A stretch of DNA of 51,325 nt. Source: a virus. The first letter of the stretch is position 1, and each line of letters opens with the position of its first letter. The notes below the pieces were generated by a model that searched no databases, had not been told where the DNA came from, and worked only from the letters and a program-made list of their open reading frames with translations. The stretch lies in IMG/VR virus record IMGVR_UViG_3300028595_000018, positions 1-51,325 of that record; one strand, written 5' to 3'. The translations under genes and the position numbers were made by a program. This document shows positions 1-51,325 of the stretch, one piece after another.

Positions 1-96
1 TGCTATGTAATATGGCAAACCTTGTTTCGCCTATCAGATGCTATGTAATATGGCAAACCTTGTTTCGCCTATCAGATGCTATGTAATATGGCAAAC
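1..96. repeat. 38-bp tandem repeat at the window edge
   Basis: Two complete identical 38-bp units (1-38, 39-76) are followed by the first 20 bp of a third (77-96), after which the sequence diverges. Each unit contains GGCAAAC...GTTTCGCC, which can fold into a short bulged hairpin. There are no spacers, so it is not a CRISPR array. The array starts at base 1, so more copies may lie outside. It could be an iteron set, a terminal repeat, or an assembly artefact at a contig end. Confidence 0.85.
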
Positions 97-639
97 ATTT
101 AGTCGTAGCATGCCGGCAAACTGCCACCGACAGTATGACAATGATTTTTTACACTCTTCATCGTCAATCAATAAACACAATATAACACATACTTGGTTAA
201 ATTGCAACAACTTATTGGTTGATATCGACCAACTATTTTCTAACACGCTGTTATCATTCAATTTTTCACCTTCAATAGTTAATGGTTGATATTGAACAGT
301 CGAGTGATTGCAATACAGCAAATCTATATCACGTATATACCTTTAAAACGCATAAGAATAGCCTTTAAATTGATGTTTAAAGTATACCCTATATGGTACT
401 ATAATGAATTTTTAAAGGCTCTTAAAATGCTATTTAAAGGCCGTATAACATGAATTATCATTTTATCTATATTGAAAAGATTTATACAGGGATTTTCTTA
501 AGGGATAGGTGAAAAATAGCTTGACAAGTCTTTACAAGATTGATAAATAAATGGTATGTCAGGAATCCAATTTAAAAAAAAGTGTGTATAATATGTAAAT
601 CTCTGGATCGCTCCCCCTGGATCGCTCCACCTCACAAAA
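97..639. other. Gene-free left-end region with TTTAAAGG repeats
   Basis: No convincing gene is present; the open frames at 38-321 on both strands run into the tandem repeat and lack a ribosome site. Five copies of CCTTTAAA or TTTAAAG(G) in both orientations lie at 340-347, 362-369, 376-382, 411-418 and 433-440. A near palindrome (TTGGTTGATATCGACCAA) lies near 212-229. A 12-bp direct repeat (CTGGATCGCTCC) occurs at 603-614 and 618-629. The repeats suggest protein binding sites, function unknown. Confidence 0.5.
521..549 (+). promoter_or_regulatory. sigma70-like promoter facing right in a gene-free region
   Basis: TTGACA (521-526), 17-bp spacer, TAAATA (544-549). The -35 is perfect. No gene follows on the plus strand, so it could produce a short non-coding or antisense transcript, or be a chance match in AT-rich DNA. 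Confidence 0.35.
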
Positions 640-676
640 ACAAAAAAAAAAGACTTGCCCCATAAAGAGACAAGCC
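636..676 (-). terminator. Rho-independent terminator of the leftward arm
   Basis: Read on the minus strand, GGCTTG and CAAGTC form a 6-bp stem (one G-U pair) around a ~13-nt loop, followed immediately by a run of ten T and a second T-rich stretch. It lies about 30 bp after the last leftward gene, as expected for the end of that transcript. Confidence 0.75.
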
Positions 677-706
677 TTTCAATTTTAACAGTATGATTTT
701 TACGGT

Positions 707-937
707 TTAAATATCATAACCCCATGAAATGGTAATGATCAGGTACTTTCCTTTTCTTCTGATAAATGGCGTATCCTTCCAAAAATTACCGACACCGTTG
801 TATTCTTGATATGGATCTATATCAAATTTTTTCAATATCTTCATATGGTCTTCTTCAAGTGTTTTAATGATATAATACATTGCCCCACTATCCATTGTTT
901 CACTATAAAAATGGTTGAATTTTTTTATCAACTTCAT
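707..937 (-). CDS. Small hypothetical protein, last gene of the leftward arm
   Basis: 76 residues; family not recognised. The start follows an AAAGAAAGGG ribosome site and overlaps the stop of the upstream 42-residue gene as ATGA, which indicates translational coupling. The N-terminal half is charged and probably helical; the C-terminus (KGKYLIITISWGYDI) looks like a beta strand. It lies directly before the terminator. No function is proposed. Confidence 0.6.
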   Translation of the reverse strand: MKLIKKFNHFYSETMDSGAMYYIIKTLEEDHMKILKKFDIDPYQEYNGVGNFWKDTPFIRRKGKYLIITISWGYDI

Positions 938-1062
938 GATACTGCCCTTTCTTTACTGATGAAACGACATTTATCATGGTGTACCATTCCAGCAAGATAT
1001 TTATGATCCTTTTTAAATTGTCTTGTAAATTGCAACTTAATTTTAAGACTTGGAGTATTCAT
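934..1062 (-). CDS. Small basic hypothetical protein (42 aa)
   Basis: A 42-residue frame beginning MNTPSLKIKLQFTRQFKK. It is preceded by GAAAGGATAATT as ribosome site and ends in an ATGA overlap with the next gene. The upstream gene stops 2 bp before its start. The tight packing on both sides, rather than any homology, supports it as real. It is rich in Lys, Arg and His; function unknown. Confidence 0.55.
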   Translation of the reverse strand: MNTPSLKIKLQFTRQFKKDHKYLAGMVHHDKCRFISKERAVS

Positions 1063-1064
1063 AA

Positions 1065-1256
1065 TTATCCTTTCAAAGTCCACTTTATCATAACGGAGTT
1101 GTTATAATTACTTTTAAAAATAATCTTATAATTATACCATTTAAGATTAATCCCTTGACTCTTCAAAAAACACGTCATGTCAATTTCCGTCTCAAAAACA
1201 CAGTGCATTGCCTTATGATACCCTTTTCTTGAATACGTGGTAAATGATTTTTTCAT
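1065..1256 (-). CDS. Small hypothetical protein
   Basis: 63 residues, basic (many Lys and Tyr), no recognised domain. The frame sits between two tightly spaced neighbours and its 3' end carries the ribosome site of the next gene. AGGTTATTT precedes the start. Function unknown. Confidence 0.5.
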   Translation of the reverse strand: MKKSFTTYSRKGYHKAMHCVFETEIDMTCFLKSQGINLKWYNYKIIFKSNYNNSVMIKWTLKG

Positions 1257-1286
1257 AAATAACCTTTCAAAATTTATGAACAGTGT

Positions 1287-1475
1287 TTAATGGATTGCAA
1301 AAGTATTTTTTTTTGTGGTACTATTCTGGTATCGTAATATTCGAGTTCTGTTGACTATTTGACACTGCCTTTCAAGGCTTATAGATTGATCGCTATAACC
1401 GTGATAGTTCATTGTGCTAACATAACAGGCCCAAAGCAGTATAGTAATCAACCACACTACAAGTATTTTAACCAT
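1287..1475 (-). CDS. Small single-pass membrane protein
   Basis: The preferred start (MVKILVVWLITILLWACYV) overlaps the 3' end of the upstream gene by 8 bp and gives 62 residues; a longer frame to 1529 would overlap it by 62 bp. The first ~20 residues form one hydrophobic helix with a Cys at position 16, and the rest is polar. It could be a membrane-anchored accessory protein; a lipoprotein is possible but the lipobox is poor. Confidence 0.5.
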   Translation of the reverse strand: MVKILVVWLITILLWACYVSTMNYHGYSDQSISLERQCQIVNRTRILRYQNSTTKKNTFAIH

Positions 1476-1764
1476 TGAAAAACCCCATAGCAATATTAGA
1501 GATATCTGTATTTTTGCATGTAAATCCATTGTTTTTATATTTTAAAACAAAATACTCTGTATCTTCAGACATCATAACTGCAATATTACAAAACACGCTT
1601 TTATTTTTCAAACTGATATCGATGTCATCAATAGCAAATCTAATATTCATAACAGTTTGCCGATTACAGTATTCTACAAACTCATGGAAAATATCACATA
1701 TTGAATCATAATAAAATTTCATATCTTCAAAATTATCTGATAGCTCATTTATTTTATTGTTCAT
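1468..1764 (-). CDS. Hypothetical protein (98 aa)
   Basis: Acidic at the N-terminus (MNNKINELSDNFEDMKFYYD) with a predicted alpha/beta middle. No motif recognised. It lies just downstream of the M20 peptidase gene, so the two are probably co-transcribed. Confidence 0.55.
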   Translation of the reverse strand: MNNKINELSDNFEDMKFYYDSICDIFHEFVEYCNRQTVMNIRFAIDDIDISLKNKSVFCNIAVMMSEDTEYFVLKYKNNGFTCKNTDISNIAMGFFNG

Positions 1765-1782
1765 TTTAACACCTTTTTAATG

Positions 1783-2685
1783 TTAAAATAAATCTTTCAA
1801 TTTACTGTTTACAATATCAATACAACAGCCAAAGCAAATATACCCGTAGTTCGTTTTATGGTACTTTTCAACAGTATTGTAGCAATATTCGCATACCGCA
1901 GTTTCACGGTATGGATCATCATAATAAAAGGATAAGTTTCGATCAATAATATACCGACAATTTACAGGTATAGATTGCAAAATATCCATACAAAAATCAT
2001 AACATTTCATCACATCAGACCATACAATAATTTCTTTTTTTGTATGTGGTTCATAAAATCCACAACTAATGTTTATAGCATTAATATTAATATCACCGGT
2101 ATTTTGAAGATACAATACATCAGTGATACTCCCCATAGTTTCGTAATAATTGTTATTTTCTGCTATACTGTTAAAAGCCCTATCAAATGAAACGCAATAG
2201 TGGTCTCTTATAATATCGCTGTTGTTTTTCCTATCGATTTCAACCAAATATGAGATATTATCGAAAAAAGACAAATCTATTTTTGATGCACCTTCGAATC
2301 CTGTTTCTTCATTTGCAAAAAAAATTGCTTTCATTGAGATGTTAGAATTTTTAAGCATTTCAAGAATAACAAAAATACCGTTTTTATCATCACCACCTAT
2401 ACCGTTTTTAGATGACAGTATTATCTCTTTTCCGTGATATTCAATATCGATTGGAATAGTGTCATGGTAATGTACAGTATCAGTGTGGCAACAAAAACAA
2501 GGAAAGAAAAGATTGGCGGTCTCAACATATTTTGTTACAAGTATATTACCTGCATTGTCTTTTTGATAATTCACGCCTTCAATCTTTTCCAGTTGGATGC
2601 ATATATATTCTATCATATATGTATCATGATTTTTATAACTACCTATTGCCAGTAAATCAATGAATTGTTCCAGTTTATTTTTCAT
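1783..2685 (-). CDS. M20-family metallopeptidase with C-terminal zinc ribbon
   Basis: 300 residues with the ordered motifs of the dinuclear-zinc M20/PepT clan: HTD at 67-69, GGDDKNG at 97-103 (bridging Asp), EE at 126-127 (catalytic Glu and ligand), E-I-D at 149-151, and EPHTKKE at 212-218 (last His ligand). Known members are amino- or carboxypeptidases and related amidohydrolases. Unlike PepT, there is little room for a full lid or dimerisation domain. The C-terminal ~40 residues instead carry CEYC (265-268) and CFGC (284-287), a zinc-ribbon arrangement. Start has AAGGAAAAAATCAAT upstream. It is adjacent to another Cys-rich protein (2699-4258). Substrate unknown; the enzymatic assignment is fairly secure, the phage role is not. 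Confidence 0.8.
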   Translation of the reverse strand: MKNKLEQFIDLLAIGSYKNHDTYMIEYICIQLEKIEGVNYQKDNAGNILVTKYVETANLFFPCFCCHTDTVHYHDTIPIDIEYHGKEIILSSKNGIGGDDKNGIFVILEMLKNSNISMKAIFFANEETGFEGASKIDLSFFDNISYLVEIDRKNNSDIIRDHYCVSFDRAFNSIAENNNYYETMGSITDVLYLQNTGDININAINISCGFYEPHTKKEIIVWSDVMKCYDFCMDILQSIPVNCRYIIDRNLSFYYDDPYRETAVCEYCYNTVEKYHKTNYGYICFGCCIDIVNSKLKDLF

Positions 2686-2698
2686 ATTGATTTTTTCC

Positions 2699-4258
2699 TT
2701 ATTTGTTTATTTTGTTACATATACCTGGGATATATTTAAGACCGTCAAAATTTAAAAGGTTCAAAACATTTTTTTCATTTAATCTTTCAATACTAACATA
2801 TCTCCCTTGTTTCGTGATCACTTCCTCATCTTCATTAGCATAAATACAAACACTCCATTTTTCACCATTGACGTTGACACATAAATCTTTATATTCGTAG
2901 TTTGTATTGTTTGTATAGAGATATGTATCCTGAATAGGGCTATAGATCGCTTCATGCCCATCTATATCAACACTATATAATTTACTATGTACTGAATCAT
3001 CGGTGAGGTAATTTTCTTCTGTTATATCACAATAAGAGCATAAATCTTGATGATACAAAAATCCATCTATTTCGCACATATAATCAATGTGATAAAATCC
3101 ACCGCCCTCTTCACATTCATAATAATTTGCCATATTAGCACAGTTATTGTCACAAAAATAAATATACTCATCTTGTGCTTCAATTGCATATTCTTTTAAT
3201 ATATATTCATGGCAGTGATCGCACATAATAACAAAATCAAGGGGGATATATTCGCATTCGCTATCAAGATAAATACAGTCTTCAATGTTGTATCTGTCGC
3301 CATTATAAATTATAGTTTGACTGTTTTCGGGTGCAGGGCAATCCGTCTCTGTTAGCTCATGAGTATAAAATCCTGTATCATGATTATACAGTGTAATATC
3401 ATCGATATCCAACCATGTCATGGTATCCAAATACGGTAAATATTCAGGTATATCATTTCCAACTATTTTACAATGGACGCAATCACAAAATTCGTATTTA
3501 TCATCAAATGGAATGAAAAAACTTTGTTTTTGGCTATACGATTGTTTTTCTTTATATGCAATATTGTTTTGTCTGGCATATTGAATAAATTTTTCAATAT
3601 CTTTATCATCATTAACATACACTCGATCCATTAAAGGTATCTCTACAGTTATGTTATCACCATTTTCTCTATCGCCTTTAAACTTCATAGAATTCCATAC
3701 GATAGCCCTACCATGAATTTTTTCATCTTCGTCTTGCAATGTAAGGATATTGCAATCAAAACAACTATAAAAATTTTCTACTCGATCTGGATAATGACGC
3801 ATACAAGAACTCCCTAAATTACCATTTTCCGAGTAATAATTATCTGGATCATAACCATATGAAAAATTATTATCTAAAACAAAAACTCTACTATCAGTAA
3901 CAATACTTGCATACCATTTAGATACCAGATTAGAGATATCACTGTCAGATAAATTTGGCAGTAGTTTTTTAAAGATTTTTCCAGGTTTTGCCATAATGCC
4001 ATATTTTTTTCTGGTATCATTTTCAATATAATTGTTCATTTCAAGATATGCGAATATGTCTTGAATATTATCTTCATTTTTATAACCGATATCATAATCA
4101 TTTTGGATGCATCTTAGTTTCGACTCTGTCAAGTACCCCACCATTTTGTCGTTATCAATTGCAATCCATGGATTAATCCTGTTCATTTCAAAAAAAAGAT
4201 TTGTTTGATGTTCTGTTATAATTCCTTCATTGTGTAAGAATTTATGTACTATGTTCAT
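2699..4258 (-). CDS. Large Cys-rich phage protein with LGSSCMRH motif
   Basis: 519 residues, acidic and Tyr-rich. The motif NLGSSCMRHYPD (about 147-158) followed by GRAIVWNS (about 182-189) recurs, from memory, in uncharacterised proteins of large phages; no activity is established. The C-terminal half carries several paired cysteines (CDHC...CDNNC around 342-370, later CSYC) that look like treble-clef or ribbon zinc sites. The start follows AAAAGGATAAAAAA. It is the first gene leftward of the gene-free region and probably heads the unit containing the M20 peptidase. Confidence 0.65.
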   Translation of the reverse strand: MNIVHKFLHNEGIITEHQTNLFFEMNRINPWIAIDNDKMVGYLTESKLRCIQNDYDIGYKNEDNIQDIFAYLEMNNYIENDTRKKYGIMAKPGKIFKKLLPNLSDSDISNLVSKWYASIVTDSRVFVLDNNFSYGYDPDNYYSENGNLGSSCMRHYPDRVENFYSCFDCNILTLQDEDEKIHGRAIVWNSMKFKGDRENGDNITVEIPLMDRVYVNDDKDIEKFIQYARQNNIAYKEKQSYSQKQSFFIPFDDKYEFCDCVHCKIVGNDIPEYLPYLDTMTWLDIDDITLYNHDTGFYTHELTETDCPAPENSQTIIYNGDRYNIEDCIYLDSECEYIPLDFVIMCDHCHEYILKEYAIEAQDEYIYFCDNNCANMANYYECEEGGGFYHIDYMCEIDGFLYHQDLCSYCDITEENYLTDDSVHSKLYSVDIDGHEAIYSPIQDTYLYTNNTNYEYKDLCVNVNGEKWSVCIYANEDEEVITKQGRYVSIERLNEKNVLNLLNFDGLKYIPGICNKINK

Positions 4259-4798
4259 TTTTTTATCCTTTTATAATTTAATAAAACGTTTTAATAAAAA
4301 TGTTTAAAAACCTTTCCAGTTTTTATGATCTTTTTATTTTGTCTCGGGCCTATATCGTTACCGTCGTGGACTCAATAAAAATCGTTTTAATATGCTATGC
4401 AAACCTAAGTATTGCATCCCACATACAAACTAAAAAGGGCTGATTGTCAAAGATCAATGCTTCATGTTGACGATAATATAATGCTATATCCATACCAATT
4501 ATAAAAAGTATTTATCTAAAAAATGATAAGTATTTGAAATCATTTATAAATTTATTTTCCTTGTATTTTTACAAGGAATAGTTTGTAACAGATAATAACA
4601 ATGATTTTTAATGTGTTGGCTATGAATAACCAATCATAGGTTAAAATCAACCATGAATTTTTCTTAATAATATCAAAAGGTTATGAAAGAAGAGATCATG
4701 ATTAGGGATATAATAGGTATAACTTATTGGAATTATTCGGTAAAGGTTTTTGGTCTATAATAACCAAAGATTTTCTTAATAAGGATTATACTTAGGAA

Positions 4799-4837
4799 GA
4801 TCCTTTGATAAGATCCTTTGATAAGATCCTTTGATAA
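4799..4837. repeat. Three tandem 13-bp iterons
   Basis: GATCCTTTGATAA is repeated three times without spacers (4799-4811, 4812-4824, 4825-4837) inside the gene-free region, in AT-rich DNA. This resembles iterons bound by replication initiators, though no initiator gene is identified here. Confidence 0.85.
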
Positions 4838-5292
4838 TGGGAGAGGGATTACTTAGTTTGTCTTATTTGATTTGTTTATATTGTTAGATCAAACAGCCCA
4901 CATGTAACATGAGACACTTCTGTATCATCCAGGGCTTGCCTTCCAAGGCTTGCAAAATTAGTATTGTCTCTTACAATATCCATTCTATACATAATTCCCA
5001 CCTAAAGTCATCAAATGATATCCTTCAAAATATCCCATATGAAGCTCATGAAAGCCCCTTATACAAGCCTTTCCTGCATGAATAGCACTATAAAGGCCTT
5101 ATTCTAAAAATCAAATTCTTGAAATTTTCTAATAATATCAACCATTTACAGGCAATCCAGTATAAAATCTTTCAAGGGATATCGTATCAGACTGTTTACA
5201 AACGTCATTCATGGTATTCCTGTAATGGATAGATTCATATGTATCTGCTATATAGCAATATGCATACTATCTTTTGAAAAATCTTTATAGGA

Positions 5293-5308
5293 TGTTTCAC
5301 GTGGAACC
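5293..5308. promoter_or_regulatory. parS-like centromere site
   Basis: TGTTTCACGTGGAACC matches the bacterial chromosomal parS palindrome (TGTTTCACGTGAAACA, with TGTTCCACGTGGAACA variants) at every position except the last base. ParB (Spo0J) binds such sites with a CACGTG core. Two related palindromes follow: CTTCACGCGTGAAG (5308-5321) and the degenerate TTTCCACATGAAAT (5337-5350). No parA or parB gene is in the window, so the site could recruit the host ParB or a protein encoded elsewhere. Confidence 0.65.
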
Positions 5309-5433
5309 TTCACGCGTGAAGCATCACACTGAAATATTTCCACATGAAATCTCACAAGATACAATTCAAAATTAATGTAAGAGAATATCCAATATACTAC
5401 TATTGAAGCGTATAGGGAAAGATATCTCTTGAT

Positions 5434-5615
5434 GATACACTTATAAAAGATTGCAAAGGAATGGTAATAGGGATACCATTGTGGGACATAGTGTAAGATA
5501 TCTCTTATTGATACAATTGAAAGTGTATCACCAAGTGTATTGTTAAGAGACCACTACCATGATACACTTATGATATAATGCAAGGGAAGAGTAATAAGGA
5601 TACAATGGTGGGACA
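5434..5615. repeat. Diverged ~56-bp direct repeat
   Basis: Copy one (5434-5489) and copy two (5561-5615) both run from GATACACTTAT to TGTGGGACAT / GGTGGGACAT and share most bases between. The spacer holds a hairpin (GATAC...GTATC, 5510-5529). AGATATCTCTT occurs both before copy one (near 5420) and in the spacer (near 5497). Possibly part of an origin. Confidence 0.7.
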
Positions 5616-6083
5616 TTGGCAAGGATATTGTCATTGCGTTACTATTAGGATATTTTGCAAAGACCGATAAGGGCGTTACAAGGGTTACTGGCTGGTTAAA
5701 AGGTCAAAAAAACAATTATAAGATATTGGTGTTCCATCGTGGATCTTTAGAAAGTGTACCGCCTTCTGTTTACAGAGTAAAGAGCATATGAAATGAGAAT
5801 CTTTAGGATGGTTCTTTAGGAAAAGCCTCCAGGAAGGTATACTGCCAAGTTCTTTAGAAAGGATCAAGTAGGATATTTTGTGATATGTTACCAAGATATT
5901 TTGATAATAACCTGTTGTTGACTTTTCATAAAAAATACATATATTATATAGGTGGTAGATTACATATAACTCTGTATAATTTAATACATAAAAATATGAA
6001 ATGGTTATACTGTAAAAATACACTATATACGTTTACCAAAAAAGCTTCAAAAGGTGCATAAACAAAGGGAATTTTAACAATTC

Positions 6084-6102
6084 TATACAAACCTTTTGTA
6101 TA
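6084..6102. promoter_or_regulatory. Perfect inverted repeat upstream of the helicase gene
   Basis: TATACAAA-CCT-TTTGTATA: 8-bp arms and a 3-bp centre, ending 25 bp before the ATG of the only rightward gene in the left arm. It could be an operator or a 5'-leader hairpin; the short loop and lack of a T-run argue against a terminator. Confidence 0.6.
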
Positions 6103-6127
6103 AAAATAATATCAGAAGGGGCAAAAC

Positions 6128-7375
6128 ATGAGTCAAAAATACATAGAGCACATTACAATACTTGATAGTATTCCGGGTGGTGGTAAAACGACGTATATGA
6201 GTGAATATATGAAAAACAACAAAGATGATTATAATTTCATTTATATAACACCATTTCTTAATGAAGTTGCAAGAATAGAAAAGGATGTTAAGGGGTTTGT
6301 ATCTCCAAAACATAAAGGTGTTGGCAAACTTAACAGTATAAAAGAACTTATGATAAACTACAACAACATAAGTGCGACTCATTCTTTGTTTTCATACGTA
6401 GATGAAGAGTTTGTTGATATTTTAAAACATAATAGATATATACTTGTACTTGATGAAGTAATGGATGTTTTAGAACAACTCCCTATGAAAAGAGATGATG
6501 TAGAGATCTTCATCAATAATGGATATTTTACTATTCAAGATGACAATACTGTTGTGTATACAGGGGAGGAAGACTATAAAGGTGTTTTTAAAGATGTTGT
6601 TGAGATTATTAAAAGGGGAAATAAATCAGGACTCAACCGTGTAATAATTGATAGTGAAATGAGATTGCTTTTTTGGAAGTTTCCTGTAGAGGTGTTTAAG
6701 CATTTCGAAAAAGTATTTATCTTGACATATATGTTTGATGGTCAAATAATGAAATACTATTATGATACTCATGGTGTGAAGTATAAGAAGATTGGTGTTG
6801 GTGGGGATTATAATGAGGATGAGGAATGGAAAGGGTTTTACCTGAAGGATTATGATCCAGAGGAACACTTAAATAAGAACTTAAAAATTAATATTTTAGA
6901 AGACAGTAAATTGAACAGTATTGGTAGTAAAACTAAAACAGCCCTATCTTATTCATGGTACAGTAAAAACTCTAAGAAGAAAATGTTGTTTACTCAACTT
7001 AAAAATAATCTTTCAAACTATTTCATCAATAAAATTGAAGATTCATTAATTGATAATTTTTTCTGGACTACTTTTAAAGAACATAAGGATATGTTTGGTA
7101 GAAGATTCAACAGTAGTTTTGTGCCTTGTACTATGAGAGCAACAAATGATTATAGAAACAGGCATAATATAGCTTATCTAATTAACAGGTACATGAATCC
7201 AAACATAAAGCGATATTTTGAAAGAAGAAATGTTGTTGTAAACCAAGAAGATTATGCTCTTTCTGAAATGATTCAGTTTATTTGGAGAAGTGCAATAAGA
7301 GATGGTGATGAAATTAATATTTACATACCAAGTATTAGAATGAGGAATCTTTTAAAAAACTGGCTTCAGGAATAA
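6128..7375 (+). CDS. SF2-like phage helicase / P-loop ATPase
   Basis: 415 residues. Walker A is SIPGGGKTT (14-22), Walker B is LVLDE (106-110), and a C-terminal arginine motif reads QFIWRSAIRDG (383-393), followed by YIPSIRMRNLL. These place it among phage DEAD-like helicases, which unwind DNA or RNA with ATP. The start has AGAAGGGGCAAAAC upstream. It is the only rightward gene between 1 and 33 kb and follows the gene-free region with a hairpin or operator at 6084, suggesting separate control and a possible role in replication initiation. Its 3' end converges with the leftward gene at 7431. Confidence 0.75.
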   Translation: MSQKYIEHITILDSIPGGGKTTYMSEYMKNNKDDYNFIYITPFLNEVARIEKDVKGFVSPKHKGVGKLNSIKELMINYNNISATHSLFSYVDEEFVDILKHNRYILVLDEVMDVLEQLPMKRDDVEIFINNGYFTIQDDNTVVYTGEEDYKGVFKDVVEIIKRGNKSGLNRVIIDSEMRLLFWKFPVEVFKHFEKVFILTYMFDGQIMKYYYDTHGVKYKKIGVGGDYNEDEEWKGFYLKDYDPEEHLNKNLKINILEDSKLNSIGSKTKTALSYSWYSKNSKKKMLFTQLKNNLSNYFINKIEDSLIDNFFWTTFKEHKDMFGRRFNSSFVPCTMRATNDYRNRHNIAYLINRYMNPNIKRYFERRNVVVNQEDYALSEMIQFIWRSAIRDGDEINIYIPSIRMRNLLKNWLQE

Positions 7376-7430
7376 AAACACCAAAATGGAGCCACCCTTT
7401 AACAGGCAACTCCCTTGGTAATCAACAATA

Positions 7431-7751
7431 TCAATTCAAAATTCTTCCACAGGTATTGCTACCTCCAGACTCATCATCTGCACCACTAAACATAATCTTT
7501 GTTAACACTTCATTCCATTGATCCATTACTTCTTTCGATAGCTTCATCTTCTCATTGTCTACGCTGTTGGTACAACAACAGTTGATAGTGTTAAACACAT
7601 AGTTTGCAAGGGGCTTATTTACACTTAATATTGAAAAGATTACAGTCTTCACAAGGAAAAGGTCTGTTGTGTTTATGTTGTGAATCTTATTACTGTTAAT
7701 AATAGATTCAAGTAGTATCTTACCTGCTGCTTTAGCGTTTTTATCTTCCAT
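7431..7751 (-). CDS. Hypothetical protein (106 aa)
   Basis: Mostly helical with a Cys triplet (NCCCTNS, about 57-63) and a Gly/Ser-rich C-terminus. Family not recognised. It faces the helicase gene tail to tail with a 55-bp gap in which only a weak GGAG...CTCC stem is visible. Confidence 0.55.
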   Translation of the reverse strand: MEDKNAKAAGKILLESIINSNKIHNINTTDLFLVKTVIFSILSVNKPLANYVFNTINCCCTNSVDNEKMKLSKEVMDQWNEVLTKIMFSGADDESGGSNTCGRILN

Positions 7752-7774
7752 ACCAGTCCTTTCAAGCTTACCTA

Positions 7775-8080
7775 TTAATAGAATCTTTCAATTTGTTTTT
7801 CTTCAAACTCTATTTGATGTTTAATATTACCTTCTTTATCAATCTCTTCAAGAATGACTCTCTCAATTCTCTCATACTCTTCTTCTACAACATCTCTTGT
7901 GTATTCGTTGATAGAGATACTGCTTGTTGTGTATGTAAGAAGTTTCATATCATCATAAAGCCTATATGATACAAGCATACGTGTGTTACTCATCATATAA
8001 CAATAACAACAAAAACTATATTTATCTCTCAGTATTTTTTGTTTTTTAAATACAGGCACTACATCGTTTGTTTTAAACAT
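7775..8080 (-). CDS. Hypothetical protein (101 aa)
   Basis: The N-terminal half contains CCYCYMM; the C-terminal half is a highly charged Glu/Lys helix likely to form a coiled coil. No function recognised. It directly follows a short frame at 8085-8255. Confidence 0.55.
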   Translation of the reverse strand: MFKTNDVVPVFKKQKILRDKYSFCCYCYMMSNTRMLVSYRLYDDMKLLTYTTSSISINEYTRDVVEEEYERIERVILEEIDKEGNIKHQIEFEEKQIERFY

Positions 8081-8084
8081 ATCT

Positions 8085-8255
8085 TTACTCGCAATCTTTG
8101 TAATTCCAAAGTGAGTTATACTTAAACCTATCTTCTAATTGACGGATGTCATAACCAACTTTAAATTTCTTATATGTTTTTATCCATATCAAGCATACTA
8201 CCCCATATTCATCATAAATTACCTTGTAATCTTTATCCTCTTTCTTGCGCAGCAT
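8085..8255 (-). CDS. Small hypothetical protein (56 aa)
   Basis: An ATG frame starting MLRKKEDKDYKVIYDEYG fills the gap between two leftward genes and overlaps the upstream gene by 23 bp. The ribosome site is weak. Composition (Lys, Tyr, Asp) matches neighbouring phage genes. Function unknown. Confidence 0.5.
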   Translation of the reverse strand: MLRKKEDKDYKVIYDEYGVVCLIWIKTYKKFKVGYDIRQLEDRFKYNSLWNYKDCE

Positions 8256-8427
8256 TAATAAGTCTTGAAAATTGATGAATGAGGCTAATCAATAATTTAC
8301 ATTCCTCATTCTCTAAATCGCATAAATCTTCAACAAGGAATCTAAAATTTGTGAATCGCACACCTCCATCTGCCCCTGTAAAAGTATCGAGGATATTCAT
8401 AAAGTGTTTTCTTGTTATATCATCCAT
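8233..8427 (-). CDS. Small hypothetical protein (64 aa)
   Basis: A predicted helical protein, start MDDITRKHFMNILDTF, overlapping the upstream zinc-ribbon gene by 8 bp. No domain recognised. Confidence 0.5.
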   Translation of the reverse strand: MDDITRKHFMNILDTFTGADGGVRFTNFRFLVEDLCDLENEECKLLISLIHQFSRLINAAQERG

Positions 8428-8608
8428 TTAACACCACCGTATTACCTGCTTCTGAGCATCTTAGTTTCTTTATCTCTTTAAGTAGTTTCTGATAGCAGTC
8501 TTTACAATAAATGGGTTCCCAATCCATGGTATCTCTCATACTGTTATCACCATCATATGCTAACCTTTTGCCGCATTCTTCACACATCAAGTAATCTCTT
8601 CCTGCCAT
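8420..8608 (-). CDS. Small zinc-ribbon protein
   Basis: 62 residues with CEEC (9-12) and CKDC (35-38), the four-Cys pattern of a small zinc ribbon. It is preceded by AAGGTGAAATT. Such proteins in phages are often DNA- or RNA-binding accessories; no specific role can be given. It overlaps the next gene by 8 bp. Confidence 0.6.
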   Translation of the reverse strand: MAGRDYLMCEECGKRLAYDGDNSMRDTMDWEPIYCKDCYQKLLKEIKKLRCSEAGNTVVLNG

Positions 8609-8680
8609 AATTTCACCTTAATTATATTAGTTTTGCACGTATTTTTATAAAAGCATTCTCTTTTAAAAGAACTACCTCAA

Positions 8681-9352
8681 TTAAGCGCCTTTAGGGTAAG
8701 CACAAATCTCATATTTAAGGTCTTTCAGAACTTGTTTTTTAAACTTTTTACTGCCTATTATATAAATATACCTATGTTTTCTTGACCTCTCTTTTAAATA
8801 AAAGTCGTCACCGTACTTATTCTTAATAGCATCAACTCTATTTTTAACACCTCTAAATTCATCAGCTATAGTTTGCCCATGTAAGTGTTCTTTCCCCTTT
8901 ATTTTCCAATCAGTTCTTTTCGCAGACAACCCACAATATATGAAATTTGACGCTTGGTACACATACCCTACATGCCCCTGAGAAGTATCGGCGTAAGAAA
9001 TTATAATTTTATTACCATCTAACATTTTTAAACTTTTTGATACAAGAAAAGAAGCCTCGTTTCTTCCATTATTCTTCAAGCACAGCCTGTTTAATTCTAA
9101 TATATCTAATTTATATTTATCACCAGCAATCCCCCTTCTCAACGGGGCAGAGCAAGGTGTACCGTACGTAACAATACCAATAATTTCATCTCTCACGAAT
9201 AATCCAAAAGCATGAGAGATAGAAGGCCACCTTTTTGCGTAGTGTATATTAATGATATATTCCTCGCAATCATTTCTATTTATTCTACTTACATACATAT
9301 TATATTTTCCAATTACGTTGTTATAAATAACTTTGTCCTTTGATAACAACAA
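8681..9352 (-). CDS. Mom-like GNAT DNA-modification protein
   Basis: Up to 223 residues. The frame has the hallmarks of the phage Mu Mom family, GNAT-fold enzymes that modify adenine in DNA to resist restriction: HYAKRWPS (37-44), ELNRLCL (86-92), and SYADTSQGHVGYVYQA beginning at 119, followed by SNFIYCG. In Mu, Mom converts adenine to N6-carbamoylmethyladenine. The first ATG overlaps the RNA ligase gene by 40 bp; an alternative start at 9298 (MYVSRINR) has GGAAAATATAAT upstream. The likely role is covalent protection of phage DNA. The family assignment rests on motif recall, not a search. Confidence 0.75.
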   Translation of the reverse strand: MLLSKDKVIYNNVIGKYNMYVSRINRNDCEEYIINIHYAKRWPSISHAFGLFVRDEIIGIVTYGTPCSAPLRRGIAGDKYKLDILELNRLCLKNNGRNEASFLVSKSLKMLDGNKIIISYADTSQGHVGYVYQASNFIYCGLSAKRTDWKIKGKEHLHGQTIADEFRGVKNRVDAIKNKYGDDFYLKERSRKHRYIYIIGSKKFKKQVLKDLKYEICAYPKGA

Positions 9353-10230
9353 TGTTGCAGCCTCTTAAAATCTACAACAGGAAGCCTCCTACCCTTGACT
9401 GCTTTCAATGCATCCCATAATTCCTCTGTTACTACATCATGGAAAACTCTACCAAGAAGCTGTAATACATGCTTGTTGGAGAAGCTACTTCCTGTCTCTG
9501 CTTCAATCTTTGCAATAGTCTTCTTTACAAGATGTTCACTGATAGCTTTTTCAGCAATCCGCTGTTCAACTGTATCTTTAAACTGTTTTGTTGTTGTTTG
9601 TGCTTTTGAATGAGCAGTCTTGAAGCTGTTTCTCACCATCTTTGCAAAACAAATTCTGCCATATTTATTGATGAATTCATAATTCTTAATGACAATACCT
9701 TCAGCATATTGTTCTTCTCTCTTATGCCCTTCAGGAAGCAAGAATACGGCATTCTCTATCATTTCTCTTCTGTAGACATCTTCATTGCCATTCCTTACAA
9801 TGCAAAAACAAGGGATATATTCTATATTGTATTGATCAAGGATCTGGCTGTATTCGTTATAATGAAGGAATCTCCCCTGATCCTCATCATAAACATCGTA
9901 GATGTAGTTCTCCCTGTATTTTGTGTAGTATTTTATTGTATGCGGTACAAGCCACTCCCCATAAAGGATGAAATTAGGATATTTTGTCAGAAGATTCATG
10001 TACTTTTGATGTACTTCTGGTGTATAGATATAATTACAGAATCCTTGGTTATCACTATCGATAGATAAGACCCTATTCCTACTACAACACACAATCTTTC
10101 CATCCTGGAGACTAACACTACTTGCAGTACCATCAAGTTTATCGAAAAGATACACCTCGTTTCCAGCATCAATACCTTCTATCTCATCACTTCCATATTT
10201 CTCAAGATGCAAATACTTTTTCAATTCCAT
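9313..10230 (-). CDS. ATP-dependent RNA ligase (Rnl2-like)
   Basis: 305 residues with the nucleotidyltransferase signatures in order: motif I KLDGT with the adenylated Lys31, motif III YGEWLV (90-95), motif IV EGIVIKNY (177-184) and motif V AKMVR with Lys197. The C-terminal helical region suits an Rnl2-type RNA ligase, which seals nicked or cleaved RNA, for example tRNAs cut by host defence nucleases. A DNA ligase is less likely because no OB-fold domain follows. It lies upstream of and overlaps the Mom-like gene. No tRNA gene is visible in the window. Confidence 0.75.
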   Translation of the reverse strand: MELKKYLHLEKYGSDEIEGIDAGNEVYLFDKLDGTASSVSLQDGKIVCCSRNRVLSIDSDNQGFCNYIYTPEVHQKYMNLLTKYPNFILYGEWLVPHTIKYYTKYRENYIYDVYDEDQGRFLHYNEYSQILDQYNIEYIPCFCIVRNGNEDVYRREMIENAVFLLPEGHKREEQYAEGIVIKNYEFINKYGRICFAKMVRNSFKTAHSKAQTTTKQFKDTVEQRIAEKAISEHLVKKTIAKIEAETGSSFSNKHVLQLLGRVFHDVVTEELWDALKAVKGRRLPVVDFKRLQHCCYQRTKLFITT

Positions 10231-10241
10231 AACACACCTCT

Positions 10242-10454
10242 TTATTTATTCATTCCAAGTATACTTTTTAAATACTCAAGCCCATTAAAATCAGAAACAT
10301 TATCTTTATCACTAAAGATATACTTATCAAAGATATGCTTATCAAAGATATGCTTATAGCAATCTCTGCACAGATATTCTGTACCGTTCCTGATCAAGCT
10401 TCCTATTGCAATCTCACCTACCAGTTTATCGCACATACAGCATCTTATTTTCAT
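10242..10454 (-). CDS. Small zinc-ribbon protein with tandem KHIFD repeat
   Basis: The preferred start (MKIRCCMCDK) has AAGGCGGTACA upstream and does not overlap the preceding gene; 70 residues. CCMC (5-8) and CRDC (29-32) form a zinc ribbon. It is followed by KHIFDKHIFDKYIF, encoded by a near-perfect tandem DNA repeat at about 10315-10354. Function unknown. Confidence 0.6.
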   Translation of the reverse strand: MKIRCCMCDKLVGEIAIGSLIRNGTEYLCRDCYKHIFDKHIFDKYIFSDKDNVSDFNGLEYLKSILGMNK

Positions 10455-10473
10455 TGTACCGCCTTGTATTGAG

Positions 10474-10620
10474 TTAAGCAACAATTACGCCTAATATACC
10501 TACTAAAACACCAACAAGTATTGCATAAGCCCACAAACACGTTGGATTATCAGCAATGTAAATTGAAAAGAGATATACTATAAGTGGACAAGGAATAAGC
10601 ATCAGTATTTTTTCTTTCAC
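10474..10620 (-). CDS. Small two-helix membrane protein (48 aa, GTG start)
   Basis: A GTG start preceded by AGAGAGGTACT gives MKEKILMLIPCPLIVYLF and two hydrophobic segments separated by ADNPTC. It fits the gap between neighbours. It is a likely inner-membrane peptide; a holin-like or superinfection role cannot be shown. Confidence 0.55.
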   Translation of the reverse strand: MKEKILMLIPCPLIVYLFSIYIADNPTCLWAYAILVGVLVGILGVIVA

Positions 10621-10629
10621 AGTACCTCT

Positions 10630-10884
10630 CTAATTGCAAGATTCCCCTTTTTCCCTTACAAGTATAGTAAACCCTACCGTATTTATATCGTTAAAATACT
10701 CGATCTCAACATCATCGTCTAAAATACCCTTGAAAAGAAGATCTGCTGCATATTCATCACAAAGTATTGCTTGCTCAATTATGCAGCTATCGTCTGTCTT
10801 TATTCCAAGATGTTTTACAAGATCTTTGTTACTCTCTAACTTACGGTTTCTTATAAAAATATCTTCTGTGAAGTATATTTTCAT
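10630..10884 (-). CDS. Hypothetical protein (84 aa)
   Basis: Acidic alpha/beta protein, start MKIYFTEDIFIRNRK, with a ribosome site inside the end of the upstream gene (4-bp overlap). No domain recognised. Confidence 0.55.
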   Translation of the reverse strand: MKIYFTEDIFIRNRKLESNKDLVKHLGIKTDDSCIIEQAILCDEYAADLLFKGILDDDVEIEYFNDINTVGFTILVREKGESCN

Positions 10885-11159
10885 TGTACCGCTCTCTCAG
10901 CCTTGATCTTATTAATTTGCTTTTCGCAAAGCCATTTTTTGTAAAAATCTTCCAATATCATAATATTCTCCCCTGCATCATCTTTGACATACCCATGCAA
11001 TTGAACAGTATCTGAATCTCTCACCTGGTCTGGATATAATATATTTTCTTTATTGTTAACTCTTAAAATCATCCTATAAGTCCACATCCGATTACCACTT
11101 CTTTCCCAAAAACCATCATCATAGTAGAATCTTTTGAAGTCTTCACCTTTAATATTCAT
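10881..11159 (-). CDS. Hypothetical protein (92 aa)
   Basis: The frame is open to 11375, but MNIKGEDFKRFYYDDG at 11159 follows TAGGTGTAAT and avoids a 143-bp overlap with the upstream gene, so this start is preferred. The C-terminus is a basic helix. No family recognised. Confidence 0.55.
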   Translation of the reverse strand: MNIKGEDFKRFYYDDGFWERSGNRMWTYRMILRVNNKENILYPDQVRDSDTVQLHGYVKDDAGENIMILEDFYKKWLCEKQINKIKAERAVQ

Positions 11160-11232
11160 ATTACACCTACTGTTGCTTAATTTTAAGTAGTGGCACAAGT
11201 TAATGATATAACTAATACCACTACCATTACTT

Positions 11233-11535
11233 TTAAAGTATAAAACCACTTCTGATAAGCTTATCGGCTTTAGAAATATCAGAAAGCCATTCGTTGTTTT
11301 TCCATTTACCGAAGTATAATCTATCTTCATCCGTTTCACAGTATTTCTTGTATGTAGGATCTTCGCAAAAAGCATTTGAAATTACATTAGACACAACACA
11401 ACCTTCCTCATTATCTGAAGCATTGATGTAAACCGTATGTGCCTTTTTAAAATACTCGTACTCTTTTTCACTCATATCTACTAAAGCAACTTTTGTTTCC
11501 TCTGGAACTAAATCATAAATAACAAGAACTTTCAT
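11233..11535 (-). CDS. Hypothetical protein (100 aa)
   Basis: Begins MKVLVIYDLVPEETKVALVDMSEKE, an alpha/beta start common in small phage proteins, with AAAGGTGATAAA upstream. It overlaps the deaminase-like gene by 4 bp. Function unknown. Confidence 0.6.
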   Translation of the reverse strand: MKVLVIYDLVPEETKVALVDMSEKEYEYFKKAHTVYINASDNEEGCVVSNVISNAFCEDPTYKKYCETDEDRLYFGKWKNNEWLSDISKADKLIRSGFIL

Positions 11536-11855
11536 TTTATCACCTTTATCCTTATACCGAGTTTATTTGCAATCTTCAAACACTTCCTACATGGCTTTAT
11601 AGGAAGGTCTCTATCATTGTTTATGCCTTTACTGTACCTTACAACGTAGATCTTGTCAATACTTTTATTGAATTTTCTCATTAGAAGTTGTTCACAACAC
11701 CAACTCCCGTGTTTTCTCAAATATCTATGCCTATTACAAGAAAATCCAAGAATATTACCCTTCTTAGAAACACAAAAAGCTACAACACAGTAATTGCAAG
11801 ACGTTTTCCTTGCTTTTCTTTTCAATCTACGTTGTAGCTCTCTTGATATTCTCAT
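11532..11855 (-). CDS. Cytidine/deoxycytidylate deaminase-like protein
   Basis: 107 residues. A zinc deaminase core is visible: CCE at 53-55 (a Cys version of the H/C-x-E motif, with Glu55 as proton shuttle) and PCRKC at 88-92. The three-Cys zinc site resembles tetrameric cytidine deaminases rather than HAE-type dCMP deaminases. The enzyme would deaminate cytosine in a nucleoside, nucleotide or nucleic acid to uracil. Its neighbours (dNMP kinase, C5 methyltransferase, dUTPase) fit pyrimidine metabolism. Substrate uncertain. Confidence 0.65.
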   Translation of the reverse strand: MRISRELQRRLKRKARKTSCNYCVVAFCVSKKGNILGFSCNRHRYLRKHGSWCCEQLLMRKFNKSIDKIYVVRYSKGINNDRDLPIKPCRKCLKIANKLGIRIKVIK

Positions 11856-11859
11856 ACTT

Positions 11860-12369
11860 TCACTTTATAAGGTACTTGTCTACAAACACCTTCACTTCCT
11901 TGTCAAAATCAACAATATCATCGTTGTTTTCAATCACGACATCATAATCATAATCAAAGACGCCTTTGTCTGCTTTGTTGTTTGGAATACTAAGATTATC
12001 TCTCTTGATTAAAAGAGACACAAGTGTCTCACCATACTTGTTTTTGTAAGCTTGAATATCTTCCGGCTCCCTACTATGTATGAACCAAACGATATTGTCA
12101 CCAGTGCACCTTTCCATTGTATCTATATTCTTTGTTATGCTCCAGAATATCCAATCTCTGTATTTCATTTTTGTTTTGTGCCAAAGTGCTCTTGCAAGGT
12201 CGCTTTTATCATAGAATGGAATACCAAGCATATCCTGGCAAAATTCTCTTACTTCTTGCACTGTGGAGATATTATATATAGTCTTATCTTTAAGATAATA
12301 CCTTGCAAGATTCACAAACGTGTCTTTCCCGCTTCTTGCAACACCGTTAATTACAATTTTGTTTATCAT
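11860..12369 (-). CDS. Deoxynucleoside monophosphate kinase-like protein
   Basis: 169 residues. The P-loop is GVARSGKDTF (9-18), the form seen in phage dNMP kinases such as T4 gp1. A lid-type arginine segment reads IHSREPEDI. It would phosphorylate dNMPs for DNA synthesis. Its start overlaps the methyltransferase C-terminal fragment by 23 bp. The kinase fold is well supported, the exact nucleotide preference is not. Confidence 0.7.
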   Translation of the reverse strand: MINKIVINGVARSGKDTFVNLARYYLKDKTIYNISTVQEVREFCQDMLGIPFYDKSDLARALWHKTKMKYRDWIFWSITKNIDTMERCTGDNIVWFIHSREPEDIQAYKNKYGETLVSLLIKRDNLSIPNNKADKGVFDYDYDVVIENNDDIVDFDKEVKVFVDKYLIK

Positions 12370-12604
12370 AATCCATACCTTTTAAAATATGTTCTATAAC
12401 ACCTACAGTCCAACAATTACCAAGAGCTTTATAACGCTGTGAATCACTAACACCAGCTGTATAATTATCAGGTAAATTATTTAACCTCTCACACTCAACT
12501 GGTGTTAGCTTTCTTAATCTGCCTGAATCCATTAAAATATTTGTTGCAGATGAATTAGATATATTCTGACCTGCTGCTGTAAGAGTTTTTGATTTTTGAT
12601 GCAA
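12347..12604 (-). pseudogene. C-terminal fragment of DNA (cytosine-5) methyltransferase
   Basis: This frame encodes the target-recognition end and motifs IX-X of a C5 methyltransferase: KSKTLTAAGQN, LRKLTPVECERLNNLPDNYT (motif IX-like) and RYKALGN (motif X). It has no ATG; only a TTG at 12604 could start it. It lies in the -1 frame relative to the N-terminal part just upstream. One extra base before 12610 would join them into a normal enzyme reading VM-x-RRLHQKSKTLTA. It is therefore half of a split or frameshifted gene. Confidence 0.8.
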
Positions 12605-12609
12605 CCTTC

Positions 12610-13230
12610 TTACATTACACCTGGATTTTTAAAAGATGTTGTACCTTCAACTTTACTATAAAACCTATCTGTTATATCATATTTGTCATCAACAAATGGT
12701 TCTATAATATCCTTTAAAAATATTAATTTATCTAATGGCAGTTCAAATACAGGTATATTTGTCCAATATAACCTTTTTCTATTTTGTGCTGATACTAAAT
12801 TAGAATTAATCATAATAGGTTTAACATTTAACATATCAGATATTACTTGTTGATATTCAACCTTCATCATTACATTTTCAAATAAAAAGTATTTTGGTTT
12901 TACACTATTCAATAAACGTACAAAATCAAAAAACAGTTTACTTCTATCATCTTTAAAATTTAACTGTTTACCAGCAAAACTGAAACCTTGACATGGGCTA
13001 CCACCAAGTAATATGTCTATTTGTGGTAAGGTATCACACTTAACTCGCCTAACATCACCAATTTGTATAGTGCTTGGGTAGTTATTATTAGAAATTTTAA
13101 TAGCATACTTATCTATTTCAGATGAAAAATAATTGCCAATATCTATATTTATATTATTTAAGGCAACCTGTCCACAACTTATCCCATCAAACAAACTTAA
13201 TACGTTCACTGGTTTCATATTATCCATCAT
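12610..13230 (-). CDS. DNA (cytosine-5) methyltransferase, N-terminal part (frameshifted)
   Basis: 206 residues carrying motif I (LSLFDGISCGQVAL, 11-24), motif IV GGSPCQGFSFAG (76-87, nucleophile Cys80), motif VI ENV (118-120) and motif VIII QNRKR (149-153). The frame stops at VM-stop, where the rest of the enzyme continues in another frame (12347-12604). Alone it lacks motifs IX-X, so it would be inactive unless ribosomes shift by -1 or the fragments associate. The intact enzyme would transfer methyl from SAM to cytosine C5, shielding phage DNA from restriction. The start ATGATG overlaps the upstream stop. Confidence 0.85.
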   Translation of the reverse strand: MMDNMKPVNVLSLFDGISCGQVALNNINIDIGNYFSSEIDKYAIKISNNNYPSTIQIGDVRRVKCDTLPQIDILLGGSPCQGFSFAGKQLNFKDDRSKLFFDFVRLLNSVKPKYFLFENVMMKVEYQQVISDMLNVKPIMINSNLVSAQNRKRLYWTNIPVFELPLDKLIFLKDIIEPFVDDKYDITDRFYSKVEGTTSFKNPGVM

Positions 13231-13601
13231 AATCCAATAACCTTGTTTGTTTTCTCATAATGATTACACAAAACACAGCCACCTTTACAGAGAGATTTAT
13301 GTGTTTTTTCACAGAAAGCACCATAAGATGAAGGTACAGTTCTTCCCCAATCGTACCACAGGTATTTAGGTCTTGTACCATTCTCAGATAAACTACTTGT
13401 ATGTGTTTTTTGTTTTGGCCTTTCATAGTAAATTTTAAATTTTACATCGTTCGGTAGCAAAGTTGATAGTATGTTACCAACAGTCATGCTTTCTAATTCA
13501 CATCTTCTTCGAAAGCTGCCCCCTGCCTCTACAATAGCCTTCTGGATATCTTCTATGACATTTTGTTTTTGTTTTTCAACTTTCTCTTCCCATATTGACA
13601 T
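13227..13601 (-). CDS. Hypothetical protein with C-terminal Cys cluster
   Basis: The start MSIWEEKVEK at 13601 follows AAAAAGGAAAATTGACT and abuts the HNH gene stop; a longer frame to 13685 would overlap that gene. 124 residues. The N-terminal helix is charged; the C-terminus has FCEKTHKSLCKGGCVLC, a possible zinc site. Family not recognised. Confidence 0.55.
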   Translation of the reverse strand: MSIWEEKVEKQKQNVIEDIQKAIVEAGGSFRRRCELESMTVGNILSTLLPNDVKFKIYYERPKQKTHTSSLSENGTRPKYLWYDWGRTVPSSYGAFCEKTHKSLCKGGCVLCNHYEKTNKVIGL

Positions 13602-13603
13602 AG

Positions 13604-14002
13604 TCAATTTTCCTTTTTCTTCTTCGCTTTCCTCATTATTGCATCCGCTTCTTTCCTTGTTTCTGCCCAGTCTATGATATCCCAATCATACAGTATAGGG
13701 TCTTTCAAGTCAAGAACTTTTTTGATTGTAATCATACTGCCATTTTTTATTCTAAGTACCAACCATTTCTCTTTTCTTCGCCACTTCTTACGCTCTTCCA
13801 TTTGCTGTTTGGATTGTTTTTTGTGGCATTCCTTACAAGTGCACTTCAAATTGTCCATACCACAAAGGAAAAGCCTTTTATAGTACATATCGAGCGGCAT
13901 TGAAAGTGCTGATAAATGAACAGGTACTACAGGTTCTGGTGAATGGTCTACTTCACAAAGATACATTGGTGTTGGCCTTTTGCAGTAGTAGCACTCACAC
14001 AT
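13604..14002 (-). CDS. HNH-type endonuclease
   Basis: 132 residues from the first ATG. CECYYC (2-7), EVDH (17-20), MDNLKCTC (49-56) and KECHKK (57-62) form a zinc-bound beta-beta-alpha metal (HNH) site with His20, Asn51 and His60. It is followed by a strongly basic DNA-binding tail. The same frame stays open upstream for 47 codons to an ACG at 14143 that has a perfect GGAGGTGAT ribosome site, so the native start may be there. Possible roles are packaging-associated nicking or homing; it is flanked by small phage genes, not by an intron. Confidence 0.75.
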   Translation of the reverse strand: MCECYYCKRPTPMYLCEVDHSPEPVVPVHLSALSMPLDMYYKRLFLCGMDNLKCTCKECHKKQSKQQMEERKKWRRKEKWLVLRIKNGSMITIKKVLDLKDPILYDWDIIDWAETRKEADAIMRKAKKKKEN

Positions 14003-14142
14003 CTTCCCACCACGTACCCCACGTCTGTTTTTAAGGATTGCGTTGTTAAGGCATTGCTTTGCTATGAAGCTCTTAGAGAAAGCCTTTCTAAGAGCCTTTA
14101 TAGCAAGATTCTTTAATCTTTCTCTTTCTGATAGTGCTGCCG

Positions 14143-14155
14143 TAGTATCACCTCC
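14143..14155 (-). promoter_or_regulatory. Strong ribosome site placed before an ACG codon
   Basis: GGAGGTGAT (14147-14155 on the minus strand) is followed by ACT and then ACG (14143). ACG is in frame with the HNH gene, and the 47-codon extension is Lys/Arg-rich without stops. Either ACG is used as a rare start, or an ATG was mutated. Confidence 0.55.
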
Positions 14156-14158
14156 ATG

Positions 14159-14335
14159 TCAATAAGTATTAATTATGATAGAATATTCAGGCTTGATCTC
14201 TACCATATGGCTACCATAGTCGATTGTAATATCTACGTTGTCATAGTCTATTTCATACCCAAGTGTATTTAGATATTCAACAAGTATCTCTTTAAGTAGA
14301 TCGCTGTTAACCTCATAAGATTCTTTATAAATCAT
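14159..14335 (-). CDS. Small acidic hypothetical protein (58 aa)
   Basis: Start MIYKESYEVNSDLLKE, with an ATGA overlap to the upstream gene stop and GGGAA before it. The 3' end is close to the ribosome site of the HNH gene. Acidic, alpha/beta. No family recognised. Confidence 0.6.
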   Translation of the reverse strand: MIYKESYEVNSDLLKEILVEYLNTLGYEIDYDNVDITIDYGSHMVEIKPEYSIIINTY

Positions 14336-14529
14336 TTCCCAATTTTATCCTTTATCTTCTTGAGTTTTTGTTTGAGATCTTTTCTGATGAAGAGTAATGT
14401 ATGAATCTTTATCATAACACCAAGATCTCTTTCATCTTCTGCATTATCTCTGATTTTGTTTATTTTGTTGTTTAAATATTTGATAGTCGTTTCAAGGCTA
14501 TCAACATACCCTTTATAATATTCCCTCAC
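14332..14529 (-). CDS. Small coiled-coil protein (65 aa)
   Basis: Almost entirely a charged helix (ETTIKYLNNKINKIRDNAEDE ... KDLKQKLKKIKDKIGK in two parts), so a coiled coil is likely. It overlaps the upstream gene by 17 bp and the downstream one by 4 bp. Function unknown. Confidence 0.55.
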   Translation of the reverse strand: MREYYKGYVDSLETTIKYLNNKINKIRDNAEDERDLGVMIKIHTLLFIRKDLKQKLKKIKDKIGK

Positions 14530-15034
14530 AAATATACCCTTTCTCTAAAAGCCATTCTTGAAGATTCCCTTCAGTATATTCTGGACTAAGCACTATAGAG
14601 GTATCTTTAATTTTATTATAGCTGATTCTATCAATTCCTTCTCTAATATATACTTTCTTGTATCCGAGATTTGATCTGTCAAGGCTTTTACAACTAAAGC
14701 TATCACTGTCACACCTACCATAACCATCCTCAAGACAAATCTTCCTATTTGGGCATCTCCATTCAAACACAGCATCTTCTTTATACTTGTAGAAATTAGC
14801 CCATGTACCACAATTAAGATCTTTTACAGGCTCATCTGCAATATCAGAATGGAAGTCAACATTAATTATCCTGTCATATTTTGTGCAATTAATATATGGA
14901 AGAATTTCATGATGGTTTTTAAAAATACTTGGAGAGAACATTTCAAACACCCTTTCAAGAAATTCCATGCCTTCGTCTACCATAAGGTAGCACTTTGTGT
15001 CGAAATAATCAAGATCTATAGTTAAGTGATTCAT
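14513..15034 (-). CDS. UPF0489/arginase-fold-like protein
   Basis: The start MNHLTIDLDYF (15034) follows TGGAGATTTTAAAA; a 12-residue longer frame exists. 173 residues. DLDYF near the N-terminus, NVDFHSD in the middle and LNCGTWANF resemble the metal-site pattern of the UPF0489 / arginase-like fold, whose phage members are uncharacterised. A Cys-rich loop (CPNRKICLEDGYGRCDSD) follows. The assignment is motif-based and tentative. Confidence 0.5.
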   Translation of the reverse strand: MNHLTIDLDYFDTKCYLMVDEGMEFLERVFEMFSPSIFKNHHEILPYINCTKYDRIINVDFHSDIADEPVKDLNCGTWANFYKYKEDAVFEWRCPNRKICLEDGYGRCDSDSFSCKSLDRSNLGYKKVYIREGIDRISYNKIKDTSIVLSPEYTEGNLQEWLLEKGYICEGIL

Positions 15035-15224
15035 TTTTAAAATCTCCATTACATGCCAGATAATCTTCAAGAACAGCTACCATAAGCCTTGCTTTTTCAA
15101 AATTAATAGGAAGACTTGTACCAAAACTATATTCAGTCCAAATCCTGATATCGTCACCATAATTATCTCTTTCAATACTCACTGTAACGCCATTTTTATT
15201 TACCTTATGAAGTATTCTTCTCAT
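15009..15224 (-). CDS. Hypothetical protein (71 aa)
   Basis: The start MRRILHKVNKNGVTVS has AAAGGGAAAAAT before it, better than two upstream candidates. It contains beta-strand repeats followed by a helix. It overlaps the next gene by 26 bp. No family recognised. Confidence 0.55.
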   Translation of the reverse strand: MRRILHKVNKNGVTVSIERDNYGDDIRIWTEYSFGTSLPINFEKARLMVAVLEDYLACNGDFKNESLNYRS

Positions 15225-15247
15225 ATTTTTCCCTTTCATTATTATAG

Positions 15248-15757
15248 TTAACAATACCATGATGGCTTACATCTTCTTGTCCATACTGGCGGTTTCTTCT
15301 GATTGTTCCACTTATAAGCCATCTCAAGCCTGTATGCCTCATATACTGACCAATTGATGTGCTTATAGTGTGTTGTTGCATTAATTGGTGTAACAACACC
15401 TACTTTCTTACCGCCAACATATCTTCCACTATTATTAGCAAGACTAAAAAGAATATCAGCAGTTTTATGTCTTTTCTCAAACCTATATGTGTACTCTACA
15501 CAAAGCTCAAATAGGTAATCAAGAACAAAAGAAAAATTCTCATTACTACTTGCACACCACCGTACAAGTGGATGATTCTCATGAGTTGGTAGATAACATT
15601 TGCCATTTGCAGTAAGTGTTTCTGCAATATCACAATCGTTGATCCACAAAACTGTAGAAGCTATCTGAGCGCTTTCTACAACTATCTTATTAAGACGCTT
15701 GTCGTCAAGAGCTTTTGCACATTCCATAATATTTTCTGATGGTAAGAATATCTGCAT
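15248..15757 (-). CDS. Pyrimidine-dimer DNA glycosylase-like protein
   Basis: The start MQIFLPSENIMECAKALDD follows GAGGGAAAAATA, giving 169 residues. NIMECAKALDDKRLNKIVVE and THENHPLVRW resemble the family annotated as pyrimidine-dimer DNA glycosylases (DenV/Pyr_excise type), in which the N-terminal region and DKRL...KE helix are conserved. It would act in base-excision repair of UV lesions in phage or host DNA. It is the first gene after the promoter at 15792-15820. Confidence 0.55.
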   Translation of the reverse strand: MQIFLPSENIMECAKALDDKRLNKIVVESAQIASTVLWINDCDIAETLTANGKCYLPTHENHPLVRWCASSNENFSFVLDYLFELCVEYTYRFEKRHKTADILFSLANNSGRYVGGKKVGVVTPINATTHYKHINWSVYEAYRLEMAYKWNNQKKPPVWTRRCKPSWYC

Positions 15758-15791
15758 TATTTTTCCCTCTGTGGCTATTGATAATAAAAAC

Positions 15792-15820
15792 ACCTTACCA
15801 TCATACTTATTGGCTGTCAA
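15792..15820 (-). promoter_or_regulatory. sigma70-like promoter (TTGACA-N17-TAAGGT)
   Basis: On the minus strand AATTCTTGACA, 17 bp, TAAGGT, 35 bp before the 15757 start. It shares its AATTCTTGACA core with the promoters at 25922 and 33055. Confidence 0.7.
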
Positions 15821-15904
15821 GAATTATTTCCAAGGTTACAGTTGATTGTCATGTGTAGCTTATTTTCTATATATTAATCTTTTAATTTGAAATTAAAGAC
15901 TGCG

Positions 15905-16137
15905 TTAGCCCACCAAAGCGGCCTTCCAAATGTCTATCTGTTCATCGTGCGACATACAGCCGCTGCCAGATAAATCGACTGCTTCGGTGAGTAATTCACG
16001 AAATTTCTTTATTTCTGTTGATACATCAATAAAAATTCATCCATATCAACCGATATCCTAAGCTCTCCACTATCGAAGAGCAAGCAAAGCTCAGAAATTG
16101 CTCTGTCAATCTTTTTTATATCGTTGTTGCTTTTCAT
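15905..16137 (-). pseudogene. Small gene broken by a frameshift in a T5 run
   Basis: An ATG frame (MKSNNDIKKIDRAISELC..., 16137 to a stop at 16009, 42 codons) is continued in the -1 frame by VSTEIKKFRELLTEAVDLSG...KAALVG ending at 15905. The shift point is GAATTTTTATTG near 16030; one more T would give one continuous ~77-residue protein. The downstream half has no start of its own. It is either a true mutation, a homopolymer sequencing error, or a recoding site. No family recognised. Confidence 0.6.
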
Positions 16138-16142
16138 ATTTA

Positions 16143-16349
16143 TCACTTTTTTATAGATAGTGTTTTATAGCCATAAAGACAAATACCAAGTGCATCACCA
16201 TGTCTCTCTATCATATCTTTTTCTGTTAGCGCTTCATTAATATTATTCAAAGTGTCTTTTCTTTCTACAACGCCACCTTCCAATAAATGCCTGTAAAAAA
16301 ACCAGTGACTGTTGCCGACAAATTCTTTAAGCCATACTTTATCTTTCAT
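16143..16349 (-). CDS. Small hypothetical protein (68 aa)
   Basis: Start MKDKVWLKEFVGNSHWFF, with an ACGGTGAAATC ribosome site. Mixed alpha/beta, no recognised domain. Gaps to neighbours are 5 and 12 bp. Confidence 0.55.
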   Translation of the reverse strand: MKDKVWLKEFVGNSHWFFYRHLLEGGVVERKDTLNNINEALTEKDMIERHGDALGICLYGYKTLSIKK

Positions 16350-16361
16350 GATTTCACCGTT

Positions 16362-16547
16362 TTAAATAATTCCAAGTCTTTTTAAATCCCCACTATGAAC
16401 CTTTTCAATCTCTTCAATATCAAATTGACCAAGGCAATCTGTTACGGGATCCCACAAATCATTTGCAGATCTTATCATATCTTCGTATTGTTCAATAAGA
16501 TTCATTACGTTTGTCAGTGTGATTGATCTTTCAAAAGCTCTTCTCAT
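16362..16547 (-). CDS. Small hypothetical protein (61 aa)
   Basis: Helical, start MRRAFERSITLTNVMN, ending HSGDLKRLGII. No domain recognised. It follows the dUTPase gene by 47 bp. Confidence 0.5.
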   Translation of the reverse strand: MRRAFERSITLTNVMNLIEQYEDMIRSANDLWDPVTDCLGQFDIEEIEKVHSGDLKRLGII

Positions 16548-16594
16548 ATCATTATCTTTGAAATCAGATTCTTTGTATGCATTATATGTCTTTA

Positions 16595-17098
16595 TTATCT
16601 TCCTGTGCTCCCATATCCACCATTTCTGTTGTCATTTGTAATTGGCAATTCTTCTACTTCAACATAATTCTGCAAACTAACAAGTACAGTAACAAGTTGT
16701 GCTATGCGATCCCCAATTTGCACAGTAAAAGGTGTATTTGAGATGTTATACAAAATGCATTTCAACTCTCCACGATAACCACTATCAATAGTCCCTTGAA
16801 AGCACCATACACCGTGTTTAAAAGCAAGTCCTGACCTACCCCTTACCATCCCTACATATCCGTTAGGGATAGCTACTCTAAGACCTGTACTGACGATTTT
16901 ATAAGATTGTGGTGTTATAAGCACGTTTTCAGCACTTCTGATATCACATCCACCATCAAATGTGTTTGCCCTTACAAGGTTATTTCCTTTAAAATCTTCC
17001 ACTTCATTATGCATCATTGGTGTCAGTGTGTTGCTACTGATTTTATTTTTCAAAATGCAATCACAAGTACCTTTAAGTCCTACTGGATCTGTTGACAT
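16595..17098 (-). CDS. dut: dUTP diphosphatase (dUTPase)
   Basis: The start MSTDPVGLKG at 17098 has AAAAGGAATCATTAAT upstream; a longer frame to 17137 overlaps the preceding gene. 167 residues with all five trimeric dUTPase motifs: GGCDIRSA (1), GRSGLAFK (2), GTIDSGYRGELK (3), GDRIAQLV (4) and NGGYGSTGR (5). It hydrolyses dUTP to dUMP, feeding thymidylate synthesis and keeping uracil out of DNA, which suits the deaminase and thymidylate-synthase-like genes in the same arm. Confidence 0.93.
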   Translation of the reverse strand: MSTDPVGLKGTCDCILKNKISSNTLTPMMHNEVEDFKGNNLVRANTFDGGCDIRSAENVLITPQSYKIVSTGLRVAIPNGYVGMVRGRSGLAFKHGVWCFQGTIDSGYRGELKCILYNISNTPFTVQIGDRIAQLVTVLVSLQNYVEVEELPITNDNRNGGYGSTGR

Positions 17099-17123
17099 AT
17101 TAATGATTCCTTTTGATAGTAGG

Positions 17124-17462
17124 TTATTTCTCAACAATTTCCTCTACAATCTCTTCATTTTCACAATAAGGACAATGATAAAGAATCTCATAATGTCCTT
17201 TTTGTGATGTGTGTACAGCTTCAATGTTCATTGCACATCCGCAATCTTCACAAATCATTGGTTTATCTCCGCCTACTATTATTGCTCTATTATTCCATCT
17301 ATCAACATCATACATGTCAATATCACAAAACTTACACCGAATCAGCACACCACTGTAATACTCAAGATTGAAGTTTTCATCTACTGTTCTTGATGTCTCT
17401 ACCCATTCTCTTACTGTCGGTTGATTACCACAAAAAGGGCATGGTTTGATATTTGCTGTCAT
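17124..17462 (-). CDS. Lar-like double zinc-ribbon protein
   Basis: 112 residues. The N-terminal half (CPFC at 8-11, CKFC at 43-46, then WNNR at about 56-59) matches the restriction-alleviation Lar/PriA-like zinc family of phages. A second ribbon follows (CEDC at 71-74, CPYC at 96-99). Lar of Rac prophage relieves EcoKI restriction; activity here is inference. It is first behind the promoter/operator at 17487-17546. Confidence 0.65.
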   Translation of the reverse strand: MTANIKPCPFCGNQPTVREWVETSRTVDENFNLEYYSGVLIRCKFCDIDMYDVDRWNNRAIIVGGDKPMICEDCGCAMNIEAVHTSQKGHYEILYHCPYCENEEIVEEIVEK

Positions 17463-17486
17463 TATAATTCCCTTTTTAATGTTTTT

Positions 17487-17546
17487 GTTAAGACCTACTT
17501 GCCAATCATTTAAGTAGATCTTAACAAAGAATCACTTGTATGTCAA
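17487..17546 (-). promoter_or_regulatory. Promoter with a 14-bp inverted repeat over the -10
   Basis: On the minus strand TTGACA (17541-17546), 17 bp, TAAGAT (17518-17523). An inverted repeat, GTTAAGACCTACTT (17487-17500) and AAGTAGATCTTAAC (17512-17525), one mismatch, 11-bp centre, covers the -10 and start region. There is no T-run, so an operator or 5'-leader hairpin is more likely than a terminator. It reads into the Lar-like gene. Confidence 0.7.
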
Positions 17547-17554
17547 GAGATTTA

Positions 17555-19993
17555 TTAACTACATTTACTGTAAAAGCAATTCAAGCACTTCCAACAACCA
17601 CCTTCAGCTACATACGTGTATTCTCCACACTCAGGGCATTTCTCTCCATTGAGAATCTCACCTGTCTCCGGGTCTTCTTCGTACTCAGGCATATCTCTAT
17701 ACTTCTTCAAGATCCTCACAATAACACCTGCTGCATCAATCATGGAGTAGCTACTACTATCAAGCTGGTCAATAACCTCATCAAGTGGAATCCCATATCT
17801 AAGACACATTGAGATCATTCTGCAAAGGCAATCCCAAGAACTCGTTCTGTCAATGAACAGTTGAGGATTAAAACAACCATCATTCCCAATACCGCTCTCC
17901 TTTGGAAGCTTTGCAAAAACTTCAATAGGCTTCCCATCATCATCAAGGCTACAGTTAAGATATACTTTTGCTTTCTTGTAGTACACTTGATGACGCACTG
18001 CATTTTCTTCATCAAAAAGCTCTCTTTTATAGAGATTTTCGTATGGAAGAGATGATGGTATATCTGTTGTTATTTTTGTTTGTGTGTTGTCAGAAAGAAC
18101 GCCACTTTTACAATCCTCTCTGAAAATGGTAATCCCCTTCAAATTTTTCTGCCAAGCATAGAGATAAATCTCATAAATCTCTTCTGGTGTTGTTGTTGAT
18201 GGCAAATTTATTGTTGAGCTGATACTACTGTCAGTAAATAATTGGCAAGCAGATTGAAAATTTATCCTATCTTCCCAATGAATATTTTTTGCTTCATTCT
18301 TATTGTATTTAAGAAATCTTTTAAGGTCATCTACACTTGTTATACCTTGTTGCTTAATACGATCTCCATTTTCAAGATAAAAATCACAAGCATATTTATG
18401 GATGAAATTATATGTTGTGTTATCTATTCTATTCTTTCTGCTGTAATTGAAAGCAAATAAAGGTTCAATACCGCTTGTGCAATTGTTAGCTAAAATTGAT
18501 AAGCTACCGCCTGGAGCTACAGTAGCAAAGGCTGTGTTTCTTGTGCCATACTCAATAATATCAAGAGTAAGCCTGTCAATATTATCGCTATCAACATAAC
18601 TTGAAAGATTATCAAAATAAGGACTATTAAGAAAACCTTGCCTTGCTTCATCCTCAATCATCGCAGGACAACAACCAATCTCTTTTGCAATCTCAACACT
18701 CTCTGAGATTTCAGTAAATGCTTTAATAGACATTAACTTTTTTACAAAATTTATACTTTCTTGTGAACCGTATTCCATACCGAGCATTGCAATTGTATCT
18801 GTAATTCCCGTAAAACCGAGTCCGATACGCTTGCTATACTTATCCATTTCAATTTGTTTTTTAAGAGGGTGTTTTTCTTCGTTTATATCACTGGCTTTGT
18901 TAAGTATCCTTACTGCTTTTTTAACATCATCTTTGAAACTCTTGAAATTGAAAGTTGGAAAATTACGATCTTTATTTACAAACGGAAATTTCACATACTC
19001 TGGTAAATTAATACTTCCAAGAAGACAATTTTCATAAGGTGTGAGCATTTGCTCAGAACATGGATTGCAAAGATTCGGTTTTAATTTTTTATCGATATGA
19101 TAACTAATCGACCCATTAATTGCTGAATCCACAAAATGTACACCCGGATCACCAGACAGCCAACATGAGTTTGCAATCTCTTTCAGCAAATCTCTTGCTT
19201 TAATACTGCCATAAATCTTAAATTTACCACCAAGATTGTTCCACCTGTCAAAATCCCCATCCCATTCTGCATCATACATATTCCTGTTATTATCAATATC
19301 AGGAAAAACAAAAGTCCAGTCTTCGTCATTCTCAACCGCTTTCATGAAGTAATCAGGAATTGAAAGACTGATATTGATTGAAGATATATCAGGATAAGAA
19401 TCTGAAAAAATATCTTTTTCAAATACCATATCTGGCTTAGACTTACACCAGATAAAATTAAGAGTATCCGGGTGTCGAATATCAAGAAGGGCTATCATGG
19501 CCGCCCTTCTTGAACCACCCTGCCCTACCACCTTACCGAGTTCACTAAAAAGAGACAAAAAACTTACAGACCCACTACTTGTTTTTGCTGCATTATTAAC
19601 AATTTCATTTTTCGGTCTTAACGTGCTTAAAGAAAATCCACACCCGCCCCTGCGCTTGCTGATGTTTGCAATATTCTTTTGAGTATCAAAAATAGCGTCC
19701 ATCGAATCTCTTGGTTCATCCTCGTCGGATGCTTCAATAGGTATTGCGTAACAATTGCTCATGCTAATATTATCTCTACCTGCACCACTAAGAATGCTGC
19801 CGCCTGGAATGAATCGCTTCTCAAGAATGCATTCTCTCTCGTCATTTGTAAGCTTAAGCACTCTGTTAAGCCTATCTACAAGATCTCTCCATGTTTCTTC
19901 ACCTTCATGAAGATACTTCTTTTTAAGTACCATTTTCATGAATTTCTCATGCTCTGCAATGCTGTTTTGGATATCCTCTTTAAGATCAGCCAT
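17555..19993 (-). CDS. nrdJ: Class II (B12-dependent) ribonucleotide reductase
   Basis: The start MADLKEDIQNS at 19993 follows GATAAGGATTTAAAT; 812 residues. It has the glycyl/Cys core of the single-chain adenosylcobalamin enzyme: RRGGCGFSLSTLRP, NPCSEQML, CLLGSINL, DSSISSTINLP. The C-terminal zinc module is CPEC...GCWKCLNCFYSKC, typical of NrdJ. It reduces ribonucleotides to deoxyribonucleotides without a partner radical subunit and independently of oxygen, so the phage needs cobalamin from its host. No nrdB-type gene is present. It ends near the promoter of the next unit. Confidence 0.92.
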   Translation of the reverse strand: MADLKEDIQNSIAEHEKFMKMVLKKKYLHEGEETWRDLVDRLNRVLKLTNDERECILEKRFIPGGSILSGAGRDNISMSNCYAIPIEASDEDEPRDSMDAIFDTQKNIANISKRRGGCGFSLSTLRPKNEIVNNAAKTSSGSVSFLSLFSELGKVVGQGGSRRAAMIALLDIRHPDTLNFIWCKSKPDMVFEKDIFSDSYPDISSINISLSIPDYFMKAVENDEDWTFVFPDIDNNRNMYDAEWDGDFDRWNNLGGKFKIYGSIKARDLLKEIANSCWLSGDPGVHFVDSAINGSISYHIDKKLKPNLCNPCSEQMLTPYENCLLGSINLPEYVKFPFVNKDRNFPTFNFKSFKDDVKKAVRILNKASDINEEKHPLKKQIEMDKYSKRIGLGFTGITDTIAMLGMEYGSQESINFVKKLMSIKAFTEISESVEIAKEIGCCPAMIEDEARQGFLNSPYFDNLSSYVDSDNIDRLTLDIIEYGTRNTAFATVAPGGSLSILANNCTSGIEPLFAFNYSRKNRIDNTTYNFIHKYACDFYLENGDRIKQQGITSVDDLKRFLKYNKNEAKNIHWEDRINFQSACQLFTDSSISSTINLPSTTTPEEIYEIYLYAWQKNLKGITIFREDCKSGVLSDNTQTKITTDIPSSLPYENLYKRELFDEENAVRHQVYYKKAKVYLNCSLDDDGKPIEVFAKLPKESGIGNDGCFNPQLFIDRTSSWDCLCRMISMCLRYGIPLDEVIDQLDSSSYSMIDAAGVIVRILKKYRDMPEYEEDPETGEILNGEKCPECGEYTYVAEGGCWKCLNCFYSKCS

Positions 19994-20003
19994 ATTTAAA
20001 TCC

Positions 20004-20189
20004 TTATCTTTTAGTAGTAACTTCAGGAACAAATGTTGACGTGCTTTCTACAAAGTAAATCCACCCTCTGTGTACTCTAACAATCCTGAAGTCATCTCCA
20101 AATTGAATAATATCATGAAACTTCATGTTCTTCAGTGTTCTTTCTGTAATCTTTTGTTTTTCAACAGGCTTTTCAACAAGATCTGTCAT
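20004..20189 (-). CDS. Small hypothetical protein (61 aa)
   Basis: Start MTDLVEKPVEKQKITERT, preceded by GAAGGGGTATAAAC. The C-terminal part (FGDDFRIVRVHRGWIYFVE) looks like a small beta barrel. It ends 10 bp before the RNR gene and is probably co-translated. Function unknown. Confidence 0.55.
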   Translation of the reverse strand: MTDLVEKPVEKQKITERTLKNMKFHDIIQFGDDFRIVRVHRGWIYFVESTSTFVPEVTTKR

Positions 20190-20191
20190 GT

Positions 20192-20419
20192 TTATACCCC
20201 TTCATTATTTCTATTTAATATTACACTTACATAGTCTTCCCAAACAATACCTTTCGTTTCTATCTCTTCTTTTAAATACTCATTGAGTATTAGCAGCAAT
20301 CTTAAAGGAACTTTTATTTTATTCCTATCAGAATCTACATACTCGAGACTATCAACTTAAAGTTCATTAATACCAAATATTGACCCATCAAGTTTTATTC
20401 TTCCATTATAAATTTCCAC
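20192..20419 (-). pseudogene. Small gene with an in-frame TAA stop
   Basis: A GTG start with AAAGGTGTATT upstream gives MEIYNGRIKLDGSIFGINEL, then TAA (20357-20359), and the same frame continues as VDSLEYVDSDRNKIKVPLRL to a second stop at 20192, 2 bp before the next gene. Uninterrupted it would be 75 residues. One substitution in codon 21 explains it. Loss of function, sequencing error or readthrough are all possible. Confidence 0.6.
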
Positions 20420-20454
20420 AATACACCTTTATTTATTATTCTCTATTAAAACTA

Positions 20455-20655
20455 TTATAATGGACAATACTTATCCAATTTATGCTTATCGTGTAAAATT
20501 CGCTCTTCAAAAGGTGCTTTCCTATCTTTATGCTTACAATACCAAATCACTGGATGTGGTGCAGATGTAAAAGCACAGTCATGTTCTTTAGATGAGTTTG
20601 TAACATGAGGACAATCTCTGCATTTTCCTATAATAAGTTTAATCTCTTTTTGCAT
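20455..20655 (-). CDS. Small Cys-rich protein (66 aa)
   Basis: Cysteines at CRDCPH, HDCAF, YCKH and YCPL suggest one zinc site. The start MQKEIKLIIGKC follows AAGTAGGTTATTAAC. It is first behind the promoter at 20680-20709. Function unknown. Confidence 0.6.
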   Translation of the reverse strand: MQKEIKLIIGKCRDCPHVTNSSKEHDCAFTSAPHPVIWYCKHKDRKAPFEERILHDKHKLDKYCPL

Positions 20656-20679
20656 GTTAATAACCTACTTTTTTTGTTT

Positions 20680-20709
20680 TTTATATGAAGGTCACTCTTA
20701 ATCTGTCAA
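20680..20709 (-). promoter_or_regulatory. sigma70-like promoter (TTGACA-N18-TATAAA)
   Basis: On the minus strand TTGACA (20704-20709), 18 bp, TATAAA (20680-20685), followed 24 bp later by the 20655 start. Upstream DNA (20710-20777) has no gene; it holds a direct repeat of GATGCG and is less AT-rich than its surroundings. Confidence 0.6.
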
Positions 20710-20777
20710 TTAAGCGATATCAGTTGATTCTAACCGATAGATGCGCTTCCGTGAGATGCGTTCGATGAGTCAACCCA

Positions 20778-21161
20778 TCAAGCTAAATACCAGCCATCTT
20801 GTGCTACTACTGAAATAATTTTACCATTCGGTAATTCTCTCTTTACTCTATTATCATTAGCCATTACAAATACAGCTTCAATCAAAGAGTCGCCACAAGG
20901 TACATGTGGATAGTCATATTTACAAGAATTATATGACCAGTTCAAAGCTGCATCCATACTTGCACTTTTTATCATATAAGGAATGGGTGAAACAAATACC
21001 ACAATACCTGATAAGTTTTTTACAATAGATTTTTGCTGTTCAATATCCCATCCGTCTGATGGAACAAGCATGGTTTTCCAATCTTCAAACCTCATATTAA
21101 GAATTTGCTCTTGTTCTGGATGAAGTTTGTGTTGCTCATTAATAATAACAGTTGTTTTCAT
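20778..21161 (-). CDS. Hypothetical protein (127 aa)
   Basis: The start MKTTVIINEQHKLHPEQEQ follows AGGGAGTTTTAAA; a longer frame lacks a ribosome site. A Rossmann-like alternation (KNLSGIVVFVSPIPYMIK) sits in the middle. No catalytic signature recognised. Similar short proteins occur in other phages without known function. Confidence 0.6.
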   Translation of the reverse strand: MKTTVIINEQHKLHPEQEQILNMRFEDWKTMLVPSDGWDIEQQKSIVKNLSGIVVFVSPIPYMIKSASMDAALNWSYNSCKYDYPHVPCGDSLIEAVFVMANDNRVKRELPNGKIISVVAQDGWYLA

Positions 21162-21418
21162 TTTAAAACTCCCTTTACTACCTCTACACATTCAATTTTA
21201 TTTTCACATCTCCAAGGCCAATCGTGATCACTCTTTGTATAATGGGCAAGCCACCAAGTATCTTCATATTCAAAAAACAACTCGTGAAACTCTAATTTGC
21301 TACCTTTACGCTCTTTCCTTATAATACTGTCGTAATGCTTAACCTTTGGGTTATTCGGTAATCCAAGTTCTTCTTTAAGAAACTCTGTTTCAAAAACTCT
21401 TCTTTTGTTTTTTACCAT
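21158..21418 (-). CDS. Hypothetical protein (86 aa)
   Basis: The start MVKNKRRVFETEFLKEE has TAGGTATTTTT before it and follows the preceding stop by 8 bp. Trp-rich (TWWLAHYTKSDHDWPW). Family not recognised. Confidence 0.55.
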   Translation of the reverse strand: MVKNKRRVFETEFLKEELGLPNNPKVKHYDSIIRKERKGSKLEFHELFFEYEDTWWLAHYTKSDHDWPWRCENKIECVEVVKGVLK

Positions 21419-21426
21419 AAAAATAC

Positions 21427-21621
21427 CTACGCAGCCCAATGTGTTACATCATTCACGCTTACAGCCTCACAAGACAACCCTACAATTTCAAATTCAATTG
21501 TTTCTGGAATACTGATACTCCACCAATGGCATATAGCCTTTACAATAAAATCACCATTTGTTATCAATACCTCTTGACCGTGTGTAGGGATTTGCTCTTT
21601 AATACTTATCCAATTATTCAT
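21427..21621 (-). CDS. DUF551-like phage protein
   Basis: 64 residues, MNNWISIKEQIPTHGQEVLI ... VTHWAA: the W-x-S-x-x-x-x-P-x-x-G-x-x-VLI opening and VTHW ending are typical of the DUF551 family, common in phages and prophages, function unknown. Confidence 0.65.
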   Translation of the reverse strand: MNNWISIKEQIPTHGQEVLITNGDFIVKAICHWWSISIPETIEFEIVGLSCEAVSVNDVTHWAA

Positions 21622-21625
21622 TGTA

Positions 21626-22651
21626 TCACCTATTAAGATTTATTCCAATCCTCTTACAATGCTCAAAGATGCAAGGCAGTTTACCTTTCTCTTCTTGCAA
21701 CCTCAACAACCTGTACTGCAATTGCAACTCATCCTTCCAATCCACAGTATCTATTTCTTGATTGCAGTATAGTTCGACTACAATGTCAAGCATTTCTTTT
21801 ATTTCAATATCAGAATGGATAAGCTTTCTTGCTATTACCTTGCCAACCCCCTTTTGGTATCGCTTTATATCATACTTCTCGGCTATTTCAGGCTTAATAT
21901 TGGAAAGCCCTCTGATATTATCTGTTGTATCACCAACAAGCATCTGTCTGTAGAAATGTACTGCTGCCTTCTTTTCTCCAATCCAATACGGCATTTCTTT
22001 ATTTCTAAAATCATAATGCCATCCAGGTACTTGAAGAATATCCTTATCTATGTGTGCAAGAATAACATCGCAATCTTCAATCTTTTCTGCTTTATTAAAA
22101 ACACCCCATCCTGTATATCCAAGTACATCATCAGCTTCACAATTATCTGCTTCAATCACATTGTAAATCTTCTTAACATAATCTCTAAGATCTTGCAATC
22201 TTATCGGTGCTTTGATCTTACTGCGATTAGCTTTATACTCCTTTGTTAATTGCTTTCTGAAATTATTTTCTCCGCCGATCACTACAATAACATCCTTACA
22301 AAATTCCTTGTTTGTAATTGCAGATATAGATGCTTCTGTATATTCTTTTGCTATTCTCAGTGCATTTTGCCCACCAAATATTGTCTTTACTTCTTGTTTT
22401 ACAGTCTCTATTGAAAATTCATTAATATTGAACCTTACTTCTCGCTCTTTATTGATTTCATGAAGAAAGCACCCTTCTGTAAACTCCGTGGTATCTTTTA
22501 ATTTCCCTCTACCACGGAAATCTGTGATAGATGAAAACTCTTTTGTTCTGCCTGTCGGGGTATGAGTGACAAGAATTGTGCTTTCTTCACAAAGACACGC
22601 ATTTGCGTATAAGATACTATCTGCGTCGAGTATTACTGTTTTTTTATCCAT
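21626..22651 (-). CDS. 5'-3' exonuclease (FEN-like)
   Basis: 341 residues of the T5 D15 / T4 RNase H structure-specific nuclease family. N-terminal ILDADS (7-12), KEYKANR (137-143), EADNCEADDVLGY (167-179), IDKDILQ (201-207) and GDTTDNI (240-246, before the helix-hairpin-helix segment KGVGKVIARKL) supply the two-metal acidic cluster. It removes RNA primers and flaps during replication and may degrade host DNA. Confidence 0.85.
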   Translation of the reverse strand: MDKKTVILDADSILYANACLCEESTILVTHTPTGRTKEFSSITDFRGRGKLKDTTEFTEGCFLHEINKEREVRFNINEFSIETVKQEVKTIFGGQNALRIAKEYTEASISAITNKEFCKDVIVVIGGENNFRKQLTKEYKANRSKIKAPIRLQDLRDYVKKIYNVIEADNCEADDVLGYTGWGVFNKAEKIEDCDVILAHIDKDILQVPGWHYDFRNKEMPYWIGEKKAAVHFYRQMLVGDTTDNIRGLSNIKPEIAEKYDIKRYQKGVGKVIARKLIHSDIEIKEMLDIVVELYCNQEIDTVDWKDELQLQYRLLRLQEEKGKLPCIFEHCKRIGINLNR

Positions 22652-22854
22652 GCTATTGCTTCCTGAAGTATTTCTATAGCCTCATCTTTAGATGCTAATA
22701 CGTGGAAATAATTATCGCATTTCTCCATAAACCTTATCTTCTTGTTCTTCATAATTGACAGCGACAAGATCCTTGAATAAATATCACCGTCAGGATTTAT
22801 AAGATTTATACTGTTTGTTGAGTCTCTTTCGTTATAAGATTTCCAATACTTCAT
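22633..22854 (-). CDS. Hypothetical protein (73 aa)
   Basis: The start MKYWKSYNERDSTNS follows TGGAGGTTTAAT; a longer frame would overlap the upstream gene. Its end overlaps the exonuclease start by 19 bp. The C-terminal helix reads ASKDEAIEILQEAIAWIKKQ. Function unknown. Confidence 0.6.
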   Translation of the reverse strand: MKYWKSYNERDSTNSINLINPDGDIYSRILSLSIMKNKKIRFMEKCDNYFHVLASKDEAIEILQEAIAWIKKQ

Positions 22855-22855
22855 A

Positions 22856-23098
22856 TTAAACCTCCAAGTCAAGATTCTCAAGTTCTCTGTTAAGTCTTTC
22901 CCTAATAAAATCCTTATCAATACTGTCAAAAAATTGCTTTACAAAATTCCAAACAATCTGAATATCGCTATCCATATCGTAGATGATATCAATAAGCCGA
23001 TTTATATCCGACATTTTGATTGCAGGATAATCATTTGCTTTGTGATCATCGTTAAGATCTGCAATTGATTCTACAAAACTGAAGTCTTCAAGTTTCAT
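22856..23098 (-). CDS. Hypothetical acidic protein (80 aa)
   Basis: Helical and acidic, start MKLEDFSFVESIADLNDD, a TAATG overlap with the upstream zinc-ribbon gene. No family recognised. Confidence 0.6.
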   Translation of the reverse strand: MKLEDFSFVESIADLNDDHKANDYPAIKMSDINRLIDIIYDMDSDIQIVWNFVKQFFDSIDKDFIRERLNRELENLDLEV

Positions 23099-23277
23099 TA
23101 TTTTTTAGCCTTTTTTGATGGTGTAGTATTACCTGTGGCACTGCCTGAAGTATTAGTAGCTCCACAAACAGTACATCTATAATACCCTTCTTTACCATTC
23201 ATTTTATTGTGCAGTCTCTTACCATCACCATAAACCACGTCTTGGTATTCATGATCACACCTACACTTGATAACCAT
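23098..23277 (-). CDS. Small zinc-ribbon protein (59 aa)
   Basis: MVIKCRCDHEYQDVVYGDGK with CRC near the start and CTVC (35-38), plus a His, gives a rubredoxin-like knuckle pattern common in short phage proteins (C-x-C-x-H-x-Y-Q-D). The C-terminus is Ser/Thr/Lys-rich. AAAAGGTGATAAT is upstream and the stop overlaps the next start as TAATG. Confidence 0.65.
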   Translation of the reverse strand: MVIKCRCDHEYQDVVYGDGKRLHNKMNGKEGYYRCTVCGATNTSGSATGNTTPSKKAKK

Positions 23278-23281
23278 ATTA

Positions 23282-23548
23282 TCACCTTTTTAAGAATAAT
23301 TTAAAGATTTCGTTGGTTTTTTCTTTGTCATCAAGAATATCTGTAATTGCTTCATCAAGAACTCTACCAAAAGCATATCCAGATTCACCTTCAAAAAGAG
23401 CACTTGCGGCAGCACTCTTGAACTCATCAGAGGTGATATATTCTCTTATAGCAACATCGACAGACTCTTCAATTTCTTTTTTGTAATCATTAAAATCGAT
23501 ACTGTCAATGAATTGACATACTATATCTTCAAACACTTTATTCATCAT
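23282..23548 (-). CDS. Hypothetical acidic helical protein (88 aa)
   Basis: Start MMNKVFEDIVCQFIDSID. Strongly acidic helices, no motif recognised. Gap of 4 bp to the downstream gene. Confidence 0.55.
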   Translation of the reverse strand: MMNKVFEDIVCQFIDSIDFNDYKKEIEESVDVAIREYITSDEFKSAAASALFEGESGYAFGRVLDEAITDILDDKEKTNEIFKLFLKR

Positions 23549-23552
23549 GAAT

Positions 23553-23759
23553 TTATACCTCTGTGTGTTTTAAAATTTTCTTTTTAAGCAATATTTCTGT
23601 CACTAATTCACTTGACCACTCAATTCTTTTTTTTCCATGCTTACAATGTAATACCATAAAAAAGATACACCCTAAAAAGCCGCATGTTTTATAATGATGA
23701 TATGCAAGTCCATCTCCATCCGTGATATTCTCATAAAGCATATAACACCTAAATCTCAT
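23553..23759 (-). CDS. Hypothetical protein (68 aa)
   Basis: Contains YHHYKTCGFLGCIFFM and CKHGKKRIEW, a short Cys/His-rich stretch with a hydrophobic patch. Its start lies at the edge of the structured insertion 23760-23981. Function unknown. Confidence 0.45.
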   Translation of the reverse strand: MRFRCYMLYENITDGDGLAYHHYKTCGFLGCIFFMVLHCKHGKKRIEWSSELVTEILLKKKILKHTEV

Positions 23760-23981
23760 TGAAATACCCTTTTTGGCTCTCTTTTATTGCTCGATTTTTG
23801 GGCCTACTGAAATTGGCGGAAAAGCCTGTTATTGAAGACTTATCAGCAATCAGAAAGAGGGCCAAAAACAGAGCAACACTAAATAGGACTTTTAGACATC
23901 CCAATCTAAATCTCATTGAAACACTTTTTGTGGTGAATACACGGTCACTGTATATAGCAACCGTGTATTAAGGGCTACTGG
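23760..23981. other. Structured non-coding segment bounded by direct repeats
   Basis: No leftward gene fits here, unlike the rest of this arm. CTAAATCTCATTGAAA with a similar tail occurs at about 23750 and again at about 23914. Between them lies a 20-bp inverted repeat (23787-23806 with 23857-23876, 17 of 20 paired, 50-nt loop). Just after, a perfect 10-bp stem (AATACACGGT / ACCGTGTATT, 23936-23945 and 23960-23969) has no T-run. A plus-strand frame (23759-23971) crosses it without a ribosome site. It could be a MITE-like insertion or a structured RNA. Confidence 0.5.
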
Positions 23982-24686
23982 CTAAAATGGTATAGAATCA
24001 TCATTAAAATCATCTGCTTGTCTGTTTTCTTCCGTGGAATCTTCCGTGGAATCTTCACCGGCATCATTTGCTTTTTGTTGCAAATTACCATCTCCAGGAT
24101 TCAATCCACCAACAACACTGCCGAAATCAGAATCCCCTGTACTGTTACTGCCTACGTACTCAACAAGTTCTTTTACGAGAATACCGCTAAGCTTCGGGAA
24201 TTGCCCATATGAATTTTCCATGATAGTAAATGCAACATCACCTTTGCTACCATTCCCAACAAGCTTTAACATTGTGATATCAACAACACCCTTACCATCA
24301 TCTGAAGGCTCAAACACTTTTGGTCTTGTATTCCATTCATAAGGAATCAAATCACCTGCAACAAGATTGTGTTTAGGAACATCACGTCTCATCTGAGCAT
24401 CTGTTTTAAGCTTCACAACATATTGCTCATCCTCATCAGGAAACGGAGGTGCTGTTTTAAATTTATCCTGAAATTCATCTGTCTCGATCTCTCTATATCC
24501 ATTCTTAGGGAAAATCTTCTTAAAAGACTTTGCCGTTGCTTTATCCACTACGCAATCTACAGTAAACTCTTTTTCTGTTTTGGATTGATACTTGTATGAT
24601 CCGTCCTGTAGCTTTGTGTAGTAGAAGATTACGTTGTTGATGCGTCCCTTGCCATTTTCTTGATCTACAGTCATTTTACTATTCAT
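23982..24686 (-). CDS. ssb: Single-stranded DNA-binding protein
   Basis: 234 residues. The N-terminal two-thirds fits a phage OB-fold SSB (GRINNVIFYYTKLQDGSYKYQ..., PYEWNTRPKVF). The C-terminus is a flexible Gly/Ser/Asp/Glu tail ending DDFNDDSIPF, the acidic tip with IPF that recruits replication proteins in bacterial SSBs. It coats single-stranded DNA during replication. The start sits behind GGGGGGTATTATA, and expression should be strong. Confidence 0.75.
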   Translation of the reverse strand: MNSKMTVDQENGKGRINNVIFYYTKLQDGSYKYQSKTEKEFTVDCVVDKATAKSFKKIFPKNGYREIETDEFQDKFKTAPPFPDEDEQYVVKLKTDAQMRRDVPKHNLVAGDLIPYEWNTRPKVFEPSDDGKGVVDITMLKLVGNGSKGDVAFTIMENSYGQFPKLSGILVKELVEYVGSNSTGDSDFGSVVGGLNPGDGNLQQKANDAGEDSTEDSTEENRQADDFNDDSIPF

Positions 24687-24707
24687 TATAATACCCCCCT
24701 CTATTTA

Positions 24708-24974
24708 TTAAGCATTCTGCCAAAGCAGGTTATTTGCCTCTTCAAACTGTGAAAGCTCTTCCAGTTTCTCATCAATGAAACTTTCGAATTTTTCCTTGAC
24801 AAATTTATTGAACTCGGCCTTTTTAATACCAAGCGTGTCTTGCACACTCATTGCAAGAATAACATTGTCTTCCTTAATTCTTGCAATCTCTTCAAGATTT
24901 GTTGCTGCTTCTTTAATTTTTTCTTTAAGAAGCTCTTTCTCTTCCTCGTTAAGATTCTCGATAATCTCTTTCAT
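24708..24974 (-). CDS. Helical protein, possibly DsbA-like
   Basis: The start MKEIIENLNEEEKELL at 24974 follows AAGAGGTGCGT; 88 residues. A charged coiled-coil start, then ARIKEDNVILAMSVQDTLGIKKAEFNKFVK. The I-K-x-D-x-x-x-x-x-x-x-x-L-G-I-x-x-x-x-F-N pattern is reminiscent of T4 DsbA (a dsDNA-binding transcription factor), but this is a weak match from memory. Confidence 0.5.
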   Translation of the reverse strand: MKEIIENLNEEEKELLKEKIKEAATNLEEIARIKEDNVILAMSVQDTLGIKKAEFNKFVKEKFESFIDEKLEELSQFEEANNLLWQNA

Positions 24975-24983
24975 ACGCACCTC

Positions 24984-25343
24984 TTATTTATTATTGAAGA
25001 ATTTACCTTCAGGGCCACAGCATTTCTTATCACTACAATACCGCTCTTCATAGCACAGCGTCATATCATCTTCCTCATACTTACCTGTCACCCTACTCTT
25101 CTTTACAAGGTGTTTGCAAAGATAATCTACCTCAGCATTTGGATTATCTTCCTCTGTAACAATAAAGCAATGTACACAGTCAACACAGAACTTTTCAATT
25201 GGCTCTACTTTTTCCATATCGCAATTTCCTTTTTTACTATTAATATTATTTACAACTTCGAAAAGCATAAGTGCTTTATCGAACATATCACCTTCCAGAA
25301 TTTCTGTATTGATATTATCAAATATATTATGCTTTGTCAACAT
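24984..25343 (-). CDS. Cys-rich zinc-binding protein
   Basis: 119 residues. Clustered cysteines (CVDCVHC, LCKH, ERYCSDKKCCGPEGKFF) make a zinc site like those in other small phage proteins. Two starts have ribosome sites: 25343 (AAAAGGATTTTAAAAAG) and 25217 (AAGGAAATTGCGAT, MEKVEPIEKF), so two products are possible. Function unknown. Confidence 0.6.
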   Translation of the reverse strand: MLTKHNIFDNINTEILEGDMFDKALMLFEVVNNINSKKGNCDMEKVEPIEKFCVDCVHCFIVTEEDNPNAEVDYLCKHLVKKSRVTGKYEEDDMTLCYEERYCSDKKCCGPEGKFFNNK

Positions 25344-25359
25344 CTTTTTAAAATCCTTT

Positions 25360-25653
25360 TTAAATTATTTCAGTTCCGTATTTGCGTAGATAGATTGCAA
25401 GTTTATCTTTATCAGTAAGAGGATATGTTGGCGATCCTTTATCTTTAAATATATTGTCTTTTTTGTTTACACACCCTTTAATTTCATACCCATACCTTAA
25501 ATCATGATGATAATTTCTTGCAGCTTCTGGATCTTCATGTGTGAAGTCTCCACCGTTTTTCATCCATTTTCTAAGATTGCTCAATGATGTAAACTTCTTG
25601 ATTACCGTTCTTCTGTCTCTAAGATCTGTACTTTGCTCTACTCCGTATAGCAT
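25360..25653 (-). CDS. Hypothetical protein (97 aa)
   Basis: Start MLYGVEQSTDLRDRR. Contains FTSLSNLRKWMKNGGDFTHEDPEAARNYHH in two parts, mixed charged helix. No domain recognised. Confidence 0.55.
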   Translation of the reverse strand: MLYGVEQSTDLRDRRTVIKKFTSLSNLRKWMKNGGDFTHEDPEAARNYHHDLRYGYEIKGCVNKKDNIFKDKGSPTYPLTDKDKLAIYLRKYGTEII

Positions 25654-25655
25654 AA

Positions 25656-25880
25656 TTATTCTCCCTTATTGTATGATGGATCATTATATGATGGCTCATT
25701 ATATGATGGATCATTATATGATGGCCCGTAAACAGCTTCATTAAGTACATCTACAAATTCGTCTACTTTCTTCTCAAGCCAAATCACGTAGCCAATCCTG
25801 TAGCATTCCGTGACCTCATTCCAAGCTGGAATACCATACTCAATTTTATATTCTTCCCTTAGATCTACCTTTTTTGCCAT
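25656..25880 (-). CDS. Hypothetical protein with PSYN tandem tail
   Basis: The start MAKKVDLREEYKIEYG follows GAGGAAACTGAA. 74 residues. The C-terminus repeats PSYN(D/E) four times (GPSYNDPSYNEPSYNDPSYN), encoded by the 15-bp array at 25670-25729. The tail length can change by repeat slippage without altering frame. The first gene behind the promoter at 25922. Confidence 0.6.
   Translation of the reverse strand: MAKKVDLREEYKIEYGIPAWNEVTECYRIGYVIWLEKKVDEFVDVLNEAVYGPSYNDPSYNEPSYNDPSYNKGE
25670..25729. repeat. Four 15-bp tandem repeats inside a gene
   Basis: Units of TATATGATGG(A/C)TCAT at 25670, 25685, 25700 and 25715 (ends diverged). The multiple-of-three unit keeps the reading frame. Confidence 0.85.
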
Positions 25881-25921
25881 TTCAGTTTCCTCATCCACCT
25901 CTTTTTTTTATTTATATCTAA

Positions 25922-25950
25922 CTTATACAGTATTCATAAAGTCCTGTCAA
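25922..25950 (-). promoter_or_regulatory. sigma70-like promoter (TTGACA-N17-TATAAG)
   Basis: On the minus strand AATTCTTGACA (35 box 25945-25950), 17 bp, TATAAG (25922-25927), 42 bp before the 25880 start. It belongs to the promoter series of this arm. Confidence 0.7.
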
Positions 25951-25953
25951 GAA

Positions 25954-26049
25954 TTATCTGCACAATTCCTGAAATTTATTATCGCCCATACACAGGTAAA
26001 TGATGCCTTCAATAAATGCTGCTACTGTTTTATCTCTTTTGTTTTTCAT
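25954..26049 (-). CDS. Very small hypothetical peptide (31 aa)
   Basis: MKNKRDKTVAAFIEGIIYLC..., with AAAGGTGACTATAA upstream. It overlaps the end of the HNH gene by 20 bp and stops just before the next promoter. The good ribosome site and packing are the only support. Confidence 0.4.
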   Translation of the reverse strand: MKNKRDKTVAAFIEGIIYLCMGDNKFQELCR

Positions 26050-26440
26050 TTATAGTCACCTTTATTTTTAAATTTAAAATACCTGTTTGTCCATATTTCA
26101 TCAATGCATATGCAGGTATCATTTCATTATCAAGTAAAGAGGCAATTAAATTGTACTTAGTATTATTAGATTTGTAAAGTTTATTTAATTTATCAATCAC
26201 AAGGTTTTTATTTTCAGTCAACCATATTTTTGCAACTTTATCTTCATATTCTACTCTTTCAAATCCTTTATTTATAAGATAAGGTGAACTTGTAATATTA
26301 GAAGTATGAATCTTTCTATGGCAATTTATACATATACTTATAATATTAGAATCCTCGTCAGTACCGCCTACACTTTTAGGAATAATATGATGATTTTGCA
26401 AAAAATCAACCTCAGATTTACATATACTGCACTGTAACAT
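26030..26440 (-). CDS. HNH endonuclease (homing-type candidate)
   Basis: The start MLQCSICKSEV at 26440 follows AAAGGATTGAAA; 136 residues. C4/C7, NHH (16-18), DSNIISICINCHRKIH (30-45) give the HNH metal site plus zinc knuckle. The rest may bind DNA. Free-standing HNH genes in phages are often mobile homing endonucleases; it sits beside the thymidylate-synthase-like gene, a frequent homing target, but that gene shows no interruption. Confidence 0.75.
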   Translation of the reverse strand: MLQCSICKSEVDFLQNHHIIPKSVGGTDEDSNIISICINCHRKIHTSNITSSPYLINKGFERVEYEDKVAKIWLTENKNLVIDKLNKLYKSNNTKYNLIASLLDNEMIPAYALMKYGQTGILNLKIKVTINEKQKR

Positions 26441-26450
26441 TTTCAATCCT

Positions 26451-27050
26451 TTAATACACATAAATATGACTTCCACTGCTGAAATAGAAATGGCTACCTA
26501 CTTCTTGCTCTGCGTATTCTGCTACATCTTTCAGCATCATCGCAAGCCCTCCCTGATTCAACAGGAACGCTTCTCCAATATCATTGCTTCTCCAATAGCT
26601 TGACATATTGAGCTTACCATTGAATACTCCAAAATGAATGCTTCTGAGGCATGGGGGATCTTTCAATTTGATATCTTCAGGCTGTGCAATACTAATAACA
26701 GCCTGATTTGTGTTTGGAGTATTCCTCATCATGTCAAGCACACTATCGTATTGCTTCATGATTCTGCTTCCATATGTGTACACTTCATTTGTCTTAATTT
26801 CAGCACTCATAAGATACTCTTCAAAATACTTTTCTATCATACCAACAGTGACTTCTTTCGGCAGATATAAGAAATTACCTGGATCTATGATTTCAATCAT
26901 TATAGGCTGTATTTGCAACCTATATGTTGAAGTTCCTTCAAAACTACCCCTATCAATCTCTTGTTTGTAGCCATACTCTTCACAGTAATACTCTAAAAGA
27001 TTGTACGCATCTACATTTGTCTCTACCTTGTTTGTATTTTTAAATCTCAT
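26451..27050 (-). CDS. Thymidylate synthase / dNMP hydroxymethylase family protein
   Basis: 199 residues, shorter than ThyA (~264). It keeps the family core: TYGSRI (92-97), RNTPNTNQA (109-117), PPCLRS with catalytic Cys134, RSNDIG (154-159, phosphate and folate contacts), N165 and HIYVY (195-199). Such enzymes methylate dUMP or hydroxymethylate dUMP/dCMP using methylenetetrahydrofolate. The short length and early C-terminal end after the H-x-Y motif leave the product open: dTMP or a hyper-modified base. Confidence 0.75.
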   Translation of the reverse strand: MRFKNTNKVETNVDAYNLLEYYCEEYGYKQEIDRGSFEGTSTYRLQIQPIMIEIIDPGNFLYLPKEVTVGMIEKYFEEYLMSAEIKTNEVYTYGSRIMKQYDSVLDMMRNTPNTNQAVISIAQPEDIKLKDPPCLRSIHFGVFNGKLNMSSYWRSNDIGEAFLLNQGGLAMMLKDVAEYAEQEVGSHFYFSSGSHIYVY

Positions 27051-27064
27051 GATGATATTTCCTT

Positions 27065-27271
27065 TTACGATTCTATATCAATACAAATAACCCTCACTGT
27101 ATTTCCATTACCTGTATGGCAACACCACATATCATTACAACAGATAGTAGCATGCATACCGTTGTGTAATTTAGCCAGGAACTTTGTTGCTTTTGTAATT
27201 TCTTTATGTGGTTTGCTGTGATGGCAATACTTACAATGTTCAAATTTATTTGCTTTATTACATATCTTCAT
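27065..27271 (-). CDS. Small Cys/His-rich protein (68 aa)
   Basis: CKYCHHSKPH, ATICCNDMWCCH: enough Cys and His for one or two zinc sites. Preceded by AAAGGGAAAATAAA. Function unknown. Confidence 0.6.
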   Translation of the reverse strand: MKICNKANKFEHCKYCHHSKPHKEITKATKFLAKLHNGMHATICCNDMWCCHTGNGNTVRVICIDIES

Positions 27272-27298
27272 TTTATTTTCCCTTTGCTGTTATATTCA

Positions 27299-27667
27299 TC
27301 AATCCCACCATCCTTGAATCTTCAATGAAATATACTTAAAAAGATTATCAATATCCTGTGCCTTTTCTGCTTCTGCTCTTTCACATTTTTTATGAAATTC
27401 TTTACTGAAAACACCTACATCACCGTTATGTTGTATATAATCATCATCTTGAATCTTCTTAATAAGAGCAATACAAGATTGCATCTCTTCAACTATCTTA
27501 CCGCTGTATTCTTCTTCACTGAAAGCGTACTTTTTGTAGTACTTAATATCAATTTCAAGTTTTATCTTCAAGACCTCATATATAAAATAATGATCCCACC
27601 ACTCGTTCTCCATAAGGAACCTCCAATAATCCTTGAGATTCCTTATAAATCTTCTTATATTACGCAT
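27299..27667 (-). CDS. Hypothetical protein (122 aa)
   Basis: Aromatic-rich N-terminus (LKDYWRFLMENEWWDHYF) followed by long helices. Phage proteins with this opening are known only as hypothetical. It overlaps the phosphoesterase gene by 8 bp. Confidence 0.6.
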   Translation of the reverse strand: MRNIRRFIRNLKDYWRFLMENEWWDHYFIYEVLKIKLEIDIKYYKKYAFSEEEYSGKIVEEMQSCIALIKKIQDDDYIQHNGDVGVFSKEFHKKCERAEAEKAQDIDNLFKYISLKIQGWWD

Positions 27668-28583
27668 TATGCATCTTCTCCATCTCTTTTGTGTTCATAA
27701 GATAACTCTTCCAATAAACATCCTGTACATCAGCACAATTACTTGGTACTTCCATGTATACCATACCTGTATCTACTTGTCCAGTACATTGTTGGTTCCC
27801 ATATTGAGAAAATGGCAATTGCAATGCAGGAAGAGTGATCCCAAGAAATTTACCAGGATAAAATACACTTACATGATAATGAACATGCCCTCTAAGAAAA
27901 ATACTTGGTGTAATCTCATTGTCGTTTTCAACAGCCCATTGATATTCCTTAACAAGTGGGGCTACTCTACCTGCAAGTATAGAACTGCTGCTTATCTTGT
28001 GCTTCAGATTAAAGACAATACCATTGACATTCACATTGAGATAATCATCAATAACAGCGCCATCAAGATCATCTGCAATAATATCTTCAATACAGTTACC
28101 ATCTGTTGATGTATGATATGCTGTTCCTCTTACCATAAACACCTTATCGCAATCAATCATTTTAATGCAGTCTACAGCCATCTTAGCTTGCTGTAAAAGA
28201 TCTGTAGTGATAAGCTCCACTCCGCCGTTCTTGCTACCCTTACCATCAATGCAATCAGATAGGCAAAAGCAGTAATCAACCTTCCCAAGGCTTTCAAGGG
28301 TGTTTGTATAAAAGATCCAAGTTTTCTCCATACGAGTATACTCATCTGGCTTAAAATGCTTATTAGGCCAATATTTAGGTGGTGTAAGGCCACTATAGCT
28401 TCCACAATGTAAATCGCTAATGCATATGATTTTTGTTTTGCTCCCTGCTTTACTTCTTTTATGAATATCACTCATGAAATCAAATGCAGTGCTCTTTGGT
28501 ACTCCAATATATTTTTCAATATCACGATACGATACTCCAAGATTCCTCATTTGAATAATTTTTGCTTCTTGTTCTGGCGTCAT
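27660..28583 (-). CDS. Metallophosphoesterase with N-terminal HTH
   Basis: The start MTPEQEAKIIQMRNLG follows AAAAGGAAAAATTTTTA; 307 residues. Residues ~1-40 form a helix-turn-helix (NLGVSYRDIEKYIGVPKST). The calcineurin-like site follows: SDLH (D57, H59), SDCIDG (D110, D113), RGTAYH (His157 region) and GHVHYH. The fusion suggests a DNA-acting or regulated phosphoesterase; substrate unknown. Confidence 0.75.
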   Translation of the reverse strand: MTPEQEAKIIQMRNLGVSYRDIEKYIGVPKSTAFDFMSDIHKRSKAGSKTKIICISDLHCGSYSGLTPPKYWPNKHFKPDEYTRMEKTWIFYTNTLESLGKVDYCFCLSDCIDGKGSKNGGVELITTDLLQQAKMAVDCIKMIDCDKVFMVRGTAYHTSTDGNCIEDIIADDLDGAVIDDYLNVNVNGIVFNLKHKISSSSILAGRVAPLVKEYQWAVENDNEITPSIFLRGHVHYHVSVFYPGKFLGITLPALQLPFSQYGNQQCTGQVDTGMVYMEVPSNCADVQDVYWKSYLMNTKEMEKMHNA

Positions 28584-28635
28584 TAAAAATTTTTCCTTTT
28601 TAATTATTGATTTCGTTATCATATCACGTTAATGC

Positions 28636-29145
28636 TTAAACATTAAAAGTAATACTCTTATTTGTAATCTTACCACCACACCCATATGCTAAATTTATTG
28701 CAACATCAACAGCTTCAACCGGAGTATGTCCAAGATAAAGCGCCGATTCTGCGTGCTCGTATCCAGACCCTGTAGCACACCAATCATCGACTTTAATAGG
28801 AAGCCAATCTTCGATAAGAAAAAGTCCTGATGAGTGTGCAAGTAAAAGTGAAGCTTTTAGAGATCCTTTCCACTCGTTTGTTTTCTTTTTCACGTATTCC
28901 AGAAATTCAGAACACCACTCGACTATTCTATCTGCATCACCATCATTCCCAATAATATGATTTTTAGAGTACATTGTAAGAAGTGGTAGTATAACTGCAT
29001 CTCCACAAAAACCAAGGATAAAATCTTTCCCTTCAATTATCTTACAAGGATATCCTGTTGATTTCTTATGCCGTCCGCGTGTCACCATAGAATCACATGC
29101 CATCTGAATATTACCATCGTAAATCTTAGCCGCAATTACTGTCAT
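28636..29145 (-). CDS. Proteasome beta / HslV-like Ntn hydrolase
   Basis: 169 residues. After Met removal the chain starts with Thr1 and reads TVIAAKIYDGNIQMACDS with Asp17 at the HslV/proteasome position, a Lys near 34 (YPCKII) and GFCGD. GSGYEHAESAL occupies the place of the GSG motif before the C-terminal helix. This is the N-terminal-nucleophile fold of self-compartmentalised proteases. No ATPase partner (HslU-like) is in the window. It might degrade host proteins or act in virion assembly. AAAGGAATCGAA upstream. Confidence 0.7.
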   Translation of the reverse strand: MTVIAAKIYDGNIQMACDSMVTRGRHKKSTGYPCKIIEGKDFILGFCGDAVILPLLTMYSKNHIIGNDGDADRIVEWCSEFLEYVKKKTNEWKGSLKASLLLAHSSGLFLIEDWLPIKVDDWCATGSGYEHAESALYLGHTPVEAVDVAINLAYGCGGKITNKSITFNV

Positions 29146-29167
29146 TTCGATTCCTTTAGTTATTAAT

Positions 29168-29485
29168 TTAAATACTGTATATTATATTTTTTGCAGTATC
29201 AGCATTGATAGCCACAACTTTAAACTCTGCCACATCCATTTGGCAAAACATTGCAGGTTTGTGATCTGGCAATGGATATGATACTGTAGGTAGCTCAATA
29301 TTCAGTATAATATCCCTACCTGTTCTCTTGCACCATCTTTTAGCTGTCTCAATATTCGGCCAAAACCTCACAGGTGCTATAATTCTACCGCTTGTAATAT
29401 ACTTTTCAAGTTTATTTCTTGTCGTACAATGATACCCGTATTTCGGAGATGATATCATAAAAGATATCCTATCACTTGATCCCAT
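29168..29485 (-). CDS. Hypothetical protein, weak ADP-ribosyltransferase resemblance
   Basis: 105 residues. SPKYGYHCTTRNKLEKYITS resembles the H-x-T strand and helix of ART-fold or Tpt1-like proteins, followed by GRIIAPVRFWPNIETAKRW. No catalytic Glu can be assigned, so the link is speculative. It overlaps the membrane-protein gene by 14 bp. Confidence 0.5.
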   Translation of the reverse strand: MGSSDRISFMISSPKYGYHCTTRNKLEKYITSGRIIAPVRFWPNIETAKRWCKRTGRDIILNIELPTVSYPLPDHKPAMFCQMDVAEFKVVAINADTAKNIIYSI

Positions 29486-29633
29486 ATCTCGCTACCTTTC
29501 TGAAGTAGAATACTATAATATCTATTGTAATGTCAATAAAAAACTTTACACCGCACAAACTGAAATATCCTATAGAAACAATGAAGAATATAATCCCGAA
29601 TATCAGTAATTCAAGAATTTCTTTTACTATCAT
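29472..29633 (-). CDS. Small membrane protein (53 aa)
   Basis: MIVKEILELLIFGIIFFIVS with one or two hydrophobic helices and a basic C-terminus (RKVARYGIK). ATGA coupling to the upstream gene. Probably inner-membrane; role unknown. Confidence 0.6.
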   Translation of the reverse strand: MIVKEILELLIFGIIFFIVSIGYFSLCGVKFFIDITIDIIVFYFRKVARYGIK

Positions 29634-30256
29634 CTTTTACACACCTCCCTGTTAATAATATTGATAATCTCGTCTGAGATTTGCCACATAATATCTTCAT
29701 GTCTATGAATCACATGCAAAATTATTATCCATGTGCGCGAAGATATACACCTTAGATAAAACTCACTGTGCGGTTTTTCATATACCATTTTCGGAAGGTT
29801 GCAAGCATGATAACACGCATTTGCTATATTAAAAAGTACAGATGCATCATAATCAATATAAAGACTCTTATGCAAATTATATCTTGTGTTTGTTCCTGCG
29901 TATTTACCTACAATATGCATTGTAAATACAAGATCTTGGTATGTAATCAGATTCCTCTTAGATTCTATGCATTTAAGAAGTAAATTATATGTTGTATTTA
30001 TTTTTATATCCATATCATTGTACAATTCTATAACCTTACCTATCGAATGCGTAGATATTTCCATACAATCTTCGGCATCTAAAAATTTCATAACGTGAAA
30101 CAATGATTCTGCAAATTTATAATCTTCTATTGATTTATAAATAAAATCTTTAAGTGGTAAGTCTATATAATTACTCTCTTTAAGATATTCAATATCATTT
30201 TTTGATACACCAAGACACCCCAACATATGCTCTGTCATGTAGATATTCATATTCAT
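29630..30256 (-). CDS. Hypothetical helical protein (208 aa)
   Basis: Start MNMNIYMTEHMLGCLGV, all-helical, with no motif recognised. The preceding gene stops 3 bp upstream. Confidence 0.55.
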   Translation of the reverse strand: MNMNIYMTEHMLGCLGVSKNDIEYLKESNYIDLPLKDFIYKSIEDYKFAESLFHVMKFLDAEDCMEISTHSIGKVIELYNDMDIKINTTYNLLLKCIESKRNLITYQDLVFTMHIVGKYAGTNTRYNLHKSLYIDYDASVLFNIANACYHACNLPKMVYEKPHSEFYLRCISSRTWIIILHVIHRHEDIMWQISDEIINIINREVCKR

Positions 30257-30259
30257 ACC

Positions 30260-30457
30260 TTATTTGTTTATAGTATAAACACCCATTTCAAATCCTATTT
30301 CGTATCCCATAACAAATCCACAAAATGTGGCTTCAATTAAATCCTTTTGGTAAGTACCGTTTTTGTTTTTATTTAGTAAGCTCTTGTCTGTTCTTTTATT
30401 TTCCATCATTACAACTTCAAAGATATCTCTAAAAACATCATTATTTTCTATAGCCAT
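30260..30457 (-). CDS. Small hypothetical protein (65 aa)
   Basis: MAIENNDVFRDIFEVVMM after TTGGAGGGTATATTAAC; a longer frame to 30499 would overlap the upstream gene. The C-terminus GFVMGYEIGFEMGVYTI is Gly-rich and hydrophobic. No family recognised. Confidence 0.6.
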   Translation of the reverse strand: MAIENNDVFRDIFEVVMMENKRTDKSLLNKNKNGTYQKDLIEATFCGFVMGYEIGFEMGVYTINK

Positions 30458-30458
30458 G

Positions 30459-30821
30459 TTAATATACCCTCCAAATACCTTCAGGATGAATTTTAGCAAA
30501 CATTAGAAGCACACAAAGAGCCTGTTTTACATTACCCTCGGTTGGCTGCCAATAGTCGATAACGACATCATCTTTAAGATTTGCAATTGTATCTTCAATT
30601 CTTGATATTGTATCGCTTGCAATCTTATTGTGTAACCACATGATACCATCTCTATTGTCAAATTTATCATACAAAACAACAGAATAATTGTATGTCATGT
30701 TAAGGGAGCACTTATTTGATCCTCCAAGTGGAAATGTACCTTGTCTGAAGTTCGTAACACCGTCAAGTTCAAGTATTTCCTCAACAAGCCCTGTGTCTGT
30801 AAGCTCAATATCGTAACTCAT
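30459..30821 (-). CDS. Hypothetical phage protein (120 aa)
   Basis: MSYDIELTDTGLVEEILELDG, FRQGTFPLGGSNKCSLNMTYNY. Alpha/beta, resembles phage proteins of unknown function. AGGTTTAGG precedes the start. Confidence 0.6.
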   Translation of the reverse strand: MSYDIELTDTGLVEEILELDGVTNFRQGTFPLGGSNKCSLNMTYNYSVVLYDKFDNRDGIMWLHNKIASDTISRIEDTIANLKDDVVIDYWQPTEGNVKQALCVLLMFAKIHPEGIWRVY

Positions 30822-30822
30822 C

Positions 30823-31083
30823 CTAAACCTCCACCGGTTTCCAAATCATTTGCCATCCATTTACTCTCTCATCGTTATCAGCTTTATATGCCGAAATACC
30901 TTTGTACTCCCAAATGCTTCCATCACAAAGCATATACCTTGTACCATCATTAGCATACCTTGGTGGTTTCACTCCAAGTCTTTCATCCGTTCCTGGTACA
31001 GGAAGCGCGTTTGGGTTATCTCCGTATACATTAGAAAATGCTATTGTTACTGGTCTGTATGTATTACTTGCAGGTTTATCCAT
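30823..31083 (-). CDS. Hypothetical protein (86 aa)
   Basis: Pro- and Asn-rich N-terminus (VYGDNPNALPVPGTDERLGV), then a beta-rich segment ending NGWQMIWKPVEV. Family not recognised. It stops 1 bp before the next gene. Confidence 0.55.
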   Translation of the reverse strand: MDKPASNTYRPVTIAFSNVYGDNPNALPVPGTDERLGVKPPRYANDGTRYMLCDGSIWEYKGISAYKADNDERVNGWQMIWKPVEV

Positions 31084-31085
31084 TA

Positions 31086-31277
31086 TTAATCTCCAACTAC
31101 TGTTTTTAATGCTTCTATGATTATTGCCAAATCTCTCTTGCTAAACTCAAAGCCTTTCTCAGATGGATATGTATCAATAATAAATTCATACTCACTGTCA
31201 ATACCATCTGGTCTGTAAATGTTAAGAAATACCCCATCTTCGTTCTCAATTCTTACTGTATTTGTGTGTGTTATCAT
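31086..31277 (-). CDS. Small hypothetical protein (63 aa)
   Basis: MITHTNTVRIENEDGVFLNI, beta-rich, with a C-terminal helix (SKRDLAIIIEALKTVVGD). Function unknown. Confidence 0.6.
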   Translation of the reverse strand: MITHTNTVRIENEDGVFLNIYRPDGIDSEYEFIIDTYPSEKGFEFSKRDLAIIIEALKTVVGD

Positions 31278-31337
31278 ATTAAATACCTTATATTATCTCT
31301 TAATGATTATTTTCACTCGTTACAGCTAATTTATTAT

Positions 31338-31526
31338 CTATTCATGCATATCTGCAAATTCATCACAAGGTACTGAATCGTCATATACTTCATATCCATG
31401 AATGCCACACTCTTCACCTATTTTATGATGGCAATCAAAACAAGTCTTATCAAAAGCTTTGCACTTATTATTACAAAGTTGAATTGGTTTCCTACACTCA
31501 TTGTAATTACAGCATTTTGTTTTCAT
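31338..31526 (-). CDS. Small Cys-rich protein (62 aa)
   Basis: The start MKTKCCNYNECRKPIQ follows TTTTTGGAGGTAGAT. Nine or more Cys in pairs (CCNYNEC, CNNKC, CFDCHHKIGEECG) indicate two zinc sites. Function unknown. Confidence 0.65.
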   Translation of the reverse strand: MKTKCCNYNECRKPIQLCNNKCKAFDKTCFDCHHKIGEECGIHGYEVYDDSVPCDEFADMHE

Positions 31527-31541
31527 ATCTACCTCCAAAAA

Positions 31542-32312
31542 TTAGTTTACTATATACTGCACTATTTTATCTACTTTGTCAACAACTTCAATACAAATAC
31601 TTGCAACACTCTTTTTTGCCTCTTTAGCGTATCTTTCTATATACTCATAGGTGTTACCCCTCGTATCCTCCATTCGCTTGTCTATGACATTACATAGCGT
31701 CTGAGCAGCAAGTTCTGCTGTAACCTCTTGAAGGGGATCTTGGCCATTCTTCAAAGGACTATTAATCTTGTTATCAACTGCATGTGCAAGCTCATGGAAA
31801 AAGGTCTTTTCGTGCGGTGTTGCAAGAACAATCTCTCTATTTCTTGTAGAGTAATAACCCCTCCATTGGAGATTACCAGGAACAGTCCTTACACTTACAC
31901 CAAGAGATTCAGCAATAGATTTAAAAGGAAGATCTTCTTTAACAGTAATCTCTTTCATATATTCAAGATCTTCACCTTCGGTGTCTTCTACTTTAAACAC
32001 TGGTGTTGGTTTAAAATAGATACCTGCATCATCAGCATTTGAATCTTCAGATGAGTCTTTCTTACTATACTTACACGGAGAAAGTATGTAGATTGCCTTA
32101 CTACCTTTCTTGACACTTCTACCTTCTTTCTTCCATTGCTGGAATCCTCTTGCATCACTGGTATTGTTTATCGCTACAATAATCCTATTCCTGATACTCC
32201 ATTTCTTCATAGGGATATCAGGAATAGGAAATGAAGAAATAGAGATTGCTTCTGGAATATTACCTGTTTTGAATTGCTCTACAAGATTATCGAGAATTTG
32301 TCTTGTTTTCAT
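31542..32312 (-). CDS. ArdC-like anti-restriction protein
   Basis: The start MKTRQILDNLVEQF follows TGGAGGGTACTACT; 256 residues. The N-terminal ssDNA-binding domain of ArdC/DUF1738 is visible (WSIRNRIIVAINN, GFQQWKKEGRSVKKGSKAI). A C-terminal M78-type zinc metalloprotease motif follows, HELAHAVD (173-180). ArdC-like proteins counter restriction of incoming single-stranded DNA. Being the third gene of the leftward arm suits immediate-early expression against host restriction. It has its own promoter at 32345-32373. Confidence 0.75.
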   Translation of the reverse strand: MKTRQILDNLVEQFKTGNIPEAISISSFPIPDIPMKKWSIRNRIIVAINNTSDARGFQQWKKEGRSVKKGSKAIYILSPCKYSKKDSSEDSNADDAGIYFKPTPVFKVEDTEGEDLEYMKEITVKEDLPFKSIAESLGVSVRTVPGNLQWRGYYSTRNREIVLATPHEKTFFHELAHAVDNKINSPLKNGQDPLQEVTAELAAQTLCNVIDKRMEDTRGNTYEYIERYAKEAKKSVASICIEVVDKVDKIVQYIVN

Positions 32313-32344
32313 AGTAGTACCCTCCATTGTTGATTAATGATTAG

Positions 32345-32373
32345 ATACTACTATAAGAAGCAATCGTTGTCAA
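32345..32373 (-). promoter_or_regulatory. sigma70-like promoter (TTGACA-N17-TAGTAT)
   Basis: On the minus strand TTCTTGACA (-35 32368-32373), 17 bp, TAGTAT (32345-32350), 33 bp before the ArdC-like start. Confidence 0.6.
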
Positions 32374-32433
32374 GAACTTATTTACCAATCCTCTAAAATA
32401 ATCTATTCTGCGTAATACCAAGCACCGTTATAA

Positions 32434-32691
32434 TTATTTATATATAAAATTAGATAAAATATTTTCTAAAGTTCGTTCAATATTGAAGCTATATACATTA
32501 TCATCCCTGCATTTTTCCTTTGACAGATATTTGGTGTCTATATTATATATGAGATTCCAGAGATTATTCCTCATGATACCTACAATTGTATTGTCTCTGT
32601 CAATCTCAGTAGCAGCTATCTCTGCTTCATTATAAGTATTATAAATCTTACCGGCAAATTCATATTTTGTATTTATTTTAATTTCTGACAT
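32434..32691 (-). CDS. Hypothetical protein (85 aa)
   Basis: MSEIKINTKYEFAGKIYNTY, start behind GGAGGTACTATA. Mixed alpha/beta; no domain recognised. It ends about 60 bp before the ArdC promoter. Confidence 0.6.
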   Translation of the reverse strand: MSEIKINTKYEFAGKIYNTYNEAEIAATEIDRDNTIVGIMRNNLWNLIYNIDTKYLSKEKCRDDNVYSFNIERTLENILSNFIYK

Positions 32692-32787
32692 TATAGTACC
32701 TCCATTTTTAGATATTTTACAAATTCTGTTCTCTACATTCTATGTACAACCTTAATAATATACATACCGTCACCATGATATTACTTT

Positions 32788-33021
32788 TCAATTTACCACC
32801 CACCCATCAAACTCTTCATATTCTCCAACATGCGGTTTTGGAAATTGATTTATAGCAGGATCTACTATAGTGCCATCCTCTCTTTTTGCCCACCAATGCG
32901 CCTGCTTACCCCAAGACCAACAATGATACCATCCCCTGACTGGCGTCAACGTACTATCCATATTACATAATTCTCTAACAGCCTCTTCACACTTACCTCT
33001 GTATTTTTCATAATCTGTCAT
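32788..33021 (-). CDS. Conserved phage protein (77 aa), first gene of the leftward arm
   Basis: STLTPVRGWYHCWSWGKQAHWW, DGTIVDPAINQFPKP: a pattern (WG-x-x-x-HWW, DG-x-I-VDP) seen in many uncharacterised phage proteins. A GGAGGTTATATT ribosome site. It is the first product of the leftward promoters in the inverted-repeat module. Role unknown. Confidence 0.7.
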   Translation of the reverse strand: MTDYEKYRGKCEEAVRELCNMDSTLTPVRGWYHCWSWGKQAHWWAKREDGTIVDPAINQFPKPHVGEYEEFDGWVVN

Positions 33022-33054
33022 AATATAACCTCCATGTTTATTGTCATTGAAGGT

Positions 33055-33083
33055 AGCTTACCAAACACAAATATTAATGTCAA
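33055..33083 (-). promoter_or_regulatory. Leftward promoter (TTGACA-N17-TAAGCT)
   Basis: On the minus strand AATTCTTGACA (33078-33083), 17 bp, TAAGCT (33055-33060), 34 bp before the first leftward gene. Confidence 0.6.
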
Positions 33084-33102
33084 GAATTATTTTAATAGTT
33101 TA

Positions 33103-33131
33103 GATAGAATGATCATTCTAAAGTTGTCAAG
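33103..33131 (-). promoter_or_regulatory. Leftward promoter with a perfect palindromic operator
   Basis: On the minus strand TTGACA (33126-33131), 17 bp, TCTATC (33103-33108). TAGAATGATCATTCTA (33105-33120), a perfect 16-bp palindrome, fills the spacer and overlaps the -10, a classic repressor position. Confidence 0.55.
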
Positions 33132-33439
33132 GCTACCACTAAAAAAATATTCCCTTTAAAATCAAGGGTTTACAAGATAACCTCTTGACAAGTAATGTTG
33201 GCATGCTTATTGTAATATTAAGGGTTGCTTAACAAGAATGCTACTTGCTTTTGCAGTCTCATTTTTGCATATTGAAGTTTGCACTTATTAATAAATAATA
33301 TTTAAAAAATAAAAAATAAATCAATAAGATTGCAGTATGCATACTTCAGTATGAAGATTGCAGTATACAGATTGCATCTTGAAGTTGTATTCTACAGTTG
33401 CATCCTTAGGCTTTCCTTTGTTGCTGCTATCTATATCTA
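33105..33439. repeat. Left arm of a ~335-bp inverted repeat
   Basis: Pairs with 34513-34845. The inner ~230 bp is nearly identical in the two arms apart from a short length difference; the outer ~100 bp is diverged but keeps the promoter and palindrome positions. Within the arm are recurring TTGCA(T/G) motifs, GTATGCATAC and the promoter boxes. There is no gene inside. Confidence 0.85.
33185..33213 (+). promoter_or_regulatory. Inward promoter of the left repeat arm (TTGACA-N17-TATTGT)
   Basis: TTGACA (33185-33190), 17 bp, TATTGT (33208-33213). It reads right through the rest of the arm toward the 33593 gene. Confidence 0.55.
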
Positions 33440-33530
33440 TACTACCTACTACCCACCTTAAAGTCCGCTATACTCATTTTCTTTTCTTTTTTCTTAATTA
33501 TCTCTATAAGTACATCAAAAATACCAATAC

Positions 33531-33558
33531 TTGACAAAATTGTAATAATGGTTATTGT
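33531..33558 (+). promoter_or_regulatory. Rightward promoter (TTGACA-N16-TATTGT)
   Basis: ATACTTGACAAAATTGTAAT, with -10 TATTGT at 33553-33558, 35 bp before the 33593 start. The same 20-bp string (from 33528) recurs upstream of the XkdF-like gene at 48127. Confidence 0.6.
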
Positions 33559-33592
33559 AGATACAATTATAATCATTTAATGAGACAGGAAG

Positions 33593-33805
33593 ATGAATGT
33601 ATTAGAAGATTTAGATATGTGTAACGAGTATAATGTTGCAGAAGATTTAAGTAATCTGCTACCAACAGATATAGCGTATCTTAGAAGCAGGTATGATAAA
33701 GCTTGCGGTGCTTTACGTTGTTTGTGTTGTGATAAAATACTACCAGATGATTTCGAACATAGCATATGCGATGACTGCTATCTTGAAATTACGTGTGTTT
33801 ATTAA
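33593..33805 (+). CDS. Small zinc-ribbon protein
   Basis: 70 residues: a helical N-terminus, then CLCCDKILPDDFEHSICDDC, a four-Cys zinc ribbon. The start follows GACAGGAAG. First gene of the cassette between the inverted repeats and next to the putative small terminase; it might be a DNA-binding regulator of the module, unproven. Confidence 0.65.
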   Translation: MNVLEDLDMCNEYNVAEDLSNLLPTDIAYLRSRYDKACGALRCLCCDKILPDDFEHSICDDCYLEITCVY

Positions 33806-33830
33806 CGTGTTTACTAACGTGTTTATTAAA
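33795..33830. repeat. Three 12-bp tandem repeats
   Basis: GTGTTTA(T/C)TAA(C/A) at 33795, 33807 and 33819, spanning the end of the zinc-ribbon gene and the gap before the next. Confidence 0.8.
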
Positions 33831-33853
33831 ACAACAGAAGAGGATTGGGGGAT

Positions 33854-34192
33854 ATGAGCAGACCAAGTGGCACAACAAAAGAATACACTATTGCCAACAA
33901 AACAATCGATCAAGGCTTGAAGCTTGAAGAGCGGCTTATTAGGCTTGTACCAAAGGCAATTAAGGTGTACGAAGATATTATGAATGATAAGGATATTCCT
34001 GCTGTCGATAAGCGGGTGCTTGCTGATAAGATTATAGGTAGTGCAAGGGATCTCTATAATACAAGAATTGATGGCCAGCATCTTACACTTGACGAGATTA
34101 GAAGAATCAAGAGCGGTGCAGGAACAAACCAACAAAGTAAACAATCAAACATTATCAGCTTTAAATATACAGGAACAGATGGTGAGGATTAA
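33854..34192 (+). CDS. Putative small terminase subunit
   Basis: The ATG MSRPSGTTKEYTIANK at 33854 follows TTGGGGGAT; an in-frame TTG at 33845 is less likely. 112 residues, basic N-terminus and helical middle (LIRLVPKAIKVYEDIMNDKD, VDKRVLADKIIGSARDLYN) like short phage TerS proteins, which bind packaging DNA. It is separated from TerL (43575) by 9 kb, so the call is moderate. Confidence 0.5.
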   Translation: MSRPSGTTKEYTIANKTIDQGLKLEERLIRLVPKAIKVYEDIMNDKDIPAVDKRVLADKIIGSARDLYNTRIDGQHLTLDEIRRIKSGAGTNQQSKQSNIISFKYTGTDGED

Positions 34193-34515
34193 TGGATTTA
34201 GATCATTGGATGTTTGGTGTAATACTGCTACCATTGCTTGCTAATTTGGTGAAGGATAGTGTATCGAGGAAATGGCAATGCTGGAAGGTATACAGGAACA
34301 GGCTTTTTAATCTCGGTGATTATTGCATACTAACAAATCCTGGTAACGGGGAAGAAGCAAAGGTTAAGATACTGAGATACAGTTACAAGCTATTTTCTGA
34401 TGTGGATCAAGTTGTGGAAGTAGAATATGAAGACAAAGACAGAGAGTTGTTTTATCTGCTTGATTGGGGTAGGATGAGAAAGAAAACTCCATATAAAGTA
34501 GACAATAGAATGTAG
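34192..34515 (+). CDS. Membrane-anchored hypothetical protein
   Basis: 107 residues, overlapping the previous stop. One hydrophobic helix (WMFGVILLPLLANLV) followed by a soluble beta-rich domain (GDYCILTNPGNGEEAKVKIL). Its 3' end touches the right inverted-repeat arm. Function unknown. Confidence 0.55.
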   Translation: MDLDHWMFGVILLPLLANLVKDSVSRKWQCWKVYRNRLFNLGDYCILTNPGNGEEAKVKILRYSYKLFSDVDQVVEVEYEDKDRELFYLLDWGRMRKKTPYKVDNRM

Positions 34516-34845
34516 ATATAGATAGCAGCAACAAAGGAAAGCCTAAGGATGCAACTGTAGAATACAACTTCAAGATGCAATCTGTATATTGAAGTATGCA
34601 TACTGCAATCTTATTGATTTATTTTTTATTTTTTAAATATTATTTATTAATAAGTGCAAACTTCAATATGCAAAAATGAGACTGCAAAAGCAAGTATCAC
34701 ACTTGTAAAGCACGCTTGAAGAGCACCCTTAATATTACAATAAGCATGCCAACTGATTTGTCAAGAGACTATTTTCTAAGTAGTTGATTTCAAAGGAAAT
34801 AAATTTTCACTCTAACCCTTGACAACTTTAGAACGATTATTCTAA
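34513..34845. repeat. Right arm of the ~335-bp inverted repeat
   Basis: Reverse complement of 33105-33439, with the inner end starting inside the last codons of the 34515 gene. It carries an inward and an outward promoter at the same relative positions as the left arm. No gene in 34516-34895. Confidence 0.85.
34737..34764 (-). promoter_or_regulatory. Inward promoter of the right repeat arm (TTGACA-N16-TATTGT)
   Basis: On the minus strand TTGACA (34759-34764), 16 bp, TATTGT (34737-34742). It points leftward into the cassette, antisense to its genes in the present orientation. Confidence 0.5.
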
Positions 34846-34847
34846 TC
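34820..34847 (+). promoter_or_regulatory. Rightward promoter with operator in the spacer
   Basis: TTGACA (34820-34825), 16 bp, TCTAAT (34842-34847). TAGAACGATTATTCTA (34830-34845) is the diverged counterpart of the left-arm palindrome. It drives the lysis-type and structural arm starting at 34896. Confidence 0.6.
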
Positions 34848-34895
34848 AAATGATTATTCTATTTCAAGACAGACTGAGAAAAGGAAAGTAAGAAT

Positions 34896-35123
34896 ATGAT
34901 AGCTGTAGACCCTCTTATATTTAAAGCAATATGTGTGTTTTTAGGGCCATTGTGGTGTATCCTTATAATGAGACTTGGGTTTGGTGTCTTCGACAGGATA
35001 ACGCCGTTCAAGACGTCTACAGAGCTATTTGAAGCAAACCTTGCCGTTGGTGTTGTTGTTGGGTGTATCTTCATCGGGCTTGGGATTTGTACAGGTCTTG
35101 TTGTTGGGTTAAGCCTGTTTTGA
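34896..35123 (+). CDS. DUF350-like small membrane protein
   Basis: 75 residues, two hydrophobic helices separated by RITPFKTSTELFEANLAVG, resembling DUF350. GGAAAGTAAGAAT precedes the start. Its position directly before a lytic transglycosylase makes a holin role possible, not shown. Confidence 0.6.
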   Translation: MIAVDPLIFKAICVFLGPLWCILIMRLGFGVFDRITPFKTSTELFEANLAVGVVVGCIFIGLGICTGLVVGLSLF

Positions 35124-35731
35124 AAACGCTTGTTTTGAAAGTAATTATACTGTTGTGTGTTGTTTTTTGTTTGGTTGGTATAATACCTGCATCTGCAAGT
35201 AGCCTTTTCAACACTCACAAATATGATCTCTACTTTTACAAGTACAGTAAGCATTATTTTGGGCCTTCTTTTGACTATAAATGGTTTAAAGCTCAGGGGA
35301 TTGCAGAGAGTGGTTTAAATCAACAAGCGACAAGCCCTGTAGGTGCGGTAGGGGTAATGCAAGTAATGCCAACCACAGCCAAAGAAATACGCTCTAAACA
35401 AGTCTTTATTCTTGACATTAAAAACAATCCTGAATGGAATATAGCAGCAGGTATTTACTATGATAGATATTTGTGGGGTAATTGGAAAGCACGTAGATCT
35501 TTTGAAGACAGACTGAGGTTTATGTTTGCATCTTACAATGCTGGTCTTGGGAGTATACTGAAGGTACAGGAAAAATGCGTTGTTACTGAAAATACTTGTA
35601 ATTGTAATAATTGGGATTGCATTTTACAATATAAGACTTATAATACAAGATGGAAACATGAAGAGACTATTCCATATGTGGATAGAATTTTCAAGTATTA
35701 TTATGAATTAAACATGTTTACAAACAAGTAA
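35120..35731 (+). CDS. Secreted SLT-type lytic transglycosylase
   Basis: A TTG start at 35120 overlaps the upstream stop (TTGA) and yields a signal peptide (KTLVLKVIILLCVVFCLVG ... PASAS). A longer ATG frame (35063) would bury it. 203 residues. The GH23 core is AQGIAESGLNQQATSPVGAV with catalytic Glu near 63, then GVMQVMPTTAKEI and ASYNAGLGS. It cleaves peptidoglycan glycan strands to 1,6-anhydro ends. The secreted form suggests an endolysin exported by Sec, or a cell-wall remodelling role. Confidence 0.8.
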   Translation: MKTLVLKVIILLCVVFCLVGIIPASASSLFNTHKYDLYFYKYSKHYFGPSFDYKWFKAQGIAESGLNQQATSPVGAVGVMQVMPTTAKEIRSKQVFILDIKNNPEWNIAAGIYYDRYLWGNWKARRSFEDRLRFMFASYNAGLGSILKVQEKCVVTENTCNCNNWDCILQYKTYNTRWKHEETIPYVDRIFKYYYELNMFTNK

Positions 35732-35742
35732 GGAAATACCTC

Positions 35743-36057
35743 ATGAAAAAGATTAGTTTTTGGAAAGCGCTTAGTATTATTGGTACAGTAGCAGACGGTG
35801 TAAATGAAGCATTTGAAGATGACGGTAAAATTTCAGCAAAAGAAGTAATCAGTATTGGGGATGCAATTCTTGAAGGGCTTGATCTTGAGCTTGATGAGCA
35901 AAACACAGTATATCTTGATCTTGTAAAAGATATTCTTGATTGGCTCGATGATTCTCTTGAGGATAATAAGATTACAGCAAAAGAAATCATTACTTTAATT
36001 GAAGACATGGCAGAGACTCTTGGTTACGATCTCGATAAAACAGGAATCAATATTTAA
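35743..36057 (+). CDS. Acidic protein with two EF-hand-like loops
   Basis: 104 residues. EDDGKISAKEV (about 25-35) and EDNKITAKEI (about 72-81) share the D-x-(D/N)-x-K-I-x-x-K-E calcium-loop pattern and are internal duplicates. Similar acidic proteins occur near phage lysis genes; function unknown. TAAGGAAATACCTC precedes the start. Confidence 0.6.
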   Translation: MKKISFWKALSIIGTVADGVNEAFEDDGKISAKEVISIGDAILEGLDLELDEQNTVYLDLVKDILDWLDDSLEDNKITAKEIITLIEDMAETLGYDLDKTGINI

Positions 36058-36405
36058 ATGTTTGATTGCGGATTTACTGAAGAACAACTAAAAAAGTACG
36101 GTACAGGTTGTGGTAGTAAGAGCCATTGGCTGTCAAGATGGTTTAGACTACCACGGTTTGTCAGTGAATCTCTTTATAGAAAGTGCAGTAAGCATGACGT
36201 TCTCTATAGTATTACAAATTCAAAAGAAGCGAAGTTGTTTGCAGACCAAGAACTTGTGGACGATATTTTCTATAGCGCTTACAAAGAAAGTAGTAATATC
36301 GTAGAGAAATATCTTAAGATTTTGTTTGCTGAAATCGTAGATAAGCTCTTACAAACTGAAATCTCTAATTATTGTTACTATAAGGCTACAGAGAAAGGGA
36401 AGTAA
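36058..36405 (+). CDS. Phospholipase A2-like protein
   Basis: 115 residues. GCGSKSHWLSRWFRLPRF and CSKHDVLYSI carry the C-x-x-HD motif of prokaryotic and phage phospholipase A2-like proteins, with Asp residues further on (ADQELVDDI). It might damage host membranes during lysis or entry, or bind calcium only. It starts on the base after the previous stop. Confidence 0.6.
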   Translation: MFDCGFTEEQLKKYGTGCGSKSHWLSRWFRLPRFVSESLYRKCSKHDVLYSITNSKEAKLFADQELVDDIFYSAYKESSNIVEKYLKILFAEIVDKLLQTEISNYCYYKATEKGK

Positions 36406-36409
36406 TCGC

Positions 36410-37042
36410 ATGAGTGATCTTATTGAGATTGTAGAAATTCCACCGGCTTCTCAGTCTGCACAAGGTAAAAAACAAATCAAGAGCTGTCCTAATGGGATGA
36501 AATACTTGGTTAAGATTGAAGATGAACTCGAGGAACCTTCCGATTGGAGTGAAGAGATTGATCTTTTTAAGGAAGCACAACCTGAAGATATTATTTATGT
36601 TTCAATCAACAGTCCTGGCGGCAATTACTATACTGCTATTGCATTGATTCACGCAATGAGAGAATGCAGAGCTACAATTATCGGAGAGATTACCGGGTGT
36701 GCTTATAGTGCAGCAGGTGCAATATTTCTAAGCTGTGATGAGTTTAAGCTGCATGAGTTTTCTGAGATGATGATTCATAATTCTCAGCTTTCTGGTGTTA
36801 ATGGTAGCCAAACAAAAGTTTACGAGAGTATGGAATTCAGCAACAAGCAAAGCAAGAGATTTATCAGAAGTTGCTATGAATTTTTCTTAACGGAGGATGA
36901 GATTGATCAAGTTATTCATGATAAGGATCTCTATCTTGATGTAGACGAGATTGCAGATAGGCTTGAGAATCTTCTTGATGAAAGAGAAAGAGTTATTGAA
37001 GAGTATAAGAAAAAACAGGAAAGAGGATTCATGAATGGCTAA
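36410..37042 (+). CDS. ClpP-like serine protease (S14)
   Basis: 210 residues with SINSPGG (65-71), catalytic Ser100 in GCAYSAAGAI and His123 in MMIHNSQLSG; the third residue lies in the C-terminal helix region. In phages ClpP-like proteins commonly serve as prohead maturation proteases, but here it stands before tail-type genes and another protease candidate (XkdF-like) lies in the head cluster, so its target is open. Confidence 0.8.
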   Translation: MSDLIEIVEIPPASQSAQGKKQIKSCPNGMKYLVKIEDELEEPSDWSEEIDLFKEAQPEDIIYVSINSPGGNYYTAIALIHAMRECRATIIGEITGCAYSAAGAIFLSCDEFKLHEFSEMMIHNSQLSGVNGSQTKVYESMEFSNKQSKRFIRSCYEFFLTEDEIDQVIHDKDLYLDVDEIADRLENLLDERERVIEEYKKKQERGFMNG

Positions 37043-37190
37043 GTCATATAAGAAGAATAAAAAAAGATACAAAGAAGGGGATTCTGTAGCGTCTTCTAAA
37101 AATAAAAAAGCAAGTAGAAATGCCAAGAATATATTAAAGCAGGTTGTTAATAACAACACTGATGCTTATAATGATGATTTATACATATAG
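37035..37190 (+). CDS. Small basic hypothetical protein (51 aa)
   Basis: MAKSYKKNKKRYKEGDSVAS, Lys/Asn-rich, overlapping the ClpP-like gene end by 8 bp, with AGGATTC upstream. Possibly nucleic-acid-binding; unknown. Confidence 0.55.
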   Translation: MAKSYKKNKKRYKEGDSVASSKNKKASRNAKNILKQVVNNNTDAYNDDLYI

Positions 37191-37198
37191 GTGAGTAA

Positions 37199-37528
37199 AT
37201 GCCGGAGAGAAAAGTTAGAAGAGAAACACTCAGTATTACTTCCAATCAAGCAGGCGGTAATCAAGAGATCGTGTTAAGTTCTTTTTGTGATAAATTTGTG
37301 GTGAGTTGCAAATCAAGTGGTACAGGCACGTTGAAGTTCTCAATTAAAATAGTAGAAGATGGAGATTGGGAGTACCTTTACGATCAAGATACAGGTACAC
37401 AGCAAGAGATTGACGTAGACAGTGATAAACTTTCATTTGTGTTTGAGGGTTGGGTGTATGCTATAAGGATTGAACCGATAAGTATCAGTTCGACATATAG
37501 CGTTTACGTACAGCAAGGGAATATGTAA
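37199..37528 (+). CDS. Hypothetical virion-type protein (109 aa)
   Basis: Beta-rich, GGNQEIVLSSFCDKFVV, ending with a Tyr/Ser-rich strand. Shape and position before the tail fibre suggest a structural role. Confidence 0.55.
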   Translation: MPERKVRRETLSITSNQAGGNQEIVLSSFCDKFVVSCKSSGTGTLKFSIKIVEDGDWEYLYDQDTGTQQEIDVDSDKLSFVFEGWVYAIRIEPISISSTYSVYVQQGNM

Positions 37529-37668
37529 TGTACTCTTCAACCATTAAAAGCAGACAATTATACTCAAGAAATATAAAATCTCATAAGATTTATGGCAGGT
37601 ATATTTTTAAAGATTACATATCTTACTACGTATCCGAGGGTTATGTCTTGGTAGGTTATATATCATAA
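37528..37668 (+). CDS. Small basic hypothetical protein (46 aa)
   Basis: MYSSTIKSRQLYSRNIKSHK, starting in a TAATG overlap. Tyr/Lys-rich. It ends 9 bp before the fibre gene. Function unknown. Confidence 0.5.
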   Translation: MYSSTIKSRQLYSRNIKSHKIYGRYIFKDYISYYVSEGYVLVGYIS

Positions 37669-37677
37669 GAGGTAAAA

Positions 37678-39024
37678 ATGACGATTACAAGAAGAAGCGA
37701 AAAGGGCAGTGCTTTAACGCATAACGAGCTTGACGGAAATTTTACTCATTTTGAAGACGCCGTGCAAGAGATGAATGTAAAATCTGCAAGGCAGATAGGA
37801 GGGCAATCATATATAGATATTCTTTGGTTGCCATGTCCTCCGACACTTGATCTAAAGGCATACGACTATCGAGACGAAACCTACGGAGTGCCAAGCAATG
37901 TCACATTCGAAAGAGCATCTATAGCCACGCAAGTCAATGCACAAGGCTTGATCGAGTCTGCGGCCGAAGATGTAATGCGGCATGATTACGATCCGGTGAC
38001 AGGGGAATACAAGGGCTGGCTGATTGAAGAATCAAGGACGAATTTGCTGACTTATTCGGAGGATTTTAGTAACGCTGCATGGGATAAAACAAGATCATTT
38101 ATACACGCAAATGCTACTACTGCGCCTGACGGTACGATGACTGCTGATAAATTTGTTGAGGACACTGATAATGATAACCATTATATTCGTCAATTTCCGT
38201 CTGAAACTGGAATACTTTGTTATTCAATCTTCACAAAAATAGAAGAAAGATCAAAAATAAGTATTAGTCATTATAACAGTACCGATGGAAATATTCGGGT
38301 TGAATTTGATCTTGCATCAAAAACCATAATAGAAAATGTGGATAATCTTAGTTGTGGAATGGAAAACAGTAATGATGGCTGGGTAAGAGCTTGGGTTGTT
38401 TTTAATTCATCAAGTACCGGAGATTTTAAAGTTTGTCTACGTGATGATGATAACAATTCAACTTACACCGGCGATGGAACTTCCGGCCTGTATATCTGGG
38501 GAGCACAACTTGAACAGGGAAATTTCCCAACATCCTACATCCCCACAACCACCGCATCCGTAACTCGTGGTGCGGATATCTGCTATATCGATGGATCTGA
38601 TTTTACGGATTTCTATAATTCAGAAGGCAGTTTGATCGTCAGCTATAAGTCTGGAACTGATCTTATAGCAAATACAATTTTGAGTTTAGAGTCTGACACA
38701 TCAAATTATATCGACTTTGACGGAGAAACAAATCAAATTTCTGTCAGTACATCAGGGACAGAAGTGGCTTTGATACCTGCATCTTCAACACCGGCAGAGG
38801 ATACTGATTACAATATCGCTTTTGTATATTCAGATGATGATTTTGCAGCATGTGTTGATGGCGGGACTGTTGGCACAGATACAAGTGGAAATGTCCCAAC
38901 TGTCGATACACTTCAGATTGGTCGTAATAACGCCGGGTCTAATTATATCAATGGTCATATCAAACAAATTACCTGTTTTCCCCGCAAACTTTCTGACTCT
39001 CAACTCCAACTACTTACATCATAA
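37678..39024 (+). CDS. Tail-fibre protein with lectin/LamG-like domain
   Basis: 448 residues. The N-terminus (RRSEKGSALTHNELDGNFTHF) is a common phage fibre attachment opening. The middle carries the phage carbohydrate-binding fold (LIEESRTNLLTYSEDF ... YIWGAQLEQGNFPTSYIPT), and the C-terminal ~130 residues resemble a concanavalin/LamG jelly roll (NYIDFDGETNQISVST, TLQIGRNNAG). It probably contacts the host receptor. AGAGGTAAAA before the start. Confidence 0.75.
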   Translation: MTITRRSEKGSALTHNELDGNFTHFEDAVQEMNVKSARQIGGQSYIDILWLPCPPTLDLKAYDYRDETYGVPSNVTFERASIATQVNAQGLIESAAEDVMRHDYDPVTGEYKGWLIEESRTNLLTYSEDFSNAAWDKTRSFIHANATTAPDGTMTADKFVEDTDNDNHYIRQFPSETGILCYSIFTKIEERSKISISHYNSTDGNIRVEFDLASKTIIENVDNLSCGMENSNDGWVRAWVVFNSSSTGDFKVCLRDDDNNSTYTGDGTSGLYIWGAQLEQGNFPTSYIPTTTASVTRGADICYIDGSDFTDFYNSEGSLIVSYKSGTDLIANTILSLESDTSNYIDFDGETNQISVSTSGTEVALIPASSTPAEDTDYNIAFVYSDDDFAACVDGGTVGTDTSGNVPTVDTLQIGRNNAGSNYINGHIKQITCFPRKLSDSQLQLLTS

Positions 39025-39036
39025 GGAATATATAAA

Positions 39037-39585
39037 ATGTCATACACAAATTACTATCTTAAATTCAATGATGAAAATCAATGCAAACTTTTCCACGATC
39101 CTGAAAACAACATTGCCATTGACGCAACAGCAGTGTCAGTGATCGGCACGGTCTATGTCCCGACAGGCACTATGCTGACAGATGATGAAGGCAATGAATA
39201 TTCCGAGAAAGAAGCAGCAGAGGGGTACTATCTGAACATCAGAACCAAGAAACCGCTACCATCAGAACTTGAGTCTTTTCTCTACACACCAGCCGAAGAT
39301 TTTCCAATACCGAGATGGGGCACTTCGCAAAATACGCCATCGGTAGATACATCTCTTAAAGTACCAAAAGGCGACATCATGGCAATGCTCTCAGTAGATT
39401 CACTCGCGGCAGTCATTGGATGGATGAGGGCTGAGGCTGATAACTATGCGCTTGCATTTCATGAGTATTTCAAAGCGCATGATCAGTTCAAAGTTAAAGA
39501 TCCTGTATTTGTTCAGTTTATTGCGCTATTGGAATCGCTTGGGCATATTACGGAGACGGAGAAAGATGCGATACTTGCTCTTTAG
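39037..39585 (+). CDS. Fibre-associated hypothetical protein
   Basis: 182 residues. N-terminal beta region (YLKFNDENQCKLFHDPENN), C-terminal helices. Similar to small proteins found after fibre genes (assembly or chaperone type), unproven. AAGGAATATATAAA upstream. Confidence 0.6.
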   Translation: MSYTNYYLKFNDENQCKLFHDPENNIAIDATAVSVIGTVYVPTGTMLTDDEGNEYSEKEAAEGYYLNIRTKKPLPSELESFLYTPAEDFPIPRWGTSQNTPSVDTSLKVPKGDIMAMLSVDSLAAVIGWMRAEADNYALAFHEYFKAHDQFKVKDPVFVQFIALLESLGHITETEKDAILAL

Positions 39586-40024
39586 TTTATTTTTTTTGCT
39601 GCCGGGATGTGTTGGCACGGCTGATTACTATGCAAGCAAAACAGCATATTATAATGCTCAATCTGCTGCCCAAGTTGCTTATATCCAAGCCGCAAACAGA
39701 CCTATTGCAGAAATGACAGCTCCAGATGGGACTCGTTTTGTCGTTAATAATACGGCAATTCAAGCGCCAAGAATTCATCAAGCGAACAGCCCTATTGTGG
39801 ATGGAATGAAAGTGGTTCTAAATTCCACTCCAGTAGCTATTTTATTCGGCGGTTGGGCAGCAAAAGAGATCATTCAACACAGTGCAGGGACTCTCATCAA
39901 CAATGGCGATGGATCGATCAGTTCAAACTCTGGCAACACTTCGACTTTTACCAACGGCGACACTGATAACAGCACATCAACGACAGATGATCATACAACA
40001 CACGATATCAACGTGGGGATGTGA
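39566..40024 (+). CDS. Phage lipoprotein
   Basis: Start MRYLLFSLFFLLPGCVGTAD overlaps the previous gene by 20 bp; LPGC is a lipobox with Cys15. 152 residues; the mature part is Ala/Gln/Asn-rich and then Ser/Thr/Asp-rich. A lipid-anchored outer-membrane or periplasmic protein: candidates are a spanin or a superinfection factor. A longer frame (39446) has no ribosome site. Confidence 0.7.
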   Translation: MRYLLFSLFFLLPGCVGTADYYASKTAYYNAQSAAQVAYIQAANRPIAEMTAPDGTRFVVNNTAIQAPRIHQANSPIVDGMKVVLNSTPVAILFGGWAAKEIIQHSAGTLINNGDGSISSNSGNTSTFTNGDTDNSTSTTDDHTTHDINVGM

Positions 40025-40305
40025 TTGAAGTGGCCGAAGATAACAGATGGGCAGATCATCAACACGGCAATGGGAAATTCATCATTGTGAGGGCACCCTT
40101 TGTGAGTCTGGAAGAAGCCAAAACTTACATGGAGTCTGATGAAGATAACTGGCGACGACGATACCGGATGTGGTTTGAGAATCTAACAGAAGATCAGCTT
40201 GATAGTTATCGGGTTGCCGAGAATGTCTATCAGATTAATACTGTTGAAGAACTTTTTGTGTTCTCTCAAGATAAGTTAAGAGAGCCTGTTGAGAGTGTAG
40301 ACTGA
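40021..40305 (+). CDS. Hypothetical protein (94 aa)
   Basis: GTG start in GTGA overlap with the lipoprotein stop. Acidic helical, EDNWRRRYRMWFENLTEDQL. Stop overlaps the next ATG. Function unknown. Confidence 0.6.
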   Translation: MIEVAEDNRWADHQHGNGKFIIVRAPFVSLEEAKTYMESDEDNWRRRYRMWFENLTEDQLDSYRVAENVYQINTVEELFVFSQDKLREPVESVD

Positions 40306-41051
40306 TGAAACTAACCGAAATATCTCCAGAAAAAACGCCGGAAAAGTTTTATTCAAGATTCGATGATGATTCTCAGACTTGGCTTGAAACAGAGGTTTTT
40401 CCGGCAACAGATCATGTGACTCTTCGCAGGAAAGCTCTTGAAGGCTGGCAAGACTTGAGCTTTTATGCTGACAGGCTGGAACTGCACCATGTGCTTGAAG
40501 ATGAATCAAGAGAGCTAATTGCCAAGGGGCAGGTCTATCTTGAGTATCTTGATTGGGACAACGATACTTGGAGCCACTACAGCTTTGGTGCTGCTGTTAT
40601 CTCCATGCTCGATGCTCACACGCTGCAAGCTGTTCAATCAGATGGTGACGTGAGTTTAACTGTCACGGCAGAATGGAAGATCGGGAGTGCGAAACAGACT
40701 TATCATGGCGTGATGCCAGGACAGAGAATCAGAATCGGCGCAGTTGTTAAGATTATCAATCGTGAAAAGCTGATTCTTGATTACTCTGATTTCCTTGGAA
40801 TTGATCTTGTCAACGATCAAGAAAGTGAAATTGACGGGGAGACGTATCGGTTTCTGACATTTGCGAGTGATGGGGTGGAGGATGAGATTGAGGTTGATCC
40901 GTATATTTCGATTAACGAACAATCTACGTATGCAGATGTGACTTGCGATGGATGGACATACAGGCTTGGTGTGTTAGCCTCTGCAGAATTATCATGGATA
41001 ATTTTTGATGGGGGGGGCAAGTATAAAGCTTTTACCAAGAGGAAATGTTAA
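40305..41051 (+). CDS. Tail/structural protein, N-terminal part (frameshift in G8)
   Basis: 248 residues of a beta-rich virion-type protein (YLEYLDWDNDTWSHYSFGAA, VMPGQRIRIGAVVKIINREK) that ends soon after an 8-G run (41010-41017). The next frame (41005-41706) continues the protein without its own ribosome site. With 7 G the two become one 466-residue protein (SWIIFDGGASIKLLPRGN). This copy is in the OFF frame. Location between fibre genes suggests a tail-tip or receptor-binding protein. Confidence 0.7.
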   Translation: MKLTEISPEKTPEKFYSRFDDDSQTWLETEVFPATDHVTLRRKALEGWQDLSFYADRLELHHVLEDESRELIAKGQVYLEYLDWDNDTWSHYSFGAAVISMLDAHTLQAVQSDGDVSLTVTAEWKIGSAKQTYHGVMPGQRIRIGAVVKIINREKLILDYSDFLGIDLVNDQESEIDGETYRFLTFASDGVEDEIEVDPYISINEQSTYADVTCDGWTYRLGVLASAELSWIIFDGGGKYKAFTKRKC

Positions 41052-41706
41052 TTCAACAAATATGGATGGATATATTAGTGGCTATGATATTATTGAAAAC
41101 ACAAAAAATAGAGTTGTTTTAAAAACATCACATGATCTATCTGGAGATGCTGGTATTAACGGATATTTTTATCACTATATTTATCCAGATAGGTTTTTTA
41201 TAGATTTTAAGCACATAACAAATGGCGTCACTATTGCATACAGCAATGATTATACGCTTTTTTATTTTGAAGAAACAACATCAGCATCTGGCACAAAAAT
41301 AGCAGAAAATGGTGGTTCTGAGGGAACAACAGTAACTGATTCATCAAATTACTTAGGGACATCTTATACAGATGGTGATTTTATAATTGGTACTGTTTAC
41401 ACAGATTATATACAAAAACAATTTTATCGTAGTGGAAACGCTAAAAGACCTACAATAACTTTTGGTACAGAAACTTTATCCGCAGGAACATATCATTTTT
41501 GCATTTGGGGAGTGGTAGACTCAGCAGCCCGTGAAAACGGCAGCAAACTCTACACCTCAACAGAGCGATTAGAGATGGGAGAGCAGTACAAAGACACAGC
41601 CCTCGCACTGACAACAGGCACAGCAGTTACAGGGCTGACAGATCCGTTGAGTATTGGGTCATCTGGTTTTGCCAGCGACGGTGCGATTCATTTGGAGATG
41701 TCATAA
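41005..41706 (+). pseudogene. Tail/structural protein, C-terminal part in the shifted frame
   Basis: 233 codons from a TTG. Beta-rich, with YIYPDRFFIDFKHITNGVTI and repeated Ser/Thr/Gly segments. No ribosome site exists before it and its first codons lie in the G tract, so it is the continuation of 40305-41051. Same 466-residue gene as the N-terminal part if one G is lost. Confidence 0.7.
41010..41017. repeat. G8 homopolymer inside a tail gene
   Basis: Eight consecutive G in an AT-rich genome, exactly at the frame break of 40305-41706. Such tracts slip during replication and are the standard substrate of phase variation. Confidence 0.9.
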
Positions 41707-42680
41707 TGGCAAGTGTAAAATGGACATGGGATCGAACCCGGCACATGCCGCATGTTGTTATTCACACGGATACCGGATCATTGGCTCCAGTTATGAAAGT
41801 CAATGATTCAGAAGTTACTTTATATGATCCTGATGATGGTTCATATAATTCATCACGGTATTATGTTGTTGATATTTCAGGTGGAGATGGAGAGCAATGG
41901 TTAATTGTTCCCCCTGCGGATAGTGAAGTAACAAGTTCTGATGTTTGGGAGGTTGCTGATAGTTTTTCATCCGGCGGTACAACATACAGTGCTTCTTGCT
42001 CTGATGCTTTTTCAATGTCGGAATCAATTGCACGTATAGCTACTTTTTCAGCTTCTTGTTCAGAGTCTATGAGTCTCAATGATTCAGATCAGAATGTAGG
42101 AAAATTTATTGCTTCATTATCTGATTCTACAGGAATTAGTGATGTAGTCTCACGAATAGCTACTTTTCAAAAACAATGCCTTGAATCTACACAGGTTAGT
42201 GATACTTCTTCAAGATCTGTAGTTTTTCAATCAAGTATTGCCGATTCTGCTGCTATTAATGATGAGCCTGGTGTACTTGCAAGTTTTAATGTAATTTCAT
42301 CAGATAATGTTAATTTCCAATCCGTTGCGTCTACAATAGCCTTACTTACAAGTAGTATTACAGATAATATATCTGTGTCAAGTAATGTATCTACAACAGC
42401 TATTCTCAATAGTGCACTATCTGATAATATTTCATTTTCAGACTCTACAACTCTTGAAAGTGCTATCAATGCTATTATTTCTGATAACATCTCATTTTCA
42501 GATACTGTAACAAGAACGTCTAAAAGATTAGCATCAGTACTTGATTCTATTACTATAAACGATATTGCACTTGAAGTATCTCAACTTCCAAATGGAAAGT
42601 GCAGGGTTAATCTTATAATAAAAACACCAAGTTTAAATGCAAGTGTAAAAACAACAACAATAACTTTTAATTTAATCTAA
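41706..42680 (+). CDS. Repetitive tail-fibre-like protein
   Basis: 324 residues. A short globular start (WTWDRTRHMPHVVIHTDTG) is followed by roughly ten degenerate ~20-residue repeats with the theme S-D-(S/N)-(I/V)-S-(F/V)-S-(D/E) (for example SDNISFSDSTTLES). A fibrous shaft is likely. Starts in the stop of the upstream fragment. Confidence 0.65.
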   Translation: MASVKWTWDRTRHMPHVVIHTDTGSLAPVMKVNDSEVTLYDPDDGSYNSSRYYVVDISGGDGEQWLIVPPADSEVTSSDVWEVADSFSSGGTTYSASCSDAFSMSESIARIATFSASCSESMSLNDSDQNVGKFIASLSDSTGISDVVSRIATFQKQCLESTQVSDTSSRSVVFQSSIADSAAINDEPGVLASFNVISSDNVNFQSVASTIALLTSSITDNISVSSNVSTTAILNSALSDNISFSDSTTLESAINAIISDNISFSDTVTRTSKRLASVLDSITINDIALEVSQLPNGKCRVNLIIKTPSLNASVKTTTITFNLI

Positions 42681-42695
42681 AAAGGAAAAATAGAA

Positions 42696-43187
42696 ATGAA
42701 GGAAGATTTTAAAGTAGGTGGGCTTTTTGAGGTAGATTGTTATGATAAAAACGGTAATCTTAAGTGGCAAGATACAGCTAAGAATCTTGTAACAAATGTA
42801 GGTCTTGATCATATTCTTGATGTAGTATTTCATGGGTCTACTCAAACAGCTACGTGGTATGTTGGCCTAAAAGGTACAGGCACACCTGCCGCTGGTGATA
42901 CTCTTGCCTCTCATAGTACGTGGACTGAAAACACAAACTATACTGGTGATAGACAAGAATACGTAGAAGCTGCATCTTCTTCTCAGAGTGTTACAAATAG
43001 TGCTTCAAAAGCAAGTTTCTCGATCACAAGTGATAGTCAGACTATTGCAGGTGCTTTTCTTGCAAGTGCTGCTTCTGGTACAAGCGGTACGCTTATCTGT
43101 GTTGCTGATTTCACTGGTGGAGATAAGTCATGTGATAATGGCGATACTCTTGAAGTTACATACACGATTAGTGCTGCTGACGCATAA
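42696..43187 (+). CDS. Virion structural protein
   Basis: 163 residues, NGNLKWQDTAKNLVTNVGLDH and TATWYVGLKGTG: the N-L-V-T-N-x-G-L-D opening recurs in phage virion proteins of unknown exact place. AAAAAGGAAAAATAGAA upstream. Confidence 0.65.
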   Translation: MKEDFKVGGLFEVDCYDKNGNLKWQDTAKNLVTNVGLDHILDVVFHGSTQTATWYVGLKGTGTPAAGDTLASHSTWTENTNYTGDRQEYVEAASSSQSVTNSASKASFSITSDSQTIAGAFLASAASGTSGTLICVADFTGGDKSCDNGDTLEVTYTISAADA

Positions 43188-43198
43188 TAGGATTACAA

Positions 43199-43540
43199 AT
43201 GGCTATAAAGTCAACAACAAAAATAAATGAAGGTGGAACTGCTGTAGTATCTTTTACGCTCACGGATGAGGATGATGCTGTAGCAGTACCAAACATTACG
43301 TTTTGGACTTTGCTTAGGACATCTACAGGTGATATTGTCAACAGTAGAGATTGGAGTAGCCTTGTAGGAAGTGATATTGTACTTACAGGTGATGATCTTG
43401 CTCTATTTAAAGGTGGAGATGACGGTAAAAGGACTGTAGGTATAAGAGGTACTTATGATAGCTCTGCGGGGGATGATTTGAATTTCAGGGAAGAGATTCA
43501 ATTTAGTATTACTGATCTCGTAAGCAAGGGTAATGATTGA
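43199..43540 (+). CDS. Ig-like virion protein
   Basis: 113 residues, beta-sandwich pattern (GGTAVVSFTLTDEDDAVAVP, FREEIQFSITDL) resembling Ig-like domains of phage structural proteins. Directly upstream of terL. Confidence 0.6.
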   Translation: MAIKSTTKINEGGTAVVSFTLTDEDDAVAVPNITFWTLLRTSTGDIVNSRDWSSLVGSDIVLTGDDLALFKGGDDGKRTVGIRGTYDSSAGDDLNFREEIQFSITDLVSKGND

Positions 43541-43574
43541 AATCAATGATTAATAAAGGAATATTCGGATAAGT

Positions 43575-46007
43575 ATGATTAATATACCTGGGCCTGTATC
43601 TAAACGGCAAGAAATGATCCTAAACACAGATGCCACTATAAGTATAAGCGGTGGTGGTGCTGGCTGTGTAGATAAAGACACAGAGTTTATGTCTGCTGAT
43701 GGATGGAAGAAGATATCTGAATATGAAGATGGTGATTTAGTATTACAGTACGATACAGGTACAAGAAAAGCATCTTTCACAAAACCTTTACGTTATATTA
43801 AAGAAGAAACAAATGGCTTCTACAAAATAAAAACACAAAAAGGTATTGATCAGCTTCTGTCTAAGTATCATAATATTATTTATGAGACAAGTAAGGGTAA
43901 TTTAATAAAGAGATCTGCTGATTATTTTGTAGAAGCACATAATAAGTCTAAGTCAGGACATAAAGGGTCTTTCATTACTACTTACGATTTTGATGGTATT
44001 GATTTAGACATTAATGAAGATCTACTGAGGTTGCAAGTAGCTTTAAAAGCAGATGGGGATATAGCAACAGAATCTACATCAAGATATATTGTAAGATTAA
44101 AAAAGAAAAGGAAGGTCGAGAGGTTTATTAACCTATTATCTAACTCCGGTATACCATATAAAAGTGAAGTAGAAGATAAAACAGGGTTTGTTATTTTCAC
44201 ATTATGCTGTGAAGGTTGTGGTAAGTCTTTATCCGATTGGATGTTTTGTTCAAGATATTATGCAGAGATAATTGTAGATGAGTTAAAATATTGGGGAGGC
44301 TCGTATTATAATATAAGAGTAACAGATAAAAAAGACGCAGATGCTGTTCAATATTTTTACAATATACTCGGGTACAATGCAAACATAAGTTTAGATAAAG
44401 ATTCGTGTTATGTTGTAACAACAATACCACAAAATAAGCTATCGCTTGCAAAGAAAAATGGTAGTAAAATAGATATAGATTTTGTTCAACATGGTAAGTA
44501 TCAGTATTGCTTTGAAGTAGAAACAGGTGCTCTTGTCTTAAGAAGAAACGGCAATGTTTTTATCACAGGTAATAGTGGAAAATCATTCTTATTGCTTTTA
44601 TCAATATTGAGATATGTGGATTGTCCCTTTTGGAGAGGCGTCATATTTCGTAGGTCTGTTGAAGCTCTTAGAGATCCAGGTGGCCTATTCGATGAGGCTA
44701 TAGGTCTTTATATGTCGCTCCCAAAACATTTAAGACCTTCATATTCCATACAAAAGCTTAAGTTTACATTTCCTTCAGGTGCAGAATTAAAACTCAGTTA
44801 TATCGATCATGATAAAGATAAACAAAGATGGCATGGATCACAGCTAAGTTTTATAGGATGGGATGAGTTACAGACGTTTAAAGGCGATTGGTTTTGGTAT
44901 TTATTGAGTAGACTCAGATCTAAATCTAAATATCCTGGTATTGTCAGAGGAACTTGTAACCCTAATCCAGATACATTTTTAGCATCTTTAGTAAACTGGT
45001 GGATAGATGACGATACAGGATATGCAATTGATGAAAGAGCAGGTATTATACGATATCTTATAAGAGTAGATGGTAAGCCGGTATGGGCAGATACATCTGA
45101 AGAGCTTATTGAGAAGTACGGTAATAGTGGCAAAAAAACAATAAGACCTATATCATTCAACTTTATACCTGCAAGTATTTATGATAATCCTGTTGTACTC
45201 AGAGATAATCCAGACTATCTCGCAAATTTGGAATCTCTTGATTTAGTAGACAGAGAAAGGCTTTTACATGGTAATTGGAAAATAAGAGAACAAGGTGCGC
45301 AGTATTTTAAAAGAGAATGGTTGAAGAAAGCAGACAGAATACCTTATGATGTAACAAGAGTAAGAGCTTTCGATAAAGCAAGCTCAGAGCCAACAAAAGC
45401 AACACCAAAACCTGACTACACTGCATGTATAGGTATGGCTAAAGACGGTAGTGGTAACTTATATATTTTTGGCGACTTCCATACTGATTTTTGTGATAAG
45501 GAAACACCAGAAGTTAAAGGTAGGTTTAGGAAGCTGGTCGGTGAAAGAGATCTACTAATCGAGAGACAATGTCTGTTTGACGATCCAGATCAAACACTTG
45601 TTATTCTTCCAAGAGATAGTGGCCAAGCAGGAAGATACGAATTTGTAGCGAGTGCACAGAAACTTGCAGCTATAGGATGTACAATAAAAGAAGATCCTAT
45701 TAACCCTCACAAATCCAAGCTTATGAGGGCAATCCCATTCTTCTCTGCTTGCGAGAATGGATATGTATATATTGTAGAAAGCACGTTTAATCCTGCAACT
45801 CTTGAGGCTTATTTATCAGAATTAGAATCTTTTGATGGAACAAGAAGTACAAGTCATAGACACGATGATTGGGTGGATACGACTGCAACAGCGTTTAATC
45901 ATCTTATTAAGATTCGCAATGTAAGAACTGTTGTCAGGAACCAGATTGATTGTGCTACAGAATTAAAGAAAAGCAATATTGTAAGTGAAGGTGAAATATT
46001 CGCATGA
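43575..46007 (+). CDS. terL: Large terminase subunit interrupted by an intein
   Basis: 810 residues including a 303-residue intein (31-333). Joined exteins give 507 residues with an intact Walker A (GGGAGSGKSF) across the splice point, Walker B FIGWDE (426-431), and RNase H-like nuclease acidic residues in the C-terminal part (AFDKAS, HDDWVDTTATAF). It cuts and pumps concatemer DNA into proheads. The start MINIPGPVSKRQEMIL follows a gap of 34 bp from the preceding stop. Splicing is required because the intein splits the P-loop. Confidence 0.93.
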   Translation: MINIPGPVSKRQEMILNTDATISISGGGAGCVDKDTEFMSADGWKKISEYEDGDLVLQYDTGTRKASFTKPLRYIKEETNGFYKIKTQKGIDQLLSKYHNIIYETSKGNLIKRSADYFVEAHNKSKSGHKGSFITTYDFDGIDLDINEDLLRLQVALKADGDIATESTSRYIVRLKKKRKVERFINLLSNSGIPYKSEVEDKTGFVIFTLCCEGCGKSLSDWMFCSRYYAEIIVDELKYWGGSYYNIRVTDKKDADAVQYFYNILGYNANISLDKDSCYVVTTIPQNKLSLAKKNGSKIDIDFVQHGKYQYCFEVETGALVLRRNGNVFITGNSGKSFLLLLSILRYVDCPFWRGVIFRRSVEALRDPGGLFDEAIGLYMSLPKHLRPSYSIQKLKFTFPSGAELKLSYIDHDKDKQRWHGSQLSFIGWDELQTFKGDWFWYLLSRLRSKSKYPGIVRGTCNPNPDTFLASLVNWWIDDDTGYAIDERAGIIRYLIRVDGKPVWADTSEELIEKYGNSGKKTIRPISFNFIPASIYDNPVVLRDNPDYLANLESLDLVDRERLLHGNWKIREQGAQYFKREWLKKADRIPYDVTRVRAFDKASSEPTKATPKPDYTACIGMAKDGSGNLYIFGDFHTDFCDKETPEVKGRFRKLVGERDLLIERQCLFDDPDQTLVILPRDSGQAGRYEFVASAQKLAAIGCTIKEDPINPHKSKLMRAIPFFSACENGYVYIVESTFNPATLEAYLSELESFDGTRSTSHRHDDWVDTTATAFNHLIKIRNVRTVVRNQIDCATELKKSNIVSEGEIFA
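43665..44573 (+). mobile_element. LAGLIDADG intein inside the TerL P-loop
   Basis: Begins Cys31 (CVDKDTEFMSADGWKKISEY, block A), ends NGNVFITGN before extein Ser334. The penultimate residue is Gly, not the usual His. In the middle LQVALKADGD and KYWGGS mark two degenerate LAGLIDADG motifs of a homing endonuclease (some acidic residues preserved). Splicing: Cys1 and Asn333 cyclisation, +1 nucleophile Ser. Confidence 0.88.
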
Positions 46008-46156
46008 TGATTTCACATGAGGATATTGATGAAATATTAACAATAATTTTAAAAGTCTTTGACAATGAAAGTGATGAGATAAAGATTGATCCCGACGATT
46101 ATATAATAGATGTTTATGCTTTTTTGATTGAAGTCGAAGATTTTTTTGAAAGGTAA
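46004..46156 (+). CDS. Small acidic protein (50 aa)
   Basis: MMISHEDIDEILTIILKVFD, ATG overlapping the terL stop (ATGA). Highly acidic helical. It ends just before the next small gene. Function unknown. Confidence 0.6.
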   Translation: MMISHEDIDEILTIILKVFDNESDEIKIDPDDYIIDVYAFLIEVEDFFER

Positions 46157-46166
46157 AGGTGAAGTT

Positions 46167-46541
46167 TTGCATATTGAAGGATACGATGAAAAGGTTATTC
46201 TTGCTAAGGGTTTTGGTGGGGCTGCAAAAAGAAGGTTTATCAACGATATTGTAGCTGCTGTAAAAGATGGATATGATATTAGTGACAGTCATGATATTGA
46301 GGATATTCCTGAAGATTTTAATCACAATGATTCCACACCTAAATTTGGCAGTATTAATAGAGTAATCCTTTACAAAAAAACAAGTAAATCTCTTGAAAAG
46401 ATTATTGAGGAAATGCCTGGAGATCCTATTAAAGTCGCTATCAATGATAAACTTGTCGAGGATAAACCTGTCAAGGATAAACCTGTCACAGACAAACCTA
46501 AAAGTAAATCAACAAGAAAACCTAAAAAGGCTAAAAAATAA
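46167..46541 (+). CDS. Hypothetical protein with Lys-rich tail (TTG start)
   Basis: A TTG at 46167 behind AAAGGTGAAGTT gives MHIEGYDEKVILAKG, 124 residues; a longer frame lacks a ribosome site and overlaps the upstream gene. The tail repeats DKPV and is Lys-rich. It precedes the portal (TAATG overlap), so it may be packaging-associated; unproven. Confidence 0.55.
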   Translation: MHIEGYDEKVILAKGFGGAAKRRFINDIVAAVKDGYDISDSHDIEDIPEDFNHNDSTPKFGSINRVILYKKTSKSLEKIIEEMPGDPIKVAINDKLVEDKPVKDKPVTDKPKSKSTRKPKKAKK

Positions 46542-48100
46542 TGGCAACATCTTCTGACATTCCTATTAGATCTCGAAGTGTAGTGAGCAGGGAGGTAGGT
46601 CAACCAAGGATTGTTACAAGTGATTATTTTATTCAGGAAATAAGCAAAACAGAGCTTAGAATGCCGAGAAGATTATACACCTTTGATTCTATGATGTTTG
46701 ATGATGCTGTTTATGCTTGTATTAATTTCACCAATGTTTTGCTTACTATGGGTCTTAAAGATGGGAAGTGTATAGGCAAAACAAAAAAAGGTGAGAAACT
46801 CGCTGAATTTGTTAATTATAATCTCAGTAACATGTCATATGGGACTTGGCTCCAGGCCATTAAAAACATGATCAGTTTTATTGTTTATGGCTGGTCTGAT
46901 CTCAACATTGTAGTAGAAAAAAGGAAATACGGCAAGTATAAAAACAGCTATTGTTTAAAGAAACTTGCCCCAAGAGATCAAAAGAGTGTTTATGGTTGGG
47001 TGTGGGACAGAGACTTCAGGGAATGTCTTGGTTTTGTCCAAAAGCCTATGCTTAAATCACATCCAAACTACACAAACAGTTTTGTACCACAAATAGGTAT
47101 TACTGCTTTACAAGATGGTAGGTATTTTGAAAGTGTTTATCCGTTTATTAAAATGGATCAGCTACTTCATATTACCTATAATTCTACAAACAACAACCCA
47201 CAAGGCAGTAGTCCACTCTTACATTGCTACCAAGCATGGCGTGAAAAGGTGCTTGTAAGTAGATATGAAGTGAGTGGTATCAGTAGAGATCTTGCAGGTG
47301 CTATCGTACTTAGAGTGCCGAATGAGCTTATTGAAAGAGCTAATAAACCTGATGAATATCCTAATGAAGCAAGAGAGTATGTAGCCCTTCAAACAGATGC
47401 TGCTGCACTTCATAGCGGAGAAAACAGTTTTATTCTTTTATCAAGTGCCACAGATGAAATCAGTAAGAAGTTCTTGTATGATATAACCTTTCAAGGTGTA
47501 GAGGGAGGTGGTAAATTATTTGAAACTTCAAAAGTAATTGAGCAAAGAAATAAAGCAATTTACAATAGCCTTGGTGCAAACTTCCTTCTTATGGGGCAAA
47601 TGGAGACAGGTAGTTATAATCTTTCTACTACAGGGCAAAGCACACATGGTTTTGTTGTGGAGGACATCCTTGTTCAAATTGCAGATGCTGTACAATATCA
47701 AATAGTAAAAAGACTTCTTGCTGTGAATAAAATTAGTGTGAAAGAAGAGGATATTCCTGTATTTGAATATAAAGATCCAAGCCAATACGATAGAGATGTT
47801 TTTGGTAAGCTGGTGCAGAGATTAAAATCTGTTGGTGGCTTATCACCAGAGGCGTTAAAGCATCTTTATAAAGAAGCGGGATTCCCTCTTGATGGTGTAG
47901 AAGATCTTGATTTTGATGGTAAAGGTACTTCAAGAGCAGGTGAAGGTTTTGGTACAAGTGGATATGGTATGTCTACTGATGTTGGTGCAGGTGATAATAA
48001 TCTTGAGAATACAGGAACAGCCAAAGCCCTTGTAAAAGATACAGATGGAAATATAATTGATACAGAAACAGGTAGGTTGATTACATATCAAGAAGTATAA
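46541..48100 (+). CDS. Portal protein
   Basis: 519 residues. Order after terL, helical wing and C-terminal flexible Gly/Asp tail, with NFTNVLLTMGLKDG, GWSDLNIVVEKR, SPLLHCYQAWREK, and SLGANFLLMGQMETGSYN typical of phage portals. It forms the dodecameric vertex ring through which TerL packages DNA. TAATG overlap with the upstream gene. Confidence 0.8.
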   Translation: MATSSDIPIRSRSVVSREVGQPRIVTSDYFIQEISKTELRMPRRLYTFDSMMFDDAVYACINFTNVLLTMGLKDGKCIGKTKKGEKLAEFVNYNLSNMSYGTWLQAIKNMISFIVYGWSDLNIVVEKRKYGKYKNSYCLKKLAPRDQKSVYGWVWDRDFRECLGFVQKPMLKSHPNYTNSFVPQIGITALQDGRYFESVYPFIKMDQLLHITYNSTNNNPQGSSPLLHCYQAWREKVLVSRYEVSGISRDLAGAIVLRVPNELIERANKPDEYPNEAREYVALQTDAAALHSGENSFILLSSATDEISKKFLYDITFQGVEGGGKLFETSKVIEQRNKAIYNSLGANFLLMGQMETGSYNLSTTGQSTHGFVVEDILVQIADAVQYQIVKRLLAVNKISVKEEDIPVFEYKDPSQYDRDVFGKLVQRLKSVGGLSPEALKHLYKEAGFPLDGVEDLDFDGKGTSRAGEGFGTSGYGMSTDVGAGDNNLENTGTAKALVKDTDGNIIDTETGRLITYQEV

Positions 48101-48129
48101 TTACAATTACTTGATAAGAATTCCGATAC

Positions 48130-48158
48130 TTGACAAAATTGTAATTAATGATTATATT
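48130..48158 (+). promoter_or_regulatory. Rightward promoter (TTGACA-N17-TATATT) with inverted repeat
   Basis: ATACTTGACAAAATTGTAAT followed by TATATT (48153-48158), 46 bp before the 48205 start. The first 20 bp are the same as at 33528. An 11-bp perfect inverted repeat, TAATTACAATT (48098-48108) and AATTGTAATTA (48137-48147), brackets the -35. This may be a middle- or late-gene promoter. Confidence 0.65.
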
Positions 48159-48204
48159 TCTACAAAATTACATTTTCATGCTTTTGAAGTCTCAAGGAAA
48201 TAAT

Positions 48205-49119
48205 ATGCCATATTCTAATATACAAGAAGCAAGAGATAAAGTCAAGGGATTAAAAAATAAAAGTGATAAAGCAGTAAGAGAATTTATCACTATTTTTAAC
48301 AGTCTTTTGAAAGAAGATGTTCCAGAGGATCAAGCTATTGCAATTGCTCTCTCTAAGGTCACAAAACATACTTTAAAATCATACAATAGTTTTGCAAATA
48401 GGATCTACAATGATTTTTATACTTACCGTTCTCGTAATAGTGTAGATAGAGACGAATATCCTTATCCTGTAGATTTTGATGACAAGCATCTTTATTTTAG
48501 CTATGAAGGATGTCTTTATAGGATTGAATATAAAATTATTAATATGAAGTTTCAATTCGATCAGTCTACAGTTAAAGAAGTAATTCAAGAAACAAAGTAT
48601 ATTCCGATACTTGTAGATGAAGAAGAGGAAGAACTTCTAAGAAGGAACCCTAAAGTTTATGATGAAAAGATGCTAAAAGCAATAAGAGATTTTGTCATGA
48701 AAAGCAATAATAGAATGACTGTTATTAAACAATTTGATGAAGAAGAGCAAATAGCAGTTGAACCTTTATATGCAAAAGTTGATGATGTTGATGCGGATGG
48801 TGAATGCATCGGTGAGTTTGAAATGCGTAAGATGCTTGCCAATATAAACAAGTCAATTGATAGCGGTATTCTTGAATCTCACTATCCTCACGGGAATAAA
48901 GTAGATTTCTTTAATATTGAGAAGGTTTGGTATAATGAATTTGAGTGTTGCCTTGGTGAGAATATTGTTCCTGAAGGCCAGCCACTTGCAAAAGTAAAAT
49001 TCAACGATACAGAGATGTGGGAAAAAAGAAAAACAGGCGAACTACTTGGGCTTTCCATCGGATGCAGATGTGGAAACAAAAAAGTAGTGTATGAATATGA
49101 GGACGGAGAAGAAGAATAA
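48205..49119 (+). CDS. ChaB/XkdF-like prohead protease
   Basis: The start MPYSNIQEARDKVKGLKNK at 48205 follows CAAGGAAATAAT; an ATG at 48148 lies within the promoter. 304 residues. The N-terminal ~60 residues resemble ChaB (EDQAIAIALSKV). The C-terminal half resembles the XkdF phage serine protease domain (IVPEGQPLAKVKFNDTEMWE, GELLGLSIGC). It probably matures the capsid; the catalytic residues cannot be assigned from sequence alone. Confidence 0.65.
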   Translation: MPYSNIQEARDKVKGLKNKSDKAVREFITIFNSLLKEDVPEDQAIAIALSKVTKHTLKSYNSFANRIYNDFYTYRSRNSVDRDEYPYPVDFDDKHLYFSYEGCLYRIEYKIINMKFQFDQSTVKEVIQETKYIPILVDEEEEELLRRNPKVYDEKMLKAIRDFVMKSNNRMTVIKQFDEEEQIAVEPLYAKVDDVDADGECIGEFEMRKMLANINKSIDSGILESHYPHGNKVDFFNIEKVWYNEFECCLGENIVPEGQPLAKVKFNDTEMWEKRKTGELLGLSIGCRCGNKKVVYEYEDGEEE

Positions 49120-49745
49120 TGCCTAAGAAAGTAATTAAAAAGGTCTATCTGGAAGATTTAGATTTCATGTCTGAAGGCTGTCATATTGCTTACACAGACG
49201 GTCTTGGGGCTGCTTCTAAACTTAATAGTCCATATTTACTAAAAAGTTTACTACCTGAAAGTGTCTCCCAAACACAAGAAGAAAAAGGAAATGATAACAT
49301 GAAGAAAGAGGAAGTAAAAACAGAGGTAGTTAAGGAAAAAACTACTGACATTGAGAAAATGCGTAACGAGCTTGATCAATCAAGAAAAGAGATTGAAGAG
49401 ATTAAGAAACAACTTGCAGCTTCTAAAAGAGAGCTTGCTGTTGTAGAGATTTCTAAAATTGTAAAAGATTTTGGTTTTGATGAAGATCTTTCTAAGAGTG
49501 TAAGCAACGTACTTGTAGATCTTACTGTGGAACAACAGACCGTTATTTCAGAGGCTTTCGATTGTTTGAAAGCAAAACAAGTTGTTGCTGTTGAAGAAAG
49601 TGAAAATGAACTTGCTAAGTCATTGCAAGAAGAGGTAGGTGATACTGCTTCTGATGATCAAGCCGTTCTTGATATTCCAACTGCTGAAAATAATCTTGTA
49701 AAAGCTATCAAAGCTGCTACTGAAAGAATGATTAATAAAAAATAA
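49119..49745 (+). CDS. Scaffold-like protein
   Basis: 208 residues, start overlaps the XkdF-like stop. Central charged coiled coil (KMRNELDQSRKEIEEIKKQ) and acidic helical C-terminus. Position between the protease and the decoration/capsid genes fits a head scaffold. Confidence 0.65.
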   Translation: MPKKVIKKVYLEDLDFMSEGCHIAYTDGLGAASKLNSPYLLKSLLPESVSQTQEEKGNDNMKKEEVKTEVVKEKTTDIEKMRNELDQSRKEIEEIKKQLAASKRELAVVEISKIVKDFGFDEDLSKSVSNVLVDLTVEQQTVISEAFDCLKAKQVVAVEESENELAKSLQEEVGDTASDDQAVLDIPTAENNLVKAIKAATERMINKK

Positions 49746-49762
49746 TGGGAGAAATTTAAGTT

Positions 49763-50425
49763 ATGCCTACTATTACAGATTCTACTCAAAGAACTACTCT
49801 TGGCGATCTTGTCAAAGGGTATGATAATTATGGCGATGAGGTATTTTCAGATCATCAGATTTCAGCAGAAACTGTTGTGCTTTCTGGATCTACTGCACCT
49901 ATCGGTACTATTTTGAAATACAATGGTACTAAGTTCGCACCTATTGCAGAAACAACAGATTGGGCTGCTGATACTGTTACAGCCGTCGGTGATGTTGTTG
50001 TACCTACCACAAACAACGGCTATGAATATGTCTGTACTGCTATTGCAACAGACGGTAAAACACATGGGACTACCGAACCTACTTGGCCAACCACTATTGG
50101 TGTTACTGTTGTTGATGATGCTGTAACTTGGACGTGTAGACTTCCTTTTATCGACAGAGGTAACTCTTCTCTTCCTAATAAAGATCTTATTTGTATTTCT
50201 GTTGGTAATGGTAGAGGTATTGGTTGTGATGATGGTGATATGGCGGCTGTTGCGTCTACTACCATGACGGTTCTTTATCGTGGCCCTGCTACTATTATTG
50301 ACGATTATGTTGAGTGGGGGACTATTCCTGCTGCCGATCAAGCCGAGATTAAATCTGCTTTTGAGAGACGTGGTATCCACTTCGAGGATAAAGCTACTGC
50401 TGTAACACCTAATTATATTTCGTAA
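49763..50425 (+). CDS. Head decoration protein with inserted carbohydrate-binding-like domain
   Basis: 220 residues. Outer parts match a lambda-D/SPP1-like decoration protein (TTLGDLVKGYDNY; LSGSTAPIGTILKYNGTKF). Inserted between about residues 63 and 125 is DWAADTVTAVGDVVVPTT ... TEPTWPTTIGVTVVDDAVTW, the W-P-x-x-x-G-x-T repeat-like domain of phage surface proteins. It would be displayed on the capsid and could bind glycans. Confidence 0.65.
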   Translation: MPTITDSTQRTTLGDLVKGYDNYGDEVFSDHQISAETVVLSGSTAPIGTILKYNGTKFAPIAETTDWAADTVTAVGDVVVPTTNNGYEYVCTAIATDGKTHGTTEPTWPTTIGVTVVDDAVTWTCRLPFIDRGNSSLPNKDLICISVGNGRGIGCDDGDMAAVASTTMTVLYRGPATIIDDYVEWGTIPAADQAEIKSAFERRGIHFEDKATAVTPNYIS

Positions 50426-50441
50426 GGGAGATTAAAATACA

Positions 50442-51325
50442 ATGGATAAAATGGTTTACAATATTTCTAAAGAACTTGGTGTTGTAGAGGGTAGCCCTTG
50501 GCAACTTCAGGATATCACTGAGAGCATTACAACTCATCAAGTTACGCCGGGACTTTTGACTGCTCTTTTGAATCCTAAAAAGATCTATAACATGACTGAC
50601 ACCTTTCGGTATGATGCTCTTGATTATACTCAGCAGCTTCCTGTTGGTAAAGGTTACAGTATGCGTGGAGAGGCTAATCTTACTACTGATAAGCCTTATC
50701 AGAAACATTTTGCTATTCCTTCTTTTGGGCTTATGTTTAATGCTCTTCCGAAGGATTGGGCAGGTATGCGTAGGTTTGGTACTTCTAATGAGGTTAAAAC
50801 CGAGGCAGATGTTATCGCAGAACTTCAGATGAAAGCTAACAAAGCTTGGACACTCTTTACTGAGATTGGTATGGCTCAGCTTCTTACTGAAGATAGCAAC
50901 TACATTGCAAGTGGCCCATTTACAGAGTATGACTTTTATGAGGACATCACTGGTGGCTCTCGTGGTTCTGCTGTTGCTATGGAGCTTGATGATGATACAG
51001 CAAATCATATGGCAATCATGAGAGAAGAAGTAGATAAACTTCGTGATGAGTGCGAGAAAGCTGGTGTCACGTACACTGGTTTTGACTGCATCTGTGGTAA
51101 TACTACTTTTAATCAGCGTGTGCTTGTAGAAGAAAATACAGGTCTTGCAAGAGAAATGCGCCAGTCTCTTGATATTGCATCAGAAGAGATTCCTATGTCA
51201 TCTTTCAATACTCCGGGTTCTTTTCAGTATGCTAACTTTGTTGGTGCTCGTGACGGTATCCGTTATATTAACTACGGTGCTGGTATTACAGGTACTCCAA
51301 TGATCGGTGACACTGAGGCGTATCT
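50442..51325 (+). CDS. Major capsid protein (partial, 3' end outside)
   Basis: The frame begins MDKMVYNISKELGVVEGSPW and remains open to the window end (294 codons). It resembles lambda E-type capsid proteins: QQLPVGKGYSMRGEA (about 67-81), then helical spine and a C-terminal GIRYINYGAG. Follows decoration protein by 16 bp; GTAAGGGAG is the ribosome site, 11 bp from the ATG (M4 at 50451 is an alternative). Confidence 0.8.
   Translation, partial: MDKMVYNISKELGVVEGSPWQLQDITESITTHQVTPGLLTALLNPKKIYNMTDTFRYDALDYTQQLPVGKGYSMRGEANLTTDKPYQKHFAIPSFGLMFNALPKDWAGMRRFGTSNEVKTEADVIAELQMKANKAWTLFTEIGMAQLLTEDSNYIASGPFTEYDFYEDITGGSRGSAVAMELDDDTANHMAIMREEVDKLRDECEKAGVTYTGFDCICGNTTFNQRVLVEENTGLAREMRQSLDIASEEIPMSSFNTPGSFQYANFVGARDGIRYINYGAGITGTPMIGDTEAY

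Follow-up and report, generated by a model that had tools for sequence, protein, structure and literature searches.

A three-copy intergenic element in a phage map of about 80 kb, with two copies inverted around a small gene cassette: a candidate replication origin with embedded early control

The window, i.e., the whole stretch of viral DNA analysed here (51,325 nucleotides), holds a 33-kb leftward block (1-33 kb), which encodes ribonucleotide reductase, exonuclease, thymidylate synthase, methylase, RNA ligase and others, and a rightward block (35-51 kb), which encodes lysis, head protease, terminase and portal proteins. Transcription diverges between the two blocks, and at this point, as described in the first-pass annotation, two inverted arms enclose three ORFs. 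The arms are the left (L) and right (R) copies of an element of ~350 bp. The features of the locus are listed below in window coordinates.

33105-33439, plus strand: left copy L of the ~350-bp element, from blastn and local alignment with the right and third copies
33105-33120: perfect 16-bp palindrome TAGAATGATCATTCTA, operator-like, the same in L and in the third copy
33125-33130, minus strand: outward -35 TTGACA of L, within a 17-nt block (33116-33132) invariant in all three copies
33185-33213, plus strand: predicted inward promoter of L, TTGACA-17-TATTGT
33273-33362: iteron-like TGAAGWWTGCA sites of L, at 33273 (plus), 33338 (minus) and 33352 (plus)
33285-33321: 37-bp A/T-only tract of L, a candidate DNA unwinding element, within a 69-nt invariant block (33280-33348)
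33403-33437: 35-nt invariant block at the inner end, TCCTTAGGCTTTCCTTTGTTGCTGCTATCTATATC
33531-33558, plus strand: separate promoter-like site between L and ORF 1, TTGACA-16-TATTGT, similar to 48116-48155
33593-33805, plus strand: cassette ORF 1, 70 aa, with zinc-ribbon-like cysteines (CLCCDK...ICDDC) and no Pfam or PHROG match
33854-34192, plus strand: cassette ORF 2, 112 aa, modelled at low confidence with two central helices
34192-34515, plus strand: cassette ORF 3, 107 aa
34513-34844, minus strand: right copy R, inverted, starting at the stop codon of ORF 3
34590 (plus) and 34655 (minus): iteron-like TGAAGWWTGCA sites left in R
34617-34653: 37-bp A/T-only tract of R
34737-34764, minus strand: predicted inward promoter of R, TTGACA-16-TATTGT, the spacer one base shorter
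34819-34824, plus strand: outward -35 TTGACA of R
34829-34861: imperfect palindrome TAGAACGATTATTCTA (34829-34844) and a second half-like site (34846-34861), 17 bp outward

The arms had been described as reverse complements of each other, and while their coordinates stand, the likeness is not perfect. The results from blastn indicate that L (33105-33439) and the reverse complement of 34513-34844 share 84.4% identity over 347 columns (E ~1e-110), and the local alignment score is 446, as against a maximum of 38 among 200 shuffles. The right arm carries a 12-bp insertion, and a 14-bp indel leaves extra bases in the left arm only. Identity between L and R is 80% in the outer half (33105-33225) and 96.5%, the 14-bp indel aside, in the inner part (33241-33439), which includes the longest perfect match (107 bp). 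Mismatches in the outer half are clustered away from the promoter blocks (permutation P = 0.005), and the invariant runs of this part take in the promoters and part of the operator.

An inward promoter, TTGACA...TATTGT, had been proposed for each arm and was found in both (L at 33185, R at 34764), where it matches 10 of the 12 sigma-70 consensus positions. Predicted by consensus match, it recurs with a spacer of 16 or 17 nt in all three copies of the element, and a 28-nt block that covers its -10 region (33197-33224) is invariant among them. The outward promoter held up in part: its -35 TTGACA is present in both arms, and the 17-nt invariant block joins it to half of the operator, but the -10 is weak and differs between copies. 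Similarly, the palindrome proposed for each arm is perfect on the left (TAGAATGATCATTCTA) but has two mismatches on the right (TAGAACGATTATTCTA). The conserved promoter elements in both arms bear out the earlier description of matched two-way modules at the divergence of transcription. The arms form only weak hairpins (-2.6 to -6.7 kcal/mol), and the terminator scan returned no strong terminator in them but one weak hairpin, in L only. A structured RNA in the inward transcript was also considered and is not favoured, because the z-scores are only -1.1 to -1.8 and there is no Rfam match. Beyond the arms, a 40-bp promoter-like repeat (87.5% identity) precedes both cassette ORF 1 (33517-33555) and the gene at 48148 (48116-48155).

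The labels previously given to two of the cassette products found no support in the family searches: the "small terminase" (ORF 2) has no significant family match, and the "membrane protein" (34192-34515) is without family support. The AlphaFold model of the ORF 2 product has a pLDDT of 55, which is too low for the fold to be named, and protein searches returned no close relatives of this product or of the terminase.

A search of the viral collection with a 23-base inward-promoter probe returned one match, the contig IMGVR_UViG_3300028595_000051 (28,981 bp; here G001), which holds a third copy of the element (G001:8604-8955) that is 88% identical to the left arm. Dovetail overlaps are present at both ends of the two contigs. 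Window positions 51139-51325 correspond to G001 28981-28795 (187 bp with one mismatch, 99.5%), and window positions 1-99 correspond to G001 103-5 (99 bp at 99%, inside a tandem repeat). Based on these overlaps, we conclude that the window and G001 together make up a single circularly closed map of ~80 kb, or else are parts of two nearly identical strains; the contigs were compared and never joined. The left contig junction falls within a 38-bp tandem repeat that separates convergent gene blocks, and transcription converges there with terminator hairpins on both sides (window 651 and G001 186, each on the minus strand of its own contig). The rightward block runs on into G001, with tail genes followed by the third copy and then by primase-helicase, family-A polymerase and ligase genes. 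The replication proteins encoded by the phage include these three and a 5'-3' exonuclease. The first gene after the third copy encodes a WYL_2 domain. No tRNA genes were found.

The third copy is ~37 kb from the arms and flanks no inverted cassette. Since it belongs to the same map, the element is a three-copy module of which only two copies flank the cassette, and every copy is intergenic, at a border of gene blocks. Two further observations concern the surroundings of the third copy. At L004:8484-8548 (G001), upstream of the WYL_2 and replication genes, is a strong intrinsic terminator (-17.5 kcal/mol) with an overlapping promoter, TTGACA-17-TATAAA, whose predicted start is inside the hairpin, an arrangement that resembles a promoter-terminator composite. 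Beside the third copy, the gene at L004:8960-9493 is a paralogue of window 39446-40024 (~61% amino acid identity in the aligned part), and it has a lipoprotein-like start followed by one in-frame stop that splits the gene.

Comparison of the three copies revealed a mosaic. In the outer half, L groups with the third copy (94% vs 80% with R), while in the inner part it groups with R (96.5% vs 90% with the third copy). The three-way breakpoint is at 33241/33244 and was reached in none of 20000 permutations. The mosaic implies that the copies have swapped sequence in the past, via gene conversion or crossing over.

The longest block invariant in all three copies, 69 nt (33280-33348), comprises the A/T tract and the repeats on either side of it. 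L and the third copy differ at 1 of 96 positions in 33265-33360, compared with 27 of 237 elsewhere (P = 0.0009). At 37 bp each, the three A/T-only tracts of the element exceed every other such tract in the two contigs (the next longest is 25 bp), although they are copies of one another and not independent events. Among 100 simulated 80-kb sequences (Markov, with the dinucleotide make-up of the window), the longest A/T run was 23 on average and in no case above 30. The A/T tracts of the element also contain the least stable 50-bp stretch of their contig (-48.0 kcal/mol), but with windows of 80-100 bp the lowest stability is found outside the arms. The tract lies 70-84 bp past the inward -10. 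The motif TGAAGWWTGCA occurs exactly six times in the window, five of them inside the arms, and the third copy has only one exact site. The cumulative GC-skew, summed piece by piece, has its minimum for the whole map at window position 33530, between the arms, and its maximum at the convergent contig junction; this minimum is confounded and is weak evidence, because the skew follows gene direction here. As a separate observation, a tail-region gene in G001 (L004:10073-11139) contains seven 156-bp direct repeats, each of which includes a stretch, CTTTTCCTTTGTTGCTG, similar to the invariant block at the element's inner end.

The block best conserved in the arm comprises the A/T tract and the repeats beside it, not the outward promoter, and this points to an origin-type role. 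We propose, at what we consider even chances, that the three-copy element is a replication origin present in several copies, primed by transcription and with embedded early control. A host sigma-70-type promoter would start a transcript of which the first ~65 bases precede the stretch of the genome that melts most easily. At this tract the RNA could form an R-loop; alternatively, a protein that binds the TGAAGWWTGCA sites might help to melt the duplex. The opened tract could then be the loading site for the phage primase-helicase and family-A polymerase, while the palindrome and the adjacent outward -35 would couple early transcription to the origin site. The inverted pair, located at the divergence of transcription and at the skew minimum, would launch forks both ways, the third copy lies between tail genes and replication genes, and gene conversion would keep parts of the three copies alike. 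Origin activity, R-loop priming and protein binding at the element are what we infer from these features. No initiator gene was named by Pfam or PHROGs among the proteins scanned, many of which are small and without a family. To our knowledge, origins have been mapped in only a few tailed phages.

Several of the same features would also fit an element that acts in transcription control only, namely a duplicated operator/promoter cassette through which one repressor or activator co-regulates separate units. Its role would then be comparable to that of mobile promoter cassettes, and the A/T tract would be a transcription or silencing feature. We regard this explanation as the main rival, possible but less probable. 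The two promoters, as predicted, would fit a purely transcriptional role equally well. As for the origin reading, the identity of a block among copies could be explained by concerted evolution alone. The 17- and 28-nt promoter/operator blocks are invariant in all copies, the arm mismatches lie away from them (P = 0.005), L and R face two divergent gene blocks, and the first gene after the third copy carries the WYL_2 domain. However, the longest invariant block is made up of the A/T tract and its neighbouring repeats rather than a promoter, and the outward -10 is unconserved. Furthermore, the intrinsic terminator at 8520-8484 of G001, with its own overlapping promoter, lies between the outward promoter of the third copy and the replication genes, and thus the module would not simply drive these genes.

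The cassette had been suggested to be flippable, such that homologous recombination between the arms inverts the three genes and the matched promoters keep them expressed either way. The 107-bp identical stretch in the inverted arms and the mosaic make a RecA-type inversion possible, and an inversion would leave an inward promoter facing the cassette in either orientation, since both arms have one. Past recombination between copies stands, but the element does not belong to the cassette alone: its third copy is ~37 kb away and unpaired around any cassette. Neither contig has a resolvase/invertase domain (PF00239), which was detected in the control genomes, or a tyrosine-recombinase domain (PF00589), for which the controls also worked. 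The spacer of the right inward promoter is shortened to 16 nt, and gene conversion explains the mosaicism equally well. Because the contig was assembled through both arms, one orientation is probably dominant; no flipped form was seen in the collections searched, which hold only one assembled phage of such kind. A flip switch as the function of the locus is in our opinion improbable.

A functionless small transposable or recombination-scattered repeat is just as improbable, for although the copies are dispersed in unrelated gene contexts and the same phage has a second dispersed repeat (23762-23901 and G001:22927-23066), no terminal inverted repeats or target-site duplication are apparent at the ends of the element, conservation is limited to discrete blocks and every copy is intergenic at a gene-block border. 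The second repeat (140 bp, 96% identity; L007:7927-8066 in the partner contig) has inverted ends, GGTGTCTGAAAATCCA and TGGGACTTTTAGACATCC, and resembles a small, non-coding transposable element; in the window its flanks repeat CTAAATCTCATTGAAA, the start of the next gene included. A 58-bp direct repeat (83%; 5432-5489 and 5559-5616) occurs in a gene-poor stretch near 5.5 kb.

If the element is an origin, the arrangement has a further implication. The inverted repeats of herpesviruses bring about isomerisation of the genome. By extension, this phage might have three homologous origins, kept alike by gene conversion, of which two lie inverted around a small cassette where both transcription arms begin; the genome might then isomerise through recombination between these two. 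We think this fuller scheme rather unlikely as a whole. The readable triplicated element (operator, two promoters, A/T tract and flanking repeats), together with the exchange between its copies, nevertheless offers a concrete test of several homologous origins in one genome, and the inverted pair offers a test of whether such pairs drive isomerisation.

Searches for DNA relatives of the arm in phage records and plasmids returned none beyond chance A/T matches. Exact 22-23-mers from three blocks had the partner contig as their sole match in viral_contigs, and two of them had no match in genome_contigs. A protein search with the polymerase returned the partner contig and distant contigs. Vibrio phage 11895-B1, which is distant and has a related polymerase, has no comparable inverted repeat, and its longest A/T run is 25. 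A search for a single-subunit RNA polymerase gave no match here and likewise none in the control. The parts of the element are of known kinds, and no related element was found in the collections searched.

Among known systems, the promoter early stem-loops (PeSLs) of T4-type phages are far shorter than the arms. Named in PMC4503421, which cites Arbiol 2010 and Comeau 2014, they resemble the element in being dispersed intergenic regulatory repeats with sigma-70-type promoters and recombination between copies. Whereas a PeSL combines such a promoter with a terminator stem-loop, the arms lack a strong terminator stem (hairpins of -2.6 to -6.7 kcal/mol) and carry two opposed promoters and an A/T tract, and the element has only three copies. 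The inverted repeats of the C-segment of phage P1 are long. This invertible tail-fibre segment (PMC6906374) is comparable to the locus as a gene segment between inverted repeats. However, P1 has the invertase Cin, whereas no resolvase-family invertase of the Cin or Gin (phage Mu) type is encoded by either contig here, and the cassette genes are not recognisable as tail fibres. The origin of the PLE satellite is iteron-type and bound by RepA (PMC7145576). It shares with the element repeated short motifs beside an A-rich tract in a non-coding region, and in the window five of the six exact sites are clustered in the arms beside the A/T tracts. In contrast to PLE, no RepA_N-type initiator was named here, and each copy has one to three short sites. 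The closest parallel to the proposed origin mechanism is provided by oriF and oriG of phage T4, which combine a promoter and a downstream DNA unwinding element (DUE) with R-loop priming (PMC4412123). Here, too, a promoter aimed into the element and an easily unwound tract downstream are predicted, there would be several origins per genome, and the replication proteins are phage-encoded. The promoter here, however, is a plain sigma-70-type one rather than a middle-mode promoter, and the candidate origins, known from sequence, are copies of one element with two of them inverted, a triplicate arrangement that is unusual as far as we know.
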